A stretch of DNA of 64,000 bases from positions 62,001-126,000 of the forward strand of contig NZ_JAFLNC010000003.1 in assembly GCF_017313765.1 (NCBI RefSeq). The letters are read 5' to 3'. The stretch comes from Sneathiella sedimenti (GTDB lineage: Bacteria > Pseudomonadota > Alphaproteobacteria > Sneathiellales > Sneathiellaceae). Positions 1-64,000 of this stretch are shown here, piece after piece. The notes below the pieces were generated by a model that ran no database searches, was not told the origin of the DNA, and saw only the letters and a program-made list of their open reading frames with translations. The position numbers were made by a program, and so were the translations under genes. How positions within the stretch are numbered: the stretch's first letter is position 1; each line of letters starts with the position of its first letter.

Positions 1-830
1 ACCAGAAGAATTATTATCGCGGCCGCCACATACAGGATGCCCATAAATGGTACGACCTTTTCCGTTACCCGTGCGATTGATTTCATGCCGCCGATAATTA
101 CCGCAAAAACAATGACGGAGAATGCAATGCCGGTGATCCATCCGGGGTAGTCGCCGACAATCCCGGCAATCTGAGCATGTGCCTGGTTTGCTTGAAACAT
201 ATTGCCGCCACCAAGTGCACCAAAGATACAGAAGATGGAAAAGAGAATGGCGAGAGGTTTGCCGCCCGGAATTCCAAGTTGCTTGAAACCTTTTGAAATA
301 TAGTACATTGGCCCGCCGGAGACCGTGCCATCGTCATATTCATTCCGGAATTTTACGCCGAGCGTACATTCCGTAAATTTTGATGCCATACCAAGCAGGC
401 CGGCCAGTATCATCCAGAATGTGGCGCCCGGTCCGCCTATGCCGACTGCGACTGCCACACCTGCAATGTTCCCAAGTCCGACCGTGCCAGAAAGAGCCGT
501 TGCAAGCGCCTGAAAATGGCTGACTTCACCGGCATCTTCGGGATCCGAATAGTCGCCTTTCACCAAGCTGATCGCATGGCCGAAGAAGCGGAACTGGACA
601 AAGCCGAAATAGAGTGTGAAAATTGACGCGGCGATAACCAGCCACATCACGATCCAGGGAAAGCTCGTGCCCGGAATGGGGGCGAAGATAAAGCTGACAA
701 ACGGACCGGTAGCCGCCGCGAAGGCTTGATTGACTTGTTGGTCCAGGGTCATCGCCTCTTGGGCAAATGACGTGCCGGCCACGGCAATCGCCGCGATCTG
801 AACGAGCAGTGCGATAAATAAGTTTCTCAT
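1..830 (-). CDS. Sodium:alanine/glycine symporter (AGCS family), partial
   Basis: Inner-membrane amino-acid:Na+ symporter whose 3' end lies outside the window; about 276 residues are visible. The ATG at 828-830 is preceded by a G-rich ribosome site (GGGGG). The N-terminus MRNLFIALLVQIAAIAVAG looks like a signal or first membrane segment. Further on are family-typical stretches: FGFVQFRFFGHAI, ALSGTVGLGNIAGVAVAVG (the conserved Gly-rich segment near the sodium site), MASKFTECTLGVKFR and SGGPMYYISKG. The gene lies 11 bases after the universal stress protein gene and is almost certainly co-transcribed with it. The substrate, alanine or glycine, is inferred from the family only. Confidence 0.93.
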   Translation of the reverse strand, partial: MRNLFIALLVQIAAIAVAGTSFAQEAMTLDQQVNQAFAAATGPFVSFIFAPIPGTSFPWIVMWLVIAASIFTLYFGFVQFRFFGHAISLVKGDYSDPEDAGEVSHFQALATALSGTVGLGNIAGVAVAVGIGGPGATFWMILAGLLGMASKFTECTLGVKFRNEYDDGTVSGGPMYYISKGFKQLGIPGGKPLAILFSIFCIFGALGGGNMFQANQAHAQIAGIVGDYPGWITGIAFSVIVFAVIIGGMKSIARVTEKVVPFMGILYVAAAIIILL

Positions 831-841
831 GACGACCCCCC

Positions 842-1279
842 TCAGCCAATCACAGTTACGGGTACATGTGCGCTCATCACCAGAGTAGATGTTGAACTCC
901 CAAACAGGCGGTTAACCAGTCCTTGGCTGGAGGCGCGACCAACAATGATTTGTTCTGCATTTTCTTGCTTGGCAATAGCGTTCAGAATATCCGCGACATG
1001 ACCGTGGCGAACGAGTCCCCGCGCCTTGACGCCGGCCTCACTCAATTTTGCTAACGCCGGGTCAACGACGCGCGCCTTTGCCAGGGATATCTCTTCTTCG
1101 CGTCGCTTGTGGCGTTCCGCATTTTCTTCGGGTGTCTGAAAAGAATAGGGTGACCATTCAACAACATAGACGACCAGAAGCTCGCAATCCTTGATCAGGC
1201 CGGCCATTCGCTTGCCGTAGTCAAGAACACGTTCCCCCGACTCATGGCCGTCAAGACCAATTACCAGTTTAGTTGTCAT
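842..1279 (-). CDS. Universal stress protein (UspA family)
   Basis: Cytoplasmic UspA-fold protein of 145 residues beginning MTTKLVIGLDGHESGERVL. I chose the ATG at 1277-1279 because it has an AGGAGGG ribosome site about 8-10 bases upstream; an in-frame extension back to 1321 is open but has no such site. The C-terminal nucleotide-binding loop is GRASSQGLVNRLFGSST. It departs from the classical G-2x-G-9x-G(S/T) pattern because the second glycine is missing, so ATP binding may be altered. It is the first gene of a two-gene unit with the AGCS symporter, which resembles other Usp genes paired with transporters, including the usp beside uehC in this window. Confidence 0.9.
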   Translation of the reverse strand: MTTKLVIGLDGHESGERVLDYGKRMAGLIKDCELLVVYVVEWSPYSFQTPEENAERHKRREEEISLAKARVVDPALAKLSEAGVKARGLVRHGHVADILNAIAKQENAEQIIVGRASSQGLVNRLFGSSTSTLVMSAHVPVTVIG

Positions 1280-1803
1280 CTTTACTGTCCCTCCTCTAAA
1301 ATTGCCGCTATTTGCAGACACCTACCAAGCGTATGTTGTGGCTGCGAAATATCGGGAGGGCAAAGAACCAAAACGAGAATACACCTATAACGATACAATT
1401 GCCCCTAGGGTATAATAGAATAAAATAATATAATTGGGGAGAAAACTTATTCTACCTGTGGAAATATTTTAAAAATAGGAAATTTCGGTGTGTCAAATAT
1501 TAGTCTGTTAGATGACGTATAGAAAATATGAAAATTTAGAAATTTATCTATAAAAAACCTAATTATTATAATGCTGAATAAGTATTATTTTCATGATTCT
1601 ATTCTGTAAATTGGCGTGCCATATAAGCAATAAAAATACTGATCTTTGTCGGAAGGTTTTGTTGTTCTCAACCAGCCATGCAAGGCGGTGTATTCGGGCT
1701 GTTGCCTTCATCCGCACGTTCTCTACTAAAAGACAGCGAGACGTTTTCTGTGATTTGAGCTAAGCTTTGTCGCCAATCAAGAAAAACAAAAAAGGATGTA
1801 GTC
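1280..1803. other. Divergent intergenic region, AT-rich
   Basis: This 524-base spacer separates the minus-strand usp unit from the plus-strand enoyl-CoA hydratase and must carry both promoters. About 1380-1640 is strongly AT-rich compared with its surroundings. I see no convincing ORF, RNA gene or long inverted repeat here, and no confident -35/-10 pair. Confidence 0.6.
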
Positions 1804-2628
1804 ATGGCCTATGAGCACATTAAATATGAAACAGAAGACGGCGTCGCGACAGTAACCCTGAACCGGCCGGATAAGCTGAATGCCTGGACCCGCACCATGG
1901 AGCGCGAAGTCCGCGACGCTATGGAAACGGCAGATGGCGACGATGCTGTTCGGGTAATTATTCTCACCGGAGAGGGGCGGGGTTTTTGCGCCGGCGCCGA
2001 TATGGACCTCTTGAGCGGGATTGAGGATGGATCGGAAAAGCGGGAGGCAGGCGCCGTTTATGGCACGAAAGCCTATAATGTCTCGGTTCGCTCGGATTTT
2101 CAGACGCAATATTCCTATTTTCCGTCGATCAAGAAGCCCATCATTGGCGCCATCAATGGTCCTGCCGCCGGTCTTGGGATGGTGATTTCCCTCTACTGTG
2201 ATATGCGCCTTGCCAGCCGGGACGCGATCTTCATGACGGCCTTCGCTAAACGCGGCCTGATCGCGGAGCATGGTATTTCGTGGATGCTGCCGCGCCTGAT
2301 TGGCCATTCGGCAGCGCTGGATCTCCTGCTGTCCTCACGCAAGGTGACCGCAGAAGAAGCGTTGCAGCTTGGTTTGGTAAACCAGGTCCATGATGCAGAA
2401 GCTTTGATGCCGGCGGTCATGGCCTATGCGGCCGATCTTGCGCAGAATGTTTCACCGCGCTCCATGGCTGTTATGAAGCGACAGGTGTACGACGCCCAGT
2501 TTCAAAGCCTGAGTGAGGCCGTCGCGACGGGTAATGAGGAAATGATCAAGAGCTTTGCCAGCGAGGATTTCAAGGAAGGCGTTGCTCACTTCCTTGAAAA
2601 GCGCCCCGCGAAGTTTACTGGACGATAG
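1804..2628 (+). CDS. Enoyl-CoA hydratase/isomerase family protein
   Basis: Crotonase-fold protein of 274 residues, the usual length for the family, acting on acyl-CoA thioesters in the cytoplasm. Crotonase landmarks are present: VATVTLNRPDKLNAW near residue 15, an oxyanion-hole segment GRGFCAGADMDLL near 60-75, and the second oxyanion segment KPIIGAINGPAAGLGM near 113-128. AEHGISWMLPRLIG and TAEEALQLGLVNQV follow in the expected order. An AAAGGA ribosome site precedes the ATG. No other beta-oxidation gene is adjacent, so the exact substrate is unknown; hydratase and isomerase cannot be told apart here. Confidence 0.93.
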   Translation: MAYEHIKYETEDGVATVTLNRPDKLNAWTRTMEREVRDAMETADGDDAVRVIILTGEGRGFCAGADMDLLSGIEDGSEKREAGAVYGTKAYNVSVRSDFQTQYSYFPSIKKPIIGAINGPAAGLGMVISLYCDMRLASRDAIFMTAFAKRGLIAEHGISWMLPRLIGHSAALDLLLSSRKVTAEEALQLGLVNQVHDAEALMPAVMAYAADLAQNVSPRSMAVMKRQVYDAQFQSLSEAVATGNEEMIKSFASEDFKEGVAHFLEKRPAKFTGR

Positions 2629-2639
2629 CCTCAAGACGG

Positions 2640-2903
2640 CTAGTCCCTTTGTCTTTCCTGCTGTTCCGCCCTGAGTTTCGATATCGTTGAAAGAAGCTCG
2701 GCGGGCTTGGCTTGCTTCTCCGATGCCGGCATATTTTCGGATTCGGCACGGAGAAGGGCCTTAACGTCATCTTCCCAGGCTTTCAGAATATCATTCTGCT
2801 GATCCTGGGTCAGGTTATTGTCCCGGGTCACGTCATGGGGGGTGTCAAAAAATTCCGCCGGGTTTTTACGTATTTTATCCATCAGGGTTGGAGAGTTTTT
2901 CAT
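2640..2903 (-). CDS. Small conserved hypothetical protein
   Basis: Protein of 87 residues, highly charged, without signal peptide or membrane segment. It starts MKNSPTLMDKIRKNP at an ATG with a near-perfect AAGGAGGT ribosome site, so it is very likely translated. The pattern FFDTPHDVTRDNNLTQDQQ followed by ILKAWEDDVKALL resembles a family of short alphaproteobacterial proteins of unknown function, recalled from general knowledge and not checked. It lies 50 bases downstream of dodecin on the same strand and converges with the hydratase gene, whose stop is 11 bases away. No function is proposed. Confidence 0.8.
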   Translation of the reverse strand: MKNSPTLMDKIRKNPAEFFDTPHDVTRDNNLTQDQQNDILKAWEDDVKALLRAESENMPASEKQAKPAELLSTISKLRAEQQERQRD

Positions 2904-2953
2904 GGTTACCTCCTTATCGAAGTTCGGAAATAAAATGTGGCTGGCTTGATGCC

Positions 2954-3163
2954 TTAATCCTCGTAGCGAAATCCGAGTTTAAGCACGACCTGGTAATGGA
3001 CGATCTTGTCATCCTTTACATGACCCCGAATTTCCTTGGTTTCGAACCAGTCGAGATTACGAATTGTCTTCGACGCTCTTTTAATGGCCTGCTCTATGGC
3101 ATCTTCTATGGATTTGCTGGAACTGCCGACAAGCTCGGTTACGGAATAGATATTATCGGACAT
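2954..3163 (-). CDS. Dodecin family flavin-binding protein
   Basis: Dodecins are about 70-residue proteins that form hollow dodecamers storing or buffering flavins. The 69 residues here, MSDNIYSVTELVGSSSKSIE onward, match the family in length and order: the N-terminal strand, VGSSSKSIEDAIEQAI helix, then NLDWFETKEIRGHV, which holds the Trp that stacks on flavin, and a final strand VVLKLGFRYED. The ATG at 3161-3163 has an AAGGAG site 8 bases upstream. The reading frame stays open upstream through a TTG-started ORF to 3472, so a longer fused product is possible. Given the strong internal site and full-length match, the short form is preferred. Confidence 0.92.
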   Translation of the reverse strand: MSDNIYSVTELVGSSSKSIEDAIEQAIKRASKTIRNLDWFETKEIRGHVKDDKIVHYQVVLKLGFRYED

Positions 3164-3472
3164 GATATGAACTCCTTCTCTTATCCGGTGAGGGCCAATT
3201 CTGGCCCAAGATTGCCCTTGTTGATTTCTGGGCGTCGCTTGATGAATGGTAAGAACGGTTTGGGAAAAGCGGTCAATCGTCGATGCAACGGTGTATTCGT
3301 CTCTCGATAAAGAGGACGTCACTTTCCCATGGCGATGAGCTTCGGAGGCGTCTTCCAATAGTTCCTTGACCATTTCTTCGTCAAGGACTTCCTCTTCCAG
3401 CATCGCCAGAATAAGACTTTCAAATATACTTAATGCCGCTTTACCAAACACGGCGCCACTTTTGTCAGTCAA
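3164..3472 (-). CDS. Upstream small ORF in frame with dodecin (possible fusion)
   Basis: A TTG codon at 3470-3472, with AGGAG about 12 bases upstream, opens an ORF that has no stop before dodecin and enters it in frame. Its first 50 or so residues look like a genuine helical acidic protein: TDKSGAVFGKAALSIFES, then LDEEMVKELLEDASEAHR. The last 25 codons before the dodecin ATG, rich in Arg/Gln/Pro, read more like a translated leader. Either this is a small gene whose stop has been lost, or a real 172-residue fusion. Function unknown. Confidence 0.45.
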
Positions 3473-3634
3473 CGCAATTACTTTACTCCTTTTTCAATAA
3501 GACCGCCCTGACTATCTTCGAACGCGCGAGTTCGCGCATTTACATAGGTTATCCTTGATAAAATTTCGGATGACCCGATCTGTGGTATATTGGGCTATCA
3601 TTCCAGAAGTGTGTATCCAAGAAAGCGGGCGTAA

Positions 3635-4414
3635 ATGGCGGACAATACGGGATCAAACAGCGCAGATATCTTTATCGCAAAGTTTTCTTCCTACATTGAT
3701 CTGTCAGAGCAGGAGCAGGAGGTGATCGAGGCGCTTACGCAGAACAGCATGACCGTTGACGAGGGGCAGGATATTATCCTCGAGAGTGAAAAAAGTTCGA
3801 GCGCCTATTTGTTGCAGTCTGGATGGGCAATCCGCTACAAGGTCGTCCCTGATGGCGGCCGACAGATTATTTCATTTTTGCTACCAGGCGATATTTTCGG
3901 GTTTCGTGAAAGCCTTTTCGATCTTTCCGATGACTCGGTGCAGGCATTAACGCCGATCATTGTACATCGCCTGCCGGCGGAGAAAATTGCTGAAATTTGC
4001 GATAGTTTTACGAACCTATCCCTCGCGCTCACCTGGGCGCGAGCGCGAGAGCATGCAATTCTTGCGGAACAAATTGTACGCCTTGGACGCCGAAATGCGT
4101 ATGAGCGGCTTGGGCATCTTTTGTTGGAGCTACTGCATCGTCTGCAATTGGTCGACAAGGCGGGCAGCAGTGAATATTATCTGCCTCTGACCCAGGAGAT
4201 CCTTGCGGATACCCTTGGTCTTAGCATCGTGCATGTAAACCGCACCCTGCGGAAACTTCGCAATGACAAGATGATCGAGCTTGACCCCAAGACTCGCAGG
4301 TTGAGGATCCTGAATAAGGAGGCGCTGAGCGAGCGGACGGGATATGACCAGAGCTTCCTAGATCAACTGGGTGATCCGTCTCGCAGCCCCCAAGAAGCAA
4401 TTGGGTCGGACTAG
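3635..4414 (+). CDS. Crp/Fnr family transcriptional regulator
   Basis: Regulator of 259 residues with an N-terminal cyclic-nucleotide-binding-like barrel (about residues 15-130) and a C-terminal Crp-type helix-turn-helix. Barrel signs are YLLQSGWAIRYKVVPDGGRQ and ISFLLPGDIFGFRESLF. The DNA-recognition region is LTQEILADTLGLSIVHVNRT around residues 183-202. The Fnr-type N-terminal Cys cluster for an iron-sulfur centre is absent; the only Cys visible lies in EICDSF, so it is not an oxygen-sensing Fnr. The C-terminal 40 residues after the HTH are longer than in typical Crp. Its position just upstream of the NAGGN operon suggests, but does not prove, control of that operon. Confidence 0.93.
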   Translation: MADNTGSNSADIFIAKFSSYIDLSEQEQEVIEALTQNSMTVDEGQDIILESEKSSSAYLLQSGWAIRYKVVPDGGRQIISFLLPGDIFGFRESLFDLSDDSVQALTPIIVHRLPAEKIAEICDSFTNLSLALTWARAREHAILAEQIVRLGRRNAYERLGHLLLELLHRLQLVDKAGSSEYYLPLTQEILADTLGLSIVHVNRTLRKLRNDKMIELDPKTRRLRILNKEALSERTGYDQSFLDQLGDPSRSPQEAIGSD

Positions 4415-4429
4415 GCTGACATTCCAGAT

Positions 4430-4461
4430 CTTCTCTAACTATCTAATAGAGAAGGGTTTTT
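4430..4461 (+). terminator. Probable intrinsic terminator after the Crp/Fnr gene
   Basis: CTTCTCTA at 4430-4437 pairs with TAGAGAAG at 4447-4454 around a nine-base loop. Two G residues and a run of five T follow. It lies 16 bases past the regulator stop and would separate it from the NAGGN operon. Confidence 0.6.
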
Positions 4462-4574
4462 CCAATTCTAGATAAAAAAGCTCCTCTATATTAATCCATG
4501 TTAATGCGGCCTCGCCCCGTCTTTGCAGACTAAAGGGCGAATGACCATTGTTTCGATAGTGAAAGGAGCGCCGC

Positions 4575-4847
4575 ATGGAAAATCAGGATTTCCAGAAGGA
4601 ACTCAGGAACCAGATTAATGAGTGGGATGCCGATATTGCCCGGCTAATGGCTCGGGCAGATGAAGCCCGCCCGGAGGTGCGTGCACGTTACCTCGCGGAT
4701 ATCGGCCGCTTAAAGAGCCAAAAGAAAAAGGTCGAAGCGCGCCTTAAAGACCTCGAAAACTCGCAGGAAGACATGTCTGGGGGACTAGATATCACGCGGG
4801 AAAAGCAGGTCGCCTCCGTCATTAACCCACTTGAACGGTTTAGGTAA
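4575..4847 (+). CDS. Small coiled-coil protein, first gene of the NAGGN operon
   Basis: Protein of 90 residues, almost wholly helical and charged: FQKELRNQINEWDADIARLM, then a segment ending DIGRLKSQKKKVEARLKDLE. The heptad pattern suggests a coiled coil over about residues 5-65. No signal peptide or membrane segment is seen. It resembles small stress-response coiled-coil proteins of the sll1863 kind, recalled from general knowledge only. The AAAGGAG ribosome site is strong, and the stop is 11 bases before the amidotransferase gene, so it is the leader of the operon. A chaperone, scaffold or osmotic-stress role would fit but nothing in the sequence shows it. Confidence 0.8.
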   Translation: MENQDFQKELRNQINEWDADIARLMARADEARPEVRARYLADIGRLKSQKKKVEARLKDLENSQEDMSGGLDITREKQVASVINPLERFR

Positions 4848-4858
4848 AGAGCATTCCT

Positions 4859-6637
4859 ATGTGCGGTATTTGCGGAGAAGTAACCTTTGATGGCACGCCT
4901 GTCTCTTTAGAGGCGATCGAAAAGATGATGGACACGATGGTGCCACGTGGACCGGATGCGGCGGGTGTCTATCTGCGCGATCAGGTCGCTTTCGGCCATC
5001 GACGGCTTAAAATTATTGATCTGTCCGAGCGGTCTCATCAGCCCATGGTCGATCTGGAGCTTGGTCTCTCGATCGCTTTCAACGGATGCCTCTACAACTA
5101 CCCAGAGTTACGACGCGAACTGGAAGGAAAAGGATATGGCTTTCATTCTGATGGGGATACGGAAGTAATATTGAAAGCCTTTGCGGAATGGGGCCCCGAT
5201 TGTGTACGCCGTTTTCAAGGGATGTTTGCTTTCGCCATTCAGGAGCGCGAAAGTGGCCGGCTCATTCTGGCGCGCGACCGCCTTGGCATCAAGCCGTTGT
5301 ACCTCTCCTATGGGGCATCCGGAAAGCGATTGAGATTTGCCTCTTCCCTGTTAGCGCTGTTGTCCGCAGGTGATGTCGATACCGCGATCAACCCTATCGG
5401 CCTGCATCATTACATGACATTTCACGCAGTAGTCCCGCCACCCCACACAATCCTTAAAGGCGTGGAGAAGCTACCGCCAGCAACTGTCCGTATTATTGAG
5501 GCTGATGGGCGCGTTCGAGACAAGCAATATTGGGAACTCAATTTCGCCCGTACGGATGAAGAGGAGAGGCGCCCCGTCGAGGAATGGCGGTCCGAGATAA
5601 TGGACGCCTTAAAGCGCGCCGTGAGTCGGCGTATGATTGCCGATGTTCCGGTTGGTGTGTTGTTATCTGGCGGGGTCGATTCCAGCCTGATTGTTGGCCT
5701 GCTTGCGGAAGCGGGGCAAACTGGCCTTAAAACTTTTTCGGTTGGGTTTGAAGAAGCCCATGGTGAAAAAGGGGACGAGTTCCAGTATTCAGACTTGATC
5801 GCCAGGCATTTCGGAACAGATCACTACAAGACGGTCGTCTCGTCCGACAGGCTTTTAAGCTCGCTACCCAAGGTGTTCGCGTCGATGTCAGAGCCCATGG
5901 TCAGTTATGATAACGTCGGCTTTTATCTTTTGTCGGAACAGGTCTCTCAACATGTAAAGGTTGTGCAGAGCGGACAAGGGGCTGACGAAATTTTTGCCGG
6001 CTACCATTGGTATCCGCCGCTTGAGAAGACAAACGACCCCGTGCATGATTACGCGAAGGTCTTTTTCGACCGCGACCACCAGGAATACATGTCGGCGATC
6101 TCGCCGGATCATGTATCCGACGATTATAGCCGTGCCTTCGTTGACGCACATTTCAGTTCGAACAATACCCCTTATCCGCTGGAGAAAGCACTCGGGTTGG
6201 ACACGACAGTTATGCTCGTCGACGACCCTGTTAAACGGGTGGATAATATGACAATGGCCTGGGGGCTGGAGGCGCGAGTGCCTTTTCTTGACCATGAACT
6301 TGTGGAGCTGGCGGCGAAAGTGCCCGCAAGCCACAAACTGGCAAGCGGGGGCAAGGGCATATTGAAAGATATCGCCCGCGACGTGATTCCGGAAGACGTG
6401 ATCGATAGGCCGAAGGGATATTTTCCGGTCCCTGCGTTGAAATATGTCGATGGGGAATATCTTGATTTTGTGTCGGATATCCTGAATTCACAGACAGCCA
6501 AAGAGCGCGGCCTCTTTCAGGACGACTACGTCGATATGCTGCTTGGTGATCCCACGGCGCATATTACACCGCTGAAAGGCTCCAAGGTCTGGCAGATAGC
6601 CACCCTTGAAATGTGGCTCCAGACAAATGGTATTTAA
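4859..6637 (+). CDS. asnO: N-acetylglutaminylglutamine amidotransferase
   Basis: Asparagine-synthetase-like enzyme of 592 residues that amidates the C-terminus in synthesis of the osmolyte N-acetylglutaminylglutamine amide. The class II glutaminase domain starts with the nucleophile Cys2 (MCGICGE) and includes RGPDAAG and FNGCLYNYPELR. The ATP-pyrophosphatase domain has the P-loop LLSGGVDSSLIVGLL near residue 268 and SGQGADEIFAGYHW near 375. These features are shared with AsnB; assignment to the NAGGN enzyme rests on the next two genes, which form the characteristic trio. In Sinorhizobium meliloti the homologue asnO, with ngg, was shown to make NAGGN under osmotic stress. Confidence 0.94.
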   Translation: MCGICGEVTFDGTPVSLEAIEKMMDTMVPRGPDAAGVYLRDQVAFGHRRLKIIDLSERSHQPMVDLELGLSIAFNGCLYNYPELRRELEGKGYGFHSDGDTEVILKAFAEWGPDCVRRFQGMFAFAIQERESGRLILARDRLGIKPLYLSYGASGKRLRFASSLLALLSAGDVDTAINPIGLHHYMTFHAVVPPPHTILKGVEKLPPATVRIIEADGRVRDKQYWELNFARTDEEERRPVEEWRSEIMDALKRAVSRRMIADVPVGVLLSGGVDSSLIVGLLAEAGQTGLKTFSVGFEEAHGEKGDEFQYSDLIARHFGTDHYKTVVSSDRLLSSLPKVFASMSEPMVSYDNVGFYLLSEQVSQHVKVVQSGQGADEIFAGYHWYPPLEKTNDPVHDYAKVFFDRDHQEYMSAISPDHVSDDYSRAFVDAHFSSNNTPYPLEKALGLDTTVMLVDDPVKRVDNMTMAWGLEARVPFLDHELVELAAKVPASHKLASGGKGILKDIARDVIPEDVIDRPKGYFPVPALKYVDGEYLDFVSDILNSQTAKERGLFQDDYVDMLLGDPTAHITPLKGSKVWQIATLEMWLQTNGI

Positions 6638-6648
6638 CACGAGGTAAA

Positions 6649-8442
6649 ATGATGACCTCAGTCAAACAGAATAGCCAAACCGATACATTGCGTGCCTCGC
6701 AGGTGTCCCTGAAAAATTGGGGCGATCCACCTGAAAGTGCGCGCGAAGGCGCAGTTGGGCGGAATGTGGCGATTGATTGCGGTTGGGGACGCCTGATTTT
6801 TGGCCAGACCTTCGATGATGCAAAATTTCTTGCGACAACCCTGTCGCAGGAAGTCGAAAGCCAGCGGGACGTCGCGATCTATGTGCATGAGCCTCATGTC
6901 GTACTTTCCTATGCCCCGCAGTCACTTTTCCTCGACCCTTCTCATACCTTCCGTCTTGATCTTACTCGTCGGCCAGAGCGGGCCATGACATCGAAACATT
7001 TCACGATTCGTGCGGCCGAGAAAGGGGACGAGAAGGGTATTAACCGCCTCTATCTCGGACGGGACATGGTGCCTGTCAGTGAAGGTTATATCGATCAGCA
7101 GAAATTGCATTCTGCGGTAGAGGTTCTGGTTGCCTTGGAAAACGAGGGCGCTGGTGAGATCATTGGTGTTGTCATGTCGGTAGATCATCAGCAGGCTCTA
7201 CAGGATCCTGACAACGGGTCCAGCCTCTGGGCCCTGGCTGTCGACCCGCAGGCACCTTTTCCCGGAATTGGAGAAGCATTGGTTGAAGCGCTTGCCGATA
7301 GGCGCGCGAAAGCGGGGCGTAGCTTCATGGACCTATCCGTGGTTCATGACAATCACGAGGCGATCGCGCTGTATCAAAAACTCGGTTTTGAACAGATACC
7401 GGTCTACACGATCAAGCATAAGAACCCGATCAATGAGAAGCTTTTTATCGGCCCGGAAGAGGATGCAAGTCTGAATGTTTATGCCAAAATCATTGTAGAT
7501 GAGGCGCGCCGCCGGGGTATCCAGGTAGAGATAGAGGACACCGAGGCAGGGCTATTTCGACTAAGTCATGGAGGGCGATCGATTGCCTGCCGTGAGTCGT
7601 TGAGTGACCTAACTTCCGCCGTGGCACTCAGCCGATGTGATGACAAGCGGCTCACTCATCGACTGCTCGAAAAAGCCGGGTTGCGACAGCCCGAGCAGAT
7701 CATCGTTACAAAGGATCAGGATGTCACCGAGTTTTGTACACGTCATAAGCGGGTCGTCGTGAAACCGGCCAGCGGCGAGCAGGGGCGGGGAGTATCAGTT
7801 GATCTCAATTCAGTTGAAGAGGTAACAGCGGCGATCAAACGCGCAAGAGAACTATGTGATAGCGTGATTCTTGAAGAATACGTAACCGGCCAGGACCTGC
7901 GAATAATTGTGATTAACGAGGAAGTCGTGGCGGCGGCAATCCGTCGTCCTCCGATCATCAAGGGCGACGGTGAAACCTCTATCAAGGCATTGGTTGAGAA
8001 ACTCTCTCGCCGCCGGGAGGCGGCAACCAACGGGGAAAGCAGTATTCCTATGGATGATGAAACGTTCCGGTGTGTAAGAGCTGCCGGACACAAAATGTCG
8101 GATGTCTTGCCAAAGGATGAGAGTATTACGGTACGTCGAACTGCCAATCTTCACACGGGTGGGACGATCCATGATGTCACCGATATATTGCATCGCGAAA
8201 TGCGCACTGCGGCCATTACCGTGGCTCAGACACTCGGCATTCCCGTGGTTGGTTTGGATTTTATTGTCGAAGATCCCGCCAAGCCGGGATACGCCGTAAT
8301 CGAAGCGAACGAGCGCCCCGGCCTTGCCAATCACCAGCCACAGCCGACCGTAGAAAAATTTATCGACTTATTGTTTCCCCAGACGAAGGCGGATTCCTAT
8401 CGTAGCACCACAAAAACCAGTGAGACATATGACCAAAATTAG
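6649..8442 (+). CDS. ngg: N-acetylglutaminylglutamine synthetase (GNAT/ATP-grasp fusion)
   Basis: Bifunctional enzyme of about 597 residues. A GNAT acetyltransferase lies at about residues 115-260 (WALAVDPQAPFPGIGEALVE is the acetyl-CoA loop region). An ATP-grasp ligase related to cyanophycin synthetase lies at about 330-590 (RVVVKPASGEQGRGVSVDLN, VILEEYVTGQDLRIIVINEE, VIEANERPGLANH). It is expected to acetylate glutamine and join it to a second glutamine. The start is set at the ATG pair 6649/6652, with GAGG just upstream; the open frame continues back into asnO but without a ribosome site. It begins 11 bases after asnO and overlaps the following peptidase gene. Confidence 0.93.
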   Translation: MMTSVKQNSQTDTLRASQVSLKNWGDPPESAREGAVGRNVAIDCGWGRLIFGQTFDDAKFLATTLSQEVESQRDVAIYVHEPHVVLSYAPQSLFLDPSHTFRLDLTRRPERAMTSKHFTIRAAEKGDEKGINRLYLGRDMVPVSEGYIDQQKLHSAVEVLVALENEGAGEIIGVVMSVDHQQALQDPDNGSSLWALAVDPQAPFPGIGEALVEALADRRAKAGRSFMDLSVVHDNHEAIALYQKLGFEQIPVYTIKHKNPINEKLFIGPEEDASLNVYAKIIVDEARRRGIQVEIEDTEAGLFRLSHGGRSIACRESLSDLTSAVALSRCDDKRLTHRLLEKAGLRQPEQIIVTKDQDVTEFCTRHKRVVVKPASGEQGRGVSVDLNSVEEVTAAIKRARELCDSVILEEYVTGQDLRIIVINEEVVAAAIRRPPIIKGDGETSIKALVEKLSRRREAATNGESSIPMDDETFRCVRAAGHKMSDVLPKDESITVRRTANLHTGGTIHDVTDILHREMRTAAITVAQTLGIPVVGLDFIVEDPAKPGYAVIEANERPGLANHQPQPTVEKFIDLLFPQTKADSYRSTTKTSETYDQN

Positions 8443-9559
8443 TGCAAGCAACAGAAACTACCTTATCAAGACATTGCAGGACCTTCTGGCAATCCCGAGC
8501 CCAACGGGCATGACGGATGACATCGTTGGGTATGTCTGCGGCGAACTGACCGAACTGGGAATTCCCTTTGAATTGACCCGTCGTGGCGCAATCCGTGCTG
8601 ACTTGAAGGGAGCCAGGTCGTCTCCCGACCGGGCCATTGTCTCTCATCTTGATACGCTCGGGGCCATGGTGAAGGGATATTATGACAATGGCCGCCTGCA
8701 GGTTGTTCCCATCGGGAGTTGGTCTGCCCGGTTTGCAGAAGGCGCGAGGGTGAGTGTATATGCGGATGACCGGCAATTTCGCGGGTCGATCCTGCCGTTA
8801 AAGGCTTCTGGGCATACCTATAATGACGAGATTGATACTCAGCCGATAGCCTGGACGAATCTGGAGCTTAGGTTGGATGAGAAAATCTCGAGTGAGGCGG
8901 AGGCGCGCGCCGCCGGACTCAATGTCGGTGATATTATCGCCATAGATCCTTCGCCCGAATTCACCGAGAAGGGGTTTATCTGCTCCCGTCATCTAGATGA
9001 CAAGGCGGGCGTTGCAGCAGTGTTGGCGGCGGCTAGTACGATCGTTGAGAACCGCATTCAGCTTCCCATCGACTGTCACCTGCTTTTCACCATTTCGGAA
9101 GAGGTAGGTGTCGGAGCCTCTCACGTATTGCATGGAGATGTTGCCGAACTTGTGTCGATAGATAACGGAACCATCGCTCCGCAGCAATACACTTCGGAGT
9201 ATGGGGTCACGGTGGCCATGCAGGACTCGAGCGGACCGTTCGACCGGCAGTTGACACAAAGCCTCATTCAGCTCTGTGAACAAAATGAGATCACTTATAG
9301 CCGCGATGTCTTTAGGTTTTATCGCAGCGATGCCGCGGCCGCTGTCGAGGCGGGAAATGATATTCGCACTGCGCTTCTATGCTTCGCGCTGGATTCCTCG
9401 CATGGCTATGAACGTACCCATATCGACTCTTTGACGGCGCTTGCGAACCTACTGGTACAATATGTAACAAGTAAACCGCTGTTTCAGCGTGACGAGGAGG
9501 CCCTGGGATCTGTTGGCGATCTGCCAATTACAAGTAAAGCGGAACCAGTGTCAGATTGA
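8429..9559 (+). CDS. NAGGN-system M42 family metallopeptidase
   Basis: Aminopeptidase-like di-metal hydrolase of 376 residues and third member of the NAGGN trio. Metal ligands are seen in order: His in VSHLDTLGAM, Asp in SRHLDDKAGVAA, the Glu pair in FTISEEVGVGASH, Asp in VSIDNGT and a late His in DSSHGYERTH. M42 enzymes cleave amino-terminal residues; in this operon it may turn over or edit the dipeptide, which is inference from context. The ATG at 8429 overlaps ngg by 14 bases, indicating translational coupling; an in-frame GTG at 8420 is an alternative start. Confidence 0.91.
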   Translation: MTKISASNRNYLIKTLQDLLAIPSPTGMTDDIVGYVCGELTELGIPFELTRRGAIRADLKGARSSPDRAIVSHLDTLGAMVKGYYDNGRLQVVPIGSWSARFAEGARVSVYADDRQFRGSILPLKASGHTYNDEIDTQPIAWTNLELRLDEKISSEAEARAAGLNVGDIIAIDPSPEFTEKGFICSRHLDDKAGVAAVLAAASTIVENRIQLPIDCHLLFTISEEVGVGASHVLHGDVAELVSIDNGTIAPQQYTSEYGVTVAMQDSSGPFDRQLTQSLIQLCEQNEITYSRDVFRFYRSDAAAAVEAGNDIRTALLCFALDSSHGYERTHIDSLTALANLLVQYVTSKPLFQRDEEALGSVGDLPITSKAEPVSD

Positions 9560-9610
9560 ACACAAGAATGGCATATGAGTTTATCTGCTAGGTGGCAACT
9601 AAACTGCAAA

Positions 9611-10837
9611 TCATGCAGCTACTGGCCTCTCGGGCGGCTTGTATAGGGCAAACATGATCTGTGCCATTCCGGCGAAAAGCCCCAATCCGACGCCAATTTG
9701 CAGGGCAAGATCATAGGATCCCAGCAGATCAAACAACCAGCCGCCACCGAAGGCACCGAAAAAGCTCCCAATTTGGTGGCTGAAAAAGGCGAGCCCCTGG
9801 ATCATGGCTTGCCACCGCAGGCCGAACATTTCAACGACAGATCCGGCGACCAGCGGCGATACACCGAGCCAGAGAAAACCCATAACGGCGGCAAAGAAGA
9901 TCGTTGTCGTCGGGGTCGGGGGGAGAATGAAGTAAACGGCAAGGGTAAATGATCGTGAAATATAGATAATTCCCAGCAAGACCTGTTTTGACCAGCGGCC
10001 GCCGGCCCAGCCAAAGAACAGGCTACCCAGGACATTGAAGCCCCCAATGATACCGAGAGCGGATGCCCCAAGCATCGGGTCCATTCCGCAAATAACGAGA
10101 TAAGAGGGCAGATGCGTCGTCAGGAAAACGAGCTGCATCCCGCAGACGAAATAAGCAATGGCCATGACCAGAAACGGTGCGTGCCGGAAGGCAACTGCGA
10201 TAGCGGCTCCCGCGGGAAGGCGGTCGGAATTGTTTGCGGAAAGCTCCAGTGGCGCTTCCTTGTCGACGCGCCCGGCAATCCAGGCCGCAGGAATGATAAC
10301 CAGGGCGACGACAGTAAAGCCGATCAAGCCAATGCGCCAATCATAGAGTGATTCAAGAAGCTGCCCGAGCGGCGCAGTAAACATTGCCCCGACCGAACCT
10401 GCGGCAGACATTATGCCAAGAGCCGTGCTGCGGATAGATGTCGGAACCAACCGTGAGGTGAGGGACATTGTCATGGCAAAGGACGCACAGGCCATGGCAA
10501 TGCCAACGCAAATACCGGCACCAAAAATGACCATTGCAATCCCGTTTGCGTTTGCGAGAGACGTCATTCCAATAGCGTAAAACACTGCCCCGCCAACCAT
10601 AACCGGCCGATATCCCCATTTATCAGCAAACATGCCGGCAAATGGTTGGCATAGGCCCCAGACCAGGTTCTGCATGGCAATTGCGAAGGTAAAATCGGTA
10701 ATCGTGACCGCAATATCCTGGGTAAGCGATGGCATAAAAAGGCCAAGGCTTTGCCGAAGACCGAAGCTCAGGCTCAACATCACAGCGCCGGCGATCAGGA
10801 TAGGAAGAACTGGGCGTAAGGCCCGTATGCTGGACAT
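9611..10837 (-). CDS. MFS transporter
   Basis: Major facilitator of about 408 residues with twelve apparent membrane segments. The loop 2-3 motif reads FAGMFADKWGYRPVMVGG, close to the classical G-x-x-x-D-R-x-G-R-R. The first segment LRPVLPILIAGAVMLSLSFG begins right after the ATG at 10835-10837, which I prefer over an in-frame GTG at 10867 with no ribosome site. The closest style is the oxalate/formate or monocarboxylate-type MFS branch, so an organic acid is a reasonable guess but unproven. It follows the duplicated GSHGG protein gene on the same strand, 187 bases downstream, and may be part of that unit. Confidence 0.9.
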   Translation of the reverse strand: MSSIRALRPVLPILIAGAVMLSLSFGLRQSLGLFMPSLTQDIAVTITDFTFAIAMQNLVWGLCQPFAGMFADKWGYRPVMVGGAVFYAIGMTSLANANGIAMVIFGAGICVGIAMACASFAMTMSLTSRLVPTSIRSTALGIMSAAGSVGAMFTAPLGQLLESLYDWRIGLIGFTVVALVIIPAAWIAGRVDKEAPLELSANNSDRLPAGAAIAVAFRHAPFLVMAIAYFVCGMQLVFLTTHLPSYLVICGMDPMLGASALGIIGGFNVLGSLFFGWAGGRWSKQVLLGIIYISRSFTLAVYFILPPTPTTTIFFAAVMGFLWLGVSPLVAGSVVEMFGLRWQAMIQGLAFFSHQIGSFFGAFGGGWLFDLLGSYDLALQIGVGLGLFAGMAQIMFALYKPPERPVAA

Positions 10838-11024
10838 TGTTAAAGTACCGTTCTTATTGTTTTGCACACATATAATATGAAGGTGTGACTTTTAGCAAAC
10901 GAGTTTATTGAAATTCGCCGGGTTAAGAAAATCAGTTTTAAGAACCGGGTGGTTGAGTTATGAGAGCAATTGCCTGTCTACAGTTTATAGATATTCAAAC
11001 AAGTATCCAGGTAGGCCCGTGGTC

Positions 11025-11819
11025 TCAAAGACTGTTGAGCCAATCTTTGAGTTTCATGCCAACAGCAGCGCCCGTCCGGCTCGCGTACAGATTTGCTTTC
11101 GATACTACCCCTGTTTCAAGAGCGGACCGGGCGTCGCCGATCCGCGCCGTTTCGTGTGAGACAGTTACGGCGGCAACAGCGCGATCATCGAGGGCAGGTA
11201 ACCGCGAAATACCTACTTCATCGGATATCACTCCGGCATCGTTAAAGACAGCTACTTTGGCGACGGCCTTTAAGGCACGCTCAGGGTTTCCCCCAATCAA
11301 CCCGCCATGTGATCCTGTGATAATGATCTTGTTCTTGTCTTCCGCCTTCACAAGTGACGCCGAATCCACCAATAGTATGTCCAGTCCGTTCCGCTCAAGC
11401 CGCAACTCATATCGAGCTTCCTGAACCTCAGGCAAACGATCCCCTGGCTGCTGCGCATTCGCAAGGGCCAATACTGCCTTATCCGCAGGCATGCCGGTTT
11501 CGACCCCACAACGTGCGGCAACCGAATTGGCGATGGTAATAATTCCCCGCGCAAGGGCATCTTCCGCTGATCCTATCAGGCAACTGCGGCTATCGATGGC
11601 GGCGGCAGCCATGCCAACCTTCGCCAGACTGAGAACCCCGGCAACTCCCGCTTGATCGAGACCAATTCCAGCATCATTGAACAACACAGCGCGTATTCCC
11701 GCTGAGGAGGCGATTGCGGCGGGATAGATGCCGCCGTGTGAGCCGGAAACGACAACCTTGCCCCGGTGTCCCTCATCCGCATCCGTGATTGAATCTAGTA
11801 AAATCGGTAAATTTGTCAT
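11025..11819 (-). CDS. Uncharacterised protein with two GSHGG...FNDAG half-repeats
   Basis: Protein of 264 residues, no signal peptide, not recognised as any enzyme. It is visibly an internal duplication. Half one (residues 20-110) has KVVVSGSHGG at 21-30, AVLFNDAGIGLDQAGV at 44-59, AAAAIDSRSCLIG at 71-83 and a closing TGM. Half two (163-258) has KIIITGSHGG at 164-173, VAVFNDAGVISDEVGI at 189-204, AAVTVSHETARIG at 216-228 and a closing VGM. Such repetition of Gly/His/Asp motifs suggests a pseudo-symmetric active or binding site. I recall unnamed proteobacterial proteins of this type but no characterised one. It is divergent from the IclR gene, whose candidate operator lies between them, so it probably belongs to the same regulon. 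Confidence 0.85.
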   Translation of the reverse strand: MTNLPILLDSITDADEGHRGKVVVSGSHGGIYPAAIASSAGIRAVLFNDAGIGLDQAGVAGVLSLAKVGMAAAAIDSRSCLIGSAEDALARGIITIANSVAARCGVETGMPADKAVLALANAQQPGDRLPEVQEARYELRLERNGLDILLVDSASLVKAEDKNKIIITGSHGGLIGGNPERALKAVAKVAVFNDAGVISDEVGISRLPALDDRAVAAVTVSHETARIGDARSALETGVVSKANLYASRTGAAVGMKLKDWLNSL

Positions 11820-11878
11820 TTTTTGACTTTACCCATCTTGACTCTTTGCTTCAATAAGTTTCAAATTACGCAACAAAA

Positions 11879-11897
11879 AATTCCGATAAACGGAATT
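11879..11897. promoter_or_regulatory. Inverted repeat, candidate IclR operator
   Basis: AATTCCG and CGGAATT form a perfect 7-bp inverted repeat around the spacer ATAAA. It lies 13 bases before the iclR ATG and 60 bases from the divergent gene start, where an autoregulating IclR protein commonly binds. Assignment to this regulator is inference. Confidence 0.5.
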
Positions 11898-11910
11898 ATT
11901 GGGAGACGTA

Positions 11911-12693
11911 ATGACAAGCTTGTCACCACCAAAAGGTTCGATAGCTCGCGCAGCACGTGTGCTGGATGTGTTGTCACTTGCCCCAGATGGTGCGGATCTT
12001 ACGGAAATTGTGGCTCAGTCCAAATTCACCAAAACAACCACGTTTCGCGTGTTGGCGTCGTTGCGTGAGATCGACTACGTCTTTCAGGATCCTGCCACGC
12101 GGATTTATCGGCTTGGGTCCAAGCTTGCCGAGCTATCCCGAAATGCTGAACGAATTAATGTAAGCGCACTTGCAGAGCGAGGCATGGCGCGGCTGGCGGA
12201 AATGTCTGAGGATACGGTTTTTCTCTCGGTGCCTGAAGGAGCTGTGTCTATTTGTGTCAACAGAAAGGTCGGCGCCTTTCCCATCCGAACTCTTACTCTG
12301 GATAAAGGCGATCGCAGACCTTTGGGCGTGGGCGCCGGTTCACTCGCCCTTTACTGCTCCCTCTCTGATGAACAGAGGGCGGCAGTTTGCCGGGTCAACA
12401 AGAGCTGGCTGACTGACTATGGCGTAACTGAAGAGGGGCTCGCCGCAGAATACAATTTCTTTAAGGCAAATGGTTACGCCCGCAATAAGGGAGGGGTCGT
12501 TCGCGGAATGAGTGCGATTGCCGTGCCTGTCGTAACGGCTAGCGGCCGGTTGGTCGCGGCCCTTGCTATCGGCGCCATTAATGAGCGGATGGAGCAGTCG
12601 CGTATCGATAATCTTATTCTGCCGGGATTAAAAAGAGAGGCTAGGCGACTTGCTGGCCGGTTTAACGCATTGGAAAAGGAACAGAATAAATGA
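11911..12693 (+). CDS. IclR family transcriptional regulator
   Basis: Regulator of 260 residues. The winged helix-turn-helix is at about residues 8-70 (IARAARVLDVLSLAPDGADL, then FTKTTTFRVLASLREIDYVF). The C-terminal IclR effector domain follows, with DTVFLSVPEGAVSICVNR, RRPLGVGAGSLALYCSL and RGMSAIAVPVVTASGRLVAA. The ATG at 11911 has GGGAG five bases upstream. Its TGA overlaps the E1 alpha start in an ATGA arrangement, so it is translated as the first gene of the plus-strand catabolic operon and probably controls it together with the divergent minus-strand genes. Confidence 0.94.
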   Translation: MTSLSPPKGSIARAARVLDVLSLAPDGADLTEIVAQSKFTKTTTFRVLASLREIDYVFQDPATRIYRLGSKLAELSRNAERINVSALAERGMARLAEMSEDTVFLSVPEGAVSICVNRKVGAFPIRTLTLDKGDRRPLGVGAGSLALYCSLSDEQRAAVCRVNKSWLTDYGVTEEGLAAEYNFFKANGYARNKGGVVRGMSAIAVPVVTASGRLVAALAIGAINERMEQSRIDNLILPGLKREARRLAGRFNALEKEQNK

Positions 12694-13688
12694 CTTCTGC
12701 CGGTCATAATTTCGAGCGCGGACGATCGTTGCTCGAGATGATGGAACGTATTCGCGCTTTTGAGGAGCAGGCCTGTCTGGCGGCTGAGCGTGATAAGCTG
12801 GTCCTTGGTGCTATTCACCCGTCCATCGGTCAGGAAGCGGTGGCTGCCGGTATCATGCATAATCTTTCCAAGGAAGACATTCTGCTGTCAACTCATCGTG
12901 GTCATGGCCACACCTTGGCCAAGGGCGCGAGTTCCCTTGCGATGATGCGGGAACTGCTGGGCCGGGAAGGTGGTTGTTGCGGTGGCAAGGGCGGTTCAAT
13001 GCACATCGCGGATTTTGATGTCGGGATGCTAGGCGCCAACGGGGTTGTCGGTGCCAATATCACGATAGCGGCCGGCGCGGCGCATGCCATCAAGCTGTTG
13101 GGTGACAATAGAATAGTAGTGGATATTTTTGGGGACGGTGCGATTAACCGGGGTCCATTCCTGGAAGGTATAAACTGGGCTGTCGTCTTCAAGCTTCCCA
13201 TACTTTTCGTTTGCGAGGATAACCAGTATTCCGCAACAACCAGGACGGCGTCCATGACCGCGGGCGAGGGAGCGGCAGCACGTGCTGCGTCGTTAGGGAT
13301 GCGCGCGACAACAGTTGACGGGAACGATGTTGAGGCGATCGCGGATACGGTTGCGGATATTGCAGCGCGCTTGCGTGCCGGAGGTCCACCCGAATTCCTT
13401 CATGCAAAAACCTACCGCCGTACCGGCCACACGTCATTTGACCCCGCAACCTATCGTCCGGCAAACGAGTCGACTGAAGAAGAGAAAAAGAACGATCCGA
13501 TAAAACGCCAGCGCGCTGTTCTCGTGGCGGCGGGCATGTCTGAAGCCAACTTACAGTCCTTACATGAGAATGCTCAGAAAGAAATGATAGACGTACTTAA
13601 AAAAGCTGCGGAAACGCCCTTCCCGGCGAGTGAAACTGCTTTCCAGGATGTGCAGGACATAGGCAGTCCCGCGGTGGAGGCGTATTGA
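12690..13688 (+). CDS. ThDP-dependent 2-oxoacid dehydrogenase E1 component, alpha subunit
   Basis: Protein of 332 residues, the size of acetoin or pyruvate dehydrogenase E1 alpha. Family signs: LSTHRGHGHTLAKGAS near residue 70, REGGCCGGKGGSMHIADF near 90-107, and the thiamine-diphosphate motif from GDGAINRGPFLEGINWA to FVCEDNQYS near 148-185. The region TYRRTGHTSFDP matches the phosphorylation-loop/active-site stretch. It couples with the beta subunit immediately downstream. No E2 (lipoyl acyltransferase) or E3 gene lies nearby, so the acceptor of the two-carbon unit is not evident. Acetoin, pyruvate or branched-chain oxoacid are all possible substrates. Confidence 0.93.
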   Translation: MTSAGHNFERGRSLLEMMERIRAFEEQACLAAERDKLVLGAIHPSIGQEAVAAGIMHNLSKEDILLSTHRGHGHTLAKGASSLAMMRELLGREGGCCGGKGGSMHIADFDVGMLGANGVVGANITIAAGAAHAIKLLGDNRIVVDIFGDGAINRGPFLEGINWAVVFKLPILFVCEDNQYSATTRTASMTAGEGAAARAASLGMRATTVDGNDVEAIADTVADIAARLRAGGPPEFLHAKTYRRTGHTSFDPATYRPANESTEEEKKNDPIKRQRAVLVAAGMSEANLQSLHENAQKEMIDVLKKAAETPFPASETAFQDVQDIGSPAVEAY

Positions 13689-14665
13689 TGCCAAAACTGA
13701 CCTATAGAGACGCGAGCCTTGCTGCCATCCAACATTCCATGCGCGAGGACCAGACGGTCTGGTGTGTGGGGGAAGATTTAGGACGTGGCGGTGTTTTTGG
13801 CCAGTATAAAGGATTACGTGAAGAATTCGGCGAATCCCGGATTTCCGATGCACCAATTTCGGAAGCGGCCATTATGGGCGCGGCCTTTGGCGCAGCCATG
13901 ATCGGGACGCGGCCCATTGTCGAAATGCGGTTTTCAGATTTTGCCCTCTGCGCGACGGATGAGTTGGTCAACCAGATTGCCAAAGCCCGTTTCATGTTTG
14001 GGGGCCAGTCACGGGCTCCAATGGTGATCAGAAAGCCGATGGGGCTCTGGCGATCCTCTGCGGCGCAGCATTCTCAGTCTCTTGAGAGCTGGTATGTGCA
14101 TATCCCTGGGCTTGTGGTTGTCTGCCCAGGAACGCCACAGGATAATTATTCGATGTTGAAGGCGGCGATCGCCTGTGATGATCCTGTGGTCTATCTCGAG
14201 CATAAGGGCATCTGGGATCTGGAAGGCGACGTTGATTTCTCGAAAGAATATGAGTTCGGGAAGGCCGAAATACGGCGTGAAGGTTCAGATGTCACCATCG
14301 TCAGCTGGTCCAATACCGCGAACCTGGCGGTTGAAGCAGCAGAGGCGCTCTCTGAACAGGGCATAGATGCTGAAGTGATCGACCTTCGTAGCCTATGGCC
14401 ATGGGATAAAGAGGCCGTACTGAAGAGTGTCGCCAAAACAGGGCGTCTGGTCGTCACCCATGAGTCGGTTGCTGTTGGTGGTTTCGGGGCCGAAGTTGTC
14501 GCGACTGTCGCCGAACAGGCTGGTCATGCTCTTAAAGGTCCGGTTCGCCGGCTTGGAGCGCCCCGATCGCTGGTGTCCTATGCACCAAATCTTGAAGACA
14601 TGCTGCGCGTTACCTCCGAAATGATAGTAACGGCGGCGCAAGAAACTCTCAAAAAGGCAAGTTAA
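13688..14665 (+). CDS. ThDP-dependent 2-oxoacid dehydrogenase E1 component, beta subunit
   Basis: Protein of about 325 residues, partner of the preceding alpha subunit. Conserved E1 beta stretches are VGEDLGRGGVFGQYKGL, SDAPISEAAIMGAAFGAAM, EMRFSDFALCATDELVNQIA, GVVCP-type region LVVVCPGTPQDNYSML, and DLRSLWPWDKEAVLKSV in the transketolase C-terminal domain. The ATG at 13688 has a GGAGG site and overlaps the alpha stop by one base (TGATG); a TTG three bases earlier is also in frame. The HSQSLESWYVHIPGL segment near residue 125-140 is the usual position of the catalytic His. Confidence 0.93.
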   Translation: MPKLTYRDASLAAIQHSMREDQTVWCVGEDLGRGGVFGQYKGLREEFGESRISDAPISEAAIMGAAFGAAMIGTRPIVEMRFSDFALCATDELVNQIAKARFMFGGQSRAPMVIRKPMGLWRSSAAQHSQSLESWYVHIPGLVVVCPGTPQDNYSMLKAAIACDDPVVYLEHKGIWDLEGDVDFSKEYEFGKAEIRREGSDVTIVSWSNTANLAVEAAEALSEQGIDAEVIDLRSLWPWDKEAVLKSVAKTGRLVVTHESVAVGGFGAEVVATVAEQAGHALKGPVRRLGAPRSLVSYAPNLEDMLRVTSEMIVTAAQETLKKAS

Positions 14666-16395
14666 TGATTAAAAATGAAATGACAGGCGGTGAAGCGCTG
14701 GTTCGGATGCTGCTCGCACATGAAGCGGGCCCGATGTTTGGTATGGGCGGATTTCAGCTTCTGCCGTTCTATGATGCAGCACGGCGTTTGGGCCTTAACC
14801 ACAATCTGATCAATGACGAACGTTGCGCGGTGTTCGCGGCGGACGCCTATGCCAAGGTGTCAAACCGCGTTGGCTTGGTTGATGCGACATTGGGGCCGGG
14901 GGCGACGAATCTCGTAACCGGGCTGGTGGAGGCTTTGAATGCGGGGTCCCCAATGGTTGCCATTATCGGTGATGCCCACCGTGATCATGCAGGCAAGAAC
15001 ATGACGCAGGAAACGGATCAGGTGTCCATTCTCCGTCCGGCGTGCAAGGAGCTTCTTAAAGTCGAGACCATTCACCGGATTCCGGAAATCATGCGTCGTG
15101 CCTTCGCCGTCGCCACGTCAGGCCGGCCGGGGCCGGTTGTCGTAAATGTGCCCGAAGACATTGCACATGGAACGCATAACTTTGAACCGGAAGATTTCGA
15201 GGTAGATGGTGCCCATGCAAGGATGCCAGCCCTTCGTTGCCGTCCCGATGCAGAGATGGCGGCTAAAGCGGCCGCTCTTATTGCGACGGCGAAGCGGCCA
15301 ATGATCCTCTGCGGTGGCGGTATTCATATTTCGGGCGCACAAGAGGAAGTCACTCGTCTGGCAGAGGCCTGCAGTATTCCGGTTGCGCATACACTGACCG
15401 GAAAGGGGGCGATTGCCTGCTCCAGCCCGCTTAGTGCGGGACTGTTCGGGCGCTATGACCGTATAGCCAATGACCTCATTGCGAAGAGCGACTGCTTGCT
15501 CGTTGTTGGGTGTAAACTCGGCGAGATTGCCACCAAACGCTATACAATCCCGGAAGCCAATGGCCCTGTCATCCATCTCGATATCGTAGCAGAGGAAATG
15601 GGGCGGACATATCAGCCGGCATTGAAGCTCTGGGGGGATGCCAAGTCCGGGTTGAGTGATCTTTATGATTTGCTGAAAGACAACGCGGATGAGCAGCGGC
15701 AAATGCGCGAAAGCTATGTCGCAGAAATTCCCCAGAAAATGGCGGCCTGGCGGGAAGATGTTTCAGAGCGTCTTAATTCAGATGAATCTCCCGTGCACAT
15801 GGCGCGCCTAATAACGGAAATCAACAAGTTGTTGCCGGAAGACGGCTATCTCGTTGCGGACGGAGGTTTCGCCGCGCATTGGGGAGGCTTGCTTTTCGAT
15901 ACAAAGAAAGCAGGCCGCGCATTTGTGCCGGATCGTGGCTTCGCCTCAATCGGATATGGGTTGCCCGGCGCAATGGGTGTTCAGTTGGCGCAGCCGGAAG
16001 CAATCGTGGTCGGGATTACCGGCGACGGCGGTTTCAATATGGTTCTGGGAGAGCTCGAAACGGCCCGCAGAATGAATCTTGGCGTCACCATTATTGTTGT
16101 AAACAATGCCGCATCCGGATATGTCAAAGCTCTGCAGCATTTGATGTATGGGGATGGAAACTACCAGTCTTCGGAACTGTCGGAGACCAACTACGCCAGT
16201 GTGGCGAATGCCATGGGGTGCCATGGAATTCGTGTTGAAAGTCCAGATCAGCTGGAAACTGCTCTGCTCAGCGCATTTTCTGAGAAAAATCGCCCAAGCG
16301 TAGTAGATGTCGTCGTGACGAGAGACCCCGCAAGAATGCTTCCTGCGGTGGATAACAGGACCGTACAGGTCAAAAAGGGAGACCGCGTCGCATAA
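14665..16395 (+). CDS. Acetolactate synthase/benzoylformate decarboxylase-like ThDP enzyme
   Basis: Single-chain thiamine-diphosphate enzyme of 576 residues with the three-domain plan: N-terminal pyrimidine-binding domain (about 1-170), middle domain (190-330), C-terminal PP-binding domain (365-560). The catalytic Glu lies in LINDERCAVFAADAYAKVS near residue 53. The ThDP motif runs from GDGGFNM through TIIVVNNAASG near 453-485. LGPGATNLVTGLVEALNAGS is typical of acetolactate synthases. There is no regulatory subunit gene, and the gene sits inside a catabolic operon, so biosynthesis of branched-chain amino acids is unlikely. The reaction is undetermined: decarboxylase, carboligase or C-C hydrolase are possible. 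It overlaps the E1 beta stop by one base. Confidence 0.9.
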   Translation: MIKNEMTGGEALVRMLLAHEAGPMFGMGGFQLLPFYDAARRLGLNHNLINDERCAVFAADAYAKVSNRVGLVDATLGPGATNLVTGLVEALNAGSPMVAIIGDAHRDHAGKNMTQETDQVSILRPACKELLKVETIHRIPEIMRRAFAVATSGRPGPVVVNVPEDIAHGTHNFEPEDFEVDGAHARMPALRCRPDAEMAAKAAALIATAKRPMILCGGGIHISGAQEEVTRLAEACSIPVAHTLTGKGAIACSSPLSAGLFGRYDRIANDLIAKSDCLLVVGCKLGEIATKRYTIPEANGPVIHLDIVAEEMGRTYQPALKLWGDAKSGLSDLYDLLKDNADEQRQMRESYVAEIPQKMAAWREDVSERLNSDESPVHMARLITEINKLLPEDGYLVADGGFAAHWGGLLFDTKKAGRAFVPDRGFASIGYGLPGAMGVQLAQPEAIVVGITGDGGFNMVLGELETARRMNLGVTIIVVNNAASGYVKALQHLMYGDGNYQSSELSETNYASVANAMGCHGIRVESPDQLETALLSAFSEKNRPSVVDVVVTRDPARMLPAVDNRTVQVKKGDRVA

Positions 16396-16430
16396 TGCGC
16401 GGTTTTAATAATATAGGGAAGGAAAAGACA

Positions 16431-17447
16431 ATGAAATTGTATGCTTTGCTTGCTTCCGCGTTGATTGGTGTTGCCAGTATTTCACCGTCATTTGCGGCCG
16501 ATTATAAGTCCGAGTACAAGGTCTCAACCGTTGTGCCTGCGCCGTTTCCTTGGGGACTTGCTGCCGACAAATGGATCGAGCTGGTACGGGAACGTTCCGA
16601 TGGCCGGATCAATATGAAAGCCTATCCTGGCACGCAGCTTGTTGCAGGGGAACAAACGAAGGAATTCACCGCGGTACGCAAGGGTGCAATTGACATGTCT
16701 GTCAGCTCCACCATTAACTGGTCACCGCAAATTCCGGAAATGAATATCTTCGCACTGCCTTTCCTGATTCCGGATTACAAGGCGATGGATGCATTGACAG
16801 GGGGTCCTGTCGGGGAAGAAATCTTTGAAATTGTCCGGTCAAAAGGTGTTGAGCCTCTTGCTTGGGCTGAAAACGGATTTCGGGAACTGACAAACTCCAA
16901 AAGGGAAGTGCGGTCGCCCGCGGATCTGGAAGGGATGAAAATCCGTGTTGTTGGCTCTCCGCTGTTTAACGACACCTTCACTGCCTTTGGTGCCAACCCT
17001 GCGCAGATGAGCTGGGCGGATGCCAAACCTGCACTGACCACGGGCGCTGTCGATGGCCAGGAAAACCCATTGACGATTTTTACCATCGCGAAAATGCATC
17101 TGGTTGGCCAGAAATATGTCACCACCTGGGGATATGTTGCAGACCCCCTCATCTTTGCAGTTAGCCATCGGGTCTGGAACGACTTCACCCCGGAAGATCA
17201 GGAAATTATTCGTCAGGCAGCAATTGATGCCGGCGCTTACGGTATTGAAGTTGCCCGTAAGGGTCTGACTGAAGGCGACGACTCCCTGTACAAGGAAATT
17301 GAGGGTCTCGGCGTTACAGTGACGCATCTGACGGATGAAGAACGGCAGAAGTTTGTCGACGCAAGCCGTGGCGTCTATGAGAAGTGGACGGAAATTGTCG
17401 GTCCTGATCTGGTGAAAAAGGCGGAAGAAAGTGTCGCCAACCGCTGA
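16431..17447 (+). CDS. TRAP transporter solute-binding protein (DctP type)
   Basis: Periplasmic binding protein of 338 residues with a Sec signal MKLYALLASALIGVASISPS ending in FAA. The ATG at 16431 has a GGAAGGAAAAG site; an upstream in-frame ATG at 16395 has none. Family signs: LTNSKREVRSPADLEGMKIR with the carboxylate-binding Arg in KIRVVGSP, GANPAQMSWADAKPALTTGA and VDGQENPLTIF. The binding pocket Arg implies an organic-acid substrate, fitting import of the 2-oxoacid or hydroxy-acid handled by the enzymes upstream, which is inference. Confidence 0.94.
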   Translation: MKLYALLASALIGVASISPSFAADYKSEYKVSTVVPAPFPWGLAADKWIELVRERSDGRINMKAYPGTQLVAGEQTKEFTAVRKGAIDMSVSSTINWSPQIPEMNIFALPFLIPDYKAMDALTGGPVGEEIFEIVRSKGVEPLAWAENGFRELTNSKREVRSPADLEGMKIRVVGSPLFNDTFTAFGANPAQMSWADAKPALTTGAVDGQENPLTIFTIAKMHLVGQKYVTTWGYVADPLIFAVSHRVWNDFTPEDQEIIRQAAIDAGAYGIEVARKGLTEGDDSLYKEIEGLGVTVTHLTDEERQKFVDASRGVYEKWTEIVGPDLVKKAEESVANR

Positions 17448-17468
17448 TCAGCCTTGTTAAAAATGTTA

Positions 17469-17512
17469 GCCGGAGGGACAAATTCCGCAAATGCGGGCGA
17501 TGGACCTCCGGC
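17469..17512 (+). promoter_or_regulatory. Nested RNA hairpin between dctP-like and dctQ-like genes
   Basis: GCCGGAGG (17469-17476) pairs with CCTCCGGC (17505-17512), and inside it CCGCA (17485-17489) pairs with TGCGG (17492-17496). No T-run follows, so it is more likely a 3'-end stabiliser or attenuator that raises binding-protein mRNA relative to the permease mRNA than a full terminator. Confidence 0.65.
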
Positions 17513-17535
17513 AACTGTCAGGTAAATATTAGGCC

Positions 17536-18039
17536 ATGGAACACGAAAAAGCTGCCGATACAGAAGACAGCCCGCAAGAAAAATATCCATTTCGAATAGA
17601 GGAGGCGATTGGTGCCCTGGCTATGGGGCTGATTTGTCTCATCAGTATTCTGAATGTTGTCGTCCGGTATGCAACTAATGTGTCCTTCGCCTTCACGGAG
17701 GAATACTCAGTCTTTCTTCTTGTCATTGTCACCTTCGTTGGCGCGGGGCTGGCCTATACCAATAAGGGTCATATCTGCATCACATTTGTGGTGAACAAGC
17801 TGGGTCGCCCCGGTCAGTTTTTTCTGAACTCTATTGCCTTTTTCTCTTCTGTCATCATGTTCGCCCTGCTTGTCTATTACGGTTCGGACCTGGCGATCGA
17901 CGAGTATTTATTCGAGGAGACATCTCCCGCCCTCGGTTATCCCACCTGGATTTACACGATGTGGCTGCCGCTACTCTCCCTGGCGGTGCTTGTCAGGATT
18001 TTCCAGGTGCAATGGAATGAACTGAGGAAAAAGAAATGA
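17536..18039 (+). CDS. TRAP transporter small permease (DctQ type)
   Basis: Membrane protein of 167 residues with four hydrophobic segments (about 27-47, 57-77, 95-115, 135-155). The stretch VVVRYATNVSFAFTEEYSVF, with VTFVGAGLAYTNKGHI after it, is the conserved DctQ signature region. It forms the membrane complex with the large permease downstream, with which it overlaps by four bases (ATGA). The start ATG lies 88 bases after the binding protein stop, beyond the hairpin. Confidence 0.93.
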   Translation: MEHEKAADTEDSPQEKYPFRIEEAIGALAMGLICLISILNVVVRYATNVSFAFTEEYSVFLLVIVTFVGAGLAYTNKGHICITFVVNKLGRPGQFFLNSIAFFSSVIMFALLVYYGSDLAIDEYLFEETSPALGYPTWIYTMWLPLLSLAVLVRIFQVQWNELRKKK

Positions 18040-19331
18040 GCGTGCATCTCATCCTTCTCGGGTCATTTTTTCTGATCCTCATTTCAGGGGCCCCGATTTC
18101 CGTAGCTCTCGGTCTATCTGGCGTCATCGCGATATTTTTCGGTCTCGATATGGATGCTGTCGCGAATATGAGCACCATTACCTATGCCAGTATCGCCAAA
18201 TATCCGCTTATCGCTATACCGCTATTTATTCTGACAGGCATGATATTCGAGCGATCCGGGGTGGCAGAGCGATTGGTTGAGCTGTCGCGCGCGATTGTCG
18301 GTCCACGGCGTGGCGGCCTTGCGCTGGTTGCCATACTGGTTTGCCTTATTATGGGCGGAATGTCCGGTTCAGGTCCCGCAGATGCGGCCGCTGTAGCAAC
18401 CGTTATGATCCCAAGCATGTTGAAGGAAGGATATCCGCGCGCTTTCTCCGCCAGTATTATTGCAGCGTCTGCCTCAACTGCGATTTTGATCCCGCCCTCC
18501 ATCGCCTTGATTGTTTATTCAATTATGGTTCCTGGCGTCGATCTACGCGCTCTCTTCGCGGCGGGCTTGTTCCCCGGGCTGCTTGCAGGCCTCGCTGTAG
18601 CCATCCCGGCACTTCTGATCAGTCGCCGGCGGGGATTCGGGTCGGAAGCAGATTCGGGACGCCCACCGCTTGGGAAAAGCTTTATCCGGGCACTACCAGG
18701 ATTGTTCGCTCCGGTCATTATCCTTGGTGGTTTGCGCAGCGGCCTGTTTACACCGACCGAAGCGGCGGCAGTTGCCGTCTTTTATGGATTGATTGTCGGC
18801 CTGCTTTTGCATCGTTCCATGAATATGCGGGACATTTATAATGTCCTCGCTGAATCCGCCCAGATTTCTGCGGTGGTGATGATCATTATTTCACTGGCGG
18901 GAATATTTGCCTTTGCCGGCTCTATCCTGGGAACCTTTGACGCGGCAGCAGGGCACATCCTGTCTATCTCGGATTCGCCAATGGTCGTCCTGATTTTGGT
19001 TATGGCTATTGTCTTGCTTGCGGGAATGGTACTGGACGGGGTCTCGATCTATCTGATTGCCCTTCCGTTGCTCATGCCCATCATGGCGACTCTTGGCTGG
19101 AATCAGGTGTGGTTTGGAGTTCTTATGGCCATGAACGTCGCAATTGGTCAGTTTACCCCGCCGGTTGCCGTTAATTTGATGGTCACTGCGAAAATCGCGA
19201 ATGTGCCGATTGAAGCGACGATGCGTTGGGTCCTTTGGCCAATCATTGCGATGATAATCTCTGTCGGTCTGGTGATTGCCTTTCCGTCGATTGCTCTCTG
19301 GCTGCCCACCGTTCTCGGATACAAAGTGTAG
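18036..19331 (+). CDS. TRAP transporter large permease (DctM type)
   Basis: Inner-membrane channel subunit of 431 residues with roughly twelve hydrophobic segments. Typical DctM stretches are GAPISVALGLSGVIAIFFGL, PLFILTGMIFERSGVAERLV, CLIMGGMSGSGPADAAAVAT, ILIPPSIALIVYSIMV, FTPTEAAAVAVFYGLIVG and the late IGQFTPPVAVNLMVTAKIAN. It uses the sodium gradient with DctQ and the DctP-like protein to import a solute, probably the substrate of this operon. It is the last gene before a 200-base spacer. Confidence 0.95.
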   Translation: MSVHLILLGSFFLILISGAPISVALGLSGVIAIFFGLDMDAVANMSTITYASIAKYPLIAIPLFILTGMIFERSGVAERLVELSRAIVGPRRGGLALVAILVCLIMGGMSGSGPADAAAVATVMIPSMLKEGYPRAFSASIIAASASTAILIPPSIALIVYSIMVPGVDLRALFAAGLFPGLLAGLAVAIPALLISRRRGFGSEADSGRPPLGKSFIRALPGLFAPVIILGGLRSGLFTPTEAAAVAVFYGLIVGLLLHRSMNMRDIYNVLAESAQISAVVMIIISLAGIFAFAGSILGTFDAAAGHILSISDSPMVVLILVMAIVLLAGMVLDGVSIYLIALPLLMPIMATLGWNQVWFGVLMAMNVAIGQFTPPVAVNLMVTAKIANVPIEATMRWVLWPIIAMIISVGLVIAFPSIALWLPTVLGYKV

Positions 19332-19531
19332 TTTATATCCAAACAAACCAGTTGAATTCCAGAAAGCATCCTTGGATGACATTAACCTTGGATCATGACA
19401 TCATTCAGCGCAGAAATTTAGGACAGCAGAATGAATTGCTGGATTGCGAACGGATCTTGGGTCGACTAACACGGTGAACTTTCCTGAAAAGAAGTTATCA
19501 TGGGTAATCTTGAATAACGAAGGATAGCGTC

Positions 19532-20422
19532 ATGCGGTGGCGGGGTGGACGGCGTAGCGACAATATTGAAGACCGGCGAGGGCAAGGAAGCCCACGGGGA
19601 ATCGGCCGCGGACGGGGAATCCCCGTGCGCCTGCCTAGAGGTCGTGGCGGCAAGCTTGGTCTTGTTGGTGTGCTGGTTGTCGTCGGCATTTCGCTTTTCT
19701 TGGGAATTGATCCAACTGTCTTGTTGCAGGGCGGCATGCAGACGCGGCCCCAACAGGAAGTAAGGCGCCCCGTGGCGGATGATGACTTGACCCAGTTCGT
19801 CTCCGTCGTGCTAGCTGATACCGAAGATACTTGGCATGCCCTGTTCGAGAGCGCAAATCAACGCTATCAGGAGCCGACACTGGTCCTTTTTTCTGGTGCC
19901 GTGCAATCTGCGTGCGGATATGCACAATCCGCGATGGGCCCCTTTTATTGCCCAGGTGATCAGAAGGTCTATCTGGATCTGTCTTTCTTCAAGGAACTGC
20001 ATAACCGGTTTGGCGCGCCAGGGGATTTTGCCCAGGCTTATGTGATCGCGCATGAAGTCGGGCATCATGTACAGACATTGCTCGGCATTTCCCAGAAAGT
20101 TCATGAGCAAAGAAGTCGTTTGAGCGAGGTAGAGGGAAACAAGCTTTCTGTTCGCCTTGAGTTGCAGGCAGACTGCTTCTCAGGTGTTTGGGCTTACAAC
20201 GCTGATCGCTCCCGGAACATTCTTGAGGCCGGAGATATCGAGGAAGCGCTCAACGCGGCAACGGCTATCGGTGATGATCGACTGCAGAAACAGTCAACTG
20301 GTACCGTGGTCCCGGACTCCTTTACGCATGGTTCGTCCGAGCAACGGGTTAGGTGGTTTATGACGGGGTTTGAAAACGGCGACGTCCGTAGCTGTGATAC
20401 CTTTGGCACGAACGATCTCTAG
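19532..20422 (+). CDS. Neutral zinc metallopeptidase (YpfJ family)
   Basis: Protein of 296 residues. An Arg/Gly-rich N-terminus (MRWRGGRRSDNIEDRRGQGS) is followed by a single membrane segment LVGVLVVVGISLFLGI near residue 44-59, then an extracytoplasmic peptidase domain. The zinc site is HEVGHHVQTLLGIS at about 174-187, with the downstream LELQADCFSGVWA supplying a third ligand. SGAVQSACGYAQSAMGPFYC and PGDQKVYLDLSFF are typical of the family. The biological substrate is not known for this family. An AAGGA ribosome site precedes the ATG. It appears monocistronic and ends just before a bidirectional terminator. Confidence 0.94.
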   Translation: MRWRGGRRSDNIEDRRGQGSPRGIGRGRGIPVRLPRGRGGKLGLVGVLVVVGISLFLGIDPTVLLQGGMQTRPQQEVRRPVADDDLTQFVSVVLADTEDTWHALFESANQRYQEPTLVLFSGAVQSACGYAQSAMGPFYCPGDQKVYLDLSFFKELHNRFGAPGDFAQAYVIAHEVGHHVQTLLGISQKVHEQRSRLSEVEGNKLSVRLELQADCFSGVWAYNADRSRNILEAGDIEEALNAATAIGDDRLQKQSTGTVVPDSFTHGSSEQRVRWFMTGFENGDVRSCDTFGTNDL

Positions 20423-20462
20423 GAAGCCGGCTAATTAATTCTCATTGTGGGTCAAAGAAAAA

Positions 20463-20497
20463 CCCCGTTGCGCAGCTGGTTAATCTGCGCAACGGGG
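20463..20497. terminator. Strong bidirectional terminator
   Basis: CCCCGTTGCGCAG and CTGCGCAACGGGG form a perfect 13-bp stem around a nine-base loop between convergent genes. In the minus direction it is followed by TTTTTCTTT, a good Rho-independent site for the TRAP operon; in the plus direction a looser T-rich stretch follows the peptidase gene. Confidence 0.9.
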
Positions 20498-20529
20498 CAA
20501 TTTCTGTTCTTATTTGCCTGCCCAGTAAC

Positions 20530-21855
20530 TTACTGGAACAGGTAGTTCGGCAGCCAAAGTGCAATTGCCGGAAACAGGACGATCAGGAACAGCCCTGTTA
20601 GTTCGACCAACGTATATGGACCAACGGACCAGTAGATGTCTTTCATCGTGACATCTGGCGGTGCGACGGAACGCAGGTAGAAAAGGTTAAACCCAAAGGG
20701 CGGCGTCATATAACTGATTTCCATCATGACGACGAACAGGATGCCGAACCAGACCGGGTCAAAACCGTGGCTTGCGACCAACGGCAGGAACACGGGCAAA
20801 GTAATCAACATGATGCCGACTGGGTCAAGAACCATACCCAGAATAAAGAGGACGAACATCATGAAGCCAAGCGCGCCCCATTTACCGCCCGGGATCTGCT
20901 GGGTAATGTGCGTGATGAATTCCTCAGCGCCCATTGCGGTATAAGCCATTGAATAGGCATGCGCCGCGAAAACAATCCAGGTGATAATTGTCGTTAGCCT
21001 GAATGTGCGAAGAGAGGACTGGGAAACTACCGTCCAGGTCAATTTTCGGTTTACGGCGCTAGCTACCAAGGCTCCGAAAACGCCGACTGCCGCGGCCTCA
21101 GTGACCGTTGCGAAGCCCCCGAATATGGCGCCTAGCACGATTACAATGATGAAAATTGGCAGGAAGACGGATCGCAATGCCCCGATCTTCTCGCTCCAGC
21201 TTGCCCGTTCTTCCTTGGGAAGAGCAGGCCCAAGATGCGGCTGAAACCAGCATCGTACGCCAATGTAAATCGACACCAGGGCGAACAGGAGCAAGCCGGG
21301 GAAAACGCCCGCGGCGAACAACTTGCCGACCGAAACCTCTGTAATGAGGGCATAGAGCACCATGAGGATCGAGGGCGGGATCAATATTCCCCAGCCACCG
21401 CCGGCGTTAATGGCACCCAATGCGAGTTGCTTGTCGTAGCCTCGGCTCAGCATTTGGGGCAAAGCGATTGTCCCCATCGTCACAACCGCAGCGCCCGAAA
21501 TTCCCGACATGGCGGCAAAAATCGTACAGATGCCAACAGTTCCGATGGCCAGTCCGCCACGCACGCCGCCCCACCACAAATGCATCATTCGGTATAGGTC
21601 GTGCGCCACGCCACTCCGCTCAAGCAGCATTGCCATGAAAACATATAGCGGGATTGCAATTAGGGATGATGTTTCCATCAAGTCCCACATCTTGGACGCA
21701 ATCAGGTAAAAAGCGATCGGACCCTGTTCAAAATAGAGGAATATAACCGACAGGCCGCCTAGGACGAAGGCCAAAGGCACACCAAGCATAATGAACAAAA
21801 ACAGAAGGCCAAAGAAAAGGAGGGTCAATACCTCAATATTCAGGAGCTCATACAT
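20530..21855 (-). CDS. TRAP transporter large permease (DctM type), second system
   Basis: Membrane protein of 441 residues with about twelve hydrophobic segments. Signature stretches: MLGVPLAFVLGGLSVIFLYF, PLYVFMAMLLERSGVAHDLY, FAAMSGISGAAVVTMGTIAL, ILIPPSILMVLYALITEVSV, GFATVTEAAAVGVFGALVAS and MEISYMTPPFGFNLFYLRSV. The last resembles TRAP systems for 2-oxoacid, mannitol-type or sulfonate substrates, but the substrate cannot be fixed. Its ATG overlaps the small permease stop by one base. It shares only family-level resemblance with the first system, so it is not a recent duplicate. Confidence 0.95.
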   Translation of the reverse strand: MYELLNIEVLTLLFFGLLFLFIMLGVPLAFVLGGLSVIFLYFEQGPIAFYLIASKMWDLMETSSLIAIPLYVFMAMLLERSGVAHDLYRMMHLWWGGVRGGLAIGTVGICTIFAAMSGISGAAVVTMGTIALPQMLSRGYDKQLALGAINAGGGWGILIPPSILMVLYALITEVSVGKLFAAGVFPGLLLFALVSIYIGVRCWFQPHLGPALPKEERASWSEKIGALRSVFLPIFIIVIVLGAIFGGFATVTEAAAVGVFGALVASAVNRKLTWTVVSQSSLRTFRLTTIITWIVFAAHAYSMAYTAMGAEEFITHITQQIPGGKWGALGFMMFVLFILGMVLDPVGIMLITLPVFLPLVASHGFDPVWFGILFVVMMEISYMTPPFGFNLFYLRSVAPPDVTMKDIYWSVGPYTLVELTGLFLIVLFPAIALWLPNYLFQ

Positions 21856-22421
21856 TACACCGACTCCTTCTCGTCGACATCGTCATCGATTACAGGCCCG
21901 TAGGCACTTTCATCGACCTCAATACCCATCAGTATCATAATGTCTGCAATCAATTTCACGATCCCTTGCAACAGAAGGAGTATCGCAGCAACGAAAATCA
22001 TGGATTTGGATGGCCAGATTGGAGGACGCCAGGTCGTTTCATAGCTAACCTCAAGTCGCGAAATACTGTCATACGCCATAGAATAGCTCTCATTCAAAAG
22101 AACGCCGAGAAACAGAAAGAACAGGAAGGAGGTTGCAATATCGGTCAGCGCCTTTTTCCGCGCCGTAAAATGGCCGTAAAACAAGTCGACGTTGACATGG
22201 TCTCGTCTGGCCAGCAAATAGCCGCCACCGATGATCGCATAAACACCAAATATCATTTTTGAGGCTAGTGCAGACCACGATATCGGGCTCTGCGTCACAT
22301 AACGCATGACGACGTCGCTTATAAGGAGCACAAACAAGATGAGAACGGCATAACTGGCGAGCCGCCCGATCCAGACGTTTGTCGTCGTAACTGCGCGGGC
22401 GAATGAGGTCAAAGCAACCAT
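21855..22421 (-). CDS. TRAP transporter small permease (DctQ type), second system
   Basis: Membrane protein of 188 residues with four hydrophobic segments and a charged C-terminus rich in Asp/Glu (VIDDDVDEKESV). The signature RYVTQSPISWSALASKMIFG, then GGGYLLARRDHVNVDLFYGH, matches small permeases of TRAP systems with large C-terminal tails. It precedes and overlaps the large permease. The gap of 180 bases to the binding protein gene holds a long hairpin. Confidence 0.92.
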   Translation of the reverse strand: MVALTSFARAVTTTNVWIGRLASYAVLILFVLLISDVVMRYVTQSPISWSALASKMIFGVYAIIGGGYLLARRDHVNVDLFYGHFTARKKALTDIATSFLFFLFLGVLLNESYSMAYDSISRLEVSYETTWRPPIWPSKSMIFVAAILLLLQGIVKLIADIMILMGIEVDESAYGPVIDDDVDEKESV

Positions 22422-22505
22422 TAAATTCTCCAGTTCAATCTGACTAAGGGCGTATTTTTAGACACCGACAACTGCGCGACCGATCATATCAAGGTCGTGT
22501 CCAAT

Positions 22506-22560
22506 GTTCACTCTAGCCGGAGACCTTTACAGTTACCTGAAAAGGCTCCGGATAGTGAAC
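22506..22560 (-). promoter_or_regulatory. Long intergenic RNA hairpin after the second TRAP binding-protein gene
   Basis: Three stacked helices: GTTCACT (22506-22512) with AGTGAAC (22554-22560), CCGGAG (22517-22522) with CTCCGG (22546-22551), and CCTTT (22524-22528) with AAAGG (22541-22545). It starts 42 bases past the binding-protein stop and 85 bases before the small permease. No poly-T run follows, so an mRNA-stabilising or attenuating role is likelier than full termination. Confidence 0.65.
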
Positions 22561-22601
22561 TAGACAGCTAGTCGCCGAGTTATTGGCAGAATTAGGCGTG
22601 C

Positions 22602-23642
22602 TTAAACGTAGCCCATTCCTTTTAGGAAACTGACAAGCATTTCAGTTGCTTTTGTCGCATTTCCACCCTTGGCGCTTTCTTCTATGAGAATGGCCGCTGA
22701 GGCCTCGGAGAATTTCGCCTGCACGTCCGCCGGGAACTCGGCAACAGTGATATTTTGCTCTGCCAAGCCCTTGGAAAGTGCCAGTTTTTCCTTGTACTGA
22801 TACTCGGTTGTCCGCTTCCAGAAACGCATATCGAGCAAAGCGAAGAATTCTTTGCGCAGATCTGGTGACAGGTTATCAACAGCTTGCTGGTTCATGATCA
22901 ATGTATCTACGGCCAGTCCCAAAGTTGGCTTCATATGGAACTTGGCAACTTCCCACAAGCTCATCGACATGGCGCCCTGTGCGGCACCCCAATGAGCACC
23001 ATCAACAACACCGCTCGCCAGGCTTGAGTAAAGCTCGGGACCAGCAACGTTCTGAGTCGAGGCACCTGCAGCTTCGAGGAACTTCTGGTAACTTCCGGAA
23101 GAGCGTAGTTTCAGCGTGGAGAAATCAGCAACTGAATTGATTGGTTTTGAGACAACCAGCTCTGTCGGGTAGACTTTCTCCGCCCGGCTGACCACGCCAT
23201 GAACAGCCAAATCCTCGTTAAACATGTCTTCAAAGCCCATGTTCTTGAGGTAATGAGCAAATTCCCAAGGTTCACGGAATGTGCCGGGAACACCCAAAGC
23301 CAATCCTGCTGTTGGCGCTTCACCCAGAATATAGCCGGGAGAAATGGTACCCATTTCAACGACGCCTTTGCGCACGATATTGAAAATCTCACCACCCTTG
23401 GCGAATTCACCCGCACCAAAGAGCTGAAGTTCAAACTGCCCGTCAGTATTTGCCTTCAATTCTTCAGCAATAAGGGCGAGGCTGTCTCCGTAGGAAGATG
23501 ATGCCTTTGGCCAGTGCGACTGCACCTTCCATGTCACCTTCTCGGCAGCGGCTGCCTTGCCAATAAAGGCCGGAGCGGCCAATGCAGCAGCACCACCCGC
23601 CAATGCGCCACGTCGACTAATTAGATTCGTCTCTTTTGTCAT
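22602..23642 (-). CDS. TRAP transporter solute-binding protein, Tat-exported
   Basis: Binding protein of 346 residues. The ATG at 23642 with GGGAG upstream gives MTKETNLISRRGALAGGAAA, a twin-arginine (Tat) signal, so it is exported folded. Mature regions include VQSHWPKASSSYGDSLALIA, FGAGEFAKGGEIFNIVRKGV, SGSYQKFLEAAGASTQNVAG and LASGVVDGAHWGAAQGAMS. This belongs to the TRAP subgroup with Tat signals that binds 2-oxoacids or related compounds, as dimers in some members; substrate here is not shown. An open frame back to 23771 lacks a ribosome site and would hide the signal peptide. Confidence 0.94.
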   Translation of the reverse strand: MTKETNLISRRGALAGGAAALAAPAFIGKAAAAEKVTWKVQSHWPKASSSYGDSLALIAEELKANTDGQFELQLFGAGEFAKGGEIFNIVRKGVVEMGTISPGYILGEAPTAGLALGVPGTFREPWEFAHYLKNMGFEDMFNEDLAVHGVVSRAEKVYPTELVVSKPINSVADFSTLKLRSSGSYQKFLEAAGASTQNVAGPELYSSLASGVVDGAHWGAAQGAMSMSLWEVAKFHMKPTLGLAVDTLIMNQQAVDNLSPDLRKEFFALLDMRFWKRTTEYQYKEKLALSKGLAEQNITVAEFPADVQAKFSEASAAILIEESAKGGNATKATEMLVSFLKGMGYV

Positions 23643-23917
23643 GATATTCTCCCGTTGTGCGTTACTACTGCCTGTTAAACAGCTATATTTTTGATTTCTT
23701 GCCGCAACTATTTTTCCTCGGGAATGCGCATTCCTGTGCTGGCCTTTTGACTGAAGTTTGCCTTGTTTCATTTTTATCGATTAGGCCGACAACAATACAT
23801 CCCGTCTTGATCGTATAATAAAGATTTTGGAATGACAAGCCAAGGTGTGAACCGTCTGTCTAATTTAAACGAAGGCGTTCCTGAAGGGAGCTATTACCGG
23901 TGACGGGTCACTCCGCA

Positions 23918-24745
23918 CTATTCAGAAAACATTCTTCTTAAGTCGTCAGCCGACGCGATGGGGCGGCCAATAGCTTCTGCCGCCTCACGGACCTGACGTA
24001 TAAGGTCCGCATTTCGACCGGCACGCACGCCGGTTTTTAAGAACATATTGTTTTCAAAGCCAACCCTTACATGACCACCCATCGCCAAGGCGGCACTTGC
24101 GGCGGCATGTTCCAGCGGCCCGAATGCGCAGACTGCCCAATTCCGCTCTGACTTCATATATGTAAGGAACGGGATCAAATCATGGGGATGGGACTGTTGG
24201 TTGGCCGAGTAGCGACCGAGTACCAGTATCAGAAAGGGGTTCGTGAACGGAATGACTCCCTCTGCCGTGAGCTTTTCATATCTTTGCAGATCTTCAGGCG
24301 AATAGAGAATGAATTGGGGCATGATTTTAAGTGCCCGCATTTCATCAAAGAAATCCTTGGCCCGCAACTCCTCCCCGTTCGGCACCAATTCCTTTATTGC
24401 GAGGGAGGCGGCATCGGGCTTCAACTCAAGCACCATATCCATTTGTTGCTGGGGCGAGTAGATGCCGACCGCTTCGGTCGTTGCCTGGATAACAAGGCCA
24501 TCGCCGATCTTGTCGCGAATTGCGGTAATCGCCTCGCGATATTTTGTGACATCCAGTGTATGTCCCTGCTGGTCGTCACGTACATGAAGATGTATCATTG
24601 CTGCCCCTTCCTTGAGACAGGCTTCTGCCTCATCCGCAAGCTCGGAAGGGCTGATGGGCAACATCGGATGATCCTGCCTTGTCTTTCTTGCTCCATTTGG
24701 CGCCACCGTCAAAATAGCCGGGGAGAGGGGGGGTATATCATCCAT
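23918..24745 (-). CDS. Beta-keto acid cleavage enzyme (BKACE, DUF849 family)
   Basis: Zinc-dependent enzyme of 275 residues. BKACE enzymes condense a beta-keto acid with acetyl-CoA and release acetoacetate plus a CoA ester; the best known, Kce, acts in lysine fermentation and others in carnitine breakdown. Motifs: TVAPNGARKTRQDHPMLPIS at the N-terminus, zinc ligands in AAMIHLHVRDDQQGHTLD near residues 49-66, the acid/base Glu region VIQATTEAVGIYSP, and the late GGHVRVGFENNM. It is divergent from the thiolase gene across 288 bases, and the thiolase could process the acetoacetyl-CoA side. The natural beta-keto acid is unknown. Confidence 0.92.
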   Translation of the reverse strand: MDDIPPLSPAILTVAPNGARKTRQDHPMLPISPSELADEAEACLKEGAAMIHLHVRDDQQGHTLDVTKYREAITAIRDKIGDGLVIQATTEAVGIYSPQQQMDMVLELKPDAASLAIKELVPNGEELRAKDFFDEMRALKIMPQFILYSPEDLQRYEKLTAEGVIPFTNPFLILVLGRYSANQQSHPHDLIPFLTYMKSERNWAVCAFGPLEHAAASAALAMGGHVRVGFENNMFLKTGVRAGRNADLIRQVREAAEAIGRPIASADDLRRMFSE

Positions 24746-25033
24746 GTGTTATGACTCCTGAACTCTAAATGACATGATCTCTATTGCATTTTACGCGAAA
24801 AACGAACCAAATGAATTTGTAAGGTATAACACCATTGTCGTCACCACATCCCTAAACATTCAGGTGGGCTGGAATGTTGGCATCTCGACACTTGCCGAGA
24901 GTGTCAGATATCGGTATTGACTACATTCAAATTATTAAATGGGAAAGACGAAGGCGCTATGAGTGACCGAGGAAAAATGCCACGGTGGCCTCTGTGAAAA
25001 AAATCTTCCCTCAGTGAATAAAGGACAAGAATA

Positions 25034-26245
25034 ATGCTGAAAGATGTTGTGATCTGCGAACCGGTACGAACTCCTGTGGGCCGCTTTGGCGGTCAGTTCA
25101 AGGATCTTCATGCACACGAACTAGGCCGGACCGTGATCGAGGGATTGCTCGCCCGCTGCGACGGCCTCAAGGACCGGGTAGAAGATGTGATCTTCGCCCA
25201 GTGCTACCCCACGATGGACGCACCGGCACTTGGCCGTGTTGTTGGTCTGGACGCGGGCCTTCCCATCTCCGTCGGCGGCTATCAGCTGGACCGTCGGTGT
25301 GGATCTGGACTGCAAGCAATCATTAACGCCGTCATGCAGGTCGCAACTGGCGGTTCCTCCGTCGTGATCGCAGGCGGCGCTGAATCCATGTCGAATGCTC
25401 CCTTCTATTCAACGGCTGGACGCTGGGGGATCAAGGGGACGTCTCTTGAGTTTCAGGATGCGCTCGCCCGTGGCCGCGTGACCGCCGGCGGTATCAATTT
25501 TCCGGTTCCCGGTGGCATGCTGGAAACGGCGGAAAATCTCCGTAAGAGCCATTCCGTACCACGCGACGAGCAGGACAGTTTCGCGGTTGAATCCCATCGC
25601 CGTGCGGTCGCGGCACAACAGGCGGGCCGCTTCGATGAAGAAATCATCCCGGTTACAGTACGCGGTCGGAAAGGGGACACAACCTACGACAAGGACGAAC
25701 ATCCCCGGCCGGAAGCCAATGAGGAAGGTCTCGCCAAGCTAAAACCCATTCTTCTCAGGCAGGATCCGGACTCAACCGTCACCGCCGGCAATGCCAGCGG
25801 ACAGAATGATGGTGCGTCGGCCTGCGTTGTGACAACGCGGGCGATTGCGGAAGAACTTGGCCTGAAAACGTATGGCAGCCTGGTAAGTTGGGCTGTCGCT
25901 GGTGTGGGGCCTGAAATCATGGGAATCGGGCCGGTGCCGGCAACAGCGAAGGCGCTGGATCGCGCCGGTCTTGGTCTCAAAGACCTGGACCTGATCGAAC
26001 TGAATGAGGCATTTGCCGCTCAGGTTCTGGCCTGCACCCGGGACTGGAAATTTGAAAAATCAGATTTTGAACGAATGAATGTCAACGGATCTGGCATTTC
26101 CCTCGGCCATCCGGTTGGCGCGACGGGCGGACGTATCCTGGCAACACTCCTCCGGGAGATGGAGCGGCGGGATGTCCGCTACGGCCTTGAGACGATGTGC
26201 ATCGGCGGTGGACAGGGACTGGCGGCGATATTTGAGCGCGCATAA
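25034..26245 (+). CDS. Acetyl-CoA C-acyltransferase (thiolase)
   Basis: Thiolase of 403 residues, the standard length. The acylated Cys89 is in LDRRCGSGLQAI, the His of NEAFAAQVLAC and the second catalytic Cys in ETMCIGGGQGLAAIF are present, and GISLGHPVGATGGRI holds the conserved His. It may make or cleave acetoacetyl-CoA or a longer 3-oxoacyl-CoA. An AAAGGAC site precedes the ATG, and a strong terminator follows, so it is monocistronic. The divergent BKACE gene suggests a shared catabolic role. Confidence 0.95.
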   Translation: MLKDVVICEPVRTPVGRFGGQFKDLHAHELGRTVIEGLLARCDGLKDRVEDVIFAQCYPTMDAPALGRVVGLDAGLPISVGGYQLDRRCGSGLQAIINAVMQVATGGSSVVIAGGAESMSNAPFYSTAGRWGIKGTSLEFQDALARGRVTAGGINFPVPGGMLETAENLRKSHSVPRDEQDSFAVESHRRAVAAQQAGRFDEEIIPVTVRGRKGDTTYDKDEHPRPEANEEGLAKLKPILLRQDPDSTVTAGNASGQNDGASACVVTTRAIAEELGLKTYGSLVSWAVAGVGPEIMGIGPVPATAKALDRAGLGLKDLDLIELNEAFAAQVLACTRDWKFEKSDFERMNVNGSGISLGHPVGATGGRILATLLREMERRDVRYGLETMCIGGGQGLAAIFERA

Positions 26246-26270
26246 GCAACACATTGCACGATAATTGAAA

Positions 26271-26297
26271 GGCGCAGCTATTAGCTGCGCCTTTTTT
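26271..26297 (+). terminator. Intrinsic terminator after thiolase
   Basis: GGCGCAGC (26271-26278) pairs with GCTGCGCC (26284-26291), five-base loop, followed by six T. A textbook Rho-independent terminator 25 bases past the thiolase stop. Confidence 0.93.
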
Positions 26298-26699
26298 CGT
26301 TCAGGGGGCCGAGCTTTTAACTGGAAGCCGTACGACCAAATTAATCGCATAATCAATGCTGCGAAATATCCAATGTTTCACAGCACGCTTTTCCGGCATA
26401 TTTCCTAATCGGCGGTGTCGGCGATAGTTACTCGTGTCATTTTATAAATGGCTCAGTGACCCGCATCACACTATTGCATTAGTTCAAGATTTTAATTGAA
26501 TGAACGTTCAAGAATAAATATCTCCGGCACAATCGATCAGTGTGAGTAGTATATTTTTATTCTGAATTGAGGGGTGAATATGGTTGCACCGCATTTCGAG
26601 AACTTTACCGTTGCTATGATTTTGGAATATCTTGCAAAACAAATAATGGGCTTACGCCCGGTCTTTTGGCGGCTTTGATACATAGATAGGATATTTGAA
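26298..26699. other. Intergenic region upstream of the RND operon
   Basis: About 400 bases with no supported gene. The notable element is the perfect 10-bp palindrome TGAACGTTCA at 26501-26510, inside an AT-rich stretch about 190 bases before the adaptor gene, a possible operator for a TetR-like repressor encoded elsewhere. No regulator gene is adjacent to this efflux operon. Confidence 0.5.
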
Positions 26700-27890
26700 A
26701 TGGTTCGTCTCCTGAAGACTCTCGGCAAGATTGTTGGTCGCAAGGCAACGCACATTCTTGCTGCGGTTTCCGCGCTCTTAACCCTGTCTTTACAACCCAG
26801 TGCCGCGATGGCCCAGTCGGCGCCTCCCCCCGTCACTGTCGCAAATCCGTTGCAACGTGAAATTGTCGAATATACGGAATTCACCGGGCAGTTCGCGCCT
26901 GTCCAGTATGTTGAGCTTCGGTCCCGCGTCAGCGGTTATTTGCAGGAAATCAAATTTACCGATGGGCAGATCGTAAGCAAGGGAGACCTTCTATTCGTGA
27001 TTGACCCACGTCCTTTTGAAGCCACCCTGGCGTCCATGCGGGCTTTATTGGCGCAATCTCTGGCGCGCGTTGATCTGGCGGACAAGCAGCTTGAGCGTGC
27101 CTCCAAACTACGCGAAAAGGATTTCGTTGCTTCCAGTACTTATGATGAACGGGTGCAGGAGAAGCGCGTATCCATGGCGGCGGCGGAAATAGCCAGGGCG
27201 GATATCACTGCGGCAGAACTGGACCTCGAATTCACAAGAATCCTTGCCCCAATCGCTGGCCGGATCAGCAGGCATGAAGTCAGCGTCGGCAATCTGGTAA
27301 GCGGTGGTGACGGCAGCGGGAATACCCTGCTGACGACAATTGTGTCGATTGATCCAATATATTTTGATTTCGATATGAGTGAGTCAGCCTATCTCGGGTA
27401 TCAGCGCGCTGTTCAGTCGGGTACTTTGCAGTCCACACGGGAGGCAATTCCTGTATTTGCACGGCTTACCGATGAGCCTGACTGGCCGCGTGAAGGGACG
27501 CTTAATTTTGTCGATAATCAGGTTGACCGGACGTCCGGTACGATTCGTATGCGGGCTGTCTTCCCCAATACGGACGGATTCCTGACGCCGGGACAGTTCG
27601 GCCGTATCCGGGTTCCCGGGTCGGATAAATACACCGCGCTGCTGATACCGGATGAAGCGATTGTCTCAGATCAATCCAACAAGGTGGTAATGACGGTCAG
27701 CGAGGATGGAACCGTTGTTCCAAAGGTTGTTCGCCCGGGTCCGACCTATGACGGATTGCGGATTGTTCGAAAGGGACTTGAACCTGGCGATCGGATCATA
27801 ATCAAGGGTCTCATGCGTGCCCGTCCAGGAGCAAAGGTCACGCCGCAGGAAGGCGAGATTAAAGGTGCCGGCGAACGGCGTCCGGGGTAA
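26700..27890 (+). CDS. RND efflux periplasmic adaptor subunit
   Basis: Membrane-fusion protein of 396 residues with an N-terminal signal (HILAAVSALLTLSLQPSAAM then AQS). The order is typical: barrel strand VEYTEFTGQFAPVQYVELRS, lipoyl half SGYLQEIKFTDGQIVSKGD, a helical hairpin at about 105-180 (ALLAQSLARVDLADKQLERA), second lipoyl half LAPIAGRISRHEVSVGNLV, and a C-terminal membrane-proximal domain. It links the RND pump to an outer-membrane channel, which is not encoded here. It is 5 bases from the pump gene. Confidence 0.95.
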   Translation: MVRLLKTLGKIVGRKATHILAAVSALLTLSLQPSAAMAQSAPPPVTVANPLQREIVEYTEFTGQFAPVQYVELRSRVSGYLQEIKFTDGQIVSKGDLLFVIDPRPFEATLASMRALLAQSLARVDLADKQLERASKLREKDFVASSTYDERVQEKRVSMAAAEIARADITAAELDLEFTRILAPIAGRISRHEVSVGNLVSGGDGSGNTLLTTIVSIDPIYFDFDMSESAYLGYQRAVQSGTLQSTREAIPVFARLTDEPDWPREGTLNFVDNQVDRTSGTIRMRAVFPNTDGFLTPGQFGRIRVPGSDKYTALLIPDEAIVSDQSNKVVMTVSEDGTVVPKVVRPGPTYDGLRIVRKGLEPGDRIIIKGLMRARPGAKVTPQEGEIKGAGERRPG

Positions 27891-27895
27891 CGACC

Positions 27896-30800
27896 ATGAG
27901 ATTTTCCCATTTTTGCATCGACCGGCCGATTTTTGCGGCCGTTCTATCAATCCTGATCACGATTATCGGCCTTGCTGCCTATGTGAATCTGCCAGTCGCG
28001 CAATATCCCGAGATAGCACCGCCAACAATCGAGGTTCGTGCAACCTATCCCGGCGCCTCCGCGGAGGTCGTTAGCGATACCGTTGCAAGTCTGCTCGAGC
28101 AAGAGATAAACGGCGTGGAGAATATGCTGTATATGTCGAGCCAGGCTACGGGTGATGGCCAGCTCTCCTTGCAAATTACTTTTAAACTGGGTACCGATCT
28201 TGATACCGCGCAGGTGCTTGTTCAGAACCGGGTGGCAATCGCCGAGCCAAGGTTGCCGGAGGAAGTTCGGCGAACCGGTGTGACAGTGCGCAAGAATTCA
28301 CCGGACCTGATGATGGTGATTCATCTCAGTTCTCCCGATGCCAGCCGCGATCTTCTCTACATCTCGAATTATGCAACCTTGCAGGTCAAGGATGTGCTGG
28401 CGCGTCTTGACGGCGTTGGCGATGTGCGCGTCTTCAGTGCACGGGATTACGCCATGCGCATCTGGCTGGACCCCGATCGTATCGCGGCACGTGGTCTTAC
28501 CGCTGGAGATGTTGTGGCAGCGCTTCGCGCGCAAAACGTGCAGGTTGCATCAGGTGTCCTTAACCAGCCCCCTGTTCCAACCTCGGCTGCCTTCCAGATC
28601 AATGTGGAGACTCTTGGCAGACTGGAAACAGTTCGGCAATTTCGCAATATTATTGTTCGTGCCGATGAGGATGGCCGCGTTACACGGCTTGAAGATATCG
28701 GGCGTGTTGAACTCGGGGCTCAGGACTACACCACCAACGGCTACCTCGATACGCGGGAAGCACTGCCGCTGTTGGTTTTTCAGCGGCCCGGCTCCAACGC
28801 GTTGGAAACATCGGAGCGCCTGCAGGCAACCATGGCGGAACTTTCGAAGTCTTTTCCGGCGGGGTTGCAATATGACATCGTGTACAACCCGACCAATTTT
28901 ATCCAACAGTCCGTGGATGCGGTAATCGATACGATATTTGAGGCTGTTGTCCTGGTTGTCTTGGTCATCATCCTCTTTCTGCAGTCCTGGCGCGCGTCGA
29001 TTATTCCAATTGTCGCCATTCCGATATCCCTGATTGGGACATTCAGTGTTCTGGCGGCGTTCGGGTATTCCCTGAATAATCTGTCGTTGTTCGGGCTAGT
29101 GTTGGCAATTGGTATTGTCGTCGATGACGCCATAGTCGTTGTTGAAAATGTTGAACGGAATTTACGCCTTGGCATGTCCCCGCGAGATGCCGCGCATGAA
29201 ACTATGGATGAGGTCGGACCGGCGCTCATAGCAATTGCCTTGGTCCTGTCCGCGGTTTTTGTACCAGCGGCGCTGATACCCGGAATTTCCGGTCAGTTCT
29301 TTCGCCAGTTCGCAATTACCATTGCGGCGGCAACGCTTATTTCCGGTTTTGTCTCGCTGACACTGAGTCCCGCGCTTTGCTCAATTTTATTCAAGGCGCA
29401 TAGTGAGCAGAAGCCAGCGACCGGAGTTAAGCGACCAATTGTGGGATTTTTTAATGCCTTCAATGCCGGATTTGACCGGTTGTCAAACGGTTACAGCGGA
29501 CTGACCCGGCGTCTGGCACGCCTGGTTGTTGTCGTTCTTGTCGTCTATGGTGGCCTCGTCGCACTGACTGTCTGGCAGTTTGATCGCGCGCCCACCGGGT
29601 TTATCCCGCAGCAGGATCAGGGCTACCTCATCACAGTTGTGCAGCTTCCGCCCGGTTCCTCGCTTGAGCGGACGGATGCGGTGATGCGAAAGGCTGCGGA
29701 GACACTTCTTGAGATACCGGGTGTGGCGCATGTTGTTCCTTTCGCGGGGCTGGATGGGGCAACCTTCACAAATGCCTCGAATGCAGGCGCGATTTTCTCC
29801 TCCTTGGAGAGTTTCGCGGTTCGGAACCGCGATGGGATTACACTCGAACATATTATCGGGGAGCATTACAAGCGGCTCGGCGGTATTCAGGAAGCGTTCT
29901 TTATAACGATCCAGCCGCCGCCCGTGCGGGGTATCGGCAATGCTGGCGGTTTCAAAATGATCGTGCAAGACCAGCGCGGACGTGGACCTCAGGCACTCGA
30001 GGCAGCGGTGCAGCAACTGCTCGTGGCTGCCAACCAGGCACCAGAAGTCCAGAATGTATTTACGCTCTACAATACCCGAACACCCAAGCTTTATGCGGAT
30101 ATCGACCGGGTGAAGGCGGAGATGCTGAGCGTATCGACAAGCGATATATTCGAGACGCTGGAAGTCTACCTCGGGTCTGCCTTCGTGAATGAATTCAATT
30201 ATCTTGGTCGAACCTATCGCGTGACAGCGCAGGCAGACGGTGAATTCCGCCAGAATATTGAGGCGATTGCCAATATGAAGACGCGAAACGCTCAAGGGGA
30301 GATGGTTCCCATCGGGTCGGTTGCGACATTTGAGGACCGCACGGGGGCCTACAGGGTGCCACGTTATAACCTCTATCGTTCCGCAGAAGTGCAAGGGAAT
30401 GTTTCGGCCGGATTCTCGACAGGCGAGGGCCTGGCGGCAATGGAAACATTGGCACAGGAAGTCCTCCCCGATGGTTTCGGCTTCGAATGGACGGAGCTGG
30501 CTCTGCAGGAGAAGCTTGCCGGAAATAATGGCCTGCTGGTTTTCGTGGCAGCGGCAGTGTTCGTCTTCCTGCTTCTCGCGGCGCAATATGAAAGCTGGAC
30601 CTTACCGCTTGCCGTCATTCTGATTGTCCCGATGTGTTTGCTTGCAGCAGTCAGCGGACTGCAATTGCGGGGTATTGACGTAAATATACTGGCGCAGGTT
30701 GGGTTTGTCGTGCTCGTCGGTCTCGCGTCAAAAAACGCAATCCTTATCGTAGAGTTCGCTCGTCAGGCGGAAGCACAAGGCAAAAGCCGCATTGAAGCCG

Positions 30801-31033
30801 CAGCAGAGGCTGCTCGGACACGCTTGCGGCCGATCCTGATGACCTCCTTTGCTTTCATCCTTGGTGTCGTCCCGTTGGTGATTGCGACTGGCGCCGGGGC
30901 AGAAATGAGACAGGCGCTCGGGACTTCCGTCTTCTTCGGTATGCTCGGCGTGACTCTGTTTGGGCTAATTTTCACACCGGCATTCTATGTCGGCGTTCGG
31001 TGGCTGAGTGACCTCAGACACCGCCAGCCTTAA
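27896..31033 (+). CDS. RND multidrug efflux permease (HAE1/AcrB type)
   Basis: Inner-membrane proton-driven pump of 1045 residues. The start MRFSHFCIDRPIFAAVLSIL is typical of AcrB homologues. The proton relay is intact: the Asp pair in AIGIVVDDAIVVVENVERN of TM4 and the Lys in GLASKNAILIVEFARQAEA of TM10. The TM4-6 cluster follows at about 340-500, and two large periplasmic loops lie between TM1-2 and TM7-8. It is expected to export hydrophobic drugs, solvents or bile-like compounds. The stop overlaps that of the convergent Bcr/CflA gene by four bases. No outer-membrane factor gene is adjacent. Confidence 0.96.
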   Translation: MRFSHFCIDRPIFAAVLSILITIIGLAAYVNLPVAQYPEIAPPTIEVRATYPGASAEVVSDTVASLLEQEINGVENMLYMSSQATGDGQLSLQITFKLGTDLDTAQVLVQNRVAIAEPRLPEEVRRTGVTVRKNSPDLMMVIHLSSPDASRDLLYISNYATLQVKDVLARLDGVGDVRVFSARDYAMRIWLDPDRIAARGLTAGDVVAALRAQNVQVASGVLNQPPVPTSAAFQINVETLGRLETVRQFRNIIVRADEDGRVTRLEDIGRVELGAQDYTTNGYLDTREALPLLVFQRPGSNALETSERLQATMAELSKSFPAGLQYDIVYNPTNFIQQSVDAVIDTIFEAVVLVVLVIILFLQSWRASIIPIVAIPISLIGTFSVLAAFGYSLNNLSLFGLVLAIGIVVDDAIVVVENVERNLRLGMSPRDAAHETMDEVGPALIAIALVLSAVFVPAALIPGISGQFFRQFAITIAAATLISGFVSLTLSPALCSILFKAHSEQKPATGVKRPIVGFFNAFNAGFDRLSNGYSGLTRRLARLVVVVLVVYGGLVALTVWQFDRAPTGFIPQQDQGYLITVVQLPPGSSLERTDAVMRKAAETLLEIPGVAHVVPFAGLDGATFTNASNAGAIFSSLESFAVRNRDGITLEHIIGEHYKRLGGIQEAFFITIQPPPVRGIGNAGGFKMIVQDQRGRGPQALEAAVQQLLVAANQAPEVQNVFTLYNTRTPKLYADIDRVKAEMLSVSTSDIFETLEVYLGSAFVNEFNYLGRTYRVTAQADGEFRQNIEAIANMKTRNAQGEMVPIGSVATFEDRTGAYRVPRYNLYRSAEVQGNVSAGFSTGEGLAAMETLAQEVLPDGFGFEWTELALQEKLAGNNGLLVFVAAAVFVFLLLAAQYESWTLPLAVILIVPMCLLAAVSGLQLRGIDVNILAQVGFVVLVGLASKNAILIVEFARQAEAQGKSRIEAAAEAARTRLRPILMTSFAFILGVVPLVIATGAGAEMRQALGTSVFFGMLGVTLFGLIFTPAFYVGVRWLSDLRHRQP

Positions 31034-32217
31034 GCCGGCCGGGCACTCGGTAGTATCCGCCAGGTAAGTATTGTTGACGCGATTGCGCATAGCGCAATCG
31101 CCAAGACCATCGGAAGGGTTGTCCCATCAAAAAACGGGCCCATCACGACAATAAGGAAGCCCCCGGCCAGCATTTGCAAAGTTCCCCCCAAAGAAGATGC
31201 AAGCCCTGCGATATCTCCGTGATTGTCCAGGGCGATGACCATTGTCGTGGGAATGACCAGGCCAAGACAGGCGTTGGCGAGAAAGAGGAAGCAGATGGTC
31301 ACAAGGAGGGATCCAAATCCCAGAAAAGTAAGGGCCACCAATAGCACGGAAAATCCGGCAAAGCCGATCACCGCCAGGAATACGACCCGCTCCATGCCAA
31401 ATCGCTCTCCGAGGCCAGCGGCAAACTGCGAGGTCGCGAAAAAGCCGATAGCATTCACGGCGAACGCAAGGCTGAATTCCATTGCCGACAGTCCAAACTG
31501 GCCAGTGTAAATAAAAGAGGCATTGGCAACGAAAACAAAGAAGCTTGCGAGCCCGAAGCCCCCGATAAAGGTAACACCCATAAATACCGGGTCGGTAAGC
31601 AAATGGCGGCATCCCCGAAAAAGTGAGCGAACATTGACCGGCACTCTATTGTGCTTTTCAAGTGTTTCCGGCTGCATATAACCGGTTATCAACAGGCTGA
31701 TTATTGTCGCCGCGAAAAGTACCCAGAAAATAGCGCGCCAATCGGCCAGGAGAATGAGCCAGCTTCCGGCAAGCGGGGCCAACATGGGCGAAACGCTGAT
31801 CACCAGCATTACCATTGCCATAAGTCGGGTCGCCTGAGGGCCGGTATACATGTCACGGATGATGGCGCGCGGCACAACCATAACGACCGCGCCGCCTATT
31901 CCCTGGACAAAGCGTGAGACAAGCAGCCATTCTATGGTCGGGGACAACGCGCAACCGATAGTGCCAATCGCGAAAATGGAAAGACCAAGATAAAGGGGCG
32001 GCTTCCGCCCCACCTGATCGGAAAAGGGGCCGTAGAATAGCTGTGCGACACCGAACGCAATAAAATAAACAGTCAGCGTCATCTGTGCCGACGAAACGTT
32101 GGTGCCAAGTCCCTTTTCAATTGCAGGAAAGGCGGGCAGATACATATCCACGGCAAACGGGCCGATCGCTGCAAGCAGGCCAAGTATAGCCGCTGTTCGA
32201 AGCATACTTATCTTCAT
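31030..32217 (-). CDS. Bcr/CflA family drug efflux MFS transporter
   Basis: MFS exporter of 395 residues starting MKISMLRTAAILGLLAAIGP, with FAVDMYLPAFPAIEKGL, the Bcr/CflA signature. The loop 2-3 motif YGPFSDQVGRKPPLYLGLSI and the drug-exporter motif SRFVQGIGGAVVMVVPRAII are present. SPMLAPLAGSWLILLADWRA completes the N-terminal half. Related to bicyclomycin, chloramphenicol or dipeptide export. The ATG at 32217 is preferred, as the open frame back to 32289 adds residues not typical of the family; no strong ribosome site is visible at either. It converges with the RND gene. Confidence 0.93.
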   Translation of the reverse strand: MKISMLRTAAILGLLAAIGPFAVDMYLPAFPAIEKGLGTNVSSAQMTLTVYFIAFGVAQLFYGPFSDQVGRKPPLYLGLSIFAIGTIGCALSPTIEWLLVSRFVQGIGGAVVMVVPRAIIRDMYTGPQATRLMAMVMLVISVSPMLAPLAGSWLILLADWRAIFWVLFAATIISLLITGYMQPETLEKHNRVPVNVRSLFRGCRHLLTDPVFMGVTFIGGFGLASFFVFVANASFIYTGQFGLSAMEFSLAFAVNAIGFFATSQFAAGLGERFGMERVVFLAVIGFAGFSVLLVALTFLGFGSLLVTICFLFLANACLGLVIPTTMVIALDNHGDIAGLASSLGGTLQMLAGGFLIVVMGPFFDGTTLPMVLAIALCAIASTILTWRILPSARPA

Positions 32218-32336
32218 GCTATTATTATTCGGAATGAGGAAAGTGAAAAATTCTCGGCAGAAGCTATTTAATACACGATAAAATTGCAAGTGATAAACTA
32301 CCGGCTCTATAGTTTAAAAGCTTGGGGTTTTCACTA

Positions 32337-33230
32337 TCAAGGGTTCAGATAAGGGTTTGCCCGAATTCGGTCGCGAGCCAGTTCAACAAAGGTGCGGACC
32401 TTAGCCGATGCAGAACGCCCTTCGGGGTGCACGATGTGAATGGGCAGCGGCTCCGGCTCAAATTCGCCCAAAACAGTTTGCAGCCCGCCCGATCCCAGTT
32501 CCGGTCCTATTTGATAGGACAATACCCTGGTTAATCCCCAACCGGACTTAGCAGCACTAATTGCCGCGGGGATGGAATTAACCCGGAATCTTGGAGAAAC
32601 CTTCACGGTAGTGTTGTCCGAAAACCGCCAATCGTTTGTGAGCGAGATGGAGTTTGCGGAAATAATATTATGGTCTGTAAGATCCGCAGGGGATTGCGGT
32701 ATGCCATACTTTTTGAAATAGGAGGCGCAGGCGCAGACGACGCGGCGTACTGACCCGACCCGAACCGCGAAAAGACTTGAATCCGCAAGTGGTCCAATTC
32801 TAATCGCGATATCAAATCCTTCTTCTACGATATTGGTGATACGATCAACGAAGGTCGCCTTCACAGTGACGCCGGGATATCGATCGAGAAACTCTGTCAG
32901 CAACGGCACTATATAATGCTGTCCAAATATAACAGGTGCCGTAAGACGCAGGCATCCTTTCGGCTCGCCATGCGTGCCATGAATGGCATCTCTTGCGTCT
33001 TTATAACTACTGATAATGCGTCTTGCATCCTCAAGAAAGGACCGGCCGGGATCGGTTAGGGAAACGGCTCTCGTTGTGCGATGAAACAACAGGACTCCAA
33101 GCTCTTTTTCAAGATCACCAAGGACCCGTGTCACAGAGGGCGCGCTCAGGCCGAGATTTCGAGCTGCCCCCGAAAAACCGCCGGCGTCCGCAATGGCAAT
33201 AAAGACTTCCATTGCCTTTAGCTGATCCAA
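32337..33230 (-). CDS. LysR family transcriptional regulator
   Basis: Regulator of 297 residues. The TTG start at 33228-33230 gives the classical opening MDQLKAMEVFIAIADAGGFS, with GAGG 8 bases upstream. The open frame to 33383 extends before any such signal. The HTH is at about 15-60 (SGAARNLGLSAPSVTRVLGD, LEKELGVLLFHRTTRAVSLT), and the effector domain begins around residue 85 (GCLRLTAPVIFGQHYIVPLL). It belongs to the CrgA/PecT-like subgroup by general style. It is divergent from the CMD/AhpD gene, with a 16-bp palindrome between them. Confidence 0.93.
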   Translation of the reverse strand: MDQLKAMEVFIAIADAGGFSGAARNLGLSAPSVTRVLGDLEKELGVLLFHRTTRAVSLTDPGRSFLEDARRIISSYKDARDAIHGTHGEPKGCLRLTAPVIFGQHYIVPLLTEFLDRYPGVTVKATFVDRITNIVEEGFDIAIRIGPLADSSLFAVRVGSVRRVVCACASYFKKYGIPQSPADLTDHNIISANSISLTNDWRFSDNTTVKVSPRFRVNSIPAAISAAKSGWGLTRVLSYQIGPELGSGGLQTVLGEFEPEPLPIHIVHPEGRSASAKVRTFVELARDRIRANPYLNP

Positions 33231-33260
33231 AATCACTACCTCAATTATTTCATATTTAGG

Positions 33261-33276
33261 AATAAAATATTTTATT
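33261..33276. promoter_or_regulatory. 16-bp perfect palindrome, candidate LysR operator
   Basis: AATAAAATATTTTATT reads identically on both strands and sits in the 137-base divergent space between the LysR gene and the CMD-domain gene. AT-rich dyads here are common LysR sites, but AT-rich palindromes also arise by chance; assignment is inference. Confidence 0.45.
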
Positions 33277-33367
33277 TTTATATAATTGTTTTGAAATTGG
33301 CAACAAACCATATCTTGCCATACAGCAGAAAACTTACATCTCGATTTCTCGTAGGAAGGAATTAATA

Positions 33368-33916
33368 ATGTCCAATATACCAACTCCCGCCACTATTGAG
33401 GATGCCCCTCAGGCGTCACAGGAATTGTTGGAAGCTGTGAAAAAGCAGCTCGGCAGCGTCCCAAATCTGTTCCGCATTGTCTCGAATAGTCCAGCGGCAC
33501 TTGGTGGATATCTCGGCCTCAATGGTGCGCTTGCAGAGGGGAAACTAGATCCGGCTACTCGGGAGCGAATTGCTCTTGCAGTTGCCGAAATAAACGGCTG
33601 TGACTATTGCCTTGCGGCACATAGCTACCTTGGCGCAAACGTTGCGAAACTGACCTCTGCAGAAATTCTTGCTAATCGGAAAGGCGGGTCTACGGATGCC
33701 AAGGCAGTTGCAGCAGTCCGTTTCGCTGTGGAAATTGTGGAAGCTCGCGGCCAGGTGCAGCCAGATGCGATTCTCAAGGTCATATCCGCCGGGTACAGCA
33801 ATGCGGAGATTGTTGAAATTATAGCCCATGTCGCTCTCAACACACTTACCAACTATATGAACTCGGTTCTTGGAACTGAGATCGATTTTCCTGAAGCCAC
33901 TAGTCTCGCCGCTTGA
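33368..33916 (+). CDS. Carboxymuconolactone decarboxylase/AhpD-like protein
   Basis: Protein of 182 residues with the peroxidatic CxxC motif AEINGCDYCLAAHSYLGANV near residue 75-94 and the conserved His in the same helix. The N-terminal segment LLEAVKKQLGSVPNLFRIVS matches the uncharacterised peroxidase-related subgroup of the CMD family. It probably reduces organic peroxides or another electrophile using its dithiol. An AGGAAGGAA site precedes the ATG. It is divergent from the LysR gene, the usual target arrangement. Confidence 0.93.
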   Translation: MSNIPTPATIEDAPQASQELLEAVKKQLGSVPNLFRIVSNSPAALGGYLGLNGALAEGKLDPATRERIALAVAEINGCDYCLAAHSYLGANVAKLTSAEILANRKGGSTDAKAVAAVRFAVEIVEARGQVQPDAILKVISAGYSNAEIVEIIAHVALNTLTNYMNSVLGTEIDFPEATSLAA

Positions 33917-34046
33917 TTGCGGGCAAATTCGAGGCCCAAGCGTAATGTTTGGGCCTCACTCTGGCTTCTTAGGGAAATTATACGGAAGTAAGTTGGAAAA
34001 AAGATATCCAGCTTTGAGCAGTTTTAACCTTAAAAGGAGTTGTCTC

Positions 34047-34658
34047 ATGTCCAGTTTTATCTCGGATGTCGCCTTCACACCGGCAGTAAAAGAAGTTCAA
34101 GTTCGAAAAGGATCTCGGGACACCTATGCGCGGGCAGAGAACAAGGGAATGATGCAGCGGGAAATTAGCGAAGATCTGGCAGACTTTATTTCGCGGCAAA
34201 TCAGTGTTTTTCTGGCCAGTGTTTCAAGCGACGGAGCGCCCTACATCCAGCATCGGGGAGGCCCCCCGGGATTTATAAAAGTACTTGGGCCGACAACACT
34301 GGGCTTTGTGGATTATAAGGGAAATAGGCAGTATATCTCACAGGGTAACTTCAGTGAAAACCCGAAAGCGCATCTGTTTCTGATCGATTATATGAACCGT
34401 CGCAGGGTAAAGATTTGGGGCGAAGTCAGCGTTATTGAAGACGATCCTGACCTGATCAGCAAGTTGATGCCCGCAGATGGTCAAGGGCATCCAGAGCAGG
34501 TCATGATATTTGAAATTTCAGCCTGGGATATTAATTGCCCGCAGCATATCCCTCAGCGATTTGAGGCGGAAGACGTTAAACGCGCTCTAGAGGAGCGAGA
34601 GATACGTATTGCTGAACTTGAAGCGGAAATTGAAGCATTACAAGGCGCGATCGATTAG
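34047..34658 (+). CDS. Pyridoxamine 5'-phosphate oxidase family (FMN-binding split-barrel) protein
   Basis: Protein of 203 residues; the ATG at 34047 has AAAGGAG 8 bases upstream, whereas the frame is open back to 33870 inside the previous gene. The split-barrel core is LADFISRQISVFLASVSSDG, then APYIQHRGGPPGFIKVLGPT and GNFSENPKAHLFLIDYMNRR, typical of flavin-nucleotide-binding relatives, not of true PdxH. A C-terminal helix RALEEREIRIAELEAEIEAL looks like a coiled coil. Likely an FMN-dependent reductase or heme-interacting protein. It may be co-transcribed with the CMD gene (130-base gap). Confidence 0.9.
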   Translation: MSSFISDVAFTPAVKEVQVRKGSRDTYARAENKGMMQREISEDLADFISRQISVFLASVSSDGAPYIQHRGGPPGFIKVLGPTTLGFVDYKGNRQYISQGNFSENPKAHLFLIDYMNRRRVKIWGEVSVIEDDPDLISKLMPADGQGHPEQVMIFEISAWDINCPQHIPQRFEAEDVKRALEEREIRIAELEAEIEALQGAID

Positions 34659-34678
34659 TGGCGACGCCTACATCGCCT

Positions 34679-35206
34679 CTAGTCAGCTCCCTCGATCTTG
34701 CTTAAAAGCTGGCGAATTTGAGAGCATTCCTCTTTTGTTAATGTGGAAAGCAGTTTTTCTTCTGTTGCCACGTGGGTTGCGACCATTTCATCAGCGAGCG
34801 CAAAGCCTTCATCTGTGAGTATTATTCTCAGGCCCCGGCGATCTTTTGGGTCCGTGGTACGTTTAACCAAACCTCTTTTCTCTAGACGGTCAAGCCGGTT
34901 AGTCATCGCCGAGGTAGAGAGCATCATGTCTTTCGCCAAGTCAGATGGCGAGAGGGTTGCGCCGCGTCCTTGTCGGCGCAATGTCAAGATGACGTCTGAG
35001 CCTGCCAAATCCAGGCCGTAGTTTGCCCAGTTTTCGGTTACGCCCTTACGCAAGATTTCACCGGCACGCCATATCTGTCCGCAAACCGCCATTGGTGACG
35101 GGTCGATATCGGGTCGTTCGCGCCGCCATTGTTCCAATATTGACTCCATCGTGCTGGTCTTCTCCGGGACATTTTTCGTGGAAGAACCGATTTTACCTTG
35201 ACTCAT
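34679..35206 (-). CDS. MarR family transcriptional regulator
   Basis: Regulator of 175 residues with a winged helix at about 65-140: GSDVILTLRRQGRGATLSPS, DLAKDMMLSTSAMTNRLDRL, EKRGLVKRTTDPKDRRGLRI. The last carries the conserved D-R-R wing tip. The start is uncertain: the ATG at 35206 has GGTGG 8 bases upstream, with other ATGs at 35221 and 35149. It is divergent from the nitroreductase gene and probably represses it, possibly lifting in response to an aromatic or quinone compound (inference). Confidence 0.9.
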   Translation of the reverse strand: MSQGKIGSSTKNVPEKTSTMESILEQWRRERPDIDPSPMAVCGQIWRAGEILRKGVTENWANYGLDLAGSDVILTLRRQGRGATLSPSDLAKDMMLSTSAMTNRLDRLEKRGLVKRTTDPKDRRGLRIILTDEGFALADEMVATHVATEEKLLSTLTKEECSQIRQLLSKIEGAD

Positions 35207-35305
35207 AGATAGTACCACCATAAATAATTCGATATCAAAATATCATACATGGAAATGTTAGATATAGGATTACTTAACTTTCTGTTAAATGTAAAGGATA
35301 CTGTC

Positions 35306-35896
35306 GTGACTGTCGAAAGAATACCCGATTACCCGATTGAGAAAGTCTTTGTGAAACGTTGGTCTCCAAGGGCGTTTGACGCTTCACCCATGCCGTCCTC
35401 GGACCTTCTGACGATGCTGGAAGCCGCGCGCTGGGCGCCTTCCGCCTTTAATGTTCAGCCTTGGCGTTTTTTGTACTCCCTTCGTGATGATGATCATTGG
35501 CCAACATATTTAAATCTGCTGGACCCGTTTAATTCGACCTGGGCCCGGAATGCTTCCGCGCTCGTATTTGTTTTGTCGGATACCGTGATGCCCGGACAGG
35601 ATAGGCGCCGACAGAAAATTTCTCGGACTCACAGCTTTGACGCAGGTGCGGCCTGGGCTCAACTGGCTCTACAGGCGACCTTACTTGGATATCAGGCGCA
35701 CGCGATGGCCGGCATATATTTCGAACAATCTCACAAGGTACTTGCTATCCCCGATCGATATCGCGTTGAAATTGCTGTCGCTATCGGTAAGCGGGCCTGT
35801 AAGTCGGTCCTTCCGGTGGATTTGCGAGACCGTGAAATCCCGAGCATGAGGCTGCCTGTGATGAAAATCGCATCTGCTGGGCAGTTCTCATGCTAA
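35306..35896 (+). CDS. Nitroreductase family protein
   Basis: FMN-dependent oxidoreductase of 196 residues. The GTG start at 35306 has AAAGGA 7-8 bases upstream; the ATG at 35249 adds 19 residues without a ribosome site. FMN-binding signs: VKRWSPRAFDASPMPSSDLL, with the Arg/Ser pair, then LEAARWAPSAFNVQPWRFLY. SFDAGAAWAQLALQATLLGY and the late IPDRYRVEIAVAIGKRA follow. Substrate may be a nitroaromatic, quinone or other electrophile. It lies divergent from the MarR gene and upstream of a DMT exporter, which together look like a detoxification unit. Confidence 0.92.
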   Translation: MTVERIPDYPIEKVFVKRWSPRAFDASPMPSSDLLTMLEAARWAPSAFNVQPWRFLYSLRDDDHWPTYLNLLDPFNSTWARNASALVFVLSDTVMPGQDRRRQKISRTHSFDAGAAWAQLALQATLLGYQAHAMAGIYFEQSHKVLAIPDRYRVEIAVAIGKRACKSVLPVDLRDREIPSMRLPVMKIASAGQFSC

Positions 35897-35944
35897 CCCC
35901 CCCCTCAATCCAGTTTGGCTCTACCCGAAAGAGAAAGACAGAAA

Positions 35945-36886
35945 ATGACTATTGTGCCGGGCGAATATGTAAAAACAGGTGTTCAACACGGTCGCAGTCA
36001 TCTTCTTATGATCGTGGCGACCTGTCTGGTTGCAACGTCCTTTCCCGTCGCTGCCGCGATTACGAACTGGATGGATAGTCTTGTCCTTACCTTCCTGAGG
36101 TTTGCCTTGGCATCTATCCTGTTTTTGCCGATCGTAGCCTGGCGTTATGGGATTATCCTGCCAACGTATCGTGATCTGATCCGCTACGGCATTTTAAGCG
36201 CGTGCCTGGTCGGGTTCTTTTGGGCAATGTTCTCGGCGTTGCGCCTGACTTCGGCGTTAAATACAGCTGCAATCTTCGCCCTTACGCCCGCCATTACGGC
36301 AATCGTTTCCAGCATTCTGTTAAAAGAAAAATTGAACAGGGCGTCACAAATTGCTCTTCCAATCGGAGTGCTGGGGGCGGTCTGGGTGACCTTTCGCGGT
36401 GATTTGACCGCGCTACTGTCCCTAAGCTTTGGGATAGGCGATGTCATATTCTTTGCCGGCACAATTGCCATGGGCTGCTATGGAGCTTTGGTTAAATATC
36501 TCCATCGTGGTGAGCCAATGGCTCAAATAACATTCTGGACACTTGTTACCGGAGCGTTTTGGCTGCTCATCCTGGCAGCCCCCCGGTTTCCAACGATTGT
36601 ATGGACCGAAGTCCCGATGACGGTCTACGGCGGCATTACGTATCTGTCCGTTTTTACGACGCTTGTTACCTTCTTCCTTTTCCAATGGAGCGCAACGGTT
36701 ATAGGGCCGACAAAGGTCATGTCCTACACCTACCTGAACCCTTTTCTTGTAATCCTTTTCGGGATCGCCCTAGGGCATGAGCTGCCGCCGGCTGCCATAC
36801 TCCCGGGATTGCTATTCACCTTCGCGGCAACATGTGTTCTGCAGCGGTTTACACCTGTCTATCTGTCTCCCGATCGAAAAGCCTGA
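35945..36886 (+). CDS. DMT superfamily transporter (EamA domains)
   Basis: Membrane protein of 313 residues with ten hydrophobic segments in two EamA repeats. Typical pieces are FPVAAAITNWMDSLVLTFLR, LNTAAIFALTPAITAIVSSI, LLKEKLNRASQIALPIGVLG and the second-repeat IGPTKVMSYTYLNPFLVILF with GIALGHELPPAAILPGLLF. The ATG at 35945 is chosen; the TTG at 35915 is an alternative. Likely a metabolite exporter of unknown specificity. It is downstream of the nitroreductase by 48 bases and ends at a strong hairpin. Confidence 0.92.
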   Translation: MTIVPGEYVKTGVQHGRSHLLMIVATCLVATSFPVAAAITNWMDSLVLTFLRFALASILFLPIVAWRYGIILPTYRDLIRYGILSACLVGFFWAMFSALRLTSALNTAAIFALTPAITAIVSSILLKEKLNRASQIALPIGVLGAVWVTFRGDLTALLSLSFGIGDVIFFAGTIAMGCYGALVKYLHRGEPMAQITFWTLVTGAFWLLILAAPRFPTIVWTEVPMTVYGGITYLSVFTTLVTFFLFQWSATVIGPTKVMSYTYLNPFLVILFGIALGHELPPAAILPGLLFTFAATCVLQRFTPVYLSPDRKA

Positions 36887-36933
36887 CGCAGGAGCATCGG
36901 CTATCAACCGCGGATCGACTATTTGAGTTTACG

Positions 36934-37003
36934 GCAGGGCTTTCGCGACTTTTTGCAGACTGCTGTGCAAAAATTCTCCAGGAGGGTGATCGCGAAGCCC
37001 TGC
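36934..37003. terminator. Two-layer hairpin between convergent genes
   Basis: Outer stem GCAGGGCTTTCGCGA (36934-36948) pairs with TCGCGAAGCCCTGC (36990-37003) with one bulged T. Inside, TTTTTGCA (36950-36957) pairs with TGCAAAAA (36966-36973). It lies between the ends of the DMT and transaminase genes and probably ends transcription in both directions. Confidence 0.7.
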
Positions 37004-37015
37004 AATAAGAACTGG

Positions 37016-38392
37016 TTAGGCGTTAGCGAAAACCTCGCTTACTGCCTCAGACATGGCGCCGACGATGGTATCGGCTTCTGCTTTCGTCAGGCAAAGAGGT
37101 GGGGCGAAGCCGAGGATATCTCCCTGAGGCATTGCCCGGGCAATCACGCCCCGCTTAAGCAGCGCAGCTGCCACTTTGGCACCCGAAAGCAGAGAGGGAT
37201 CCAGGAATGTTCGGGTATCCTTGTCCTGGATCAGTTCAACCGCCAGCATCAGTCCCTCTCCGCGCACATCGCCTACCTTCGGATGGTTGCCGAGAGCATC
37301 GGCCATGGCTTTTTTGAAGTAGGGTCCGACTTCACCGGCATTGGCGACGAGCCCCATACTGTCGATCAATTTCAGATTGGCGACCCCTGCGGCGGCACAG
37401 ATGGGATGGGCGGAATAGGTCCAGCCATGGCCGATGGCGCCAAATTCATCCGTTCCCTGTTCGAGAACCTTCCACACTTTCTTCGACACAATGGAGGCCG
37501 ACAGGGGAGCATAGGCGGACGTCAGCCCTTTGGCGGAGGTTATGATATCCGCTTCGATGCCGTAGTGATCTGATCCGAACATGGAGCCAAGACGGCCAAA
37601 CCCGGTGACAACTTCATCCGCAATCAACAGGATGTCATATTTTTTGAGCACAGCCTGAATCGCCTCCCAATAGCCAGCAGGAGGAGGAACAAGTCCGCCA
37701 GTTCCCAGTACAGGCTCTCCGATAAAGGCGGCAACAGTGTCGGGGCCTTCTTTTTGAATCAGCGCATCCAGATTTTCCGCGCACTGGCGGGTGAAATCTT
37801 CCTCGCTTTGGCTCAGATCTTCACGACGGTAGTAATAGGGCGCATCGGTATGGATAACCTGCGTCAGGGGCAAATCGAATTTTTTGTGAAACAGCTCAAG
37901 CCCAGTGAGGGAGCCTGTCATCAGGCCCGACCCATGATATCCGCGCCAGCGGGAGATTATTTTTTTCTTTTCAGGACGACCCAGAACATTGTTGTAGTAC
38001 CAGACGAGCTTAATGTTCGTTTCATTGGCATCCGAACCTGAAAGGCCGTAATAGACCTTGCTCATGTTGTCAGGCGCCCGATCTATGATCATTTTTGACA
38101 GAGTGATAGAAGCTTCGGTTCCGTGCCCGACATAGGAATGGTAGTAGGCGAGCTCCTTGGCCTGTTTTGCAATAGCCTCAGAAATTTCAGTGCGGCCGTA
38201 GCCGACATTGACGCAATAGAGGCCGGCAAAGGCATCCAGAAGCCGGGTACCATCCCGGTCCTCGATATATACGCCCGAGCCGCCGGTAACAATGCGGTTG
38301 GTCATTTCCCCGCGTGCAAACTGGGCAAGGTGCGTGGAAGGGTGAAAAAAGTTTTCACGATCCCATTGGCTAAGTTGGTCATTCGTCAGCAT
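37016..38392 (-). CDS. doeD: Diaminobutyrate/omega aminotransferase of ectoine catabolism
   Basis: Class III PLP aminotransferase of 458 residues, last gene of the ectoine cluster (called atf in Ruegeria pomeroyi, doeD in Halomonas elongata). It is expected to convert L-2,4-diaminobutyrate to aspartate semialdehyde. Motifs: VGYGRTEISEAIAKQAKELA, YYGLSGSDANETNIKLVWYY for cofactor phosphate, LLIADEVVTGFGRLG with the PLP-pyridine Asp, and the Schiff-base Lys in ITSAKGLTSAYAPLSA. By sequence it resembles putrescine or beta-alanine transaminases too; the neighbours decide the assignment. It lies 27 bases after the aldehyde dehydrogenase gene. Confidence 0.9.
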   Translation of the reverse strand: MLTNDQLSQWDRENFFHPSTHLAQFARGEMTNRIVTGGSGVYIEDRDGTRLLDAFAGLYCVNVGYGRTEISEAIAKQAKELAYYHSYVGHGTEASITLSKMIIDRAPDNMSKVYYGLSGSDANETNIKLVWYYNNVLGRPEKKKIISRWRGYHGSGLMTGSLTGLELFHKKFDLPLTQVIHTDAPYYYRREDLSQSEEDFTRQCAENLDALIQKEGPDTVAAFIGEPVLGTGGLVPPPAGYWEAIQAVLKKYDILLIADEVVTGFGRLGSMFGSDHYGIEADIITSAKGLTSAYAPLSASIVSKKVWKVLEQGTDEFGAIGHGWTYSAHPICAAAGVANLKLIDSMGLVANAGEVGPYFKKAMADALGNHPKVGDVRGEGLMLAVELIQDKDTRTFLDPSLLSGAKVAAALLKRGVIARAMPQGDILGFAPPLCLTKAEADTIVGAMSEAVSEVFANA

Positions 38393-38419
38393 AAAACTCT
38401 CCTGATTAAAAAGAACTGG

Positions 38420-39910
38420 TTAAGCCCAGTCCCGGCAGACATATTTGATATTTGAAAACGCCTCGATCCCGTGACGGGAGCCCTCACGCCCGATCCCGGA
38501 CTGCTTCATCCCACCGAAAGGGATGGGAGCGCCGGTAACTTTCGTCCGATTGACCCCAATCATCCCGAACTCTAGCGCGCGGCTAAGGCGGTAGATCCGG
38601 GACGGGTCTTTCGTGTGAACATAAGCCATCAAACCGTATTCGGTGTCGTTTGCGCGATGAATAACCTCGTCTTCCGTCTCAAAGGACGCGATTGCGGCAA
38701 CCGGGCCGAATGTTTCCTCATGCATGATTTTTGCAGACAGTGGGACGTCCTTCAAAACGGTTGGTTCGAAAAACAGCTTACCGTTTGCATGGCATTTTCC
38801 ACCAGTCATTAGAGTCGCCCCTTTTTTCAAGGCGTCCTCAACATGTTCTATCTGTTTATTGACTGCGTTTTCGTTCATGAGTGGCCCGATGTCCGGATCG
38901 TCCAGCCCACGGCCTATTGTTAACGCGGCTGCCTTTTGTGAAAACTTCCGGCAAAAATCCTCATAAATCGACCGTTCGATAAAAAAGCGGTTGGCGCCGA
39001 GACAATCCTGACCGGAAGTGGCGAACTTCGCACTGATGCCTTCTTCCACGGCCTTGTCCATATCGGCGTCCGCGAACACAACAAATGGTGCATGCCCACC
39101 AAGTTCAAGGCTCAGACGCTTTATGGTCGGGGCAGATTGCGCATAGAGAAGCCGGCCAATTTCCGTTGAACCTGTAAAGGAAAGAGCCCGAACCCGCGTA
39201 TCCTTTGTCCATTCCCCGACGACTTCCGCCGGCTCACCTGTGATGACATTGAAAACGCCGGGAGGGAAACCAGCCCTTTCCGCGAGTTCGGCAAGCGCGA
39301 GGGCCGAAAACGGCGTCTCTTTTGAAGGATGAACAATTACTGGACAGCCGATCGCAAGGGCCGCAGCGGCTTTTCGGGTAATCATCGCATTCGGAAAGTT
39401 CCAGGGTGTCACAAGTGCTGCGACGCCGACCGGCTCCAGCCAGACTTCAACCTCCGCATTATGAAGGTGGGATGTTACCCCCAGAATGTCTGTTCGCTTG
39501 GCCTGTTCGGCAAAAAATTCGATGAAAGAGAGCCCATAGTCAATTTCGCCCCGGCATTCCGAGATGGGTTTGCCCTGTTCCAGTGTCATGATCAGTGCCA
39601 GGTCTTCCTTGGCATCGTTAATCAACTGGAACCAGTTTTTTAAAGTCGAAGCCCTTTCCTGTGGTAGACGCGCAGCCCAATCGGGAAATGCCTGATGTGC
39701 TGCTTCAACGGCTGCCTTGCTTTCTTCCTTGCTGAGAGACGGAACTGTTCCCATCCAGGCGCCGTCCGCCGGATTGGTAACCGCGATTATGCGGCCCGAT
39801 TTCGCGGAATGCCACTTGCCGCCGCAATACGCAAATTCCCTGAACAGTCTTGGATCTTCCAGCAAATCCAGCTCCGGTATCCGGGACAGGTTTTTCTTAC
39901 CTTCACGCAT
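38420..39910 (-). CDS. doeC: Aldehyde dehydrogenase of ectoine catabolism (ssd/doeC)
   Basis: NAD(P)-dependent aldehyde dehydrogenase of 496 residues. Annotated as succinate-semialdehyde dehydrogenase-like by family; in this cluster it most likely oxidises aspartate semialdehyde to aspartate. Signs: PVGVAALVTPWNFPNAMITR, SFTGSTEIGRLLYAQSAPTI, the Glu in LSLELGGHAPFVVF, the catalytic Cys in ATSGQDCLGANRFF, and EETFGPVAAIASF. The usual KPAE segment reads HPSKETPF here, so the coenzyme-binding Lys is replaced or shifted, a mild oddity. The ATG at 39910 has a GGTGGAGAG site; the frame is open to 40012 without one. Confidence 0.9.
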   Translation of the reverse strand: MREGKKNLSRIPELDLLEDPRLFREFAYCGGKWHSAKSGRIIAVTNPADGAWMGTVPSLSKEESKAAVEAAHQAFPDWAARLPQERASTLKNWFQLINDAKEDLALIMTLEQGKPISECRGEIDYGLSFIEFFAEQAKRTDILGVTSHLHNAEVEVWLEPVGVAALVTPWNFPNAMITRKAAAALAIGCPVIVHPSKETPFSALALAELAERAGFPPGVFNVITGEPAEVVGEWTKDTRVRALSFTGSTEIGRLLYAQSAPTIKRLSLELGGHAPFVVFADADMDKAVEEGISAKFATSGQDCLGANRFFIERSIYEDFCRKFSQKAAALTIGRGLDDPDIGPLMNENAVNKQIEHVEDALKKGATLMTGGKCHANGKLFFEPTVLKDVPLSAKIMHEETFGPVAAIASFETEDEVIHRANDTEYGLMAYVHTKDPSRIYRLSRALEFGMIGVNRTKVTGAPIPFGGMKQSGIGREGSRHGIEAFSNIKYVCRDWA

Positions 39911-40070
39911 ATTTCTCTCCACCAGAAATTTATGACGAAAGTATAGAAAAGAAAGGACAGAGAGTGTGTTTATAGTGAGAGGGTTATTCAGATAGGAATT
40001 CGCAAAACCCATAGTAAAGGCGAGGATTTATCGGGAGGGTCCCTGTATGCTCGAGAAGGATTGGGGATGG

Positions 40071-40544
40071 CTAGAGAATGGCCGAAGCGGGAATCTGGTC
40101 CGTCTTTTTTACCGCCTTCGTTACCACATAGGTATAATAGCGCCGCAAACCGATATCAGCGGCAAGCATCTCGTCGACCTTTCGTTGATAGGCATCTACT
40201 CCTTTGCAGACCAGTTTCAGGAAATAATCAATTCCGCCACCAACCGCCCAGCATTCCGTGATTTCATCTATGGCGCTGACGGCTTTTTCAAAGCGCTCAA
40301 AATCTTCGGCCCGGTGACTGGCGAGTTCCACCTGCATGAAGATTATTGCCGGGGAGCCGAGTTTAGCGAATGACAGCCGCGCTCCGTATCCCTCAATGAC
40401 ACCTGCGTCCTCCAGTCGTTTCAGCCGTTCCCAGCACGCCGTCGGGGACAGATGGACCCTCTCCGCAAGCTGGTTCTTTGGAATGCGGCCATCCTGCTGC
40501 AATACTGCCAGAATTTTGAGGTCACGGTCGTCAAGTTTAATCAT
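40071..40544 (-). CDS. doeX: Lrp/AsnC family regulator of ectoine catabolism
   Basis: Regulator of 157 residues: HTH at about 5-50 (LDDRDLKILAVLQQDGRIPK, then NQLAERVHLSPTACWERLKR), followed by the RAM ligand domain (IFMQVELASHRAEDFERFEK, ECWAVGGGIDYFLKLVCKGV). The homologue DoeX in Halomonas elongata binds near the degradation genes; in Ruegeria the gene is asnC in the same position. It lies 18 bases after eutE and 160 bases before the ssd gene. It may act as a local regulator subordinate to EnuR. Confidence 0.9.
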   Translation of the reverse strand: MIKLDDRDLKILAVLQQDGRIPKNQLAERVHLSPTACWERLKRLEDAGVIEGYGARLSFAKLGSPAIIFMQVELASHRAEDFERFEKAVSAIDEITECWAVGGGIDYFLKLVCKGVDAYQRKVDEMLAADIGLRRYYTYVVTKAVKKTDQIPASAIL

Positions 40545-40562
40545 AATGATGATATACCGGTT

Positions 40563-41552
40563 CTATACTTTTACGGCAACGACACCCACAATATCCCCCA
40601 TGCCGATCAGGCCGGGAAAATGGCGCGCCGCGAAGATGCCGTTCAGCGGACTGGTGTATTCTGTGGGGTTGCTCCCCGTTCTGTCGATATCGTAGACCCG
40701 GGCGAGTGTCTGGCCTGTCGTGACGGGTTCACCCAGTTCCACACAGAGCTCGAGCAAGCCGGAAGACTCGCTGGATATGTAACACTGATGATCCGGCATA
40801 CAGAGTTCGATTGAATTTTCAACGTCAAGATCTCCCGTCAGGACGCCGGCATGCCGGAGGAGGTTTTTAACACCCTTTTTCGCAATGGCGACACTCGCTG
40901 CGGTCGAGGAGCCGCCCCCCCCCAGTTCTGTGGAAATGAAAACTTTTCCCATTTCCTCCGCGGCGGTGTCATACATGCCGGTCGCGTCCACTTCGAGGAG
41001 CATCATCGAGAAGGGCGCGTTAAAGGCCCGCATGGCCGCAACGCATTTTTCCTCCTGTGCCTTATCCTCCAGGACGTGGGCAGCGCAAAATGGCACGAAA
41101 TTAAGGGTTTTCCCGCCCGAATGTATATCCAGCACATAATCGGCTAGCGGTAACAGGGTGCGCTGGAAGTAGTCGGCAATTTTCTCCGTAACAGTACCGA
41201 CGGGATTTCCCGGGAAAATCCGGTTCATATTCCCCTTGTCGATCGGGGAAGTCCGGCTCGCTGCCCGGAACGCGGGGTAGTTCATGGCCGGCACAATGAT
41301 AACGCGCCCAGTAATATCCTCAGATTTTATAGTTTTGGTCAGATCAAACAGCGCAACAGGGCCTTCATACTCGTCACCGTGATTTCCGCCGGTCAACAGG
41401 ACGGTTGGGCCGTCACCATTTCGGGCGACGGTAATCGGAATCATGATCGAACCCCAGGCAGATCCGTCATGGGAATATGGCAGCTTCAGAAAGCCATGTT
41501 GAACGCCATCTTTGTCATAATCGACCGTTGCGGAAATTGGATTGGCTCTCAT
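40563..41552 (-). CDS. eutE: N-alpha-acetyl-L-2,4-diaminobutyrate deacetylase
   Basis: Zinc hydrolase of the succinylglutamate desuccinylase/aspartoacylase family, 329 residues; DoeB in Halomonas. It removes acetate from N-alpha-acetyl-diaminobutyrate made by EutD. Zinc ligands are in LLTGGNHGDEYEGPVALFDL (His, Glu) and the later His of YVLDIHSGGKTLNFVPF. The Arg in NRIFPGNPVG region is also conserved. It begins 4 bases after the eutD stop, with an AAGGA site inside the end of eutD, so the two are coupled. Confidence 0.93.
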   Translation of the reverse strand: MRANPISATVDYDKDGVQHGFLKLPYSHDGSAWGSIMIPITVARNGDGPTVLLTGGNHGDEYEGPVALFDLTKTIKSEDITGRVIIVPAMNYPAFRAASRTSPIDKGNMNRIFPGNPVGTVTEKIADYFQRTLLPLADYVLDIHSGGKTLNFVPFCAAHVLEDKAQEEKCVAAMRAFNAPFSMMLLEVDATGMYDTAAEEMGKVFISTELGGGGSSTAASVAIAKKGVKNLLRHAGVLTGDLDVENSIELCMPDHQCYISSESSGLLELCVELGEPVTTGQTLARVYDIDRTGSNPTEYTSPLNGIFAARHFPGLIGMGDIVGVVAVKV

Positions 41553-41556
41553 CGTG

Positions 41557-42738
41557 CTAATCCTTGATCATCAGTTGGCGGGGAACGGACGCAAGAAGTT
41601 CAGGTGCGCCGTCTGTAATGGCAATGCTTTCGGTTGTTTCCATTCCCCAGTCATCCATCCAGAGGCCTGTCATGAAATGAAATGTCATGCCCGGCTCGAG
41701 AACGGTCTTGTCGCCAAGGCGCAAACTCATCGTTCGTTCACCCCAGTCAGGCGGATAGCTCAAGCCGATTGGATAGCCGGTCCGGCTATCCTTGATGATT
41801 CCGTATTTCATCAAGACGGCAAAAAAAGCGCTCGCGATATCTGCACATGTATTACCGGCTTGCGCCTTCTCCAGTCCGGCTTCCATGCCTTCCTGAACGG
41901 CTTTATCCGCGTCAATGAAATTCTGGGGTGGCTTTCCAAGAAAGATGGTCCTCGAAAGCGGGACATGATAACGCCGATAGCAGCCGGCAATTTCGAAAAA
42001 GGTTCCTTCCCCCGTTTTCATGGGCTTGTCATCCCATGTGAGATGTGGCGCTGCGGCGTCCGCGCCCGATGGGAGGAGGGGGACGATGGCGGGATAATCT
42101 CCTCCAAATCCGTCTGCCCCCCGAATGCCGCTGTCATAAATCTCGGCGACCAGTTCATTTTTTGGAAGCCCAGGTTCTATTTTCTCGAATATGCGTTTGT
42201 GCATTTCTTCAACAATGCGGCCGGCCCGCCGCATATAGACCAGTTCCTGCTCTGATTTGATCGCCCGGCACCAGTTCACCAATGAGTTCGCGTCCTTGAA
42301 CTTGGCGTTGGGTAAATTGTTGACCAGAGACATATAGGCGGCCGCGGAGAAATAATAGTTGTCCATTTCAACACCGATGGTTAAAGCTCCCCAGCCTCGA
42401 TCTATGAGAACCGAACTCAGGTAATCCATGGGATGGTATTCCGTCGATTGCACATAGATTTCCGGATAAAAGAGGATATTGTCGTTGCTCATGAAGACGG
42501 TCCGTGCGGCGCCATTGGCGTCTTGCTTGCGGCCAAACCAGAACGGATCACCGTCCATCGGCAGGACAACGCACTGATGTACGTAAAAAGACCAGCCATC
42601 ATAGCCCGTCAGCCAGGCCATGTTAGATGGATCCGTGACGATAAGGAGATCAATGCCGTTTTGGACCATCGAGGATCGCACTTTATTCATGCGGATTTGA
42701 TATTCTGAGTGGGTAAAGGGTAGATCAAGTCCAGACAT
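41557..42738 (-). CDS. eutD: Ectoine hydrolase (M24 creatinase-like)
   Basis: Protein of 393 residues with a creatinase N-terminal domain (YQIRMNKVRSSMVQNGIDLL) and an M24 pita-bread domain. It is DoeA in Halomonas and opens the ectoine ring to N-acetyl-diaminobutyrate, the alpha isomer being the EnuR inducer in Ruegeria. Further marks are LTGYDGWSFYVHQCVVLPMD and FFEIAGCYRRYHVPLSRTIF. The ATG at 42738 has GGAG six bases upstream; a TTG at 42750 is in frame. It sits between eutC and eutE with almost no spacing. Metal ligands of true peptidases are only partly kept, as expected for creatinase relatives. Confidence 0.93.
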   Translation of the reverse strand: MSGLDLPFTHSEYQIRMNKVRSSMVQNGIDLLIVTDPSNMAWLTGYDGWSFYVHQCVVLPMDGDPFWFGRKQDANGAARTVFMSNDNILFYPEIYVQSTEYHPMDYLSSVLIDRGWGALTIGVEMDNYYFSAAAYMSLVNNLPNAKFKDANSLVNWCRAIKSEQELVYMRRAGRIVEEMHKRIFEKIEPGLPKNELVAEIYDSGIRGADGFGGDYPAIVPLLPSGADAAAPHLTWDDKPMKTGEGTFFEIAGCYRRYHVPLSRTIFLGKPPQNFIDADKAVQEGMEAGLEKAQAGNTCADIASAFFAVLMKYGIIKDSRTGYPIGLSYPPDWGERTMSLRLGDKTVLEPGMTFHFMTGLWMDDWGMETTESIAITDGAPELLASVPRQLMIKD

Positions 42739-42756
42739 ATTTGTCTCCAAATCCCG

Positions 42757-43749
42757 CTAGCTGTTGAAATGGGTGCCGATGTCTGCGTCTTGCGCGCGCT
42801 CTCGAGCAAAGGTGGCAATCGCTGTGTCCTGAACGCCCGTACCAGTCAGGTCGCAAATTGTGATGTCCTGATCGGACCGGCGGCCGGTATGATGGCCTGC
42901 AATAACACCTCCGAGTTCAGGGAAAATGGCTGCGCTGTCCAGCAACCCCGCGGCAATTGCGGGGCGTAATTCTCCTTGCTTGCGGCATTGAGTCAGGGTG
43001 TCACAGACATACAAATCGGCCGCGGGAATAACGTCCGCTGCCAATTCGGTTTTATAGTCAGCGTCTGTCCCCATGGCCGTTATATGCTGACCGGGCCGGA
43101 GCTGGGCAGCAGAAATAAGTGGAACTTGCGAGGGGGTCGTCGTCACGACGATATCACTCTGTTCCATCAGGTCATCAATAGTATTCGCGACCTGTATATC
43201 AAGCCCGTACTCCTTGCTGCATTCTGCGGCATACTTCTCCGCTTTCGCATCGTTCCGGCCCCATACAAAGGCTCTCTCGAGATTACGCACAAGACAGAGC
43301 GCCTTGAGTTGCAAGCGTGCCTGTGTCCCGGTGCCGACTATTCCGGCAACGCTGGAATTCTCGCGGGACAGCCATTTCGCGGCGACCGCACCCGCGGCTG
43401 CGGTACGCACGTCCGTCAGGTATCCGTTATCAAGCAATACGCTCTCGACTATGCCTGTGATGGATGAGAAGAGGACCATCAAACCATTGAGGCTTGGAAG
43501 ACCGAGTTTGGGATTATCAAAGAAGCCCGGACTCATTTTGATCGCAAAGGAGTCAATTCCCGGGACATACGCTGTCTTGACGTCTACTTCCCCGTTGTGA
43601 TCCGGGACGTGAAAGCTGAGGATGGGCGGCATCACCACATTTTTTGTGGCAAGGAGCCTGAATGCGTTTTCTATGCAGTCAACTGCGGCCTTATCCAGGG
43701 AAATTATTTGCCTCAATTCTTGTTCATTCAGAATGGTAATTTCAGGCAT
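42757..43749 (-). CDS. eutC: Ornithine cyclodeaminase-like protein EutC
   Basis: NAD-binding protein of 330 residues of the ornithine cyclodeaminase/mu-crystallin family. With EutA and EutB it converts 5-hydroxyectoine to ectoine in Ruegeria. Signs: FAIKMSPGFFDNPKLGLPSL, LTDVRTAAAGAVAAKWLSRE, the Rossmann loop VAGIVGTGTQARLQLKAL and SDIVVTTTPSQVPLISAAQL. GQHITAMGTDADYKTELAAD carries the conserved Asp region. It starts one base after the eutB stop, indicating coupling. Confidence 0.92.
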   Translation of the reverse strand: MPEITILNEQELRQIISLDKAAVDCIENAFRLLATKNVVMPPILSFHVPDHNGEVDVKTAYVPGIDSFAIKMSPGFFDNPKLGLPSLNGLMVLFSSITGIVESVLLDNGYLTDVRTAAAGAVAAKWLSRENSSVAGIVGTGTQARLQLKALCLVRNLERAFVWGRNDAKAEKYAAECSKEYGLDIQVANTIDDLMEQSDIVVTTTPSQVPLISAAQLRPGQHITAMGTDADYKTELAADVIPAADLYVCDTLTQCRKQGELRPAIAAGLLDSAAIFPELGGVIAGHHTGRRSDQDITICDLTGTGVQDTAIATFARERAQDADIGTHFNS

Positions 43750-43750
43750 C

Positions 43751-44755
43751 TCAGGCGTCCACTTCCAGCTGTTCCCGACTCACATCGACATTTTCGCCAT
43801 CGATAAGGCGTTTATGTAGTGCCATATCGATGTTGCACCCGCTGATGACGCAGGCGCAGGTTCCCGGCGCGTTTATTTTCCCGGCAAGCAGAGCCGCAAT
43901 ACCAACGCTGCCAGATCCTTCAATGACCAGCTTTTCCTGCCAGTAAGCGTGACGGATGGCCTCGGCAATCTCGGTTTCCGTTACCAGGACAAGGTCATCC
44001 ACGAGATCTTTTACCATCTGAAAAGTGTATTGGTTGGATAGACCAACGCCGCCACCCAGGGAATCAGCGAGGGTAGGACATTCTGTTACCAGAATGGGTT
44101 TGCCAGTCCGTTGGCTTTCATACATGGCCGCGCCGCGGTCCATCGATATGCCGATCATCCGAATGGCTGGATTACGGGCTTTCATTGCCAAGGCCATCCC
44201 GGAAATAAGGCCGCCGCCAGAAACGGGTACCAGGACCGTTTCAATTTCCGAGAGCTGTTCCTGAAGTTCAAGGCCTAACGTGCCCTGGCCGGAGATGATA
44301 TCCTCATGGTCAAATGGCGGCAGCATGGTCATGCCTTCTTCAGCTACGAGCCGCTCAACCTCTACCTGCGCGTCGTCCTGAGAACGCCCAATGATGCGTA
44401 CCTCCGCGCCATGCGACCGGATACCGTCGACTTTGTTTTTTGGTACGAGTTCTGACATGCAGATGATACATTTCACACCGGCGTTATGGGCAGCATAGGC
44501 GAGGCCTCGACCATGATTCCCGGTTGATACGCCGACAACTCCGTTTGCTTTCTGCTCCTCCGTCAAGGACAACACCGCGTTCGTTGCGCCTCGTAACTTG
44601 AAGCTTCCGGTTATCTGCAGTTGCTCCAGTTTGAGGTAAAGGTCTCCTCCCGTTAGCTCAGACAGGGACGATGAAGAAACAATCGGTGTCTGCCGGATAA
44701 AGGGAGCTATCCTGAGGCGTGCCTTTTCAATAGCTGCGAAACTAATGGGCCCCAT
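43751..44755 (-). CDS. eutB: Threonine dehydratase-like PLP enzyme EutB
   Basis: Fold-type II PLP enzyme of 334 residues. The Schiff-base Lys53 is in QITGSFKLRGATNAVLS, the phosphate-binding loop is VLVPVSGGGLISGMALAMKA, and VVGVSTGNHGRGLAYAA holds the Asn near PLP. In the cluster it should dehydrate hydroxyectoine as part of the EutABC set. I chose the ATG at 44755, with AAGGA seven bases upstream; ATGs at 44770 and 44803 and a TTG at 44824 are also in frame. C-terminal regulatory ACT domain is absent, as in catabolic dehydratases. Confidence 0.92.
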   Translation of the reverse strand: MGPISFAAIEKARLRIAPFIRQTPIVSSSSLSELTGGDLYLKLEQLQITGSFKLRGATNAVLSLTEEQKANGVVGVSTGNHGRGLAYAAHNAGVKCIICMSELVPKNKVDGIRSHGAEVRIIGRSQDDAQVEVERLVAEEGMTMLPPFDHEDIISGQGTLGLELQEQLSEIETVLVPVSGGGLISGMALAMKARNPAIRMIGISMDRGAAMYESQRTGKPILVTECPTLADSLGGGVGLSNQYTFQMVKDLVDDLVLVTETEIAEAIRHAYWQEKLVIEGSGSVGIAALLAGKINAPGTCACVISGCNIDMALHKRLIDGENVDVSREQLEVDA

Positions 44756-44780
44756 TTCGCGGTCCTTCATGTTGGATTGT

Positions 44781-45557
44781 TCAAATTTGAAACAGCCGGC
44801 CATAGCCGGAAATTTTTCTGTCAATGCCCGCCAGCCGGAGGCTGCGCCAGACGACGGCCTGATTAGATGTCACGACGGGTTTGCCGGTGATCCGTTCAAT
44901 TTCGTCAACGCAAACTGCCGCCCGAAGAGCCGTACAGGAAATAAAGAGTGCCTCCGCCGTGTCATTAATCGTTTCAACGGCAGAGGCAATAATGCTGGAG
45001 CGGGAAACGCGGGCCATTTTTCTGTCGTCATCAAGTCCGAAGCAATTCCAGTTCACGACATCCAGGCCGTTCCGTGAAAAATAGGTGGTGAGCTCTTCAG
45101 TCACCAAAGGGGAATAGGGTGTAAGAACACTCACTTTATTGACACCCAACGCCTCAAAGGCAGCGAAGGCGGCGGAAGTCGGCGTCACGCATTTGCTGCC
45201 TGGTTTTGCCTGTTGAATGTAATTCGCGACAGTCTCATCCCCGAGAACGACGGACGCCGCCGTACAGCCATAGGCAACGACATCAAGATGTTCGTCTGGC
45301 AAGATCAAGCCCGCTGCCTCGGTTAGCTTCGGTCCAGTAAGTTTGAGGCTTTCCGGTGTGGTCGGGTTTTCGTAGCTAATGCGCGCAACATACACGCCAA
45401 CTTCCTCCGGGTCACAAATGCGCGCAAAATCCAGTTCAGACGTGTGATCTGTGGCAAGCGCAATGAGACCGATCCTCTTGGGTACAGGGGAGGCGTCCTG
45501 TTGGGAGGTTAGGATCCGTGAGTGCCGGGTTGAAGTATCCATTATAATTGATCCCAT
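44781..45557 (-). CDS. eutA: Asp/Glu racemase-like protein EutA
   Basis: Protein of about 258 residues of the arylmalonate decarboxylase/Asp-Glu racemase superfamily, first of the hydroxyectoine-to-ectoine set. Both active-site Cys positions are present, in VVAYGCTAASVVLGDE and EALFISCTALRAAVCVDEI, and IGLIALATDHTSELDF opens the fold. The start is uncertain: ATGs at 45557 and 45542 and a GTG at 45569 are possible, none with a strong ribosome site. Two-cysteine architecture would fit a racemase acting on a stereocentre. Confidence 0.91.
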   Translation of the reverse strand: MGSIIMDTSTRHSRILTSQQDASPVPKRIGLIALATDHTSELDFARICDPEEVGVYVARISYENPTTPESLKLTGPKLTEAAGLILPDEHLDVVAYGCTAASVVLGDETVANYIQQAKPGSKCVTPTSAAFAAFEALGVNKVSVLTPYSPLVTEELTTYFSRNGLDVVNWNCFGLDDDRKMARVSRSSIIASAVETINDTAEALFISCTALRAAVCVDEIERITGKPVVTSNQAVVWRSLRLAGIDRKISGYGRLFQI

Positions 45558-45602
45558 ATGAAACCACACAAAGAGGCTAAAACAGTCGGGCGGACAACAT
45601 TA

Positions 45603-46040
45603 CTACACTACCATGACTGGACAGGTCGCTAAGCTCGTTACTTTGTGGGAGACACTTCCAAGCAGGAAACCTTCAAGGTCTCCATGCCCTCTGCTCCCAA
45701 GGACAATTAGATCTACATCCTTGTCTTTAGAGAAACTGACAATTGTTCGCGCTGGCGGGCCGTTTCTGACAAAGGCGCGTACCTGACTGGCCCCGAGTTC
45801 CAAAGCCGTTTTTTTGGCGCTTTCTGCCACATTTGTAGCATGCCCCCGGAGGATATCATCCATCGTCTCGGGCTCTTCGGAGCGCACCATGGACATGGAG
45901 GTTTCCAGAAGACTGTGATGTCTGTAAACGGTCAAAATGAACAATTCGCAGTCGAAATTCTCCTGCAGCCTGACAGCCATTTTCAGGGCTTTCTGGGACT
46001 GTTCCGAACCATCCACCGGGATCAGGATTTTCTTAAACAT
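45603..46040 (-). CDS. usp: Universal stress protein (TeaD-like) of the ectoine transporter
   Basis: Protein of 145 residues, MFKKILIPVDGSEQSQKALK at the start and GSRGHGDLEGFLLGSVSHK near the end, a full G-2x-G-9x-G-S ATP-binding motif. In Halomonas the homologue TeaD binds ATP and down-regulates the TRAP ectoine transporter TeaABC. Here it follows uehC by 17 bases with GGAGATGG before its ATG. Its role as a brake on ectoine uptake is by homology and position. Confidence 0.93.
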   Translation of the reverse strand: MFKKILIPVDGSEQSQKALKMAVRLQENFDCELFILTVYRHHSLLETSMSMVRSEEPETMDDILRGHATNVAESAKKTALELGASQVRAFVRNGPPARTIVSFSKDKDVDLIVLGSRGHGDLEGFLLGSVSHKVTSLATCPVMVV

Positions 46041-46057
46041 AAGCCATCTCCAATCCG

Positions 46058-47341
46058 TTAGCGAAATGCTAGATCACGGGCAAACAGTGCGATTTGCGGG
46101 AAAAATATGAGGGCGACGGATACTCCTGCTAGAATGATCGTAAAAGGAAAAATGCCTCTGACGACGTCAGCGTAAGGTCTTTTGAAGACGGCTATCGCTG
46201 TGAAAATATCACATCCAAATGGGGGTGTAGCGGACCCGATTGCAACCTGCAGGGTGATGATTGTGCCGACCAGAACGGGATCCAGGGCGACAGCCTCAAC
46301 CACCGGGGCAAAGATTGGTACGAGGACCAGGATCACGACAATCGGATCGACGAACATGCATCCAATGAAGAATGAAACGGATATGACAGCCAGGACACCT
46401 TTGGGACCCATCTCCGTTATGCCAATGGCACCGAGTATTTCCTGTGGGATCTGGGCGAAGGATATTACCCATGAGAAGGCCGCGCCTGCACCCACCAGAA
46501 TAAACACCACAGCTGTGATCAGTCCGGTGGATTTGGCAATCTGGTATATGTCCTTTAAATTCAATGACCGGAAAACGATAATTTCCAGAACCAATGCGTA
46601 AAATACGCAGGCCGCCGCCGCTTCAGTCGGACTGAAAATACCGCCATAGATGCCGCCAACAATGATGACCGGGAAGCCGAGTGGCCAGATGGCTTTTCGC
46701 GCAGCATCAAAGCGTTCGGACCAGGTCGCCTTTGGTTCGGTGGGCACCTTGTTAATAGTCGCGTAAATCATGCTGTAGATGGAGAACAGGACCATCAGAA
46801 GGAGCCCAGGGCCGACGCCCGCGATGAATAATTCTGAAATGGACGTGCTGGAAATCACCCCATAGATGATCATGCCGATGCTGGGCGGAATGAGGAAGGC
46901 GATATCGCTGGCGTTAATGATCAGGGCAAGGATGAATGAATCCTTGTATCCCGCCTTCAGCATTCTGGGACGTAGTGGTGATCCCACCGCAACGACAGTG
47001 GCCTGGGTGGATCCGGAAACCGCGCCGAACAGGGTGCAGGCTGCGGCTGTGCTGACCGCAAGTCCTCCCCTAACGTGGCCGATAAACTTCATTACCATGT
47101 CAATAAGCCGGCCCGCAGACTGACCCCTGGTCATGATTTCCGCAGCCAGGATAAACATGGGAACCGCAATCAGCGAAGCAGGGCGGATGCCGGCCAGCAT
47201 CTGCTGGACCATGAAGTCCATTTTTGAAAAGCCGTTGAACAGCTCATAAAATCCGTAAAAAGCCCCGAGCAGGAGAGGAATCATCATCGGCAGTCCAGCC
47301 AGGAGGAGAACGATCATGATCGCTGTTATTTTAATTGCCAT
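46058..47341 (-). CDS. uehC: Ectoine TRAP transporter large permease UehC
   Basis: DctM-type membrane protein of 427 residues with about twelve hydrophobic segments. Stretches: MIPLLLGAFYGFYELFNGFS, SLIAVPMFILAAEIMTRGQS, CTLFGAVSGSTQATVVAVGS, IAFLIPPSIGMIIYGVISST and VAIGSATPPFGCDIFTAIAV. It forms the Na+-driven channel for ectoine and hydroxyectoine with UehB and UehA. It starts 9 bases after the uehB stop. The name rests on cluster order and on the closeness to EnuR and the degradation genes. Confidence 0.93.
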   Translation of the reverse strand: MAIKITAIMIVLLLAGLPMMIPLLLGAFYGFYELFNGFSKMDFMVQQMLAGIRPASLIAVPMFILAAEIMTRGQSAGRLIDMVMKFIGHVRGGLAVSTAAACTLFGAVSGSTQATVVAVGSPLRPRMLKAGYKDSFILALIINASDIAFLIPPSIGMIIYGVISSTSISELFIAGVGPGLLLMVLFSIYSMIYATINKVPTEPKATWSERFDAARKAIWPLGFPVIIVGGIYGGIFSPTEAAAACVFYALVLEIIVFRSLNLKDIYQIAKSTGLITAVVFILVGAGAAFSWVISFAQIPQEILGAIGITEMGPKGVLAVISVSFFIGCMFVDPIVVILVLVPIFAPVVEAVALDPVLVGTIITLQVAIGSATPPFGCDIFTAIAVFKRPYADVVRGIFPFTIILAGVSVALIFFPQIALFARDLAFR

Positions 47342-47350
47342 CAGGCCCTC

Positions 47351-47917
47351 CTAAACTTCGATCTCTTCGTCGTCATATCCTTCCAGCATATGGGTGGAAA
47401 GATAGACGTCCTTTTCGAGAATATTCTTGACTGTCGTGAGCGCATACTGGGTCCCGGTGACGGCGAATCCGACGGGAACCCATAGAAATATGAAATAAAC
47501 AGGAATCTGAAGAGACGGGAGTACGCGCCCTGAACTCGCAACTTTCAGAATATATCCGATGGAAAAGTAACAAAGCGCAAACATCGTCAGCGCGGTGATT
47601 ATCGTTATCAAGATCATCATGATCTTTCGCGCGCGGACGGGAAGGGCGTCATATATGGCAGACATCCTGATATGGCGTCCGTGGCGTGCGGCATAGCCGA
47701 TGCCAGCAAAAGTGATCATGATGATAAGAATGCGGTTTACCTCTTCTGTGAAGAAGAAACTGTACTGGAAGACAAAGCGACCAATGACATTGCCCACCGT
47801 ATTAACAGCCATCAACAAAACACCGACAGCCAAAATAACCGCTTCCGCTCGTCCGATAACTGTATCGATTGTCCCAAGTATGCCGGGAAGCATCGATTTG
47901 TGAGCTTTATCTGTCAC
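47351..47917 (-). CDS. uehB: Ectoine TRAP transporter small permease UehB
   Basis: DctQ-type protein of 188 residues with four hydrophobic segments. [20 protein letters not shown] begins the first, and [40 protein letters not shown] is the DctQ signature region. The acidic C-terminus ends YDDEEIEV. It lies 97 bases after uehA, across a GC-rich hairpin. Confidence 0.92.
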
Positions 47918-47964
47918 GTTGCGCTACCTGTTCCATCCGAACCTATTTATATCGAGGATATTAT

Positions 47965-47994
47965 GCCGGGCGACTGACCTTTAAGCCGCCCGGC
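47965..47994 (-). promoter_or_regulatory. Hairpin between uehA and uehB
   Basis: GCCGGGCG (47965-47972) pairs with CGCCCGGC (47987-47994), fourteen-base loop, 20 bases after the uehA stop. No T-run follows in the direction of transcription, so it may protect the uehA message end and set a higher dose of binding protein than of permease. Confidence 0.6.
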
Positions 47995-48013
47995 ACCTGT
48001 TGGATGTGCCGCC

Positions 48014-49030
48014 CTATTTTGTGGCAGCCAGATCCGCTTTAAACTGCTTCAGGATCGCTGCCCCGCGATCACCGGTCATTTCGATGAACTTGGCTTCCAC
48101 GTCGCCTGCCGCATTCTTAAAGCAGGAGCGCTGATCTTCGGACAAAACAGTAACCGTCATGCTGGGCTTGGCCTGCTTGATTTTTTCAAGTTCCTGCTGA
48201 GCCAAACCTTCCTGATAAACAACAATATGTTCATAGGCGGCTTTAGTTGCATCCTGAACGACTTTCTTGTCGGCATCACTCAGGCCGTCATAGAATTCCT
48301 TGTTGGCCATTACTGCCGTCGTGAAATTGCTGTGGCCCGTATAGGTAATGTAATCCGTTACCTCATAAAGCTTTGTCGAATAAAGGAAGAAGGTCGGATT
48401 TTCCTGGCCCTGAATGATGTTGGTTTGCAGGCTGCCATAAACTTCACCCCAAGGTAGAGGTGTTGGCGTTGCGCCGAACGCCTTGTAAGCTTCCACCAGA
48501 AGTGGGTTCGTCATGACCCGGAACTTGACCTCGTCCAGATCCTCGCAACTATTAACTGGCTGCTTTGTCGTCATGGCGACTTCCCCCTCGGGGAACATCT
48601 GCAGGAGTTCAAGGCCTTGTTCAGCATAAAGCTCCTTGAAATCCTCGTTTATTGCCTTGCTTTCCCGGAAGAACCGAGCCAGATGCTCCTGATCGGTAGG
48701 AAGCAGGTAGGGAACAAAAAATACCTGTGCTTCCGGGATCAGCGCGCCAGTAAAGCCAGGGGATTGGTCGACGAACTGAAGGATGCCGGCCTGAGTCTGT
48801 TCCATCAGATCCGCTGACTCACCCAATGTTCCATAAGGAAAAAGCTGGATTTCATGATCGGAATTTTTCTCCACCTCTTCCTTGAACTTTGTTGCATAAA
48901 CCCCCTGCACTTCAGTCAGGGATTCTTCAAATGCGTATTTCCAGGTATCTGCCTGTGCAGCGCTCAGTCCTGCCGCGAATGTAGCTACAGCTGTCAAGCA
49001 GCTTATCAAACCGCGATTTTTCAAATTCAT
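48014..49030 (-). CDS. uehA: Ectoine/hydroxyectoine binding protein UehA
   Basis: Periplasmic TRAP binding protein of 338 residues with a Sec signal (MNLKNRGLISCLTAVATFAA, cleavage near AQA). The ATG at 49030 has GGAGGT nine bases upstream; another ATG three codons earlier is too close to that site. The DctP motif with the substrate Arg is VKFRVMTNPLLVEAYKAFGA, followed by LPWGEVYGSLQTNIIQGQEN. Its position directly after enuR matches the Ruegeria cluster, which supports ectoine as ligand. Confidence 0.93.
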   Translation of the reverse strand: MNLKNRGLISCLTAVATFAAGLSAAQADTWKYAFEESLTEVQGVYATKFKEEVEKNSDHEIQLFPYGTLGESADLMEQTQAGILQFVDQSPGFTGALIPEAQVFFVPYLLPTDQEHLARFFRESKAINEDFKELYAEQGLELLQMFPEGEVAMTTKQPVNSCEDLDEVKFRVMTNPLLVEAYKAFGATPTPLPWGEVYGSLQTNIIQGQENPTFFLYSTKLYEVTDYITYTGHSNFTTAVMANKEFYDGLSDADKKVVQDATKAAYEHIVVYQEGLAQQELEKIKQAKPSMTVTVLSEDQRSCFKNAAGDVEAKFIEMTGDRGAAILKQFKADLAATK

Positions 49031-49258
49031 TTGTGCCATACCTCCAGTTAGTTATTGGCGATCGTTGACCGGGTCGCTTTCTTGACGCATAGCAGACCCA
49101 AAAGCTCCTAAGTACTGTGTCATTCCGAAAAAGCAGGTAACGACTTTAAACTCTAGAGATGCTTTTGCAGAGACTGTGTCCAATGCGGAATTTGGCGAAA
49201 ACAACCCGCCTAATTTATCCGCTGAAAGTCTGACCTCCAATTGTATTGCATGTCAAAT

Positions 49259-49279
49259 ATTATATTGTAGCAGTACAAT
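49259..49279 (-). promoter_or_regulatory. Candidate EnuR operator and uehA promoter
   Basis: ATTGTA (49264-49269) and TACAAT (49274-49279) form a perfect inverted repeat around GCAG. A TATAAT hexamer on the minus strand (49259-49264) touches it, so a repressor bound here would block the promoter in front of uehA, 229 bases away. The repeat overlaps the last base of enuR. Assignment to EnuR is inference from position. Confidence 0.5.
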
Positions 49280-50670
49280 TAGAGAAGTTGGGGCAGTGGT
49301 TCTGGTGATCGTTTCAGAAGACCCTTGATAAGGGTTAATCCCTGCCGAAACCTATCTGGATGGGGAACGCCGCCGACAGCAATTCTGACAGCATTCAAGG
49401 GCTGGCATTGCGCCGTCATAAAGGGTTGAGGCGGGGCCACGGCAACGCCAAGAGCTTTCGCATGTTCAACTATATTCTGTGAAGTCCACTGTTCTGGCAG
49501 GTGGAGCCAGATATGCAGGGCTGACGGGTGTCCAGCCCAGTCAAATCCAGTTAGTTCTTCTGCAACAATTGCATGGCGCTCTGCAATTTTCTTCCTTTGC
49601 CAACACACAAGTTCGTCGGCCGTACCGTCCTTGGTCCAACGGCTTGCCAGTTCAGAAATGAGTGGGGTGGCCATCCAGCTGAAGACGATCAGTCTTCCGG
49701 TAATGGTGGGGAGCAGGGCTTCAGGGGCTACCAGATATCCGGATCTCAGGCCCGGCATAACGCATTTTGTATAAGATGTAAGGTAAATGGATCTTTCGGG
49801 GGCCAGTGCGGAAATCGGGATGGGGCGGTATTCCGGCAGCGGGCCGAGCACGTCATCCTCGATAATCAGGACGTCATATTGTCGCGCGATTCGGACCAAC
49901 GCCTCCCGCCGTTCCTGTGACATAAGGCTGACGGAAGGGCCAGCGAGCGTCGGAACGGTAAAGAAAACTTTCACATCGTGCTGTTTACAGGCTTCTTCAA
50001 ATGCATCTGGAAGAACACCTTCTTCGTCCATCTGGAGCCCCTGTAATCGGATTCCCAGATATGCGCATAAAGAGATAATAAGGTGATGAGCGACGACGTC
50101 TGTGACGACAATATCGCCAGGTCGGGCCACTGAGGAAAGGGCTGTCGACATGCCGTGGCACACACCGTTTGTCATAACAATGTTTCCAGCAGAGACATTT
50201 AGGCCGCACTTGGACAGCCATTCCACGCCTGCTTGACGATGTTCCTCTAACCCAATATTTGGCCGACAGGCCAGATAGGTATCCGGGTTCAGGTCAGAAG
50301 AGAGCTCCATCAGGGCGGACTGCATCCTCGTGGCATGAAGGTTATCATAAAGCGGGCGCGCAATGGAAAGGTCAATAACACCCTGGTCAGTTCTTTCCAT
50401 CAGAAAGGGTTGACTTGAGGTCTGTGCGGGATCAAGTACAAAAGTTCCACGTCCGACCTGACCACCGACGAGTCCGGCGCGGGTAAGTTCGTCATATGCC
50501 TTGCTGACGGTATGGACGCTGACGCTTAAATTGTCCGCCAGCGTCCGATGGGGAGGTAGCCGTTCACCGACTGCGAGCTGTCCCGCGGATATTGCGTCTC
50601 TCAGAAGATTTGCGATACTGATATGAAGAGGGCGATCGAGTGTCTCGCGCTTGGGGATCCATTTTGTCAT
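49279..50670 (-). CDS. enuR: MocR/GntR-type regulator of ectoine catabolism EnuR
   Basis: Protein of 463 residues: GntR winged HTH at about 12-78 (LPPHRTLADNLSVSVHTVSK) fused to a type I aminotransferase domain (about 110-455). The PLP-binding Lys is residue 302 in LTSYTKCVMPGLRSGYL, the same number as the essential Lys of Ruegeria EnuR. IEDDVLGPLPEYRP has the PLP Asp. In Ruegeria the protein represses uptake and degradation genes and is released by N-alpha-acetyl-diaminobutyrate reacting with bound PLP. It precedes uehABC on the same strand. No clear ribosome site is seen; an inverted repeat occupies that spot. Confidence 0.95.
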   Translation of the reverse strand: MTKWIPKRETLDRPLHISIANLLRDAISAGQLAVGERLPPHRTLADNLSVSVHTVSKAYDELTRAGLVGGQVGRGTFVLDPAQTSSQPFLMERTDQGVIDLSIARPLYDNLHATRMQSALMELSSDLNPDTYLACRPNIGLEEHRQAGVEWLSKCGLNVSAGNIVMTNGVCHGMSTALSSVARPGDIVVTDVVAHHLIISLCAYLGIRLQGLQMDEEGVLPDAFEEACKQHDVKVFFTVPTLAGPSVSLMSQERREALVRIARQYDVLIIEDDVLGPLPEYRPIPISALAPERSIYLTSYTKCVMPGLRSGYLVAPEALLPTITGRLIVFSWMATPLISELASRWTKDGTADELVCWQRKKIAERHAIVAEELTGFDWAGHPSALHIWLHLPEQWTSQNIVEHAKALGVAVAPPQPFMTAQCQPLNAVRIAVGGVPHPDRFRQGLTLIKGLLKRSPEPLPQLL

Positions 50671-50672
50671 GC

Positions 50673-50688
50673 ATCAATTCTAATTGAT
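50673..50688 (-). promoter_or_regulatory. Inverted repeat at the enuR start
   Basis: ATCAATT and AATTGAT flank CT as a perfect 7-bp inverted repeat, three bases before the enuR ATG, covering the normal ribosome-site position. It could be an autoregulatory operator or sequester translation initiation. Confidence 0.45.
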
Positions 50689-51041
50689 AGGAGGACAACT
50701 GCAATGAATTTTCTGCCTAGGGTGAATTCTACGCAAACAGCTCTTCTATCGGTGTGCTTGATAAACCCGGATTGTTGAGCAGGTATATAAGGATAAAACC
50801 CGGAGCTGTCATGTTAGAGAGTCTCATCCCTGACCAATCAGAGAGCGGTTACATATCGAATGTCTTCCTGTGGCCGCAAAGAGTCCGCGTATTGCGGCTA
50901 AAAACGAAGAGAAGCGGCATTGTTCTACTCGATGATTAAATTACTATACTTAATAAATACATTAATTTTATTTATATATTTTGTGCCTTTGGCTGACGGA
51001 TCGTTATGCAGACTGTCTGGTCGGTCAAATGAGATAAACGG
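50689..51041. other. Intergenic region between enuR and the CHASE2 kinase gene
   Basis: About 350 bases without a supported gene. It should hold the enuR promoter and the end of the kinase transcript. A 7-bp stem GCCGCAA/TTGCGGC (50873-50898) is present but has no T-run on either side. About 50930-51000 is AT-rich. A 61-codon plus-strand ORF here shows no ribosome site or recognisable pattern. Confidence 0.5.
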
Positions 51042-53243
51042 CTAATCTGAAGGCAAGGTAATAGTTACAGTGGTTCCTTCGTCGACCCTGGAAACTATTT
51101 GCAGTTCGCCACCCAAGGTTTCGACATATTTTTTTGCTAGTGTCAGTCCTAATCCCGTACCCTCAAATTTCCGGTGAAGACCTCTATTCGCCTGTCCAAA
51201 TGCCTTGAGGCAGTTTTCTATCTCATCGGCGGCAATACCTATACCATTATCGGATACGGATAGATTGATTTCTCCCGTATCCTTACGCAAAAGCATGAGC
51301 CTTACAGAACCATCTTCCCGGTTAAACTTGATCGCGTTTGAGATCAGAGCGCTTAAAGCCTGCTTCAATAAACGCTCATCCGTCTTATAGAGTAGCTCCC
51401 TTTCTGATGCCTCAACCGTGAAGGTGAGACCCGCGGCTTCGGCGCGAACTTTTGAAGATTCTCCCAGGCGTGTAACAAGTTCCGTCAGGTCCACGTCTTC
51501 CTTCTGTGCGGCCAGTTCATCATTCTCAAGCCTTGCAAAATCCAATACGTCTGTAACGGTCGTAAGCAATCTCGCCCCGCTGTTATAAATATCAGTGCAG
51601 TATTCTGCATATTTGGGGGACCCTAGCGGGCCAAAAATTTCACTACGCATCGTTTCTGAGAAGCCCATCATAGCGTTCAGCGGCGTCTTTAATTCGTGGC
51701 TCATATTTGCCAGAAATTCGGTTTTTGCCCGGTTTGCCAATTCGGCTTGTTGCTTGGCAGCCACGAGTAGTCGTTCTTTGCGTTGGGCATTCCTTTCCGC
51801 TCTGACCCGCGGATCGATATCCCGCATGAGAAGAATGAGATCAAGGCTGCCATTTTCATTCATTTTCGTTACGGCCATTTCTGCATGAAATGCCCTTCCG
51901 GTCGTCCGCTTGCACAGAACACGTACTGGCATGCCTGTGGTTACGGCCGTCTCGAGAACCTGATCAAAGGAGGCGCCATCGGTTATGGCCGACGGAACAT
52001 AAAAGTCCGACATATCCCGTCCTCTGGCGTTCGCAGTGTCTATCTCAAAAATGCGTTCTGCGGCGAGATTGGTGGTCTTTATGCGACCAAGTTCGTCCGT
52101 CGTGATAAGGGCGTCAAAGGCGTTCTTTGCCACATTCGCCATTAGGGCTTGTGCCCGTATCCGCTCCAACCGCTCTACTATGATCTTGAGGCCCTGTTGA
52201 TGGTAACGAATGAGGACCGATGAGCCGCTGGTTAAAAACGTCCCAAAAAAGAATGGAGTAACGGGTATCAGTTGGCTGGAGTAGGATTGTGCCGCCAAAG
52301 CGACACCGAATATGGCGGCGTCACAGGCAAGGACTACCATTAGTATGCTAACAAGGCCAAAGTTCCAACTGATTGCGGCAATGAAGGCCGTTACCAGCAT
52401 CAAGCATATGATAGTGGCGCTGGTTGAAAGAGGTTGTAATGCACGGTCGATGACAAGTGACTGGGCGGCGAGCATCTGGGCAAGAGCACCTGGAAGAGAC
52501 TTGTAAAGCGGCGTCGCAACATTGTCGCCGAGCTCAACCGCTGTCGCGCCAACAAGAACTACCTTTCCTTTGAATGCGGCAGGATCGATCAACCCTTGAG
52601 CGACATCAGAGAATGAATAGCGTTGAAGGGACGCCAGACTTATACTGTAGTCGATTCCAAAATCCTGATCTAGATCGAGGGGATAGGTTAAATGTCCGGA
52701 CCTTGCCGCAATACTGCTCGCCAGAGTCGGAATAATTTGTTGGTTCCATTCCTGGGCTAGCGGCTGGCGCCACAGAAGTCCGTCGGGTCCCGGGAATACA
52801 TTTGCCGATGCAATCTCAACATGCTGGGCAAAGCGGGGCATTGGACCAACATCTATAAAGGAATTGTCGGCGTCACTCCATTGCCGGAAAGCGGCGAGCA
52901 CTGTTCTTCCATTACTTCGCGCGAGGGCCTTCTCAAGCGCCGTATCGTCAGTAACATTGCTAGCAAGGCTGAAATCCACGTCGAGTACAATCGCCGCGGC
53001 CTCTGCCGCCGTCAGGCGATCAATCAATAATGCATGGAGGGATCGCTTCCAAGGCCATACGCCAACTTCCCGCAAACTTTTGGGGTCGATCTCGACAATG
53101 ACTATGTCTTTGCTTGCGCCTTGATTGATTAACTTAAAGCGAAGCTCAAGAAGCGGTCTTTCAATAACGTCCAGTGATTGAGAGTAATAGGCAACAACAG
53201 TTACACTAAGGGCCAGCACCCAAACAGCGACTCGTAGTAGCAT
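51042..53243 (-). CDS. CHASE2-PAS sensor histidine kinase
   Basis: Membrane sensor kinase of 733 residues. After an N-terminal membrane segment, a periplasmic CHASE2 domain spans about 30-265 ([60 protein letters not shown]). Three membrane segments follow at about 275-350, then a PAS domain at 370-480 ([20 protein letters not shown]). The kinase core has the phospho-His in [20 protein letters not shown] near 522, N box [17 protein letters not shown] and [10 protein letters not shown]. No response regulator is adjacent. It is 24 bases after the FecR-domain gene on the same strand, and FecR and CHASE2 domains often co-occur, so they likely act together. Confidence 0.94.
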
Positions 53244-53267
53244 AGTATTTGGGTGCTTGCCGAAAGG

Positions 53268-54386
53268 TTATTGGGCGCCGCCTATACCAATCCCTACGCC
53301 AATGCCTCCGACGTCGACACCAATACCTACGCCTCCGACACCAGCATCGGCACCGACACCTACACCTACGCCGCCAACACCTGCTCCGGCACTCGCACCT
53401 ACACCGCCGGCGTCAGCACTTGCTCCGGCGCTTGCGCCAACGCCGCTGTCTCCGACGCCGGCTCCGGCACTTGCACCAACGCCGCTGTCTCCGACACCAA
53501 CTCCAGCACTTGCACCAACACTACCTGCGCCAACTCCGGCACTTGCGCCAACGCCCTCAGATCCGACGCCGACACCGACGCCTGCACTTGCACCGCCAAC
53601 GCCAATGCCTATACCGGCACTTGTGCCGCCAACGCCAATTCCTATTCCAACACTTGCGTTGGTGCCTTCTACCCCGCCAGCACCGCTTGTGCCGCCTTCA
53701 GCGCTAACGCCAAAGGATGAATTTGACCCTTCGACTGTACTTGTGGTAACGCCAGGTGCGCTGCTGGATACATTTGCAGACATGCCTGCTGTTACAGACG
53801 CGGTTGCCCCGTCACTCGTATTGGAAACGGATACCGTGCCTTCATTAACGTCAACCTGTGTTGAGTCTTCATTAATATCAACAGTGAATCCTGTCCCCTT
53901 CACCACAGCGACAAGATATGGTGCCGTTACAGAAAATGTGCTTGCTTTGCGTTTCTGCACGGAGTAGCCAACCTTACCTGCTGTTTGCACGATCGAAGTC
54001 GTGGAATCTGCATCATCTTCAGGCGCCACGTTAATCGTTGAATTGGGTTCAAGCTCTATTTTGTCAAAGCCGTGCACTATAACTGCATGAGCATTGTCAA
54101 GTGTCCGAATTTCCACCTTTGCAGGTAGTTGCTGCTCTTTAACCAGAGATTGCCAGTTTTCGTCGCTGCTGGCAGGGCGCCATTGGCTGGGTCCCTCAAC
54201 AAGGAGTACGCTCCAGTATCCCGTAGATTTTGCCGCTGAGTGTTGCGGCAGCGAAAGGAATAAAATAAGTGCGCTTAATAAAGTAATTAATGTAATGGAA
54301 AATACATATCTTATTCCAAATTCATTGTTGACTGACCTAATCATGATGCACACTGACAACCTATCATAAATATAATTGATAGTCAT
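53268..54386 (-). CDS. FecR-domain protein with long Gly/Val/Ala/Ser repeat tail
   Basis: Protein of 372 residues counted from the ATG at 54386; starts at 54353 (GTG) or 54344 (ATG) are also possible, and the ribosome site is weak in all cases. A membrane or signal segment ([20 protein letters not shown]) is followed by a FecR domain at about 85-190 ([60 protein letters not shown]). From about residue 240 to the end the chain is almost only Gly, Val, Ala, Ser and Ile, in units such as [13 protein letters not shown]. The FecR part faces the periplasm. The tail is of unknown use; it could be a flexible spacer, an assembly or surface element. It precedes the CHASE2 kinase gene. Confidence 0.88.
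53271..53669. repeat. Low-complexity tandem repeat encoding the FecR tail
   Basis: About 400 bases of degenerate short repeats rich in GCC/ACC-type triplets on the plus strand, giving GVGASAG/GVGDS-like units on the minus strand. All plus-strand frames are open through it because of the composition. Best conserved copies lie at about 53430-53530 (two near-identical 45-base units). Confidence 0.75.
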
Positions 54387-55000
54387 GAATATGAAAGTAA
54401 ATCGTTAACAAACGATTAATGTTTAAGATAATTTACAAGTTTTGAAGTTATTGTTGATGCATAATTCTAATATACATGGTGGTCGCTCGCGTTAAATAAA
54501 CTGCGTATATTAATAACAATATGTTCTGATATATATTTTATTTATCTGATATTTGTTCATTTTTAAAACAATGCCTTATTGAAACAATATAGTATTACTT
54601 TTATTTTGAACTTCGTATTTCCATATTTATTAAATAATATTTCAATTGTATTAAATATTATAATAAATAAACTTGAATCAATAAACAAACGACATTCACT
54701 TTTACGTCAATCTAGTGCAGATTATTTGGTCTCAGGCTTATGGGAATGTCGGTTTATTTTGTCTGATGCAGGTGGTTAAGGGGAGAGATGTCTTATTGCC
54801 GGTAAAATCGCTTTTTATACTGCAAACGACCAGTATTAAAATCGGGAGTAATATCAACATCACAATCTGCTTCTCTGGTTAAGAAGAGGGCCTCATCATT
54901 CGATCGGTGACCGGGAAAAAGTCGGATTTTTAACCCCAAAAGGACTAATTTTTCATTAAATTGTAATTGTACGATAAAATCTTCTCAATCCCGACTAAAG
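54387..55000. other. AT-rich intergenic region
   Basis: About 610 bases between the FecR gene and the glycosyltransferase gene, both on the minus strand. 54387-54720 is extremely AT-rich for this genome. No gene is supported; a 66-codon plus-strand ORF at 54579 is an AT-rich hydrophobic artefact. The region probably carries the FecR-unit promoter and may be an H-NS-like silencing target or acquired segment. Confidence 0.5.
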
Positions 55001-55888
55001 TTAGCTTTCTAGGCTTTTTTCCGGGCCGGCTACCAACGATTTTATTGTTGATCCTATGATGCGATATCGTAAATATCCGCATAGCAAGAGCTTTCCACTA
55101 AAATTAAGGTCACTGCGGCGGATTTCCCGAATTCCCGCCCGTGCCAAGCCCCGATATTTGGCAGGCGTTCTGTGCCAGTTAATGCTCAGGCTGCTTTTTT
55201 GATATCGTTTGAAGCAAAGTGTTTGTGGCACGCGAATGAAGGGACCAAGTAACGACATATGCAATAACCAGGTCCAGTCCGCACTAAACTCGCCAAATTC
55301 ATTTTTTGGAATTCCGCCTATCCGTTCGTAGGCTTTCCGGCGAAAAAGCCCTCTGTTCGGTATCCACCAATGAAAACTAGGTCGGCGCCGCGCCATCATT
55401 AACCCCCTCAAAGTGGCACTTTCGACCCCTGATATCTCGGCACTTTCCAATAATTCTGTTGTTCCATCGGGGTCCACCAGTTCGAGATCTGAAAAGGCAA
55501 GTATTGCGTCTGGCTTATTTTGCAGAGCTTTCACTAACGAAGAAACATATTCCGGCGCAACGACATCGTCATGAAAAGCGAAGAACATCATCTCGCCGTG
55601 TGCATTTTCCATCAGGTCGTTACAATTGCCAAGCCAGCCGAGATTCTTCTCACGCTTTAGAATGCGAATGTTTTTGTGGCGTTCAGCATATTCTTTGATG
55701 ATTTCGGGCGTTCTATCCGTTGAACAATCGTCACCGATCAAGATTTCAAGATGTGGCCAGCTTTGCGCGACTAAGCTATCCAGGGTATCTCGGATAAACG
55801 CTTCAGCATTGTAACTTGGTAGCAGGGCGGTTACGAGTGGCATATCCACCTCGCTTGTCGCCAAATCTTCACTCATTGTCCGGTCCAA
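55001..55888 (-). CDS. Family 2 glycosyltransferase
   Basis: GT-A-fold transferase of 295 residues. Conserved pieces: VTALLPSYNAEAFIRDTLDS at the N-terminus, EILIGDDCSTDRTPEIIKEY with the nucleotide-binding Asp, FFAFHDDVVAPEYVSSLVKA with the DxD-like HDD metal motif, and a mid-chain GLFRRKAYERIGGIPKNEF. It likely adds a sugar to a cell-surface glycan or glycolipid. It closes a three-gene minus-strand unit with an FAD enzyme and an FdtA-like isomerase, with 28 bases to the preceding gene. Confidence 0.92.
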   Translation of the reverse strand: MDRTMSEDLATSEVDMPLVTALLPSYNAEAFIRDTLDSLVAQSWPHLEILIGDDCSTDRTPEIIKEYAERHKNIRILKREKNLGWLGNCNDLMENAHGEMMFFAFHDDVVAPEYVSSLVKALQNKPDAILAFSDLELVDPDGTTELLESAEISGVESATLRGLMMARRRPSFHWWIPNRGLFRRKAYERIGGIPKNEFGEFSADWTWLLHMSLLGPFIRVPQTLCFKRYQKSSLSINWHRTPAKYRGLARAGIREIRRSDLNFSGKLLLCGYLRYRIIGSTIKSLVAGPEKSLES

Positions 55889-55916
55889 TGTTGGTCTAGT
55901 TATGGAAACATCAGAA

Positions 55917-57131
55917 CTAATTTCCCATTAGCTCTTGTGCGAGTTTAAACGCCAATTCCGGGGCGGAGGAATATTTGCCGGTGTCTATTGAGTAATACCG
56001 GCCTTTCCGTGTGATACCGAATTTGTCCCGAGAATGCAGAGTGGAGGATTTTTGAGCGATCGAGCCTCTGCCTTGCGCAAATACAAATCCCCCCTCGACC
56101 CTAATATCCTCTGCCGCGTCAAATATCTCGTCAGCGCCAACCAATACTGTCGAGAGGCCGGCGCGAACCTTCTGTGTGATTGAATTTTTTTGTTCCGGAG
56201 TTAGCGGATCAGGCGTGTTTGGCAAAATTTCGACACTATCAACCAGAAGGCCTGCCGGATACCAAGACAAGTAGAATGACTTACCGTCATAATTTTTAAC
56301 ATCGCCAAACGCACCCACGGCGACAAATGCACTTTGTGTCTCCACAATTTTTTTCGTTTTAACAAACAGCGATACCCGGTATCTGTTCGACCAGGTGCCG
56401 CTTGGCAGAATGCCTGCTTTGGCATCTATTGCCATCCGCCCGTGCCAGAGGCAATTGATCACGCAATCAAATCCTTCGTAGGCTTTTTGGCCATCTGATG
56501 TTTCACAGGTTACGCGCCAGAGTCCATTGTCAGTATCCTCAGGGGTGGCATCTGTGACTGTATGCCCCGTCGCCACGAAAATGTTCTTGCTGTTTGTAAG
56601 GGCTGCCGTATAGAGATCCGCGATTGTTTCAGTGCGAACGGACCGCTCCGGGACCCGAAAGGCCGCCACCGTATTTTCCGCGGCTGCAACGGATTTGAAT
56701 TCTGAAGGACTGAGTTGGCTCGAAGAAAAGCCGGATAGATCCCTAAAGTAGTCTTTGGCGCCGGGATGTGATCCAGCAATTTCATCCAGTTTCTTTAAAA
56801 AGTCTCTGAATTCGGTTTCGTCAACGACAGAATCCCGATGCAAAATAAACAGATCATCTTCAGTTGTTGCGAATGGGCGGATATCAGTTGCCAGAATATC
56901 GGACACCAGCGGGGCAAACGACACGCCGCCAGATAGAACATGGCGCGCGGAGGCTAATGTGGGGTCACCTGAGTAAACATATCCCAGATGTATTTTTCCT
57001 TCGTTCCATCTGCTTGCGCCCATCATCGGAGATGACGCGCTTTCAAATATAGTTACCTCGGCTCCTCTTCTTGCAAGTAAAAGGGCCAGGCTGCTGCCCA
57101 TGATTCCGGCTCCCAAAACGGCGATACGCAT
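55917..57131 (-). CDS. FAD-dependent oxidoreductase (DAO family)
   Basis: Protein of 404 residues with an N-terminal Rossmann FAD fingerprint MRIAVLGAGIMGSSLALLLA, then RRGAEVTIFESASSPMMGAS. RWNEGKIHLGYVYSGDPTLA resembles the substrate-side region of D-amino acid oxidase/glycerol dehydrogenase relatives found in glycan gene clusters. The C-terminus FGITRKGRYYSIDTGKYSSA ends in a short helix. Substrate unknown; given its partners, oxidation of an amino sugar or amino-acid decoration of a glycan is possible. It begins 2 bases after the FdtA-like gene. Confidence 0.88.
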   Translation of the reverse strand: MRIAVLGAGIMGSSLALLLARRGAEVTIFESASSPMMGASRWNEGKIHLGYVYSGDPTLASARHVLSGGVSFAPLVSDILATDIRPFATTEDDLFILHRDSVVDETEFRDFLKKLDEIAGSHPGAKDYFRDLSGFSSSQLSPSEFKSVAAAENTVAAFRVPERSVRTETIADLYTAALTNSKNIFVATGHTVTDATPEDTDNGLWRVTCETSDGQKAYEGFDCVINCLWHGRMAIDAKAGILPSGTWSNRYRVSLFVKTKKIVETQSAFVAVGAFGDVKNYDGKSFYLSWYPAGLLVDSVEILPNTPDPLTPEQKNSITQKVRAGLSTVLVGADEIFDAAEDIRVEGGFVFAQGRGSIAQKSSTLHSRDKFGITRKGRYYSIDTGKYSSAPELAFKLAQELMGN

Positions 57132-57133
57132 TG

Positions 57134-57574
57134 TTATAAACTACCTTTCGGGCCGGCTTTAGTCTTCGCCGAGACTATTTGGGTTTTAGTATAGAAGTAA
57201 TCGGACTCATCATAACTCGTATCACAACATACGAGCAATGCAGAGGTTTCATCTGCATATATTTGGCGGGACCAGACCCCGGCTTCAACCAAAAGGCAAT
57301 TTTCAGGGCTTGAGAGCTGCTCGATTTCCATAAATCCCTCATATTGCAACTCAACCGTTATCTTGCCCGCGATGGGCATCAAGAACTGTCGACCCGTATA
57401 ATGACCGTGACCACCGCGTTCGACATTTGAGGATGCTTTGACGAGGAATATTCTTTTGGTAGGGAAGTGTATTTCCGACAGGTCAATCGGGACAAGACTT
57501 CCTCGCTCATCAATACAGGGGGTGGCCTGGTAAACAGAGACCTTGTCATTCAAAAGTTTGCGTAACAGTTTCAT
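57134..57574 (-). CDS. FdtA/QdtA-type sugar 3,4-ketoisomerase (cupin)
   Basis: WxcM-like cupin of 146 residues. Typical pieces are DERGSLVPIDLSEIHFPTKR, IFLVKASSNVERGGHGHYTG with the cupin His pair, RQFLMPIAGKITVELQ, and LVEAGVWSRQIYADETSALL. The family isomerises dTDP-4-keto-6-deoxyglucose to the 3-keto sugar before transamination. No dTDP-glucose synthase, dehydratase or partner aminotransferase is nearby, so the substrate may come from elsewhere. First gene of the three-gene unit. Confidence 0.9.
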   Translation of the reverse strand: MKLLRKLLNDKVSVYQATPCIDERGSLVPIDLSEIHFPTKRIFLVKASSNVERGGHGHYTGRQFLMPIAGKITVELQYEGFMEIEQLSSPENCLLVEAGVWSRQIYADETSALLVCCDTSYDESDYFYTKTQIVSAKTKAGPKGSL

Positions 57575-57781
57575 ATAAAGTTCTTCAAGCTGGGTATTCC
57601 CGCTATTAGCAATTTTTTTGAGAGTGAACCATAGGAAAGAACTTCGGCCGAATAATGAATTCTTGTGCCGGGAAAGTTTGGCATAGATGGCTTGTGAGGG
57701 AAACAGGGTAAGGGCCAGATACGCTAAAAAAGTCAGGTAAGCAACAATTTATTAGACAAAGCGTACGCTTACATCGGGAAT

Positions 57782-58741
57782 TCACTGTTTAGGAGAGGAC
57801 AATGTGGTTGAACGAAACTCGCTTGGCGGCATGCCATAGGCTTCCCTGAAAATCTTTGAAAAATGCTGAAAATTGTTAAATCCCCATTTCATCGCAAGTT
57901 CGCTGATGGACTGTCGTTGGAACCTGGGGTCCTTGAGGTTGGACGCCACTCTTTCTAGCCTGGCTTTACGGATAAATCCGCTGATAGAGTAGCCTTCTTT
58001 CATGAATATCTCATTCAATCGCCTGACCGAAATACCGGTAGCCCGGGCCACCGCGTTTCTATCCAGTGCAGGATCCATCAGGTTCGACTGAATATAGGTT
58101 CTGGCGCGCAACGACATATGTTGTTCCGGCAGGCTTAACTCGCAACCGCCCTCATCAATTGATGACAACCCGGTTGCCACCAGGTCAAACAGAGTATCCT
58201 GGATAAAGGATTGAATAATCCTGTTATTGTTTCCCGCTCTGGCGAACCCGAGAATGCTCTGGCCGACCAGCTTCCCAATCTCGCTATTTCCCGATACTCG
58301 GCGTCCGGTCAGCAGATCCGCATTGGGTATTCTCGCCAGTAGCTGTTTCTTCGGCATCTGGAGCACCAACTGCTCGAAATTGTCTGTCAGGGTAAGCTTG
58401 TAAAGATCAGTGCTGCTGTAGAGCGCAAAGTCGCCGGGACTTAGCTCGGCATGTCGATTTCGTTGACTGAGATACGCTTTTTTTCTCAACTGCAGGCTGA
58501 GCAGGAAAAATTCCTCTGTTGCGCGCGATATGTCCTGTTTGCGGCGAATGACATCATGGGAGGTTCCAGAGACAAAGGAAACAGCGAGCTGCGGAAGCCG
58601 TTCCAATGTGATCGAGCCGTGAAAATCCCGCTGTTCAACCGCTTCGCATCCTAGTTGGACGTAGGTTGCGCAAACAGCTTCGCGCCAATAGGCGAAACGC
58701 TCTCGATAAGTGACACTTCTGGTATCGAAATTCAGCTGCAC
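57782..58741 (-). CDS. AraC family regulator of the aldoxime-nitrile module
   Basis: Regulator of 319 residues with an N-terminal AraC-binding-like domain (about 5-180; REAVCATYVQLGCEA, LSPGDFALYSSTDLYKLTLT) and a C-terminal double HTH (215-305; IQSNLMDPALDRNAVARATG, SISELAMKWGFNNFQHFSKI, FREAYGMPPSEFR). The type matches regulators next to nitrilase and aldoxime dehydratase genes, such as OxdR/NitR. It is divergent from nitrilase, with 179 bases between that must hold its operator, and likely activates the operon in response to an aldoxime, nitrile or acid. Confidence 0.92.
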   Translation of the reverse strand: MQLNFDTRSVTYRERFAYWREAVCATYVQLGCEAVEQRDFHGSITLERLPQLAVSFVSGTSHDVIRRKQDISRATEEFFLLSLQLRKKAYLSQRNRHAELSPGDFALYSSTDLYKLTLTDNFEQLVLQMPKKQLLARIPNADLLTGRRVSGNSEIGKLVGQSILGFARAGNNNRIIQSFIQDTLFDLVATGLSSIDEGGCELSLPEQHMSLRARTYIQSNLMDPALDRNAVARATGISVRRLNEIFMKEGYSISGFIRKARLERVASNLKDPRFQRQSISELAMKWGFNNFQHFSKIFREAYGMPPSEFRSTTLSSPKQ

Positions 58742-58920
58742 GTCTCTGTGTCCTTAAGTTCTTCTGCAAAGCACGAATAACATAAGAAAAACAGAAAATA
58801 CCAAATTCCGCCCAAAAAAACAATGTTTCCCGCCCATACGGATAAGCGCGCATGCCTGAATCGTATTTTACTTCCGAATAACAGGTAAGCAAATTCACAA
58901 ACAGGGAGAAGATTCCAGCC

Positions 58921-59952
58921 ATGTCACATCAACCCTTTAAAGTCGCTGCCGTTCAGGCTGCTCCTGAATATCTAGATCTGGACAAGTCTGTTGCCAAGGC
59001 AATATCGCTCATCGATCAAGCTGGAGCGGAAGGTGTTAAACTCATAGCCTTTCCGGAAACCTGGCTGCCCGGCTATCCATGGTGGATTTGGCTGGGGGCA
59101 CCGGCCTGGGGGATGCAGTTTGTCGGGCAATATCATGAAAACTCCATACAGGCGGGCAGTAGCCATGATGATGCGCTGGCTGAAGCCGCGCGCCGGAATA
59201 ATATCCAAGTTGTCATGGGCGTCTCAGAAAAGGATGGTGGCAGTCTTTATATGGGCCAATGGCATTACGGGCAGGATGGCAAAGTCATCTCCCGTCGCCG
59301 AAAGCTGAAACCGACACATGTAGAAAGAACTGTATTCGGCGAAAGCGACGGTAGTCACCTCATTGTAAGCGAAACAGACCTAGGCCGTGTGGGAGCCCTT
59401 TGCTGTTGGGAACATCTGCAGCCCCTTACCAAGTACGCCATGTACTCGCAAAATGAACAAATTCATATCGCGTCCTGGCCGAGCTTCAGCCTTTACAACG
59501 GCGTCGCATATGCGCTGGGCCCCGAACTGAACTCCTCGGCGAGCCAAATGTATGCGGCGGAAGGGCAATGTTTCGTGCTTGCGTCCTGTGCCACGGTATC
59601 CCCGGCGATGGTCGAGCTTCTCTGTGATACACCGGACAAGAAAGAGTTTCTGAAAGCGGGCGGTGGCCATGCCCGAATTTACGGTCCCGATGGGTCACCG
59701 CTTGCCGCGCCGCTCGCCGAGAATGAAGAAGGGTTGCTGATTGCGGAAATTGACCTTGGAATGATCGCCTATGCGAAATCGGCGGCAGATCCGGTCGGCC
59801 ATTATTCACGGCCAGATGTGCTGCGCCTGATGTTCAATTCGCGTCCTAATCCCGTTGTCATGAATTTTGATGAGGGAGAGAAGCTGGCGGTCCGCGAAGA
59901 TACATCGGATGCAGGCGCAGCGGCGGCGGAGATCGAGCATGCGGCAGAATAA
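58921..59952 (+). CDS. Nitrilase
   Basis: Carbon-nitrogen hydrolase of 343 residues that converts a nitrile to acid and ammonia. The Glu-Lys-Cys triad is present: Glu46 in LIAFPETWLPGYPWWIW, Lys in RRRKLKPTHVERTVFGE (residue 128 or 130) and Cys162 in GRVGALCCWEHLQPL. These sequences are those of true nitrilases of the aliphatic/aromatic type, not amidases. The C-terminal extension of about 40 residues after SRPDVLRLMFNSRPNP is rich in Glu/Ala. It starts the operon with the aldoxime dehydratase, whose gene overlaps its end. Confidence 0.95.
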   Translation: MSHQPFKVAAVQAAPEYLDLDKSVAKAISLIDQAGAEGVKLIAFPETWLPGYPWWIWLGAPAWGMQFVGQYHENSIQAGSSHDDALAEAARRNNIQVVMGVSEKDGGSLYMGQWHYGQDGKVISRRRKLKPTHVERTVFGESDGSHLIVSETDLGRVGALCCWEHLQPLTKYAMYSQNEQIHIASWPSFSLYNGVAYALGPELNSSASQMYAAEGQCFVLASCATVSPAMVELLCDTPDKKEFLKAGGGHARIYGPDGSPLAAPLAENEEGLLIAEIDLGMIAYAKSAADPVGHYSRPDVLRLMFNSRPNPVVMNFDEGEKLAVREDTSDAGAAAAEIEHAAE

Positions 59953-60988
59953 TCTATCAAGAGGAAGTGAGCGAACATATCCGCTTCGGATGCCGCCGGG
60001 ATGGGAGCCGCCGGTCCCGGCATTCAGTTCAGAATTTGGCGCGGCGACCAACGAAATCTCCATGGCGGTGATCGGCTGTCAGTTCAGTCGCCCACACCGA
60101 GATAGGCTGTATGAGATTGTAGCTGGCCTTGAGCTTCTCTTGCGGAAAGTAGGCGAGGCTGACCATGTGGATTTGTCTGAATGCCCTATCGATGGGACAG
60201 GCCACAGTCAATTTGTTGCGACTTGCTACTGGTTAAAGCCGGACGCAATGGCCAAATTTTTTGACACGACTGATTTCAAGGCTTTTTGGGCACGGCACAG
60301 CACGGAAGGGTTGGCTTACGGTGTCTTTCGAGAATTTTTTAACATTCCGATGAAGCGCTTTGAAACCTTGCATTCCGGCCCCGATCACATTGTTGGTATC
60401 GCCCATGCCCGCCAAAGTGTCAGTGACCCAATCCTGAGGCATGCCTATTGGGGAAGTATGCGAGACAGGATTGAGGAGTCTGCGACCGACGAACTGGAGC
60501 CTGTCGGAGATATAGAGGTACTGGAGAAGGGGCCAAATCGCATTGTCGTTCGTCCAAATCAGAACCTGGCAGTTATCAGGTCGGGCCAGGACCTCACCAA
60601 GGCAACCGGGGTCGAGCGAGAGGAGTATTTTTCAGATATCGAGCCTGTGCTTAAGGCCGGAATGAAATTTCTCCGGGATAACGGGCTTGAAGAAGTCAAT
60701 TGCATAGATTGCCGGTACATGTCGCTTCTTGAAGAAGGGGGAACACGGAAAGATCACACCTATGGCTTGGCCTATTTCCGGTCTTTGAAGGATCTTGAAC
60801 AGTGGGCGGAATTCCATCCAACCCATCTTGCGATTTTCAACGCGTTTATGGAGTTTGCGCCACGGTACGGACCGGAAATGCGGTCACGCTATTGGCATGA
60901 AGTTTCCGTGTTGCCGGCAGTCAGCCAGATTGCCGAATATATAAACTGCGCGCCGGGGACAGGACTTTTAAGCGGGGTGCGCAACTGA
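59939..60988 (+). CDS. oxd: Aldoxime dehydratase (heme)
   Basis: Heme protein of 349 residues that dehydrates aldoximes to nitriles, feeding the nitrilase; known members are about 352 residues. The ATG at 59939 has GGAG eight bases upstream and overlaps the nitrilase stop. Conserved sites match OxdRE numbering closely: heme-ligand region AEFHPTHLAIFNAF (His near 293-296), catalytic His320 in RYWHEVSVLPA, Arg near 175-177 in GSMRDRIEESA, and Ser near 215. GTRKDHTYGLAYFRSL precedes the heme ligand. Together with nitrilase it completes the aldoxime-nitrile-acid route. Confidence 0.94.
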   Translation: MRQNNLSRGSERTYPLRMPPGWEPPVPAFSSEFGAATNEISMAVIGCQFSRPHRDRLYEIVAGLELLLRKVGEADHVDLSECPIDGTGHSQFVATCYWLKPDAMAKFFDTTDFKAFWARHSTEGLAYGVFREFFNIPMKRFETLHSGPDHIVGIAHARQSVSDPILRHAYWGSMRDRIEESATDELEPVGDIEVLEKGPNRIVVRPNQNLAVIRSGQDLTKATGVEREEYFSDIEPVLKAGMKFLRDNGLEEVNCIDCRYMSLLEEGGTRKDHTYGLAYFRSLKDLEQWAEFHPTHLAIFNAFMEFAPRYGPEMRSRYWHEVSVLPAVSQIAEYINCAPGTGLLSGVRN

Positions 60989-61090
60989 GGAGTCTGTACC
61001 AGACAGAATATCCAACAATCAAACATTGCAGGGAATGCCAGCACAGAAATGGCATCAGGCAAGGTCTTAGCAAAACAGGAAGGAAGAACA

Positions 61091-62350
61091 ATGTTTATGC
61101 GGAATATGGGGCTGGCACTGATACTGGCCATGGGACTTATAAGCTATTCGCAAGGGGTAATGGCCGCCGAACCGGAATGCGGTGCAAATACCGGCCAGAA
61201 AGCAACCGGCGACCCAATTGTTGTCGGAGGTATTAATGGCAATGCGCCTCCTGGCGATTTTTCCGGAGGTACTGATGCCGCCGCTGCGTATTTTCTTTGC
61301 GTAAATGATAACGGCGGGATCAATGGTCGCCCGATCAAGTATATCGTTGAAAATGATCAATGGAATCCGGAATTGGCCGCTCAAGTGGCCACCAAGCTTG
61401 TAAAAGATGATGGAGTTGTGGCGCTGGTCGGCAATGGCTCGGTTGTTTCCATGGCGGTTAATGCGAAGCTCTACAAGGACGAAGATGTCATGGCAATGGC
61501 CTCTGCCTGCGCTATTTCGGACTGCTACGAGAATTCCAACATTGTCTCGACCAACCAGGGGCCGCTCCCGTCTGGCATTGGCGCATTGAAGTTCGCAGTG
61601 GAAGAGCTTGGGACGGAACATGCCGCCTGTATCGGGTTCAACATTCCCAATAATGGGGGGTGGGCCTGTGACTGGGCCGGAAAGTACATGGAGTCTGTAG
61701 GCAAGAAATCGACGGCCTTATTGATGGATCCGTCCGCCGTTGATCTAAATTCCGTTTACCTGCAGGCGTTAGCGGAAGGCGTTGATACGATCATGCTGAT
61801 GCTGCCAGCTGGGCCGGCCCTCGGGATATTGAAAGTGGCTGAAGAACAGGACGGTGGAGATACCTTTAAATGGATTTCCCCAACGCCGCTTTACGATCCG
61901 ACTGTGCCTGAGGCTCTCGGTGATTACTGGAACAACAAGCTTTACGTAAATATCGAATTGGGGCCATTCAATTCAGATGGGCCAGACAATCAAAACTGGA
62001 TAGCCGTTATGGATAAGTACGGCGAGGACGGGGATAGACGAGATACATTCTCCCAGTCAGGATATTTGTCTGCAAAATTTTTCGTTGATACGCTGCTAAA
62101 AATGGATCCTGCCGAGATTAATCGCACGAATGTAACAAAGGCAATTAAAGGGATATCCGGATTAACGTCCGATTTGCTGTGTGGGCCCTATTATGTAGGC
62201 GATTTTGACCGGCATATGCCTAACCACGCGGGTCGCATGGTTGTGTATGCGGATAATGAATTCAAGGTTGTCAGAGACTGCTACGACATTGAATCAAGCT
62301 ACCTGGATTCAATTCGCCAGCAAGAACGCCAGTTGAAGCTTATCCAGTAA
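61091..62350 (+). CDS. Branched-chain-type ABC transporter substrate-binding protein
   Basis: Periplasmic type I binding protein of 419 residues. The ATG at 61091 with GGAAGGAAG upstream starts a Sec signal FMRNMGLALILAMGLISYSQ ending near MAAEP. PIVVGGINGNAPPGDFSGGT opens the fold and FLCVNDNGGINGRPIKYIVE is the Leu/Ile/Val-family segment. The mature protein has several Cys residues (CGAN, CACAISDCYE-like region), unusual for this family and suggesting disulfides. It lies 102 bases after the aldoxime dehydratase, so uptake of an aldoxime, nitrile or derived acid is a reasonable inference. Confidence 0.92.
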   Translation: MFMRNMGLALILAMGLISYSQGVMAAEPECGANTGQKATGDPIVVGGINGNAPPGDFSGGTDAAAAYFLCVNDNGGINGRPIKYIVENDQWNPELAAQVATKLVKDDGVVALVGNGSVVSMAVNAKLYKDEDVMAMASACAISDCYENSNIVSTNQGPLPSGIGALKFAVEELGTEHAACIGFNIPNNGGWACDWAGKYMESVGKKSTALLMDPSAVDLNSVYLQALAEGVDTIMLMLPAGPALGILKVAEEQDGGDTFKWISPTPLYDPTVPEALGDYWNNKLYVNIELGPFNSDGPDNQNWIAVMDKYGEDGDRRDTFSQSGYLSAKFFVDTLLKMDPAEINRTNVTKAIKGISGLTSDLLCGPYYVGDFDRHMPNHAGRMVVYADNEFKVVRDCYDIESSYLDSIRQQERQLKLIQ

Positions 62351-62364
62351 TCCAATCAATGAAA

Positions 62365-62396
62365 GTACCGTTCCTGCTTAAGCCTGGGGACGGTAC
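62365..62396 (+). promoter_or_regulatory. Hairpin between binding protein and livH-like gene
   Basis: GTACCGTTCC (62365-62374) pairs with GGGACGGTAC (62387-62396), with one T-G pair and a twelve-base loop, starting 15 bases past the binding-protein stop. No T-run follows; likely a message-stabilising or attenuating element. Confidence 0.65.
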
Positions 62397-62423
62397 TCAA
62401 CATCCTTTCGAGAGCCATCTGAC

Positions 62424-63296
62424 ATGAAAATATACGCAATATTTATGATCTCGGGGCTGGCGGTCGGCTCGCTTTATGCGCTTGGCGGCATAGGTCTTGT
62501 TGTCCTGCGTCGCGCCACGGGGTTCCTGAATTTTGCGTATGGCGCGATCGCTGCGGCGAGCGCGATGATTTGCTGGCAATTCATTGATTGGGGATTTGCG
62601 GGACCGGTGTCGTGGCTCATGTCTATACTTACCGGCGTGATTTTATCAGTGTTTTTCGGTCGTTACCTCGCCCCAAGTTTGGCGTGGAGAGAGCCTGTTG
62701 TGAAGGCGGTCGCGACGCTCGGTTTTGCGTTGATAATCCTCGGGTTGGTCAGTTTTATTTGGGACGATGCTGCGCGTAAGCTGGTTCTGCCGACAGACAA
62801 GATCGGCTTTCGCCTGATGGAGGTCCGGATCACGGTAACCCGCATTATTGCGTTCGGGTCTAGCTTGTTGATCGCCCTTGGGACGATACTTTATTTAGAG
62901 AAAACCAGGACAGGGTTGCAGATGCGGGCGCTTGCCAATAATCGCGCTCATTCTGCCCTGATTGGAATACCAATCCTAAAAGTTGAAACCATCGCTTGGG
63001 CGCTTTCCGGTGCGTTGGCAGGATTTACCGGAATGTTGTTTGGAGATCTGGTGCGCCTGGACCCGACAATCATCACTTTCATGGTTATTCCGGCAATCGC
63101 CGCAGCCATTTGTGGTCGTCTTGAATCCCTTTTTCTTACCTTCATTGGCGGACTGTCTATCGGCGTTGCCGAGGCGATGCTCACGCTTGTAAAAACGGCC
63201 GCGCCCTTCAGGTCGCTGGTAGCCTTCGTTGTTGCCGTTCTTGTCATTCTTTGGATGCAGCGCAAGCAGCGTCTCGTCTTTCAAACGGAGGATTAA
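62424..63296 (+). CDS. livH: Branched-chain-type ABC transporter permease (LivH)
   Basis: Membrane protein of 290 residues with about eight hydrophobic segments. LivH marks: GLAVGSLYALGGIGLVVLRR, ATGFLNFAYGAIAAASAMIC, the cytoplasmic loop TGLQMRALANNRAHSALIGI, ILKVETIAWALSGALAGFTG, and GGLSIGVAEAMLTLVKTAAP. It pairs with the LivM-like permease. The ATP-binding subunits LivG and LivF are expected beyond the window. Confidence 0.92.
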   Translation: MKIYAIFMISGLAVGSLYALGGIGLVVLRRATGFLNFAYGAIAAASAMICWQFIDWGFAGPVSWLMSILTGVILSVFFGRYLAPSLAWREPVVKAVATLGFALIILGLVSFIWDDAARKLVLPTDKIGFRLMEVRITVTRIIAFGSSLLIALGTILYLEKTRTGLQMRALANNRAHSALIGIPILKVETIAWALSGALAGFTGMLFGDLVRLDPTIITFMVIPAIAAAICGRLESLFLTFIGGLSIGVAEAMLTLVKTAAPFRSLVAFVVAVLVILWMQRKQRLVFQTED

Positions 63297-64000
63297 GTGG
63301 ACGTCATATCTCACTTCCGACAGGAGAGCAGGACGTATGCCGCGCTCGGGTTTGTGGCGATCTGCGTTATTGTCCTTCCCGTCGTTATTGACTCGATCTG
63401 GGTAAAAGTGCTTACGTCCGCGGTCATTTTTACACTCGCGGCCTACGGTATCTCCTTGCTGTATTCCCAACTTGGTCTCGTCAACCTCTCCCAGGTCGCA
63501 CTAATCGGCGTAGGAGGATGGATCATGCTTCGCTTGAACTATGCCGTCCAACTTCCCTTCGAGCTGAATTTATTGGTCAGTGCCGTGATAACGGCATTTA
63601 TTGGGATGATCCTCGCCTTGCCGGCGATGCGGATGAAGGGGTTATATCTTGCCCTTATCACGCTAATGGTTGCCGGCGGATTTCAGATAATTTTCTCTGC
63701 GATCCAGTTTCCAAACGGTGGTGCCGGTTTTCTCGGGGTGGCATTGCAATCTCCCGGCGAGATGCGCCGACCCCTGATAGCGGAGAGTGATACAGCCTAT
63801 CTGAGATATTCGATTATTGTTGTCGTTCTCGGGGTGATGTTGGCGGCCGCACATAACCGTGGCCGACCAGGGCGGGCCTGGGCAATGATCAGAAAGTCAG
63901 AGGCCAACGCCATGGCGGCCGGGGTAAACGTGACATTGTACAAGCTGTGGTGCTTCACCCTGTCCGGCTTCTTGGCGGGCGTATCGGGAGGGCTTCTCGC
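63297..64000 (+). CDS. livM: Branched-chain-type ABC transporter permease (LivM), partial
   Basis: Plus-strand gene cut by the window end; about 234 codons are seen. A GTG at 63297, right after the livH stop, has GGAG seven bases upstream inside livH. The sequence has LivM marks: TLAAYGISLLYSQLGLVNLS, QVALIGVGGWIMLRLNYAVQ, ALPAMRMKGLYLALITLMVA and the loop GRPGRAWAMIRKSEANAMAA. GVNVTLYKLWCFTLSGFLAG continues into the edge. No ATPase domain is visible yet. Confidence 0.9.
   Translation, partial: MDVISHFRQESRTYAALGFVAICVIVLPVVIDSIWVKVLTSAVIFTLAAYGISLLYSQLGLVNLSQVALIGVGGWIMLRLNYAVQLPFELNLLVSAVITAFIGMILALPAMRMKGLYLALITLMVAGGFQIIFSAIQFPNGGAGFLGVALQSPGEMRRPLIAESDTAYLRYSIIVVVLGVMLAAAHNRGRPGRAWAMIRKSEANAMAAGVNVTLYKLWCFTLSGFLAGVSGGLL

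Follow-up and report, generated by a model that had tools for sequence, protein, structure and literature searches.

A duplicated protein with a predicted TA1206-like fold that co-occurs with two ThDP enzymes in Alphaproteobacteria

Background

The closest described relative, in predicted fold, of the protein considered here is TA1206 of Thermoplasma acidophilum (PDB 1QW2), a member of the DUF1805/YunC superfamily with no assigned function. Whereas TA1206 is a single domain, the subject protein consists of two fused domains, each with a predicted fold like that of TA1206, and the weak similarity in sequence between the two proteins falls at the C-terminal end of the domain (the G-x-x-x-G-M region). 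DUF1805 sequences, judged from the plasmid members compared, do not carry the GSHGG, NDAG and ARIGD motifs of the subject family. A second described system bears on the genomic context, namely the apionate-type pathway, which comprises the OiaX decarboxylase, the OiaK kinase and the PGDH_C oxidoisomerase, and of which the subject protein is reportedly not a part. 2-Hydroxy-2-alkyl-3-oxo acids, such as 3-oxo-isoapionate and acetolactate, are substrates of OiaK and OiaX on the one hand and products of acetolactate-synthase-like enzymes on the other.

Searches of the literature (mostly outside subscription journals) on GSHGG, the function of DUF1805, TA1206 and the gene trio returned nothing useful, and within the reach of these searches we met no description of the motif set, the duplication, the apionate-like context or the ThDP module. 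The main new result is the three-way co-occurrence of the subject gene with an acetolactate-synthase-like ThDP enzyme and an E1-alpha subunit.

Duplication and conserved residues

The subject gene lies at 11025-11819 on the minus strand of the window, the whole 64-kb stretch of DNA that was analysed, and encodes a protein of 264 aa from an ATG start, with the stop codon included in these coordinates; the corresponding frame of the plus strand is rich in stops. Its N-terminal repeat (residues 1-126; 11442-11819, minus strand) carries DSIT, GSHGG, FNDAG, SCLIGSA and N98, and its C-terminal repeat (residues 142-264; 11028-11396, minus strand) carries DSAS, GSHGG, FNDAG, TARIGDA and N243. The initial annotation had placed GSHGG at residues 26-30 and 169-173, FNDAG at 47-51 and 192-196, had noted a closing GM, all of which we confirm (GM at 109-110 and 254-255), and had proposed an ancient intragenic duplication on the grounds that the halves align without large gaps. 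Residues 6-110 and 149-255 do align with a single gap of 2 residues, and the duplication is borne out by the local alignment score of 153, which none of 2000 shuffles approached (highest 68, mean 34.6, sd 6.2; z = 19), and by a comparison of the family profiles of the N and C halves, which extends over 121 columns at a probability of 100% and an E of 1e-45. The repeat unit is about 115 residues long and present in two copies, with identical residues at 38 of 119 equivalent positions.

The conserved His and Asp noted in the same annotation are present in each half across 52 homologs, as part of a larger set retained in both halves that comprises Asp9/152, Ser27/170, His28/171, Asp49/194, Ser(Thr)95/240 and Asn98/243, together with Ile82/227 and Gly92/237. 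Arg81/226 and Asp84/229 are the family consensus of both halves in these homologs, a consensus from which the N half of the window protein departs, with Leu81 and Ser84 replacing Arg and Asp; the same two residues predominate at 81 and 84 in its nearest relatives. Natural single-domain homologs of about 125-137 aa also exist (L090, L091 and L092, and L112 from outside Alphaproteobacteria), and because such one-copy proteins occur, the half can be regarded as the evolutionary unit and the fused form as having arisen by duplication of a free-standing domain.

Predicted fold and relationship to DUF1805

AlphaFold2 models had a mean pLDDT of 95.3 for the whole protein (48 homologs, with plasmid rows left out of the alignment) and 96.9 for the N half alone (61 half-sequences). 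When compared with the PDB, the modelled C half (residues 127-264) was best matched by 1QW2, with Z 8.5 over 94 of 102 residues and an rmsd of 3.0 A, and the N half again had 1QW2 at the top, with Z 7.7 over 81 residues; a Z near 8 lies in a range where middling values are common, and these matches are moderate rather than conclusive evidence. 1QW2 was nonetheless the sole chain clear of background, the following rows standing at Z 4.9 and 5.0. Foldseek searches with the whole and N-half models returned nothing below E 0.001. The two halves are predicted alike, as the structure-prediction check proposed with the duplication anticipated.

Sequence comparisons point in the same direction. Pfam DUF1805 (PF08827) is matched by 37 of the 52 homologs, at a best E of 3e-8, and by the window protein itself at 20.3 bits (E 6.8e-4), which does not reach the gathering cut-off of 29.5, and a profile comparison of the subject family with DUF1805 sequences gave a probability of 73%. 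Because the structural Z scores agree with these matches, we take both halves to be remote TA1206/DUF1805-like domains with a motif set of their own. The predicted fold (Z 8.5 and 7.7) is that expected of a DUF1805 member, but the architecture is not that of a single short domain, the protein being duplicated and its core carrying GSHGG, NDAG and ARIGD. The earlier opinion that no known enzyme family fits has held up, in that no Pfam or NCBIfam family exceeded its cut-off for the subject protein and phmmer found no match to it among PDB sequences at E 1. The fold of the protein, as predicted, is a known one (TA1206-like) with no assigned function.

A number of other relationships were considered and set aside. 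Residues 76-125 (window 11028-11819) show a short resemblance in sequence and structure to a segment of Y-family DNA polymerases, with some 27-50 residues in common (the GxIS-x-x-N-x-x-A-x-x-x-G region) and the rest of the polymerase absent, and it was chiefly this segment that the whole-family profile found in the PDB. The stretch is possibly a common local motif. Membership of the Y family (IMS, PF00817) was rejected as a local resemblance, at 20.7 bits against a cut-off of 23.2 and over only about 47 of 148 positions, and DepH, matched by a half-profile against the PDB at E 0.0075 over three weak stretches, was judged likewise. No acetolactate decarboxylase family appeared at E 0.1 in Pfam or NCBIfam. 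The Asp/Glu racemase superfamily needs one catalytic Cys per lobe, and there is no conserved Cys in either half; these pseudo-symmetric, cofactor-free enzymes were weighed as a functional analogy only.

Neighbourhood in the window and a probable operator

Divergent from the subject gene is a regulator of the IclR family (11899-12693, plus strand; IclR_C 8.5e-14, HTH_IclR 3.3e-10), whose true start is probably an ATG about 12 bases inside the called start. It is followed on the same strand by genes that Pfam and NCBIfam matches identify as an E1-alpha-like ThDP subunit (12690-13688), an E1-beta-like ThDP subunit (13685-14665) and an acetolactate-synthase-like ThDP enzyme (14665-16395), the last scoring 401 bits against TIGR00118, of the acetolactate synthase/glyoxylate carboligase branch, where the cut-off is 538. 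Next come the TRAP solute-binding protein DctP (16395-17447; DctP 4.3e-71) and, assigned by size, position and cluster, a DctQ-like small permease (17536-18039) and a DctM-like large permease (18036-19331), both of which recur as neighbours elsewhere. Downstream of the subject gene on the minus strand is an MFS transporter (9611-10867), with best matches of the monocarboxylate/oxalate-formate type; it recurs in 5 subject loci, four of them within the window's own clade.

Between the subject gene and the IclR gene is the palindrome AATTCCG-TTTAT-CGGAATT (11879-11897), a probable IclR operator. The core TTCCG-N5-CGGAA occupies the interval between the two genes in the window and in five other loci (L001, L002, L047, L049 and L052), and lies just upstream of IclR in L050, so that 7 of the 9 exact sites in 1.18 Mb of loci are at such positions (6 + 1); the 64-kb window holds 1, where 0.14 would be expected. 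In three loci (L060, L076 and L079) IclR adjoins the subject gene and the exact site is absent. The placement of the conserved palindrome between divergent genes makes common control of the subject gene and IclR likely.

Co-occurrence with two ThDP enzymes

The subject gene was found in 47 of 385 sampled Alphaproteobacteria (about one in eight), while a phylum-wide sample of 398 gave 6 genomes with a match, two of these being single-domain forms outside Alphaproteobacteria. Distant matches occur on plasmids of haloarchaea, Rhodococcus, Rhizobium and others, and all annotated plasmid matches of the family are labelled 'hypothetical protein'. Genomes with an ortholog of the window's acetolactate-synthase-like enzyme carry the subject family in 34 of 36 cases, as compared with 13 of 349 genomes without one, and those with an E1-alpha ortholog carry it in 36 of 36 cases, as compared with 11 of 349, orthologs of E1-alpha thus being restricted, in the sample of 385, to subject-family genomes. 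All three genes are found together in 34 genomes with 17 family labels. Fisher p values for the co-occurrence range from 1e-35 to 1e-44, ignore phylogeny and are descriptive, and we set the ortholog thresholds ourselves (E 1e-100 and 1e-85), excluding two ThDP matches at 37% identity.

Of the 34 genomes, 27 have the ThDP gene no more than 8 kb from the subject gene and 7 have it unlinked; for E1-alpha, linkage is missing in 10 of 36. Because the unlinked genomes also keep the genes, the association is more than linkage. Constant linkage to ThDP enzymes, which the initial annotation had suggested surveying, is therefore upheld as very strong co-occurrence (34/36 and 36/36) but not as a rule, since both ThDP enzymes are missing from 11 of the 47 genomes with the subject gene, and in haloarchaea the gene accompanies a different set. 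All three genes are absent from three genomes of the genus to which the window belongs. The two genomes with the ThDP enzyme in which both E1-alpha and the subject gene are absent (G053 and G087; loci L115 and L114) have enzymes 60-62% identical to the window's, which in L115 lies between hydantoinase-like genes. Around 58 subject loci, by our own gene calls, the recurring neighbours are the acetolactate-synthase-like enzyme (35), E1-beta (30), E1-alpha (30), an SDR (20), TRAP components (14-18) and IclR (15), and no E2/E3 partner for the E1 pair was recognised among them.

We are confident that the subject protein belongs to a TRAP/E1/ThDP catabolic module. Near-strict joint inheritance with two ThDP enzymes implies that its gene marks an uncharacterised pathway of sugar-acid or keto-acid breakdown, and a 'hypothetical' gene of about one in eight sampled Alphaproteobacteria appears tied to a pathway that combines a TRAP importer, an IclR regulator and a pair of ThDP enzymes. 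The strictness of the co-occurrence makes both pathway and substrate directly testable by way of the neighbouring solute-binding protein.

A second context and other settings

In haloarchaea and one alphaproteobacterium (L113) the gene has a second context, made up of a RuBisCO-like decarboxylase (RLP), a DUF1537 kinase and PGDH_C. On plasmids of Haloterrigena, Haloarcula and Natrinema it stands beside the RLP, the kinase, an SDR, an HpcH aldolase, TRAP genes and IclR; the RLP and kinase have OiaX and OiaK as best matches, and a neighbour contains PGDH_C. In L113 the RLP, kinase and PGDH_C genes run in the same direction as the subject gene (9511-13956 of that locus) and a few bases before it, with a gluconolactonase-like SGL protein near by. 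Distant homologs of the apionate-type enzymes thus adjoin the subject gene in these genomes, whereas there are none near it in the window itself, and because the OiaX and OiaK matches (448-530 bits) fall under the equivalog cut-off of 700, the substrate may be something other than an apionate-like compound.

The remaining settings are varied, and include beta-oxidation-like clusters in Rhodococcus and Rhizobium as well as neighbours of the CMD, RraA, HpcH and hydantoinase types. Divergent members at L087:10011-10355 and L088:382-714 are followed directly by a gene of the carboxymuconolactone decarboxylase family, and an SDR flanks the subject gene in Methylovirgula, Rhizobium and the single-domain L112 locus. 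A third association with ThDP comes from a group of three genomes (L095:11156-14951, L084 and L085), where a 717-aa ThDP protein (TPP_enzyme_C 1.5e-12) resembling an indolepyruvate oxidoreductase is encoded near the gene. DUF1805 itself is followed by a histidine-kinase-type gene on five beta-proteobacterial plasmids (L098, L099, L100, L101 and L102) and preceded by a PAS-domain gene on three of them (L098, L100 and L102), an arrangement of genes that suggests a sensory role there.

Possible functions

The protein is best read as a dedicated part of an uncharacterised catabolic module, a membership that is well supported, and our tentative proposal is that it serves there as a cofactor-independent isomerase or epimerase, or else a decarboxylase, for 2-hydroxy-3-oxo acids. 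By sequence and predicted fold, one TA1206/YunC-like domain was duplicated and joined to give a fused pseudo-dimer, the single-domain relatives presumably being homodimers. On the evidence of co-occurrence, linkage and the common palindrome, the fused protein belongs to an inducible module of TRAP importer, E1-alpha/beta ThDP enzyme and acetolactate-synthase-like ThDP enzyme, putatively controlled by IclR, in which it would act on 2-hydroxy-2-alkyl-3-oxo acids. A candidate site would bring together the conserved Asn and, from the motifs, Ser-His (GSHGG), Asp (NDAG) and Arg/Asp (ARIGD); all three motifs are predicted to come after a strand, where active sites of alpha/beta proteins usually lie. 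An isomerase/epimerase or decarboxylase seems most likely because the second context, by analogy with OiaX, OiaK and ApnO, would also centre on a 2-hydroxy-2-alkyl-3-oxo acid, and this common acid type is both the basis of the reaction hypothesis and its weakest step. Against a role in hydroxy-keto-acid chemistry are the beta-oxidation-like, CMD, RraA, HpcH and hydantoinase contexts, which do not obviously involve such acids; against the proposed reaction is the N half of the window protein, which is without the consensus Arg and Asp (L81, S84); and against the decarboxylase option is the duplication of the RLP role that it would entail in L113. It is plausible, at somewhat below an even chance, that this is a new pseudo-dimeric enzyme family on the TA1206/YunC fold, with the first catalytic function for that fold and an obligatory step of the TRAP/E1/ThDP pathway in many Alphaproteobacteria and, in altered form, haloarchaea. 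A role in the module would give the TA1206/DUF1805 fold its first link to a function.

The main rival is a non-catalytic binding or regulatory subunit, whose two pockets would bind substrate and control or stabilise the ThDP enzymes or IclR. The very strict co-occurrence with two ThDP enzymes would suit such a subunit, as would the sensor-like histidine-kinase/PAS setting of DUF1805 on the five plasmids, but DUF1805 proper is without the subject-family motifs, the polar motifs are about 90% conserved over many families, as is commoner in catalytic proteins, and 11 of 47 genomes have the gene but neither ThDP enzyme, and it turns up as well in unrelated catabolic clusters; we consider this rival unlikely. 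A decarboxylase analogous to acetolactate decarboxylase, which would turn the product of the acetolactate-synthase-like enzyme into an acyloin for cleavage by the E1 pair, would account for the exact trio of genes. Its chances are nevertheless slim, given the lack of an acetolactate decarboxylase match in Pfam or NCBIfam, the fact that no E2 gene recurs in the neighbourhood to partner the E1 pair, and its redundancy with the RLP in the second context.

Equally slim is the case for a hydrolase or lactonase that opens a lactone formed by the neighbouring SDR dehydrogenases. The conserved Ser, His and Asp and the frequency of SDR genes (20 loci, with flanking positions in Methylovirgula, Rhizobium and L112) speak for it, yet L113 already has the SGL protein near the subject gene, E1/ThDP clusters contain no lactone chemistry, and no hydrolase fold stands out when either half is compared with PDB structures. 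That the gene is a passenger with no role in the pathway would explain its distance from the ThDP genes in some genomes; co-occurrence over 17 family labels (with p values of about 1e-35 to 1e-41 that ignore phylogeny), the common probable operator and the strong conservation of the motifs make this extremely improbable.

Other features of the window

Beyond the module, on the opposite strand, is a second TRAP large-permease-like gene (20533-21855, minus). On the other side of the subject gene, a plus-strand cluster at 4859-9559 resembles an NAGGN osmoprotectant system, with an asparagine-synthase-like ORF, a GNAT/ATP-grasp-like ORF and an M42 peptidase that scores 555.7 against TIGR03106, where the cut-off is 397.75.
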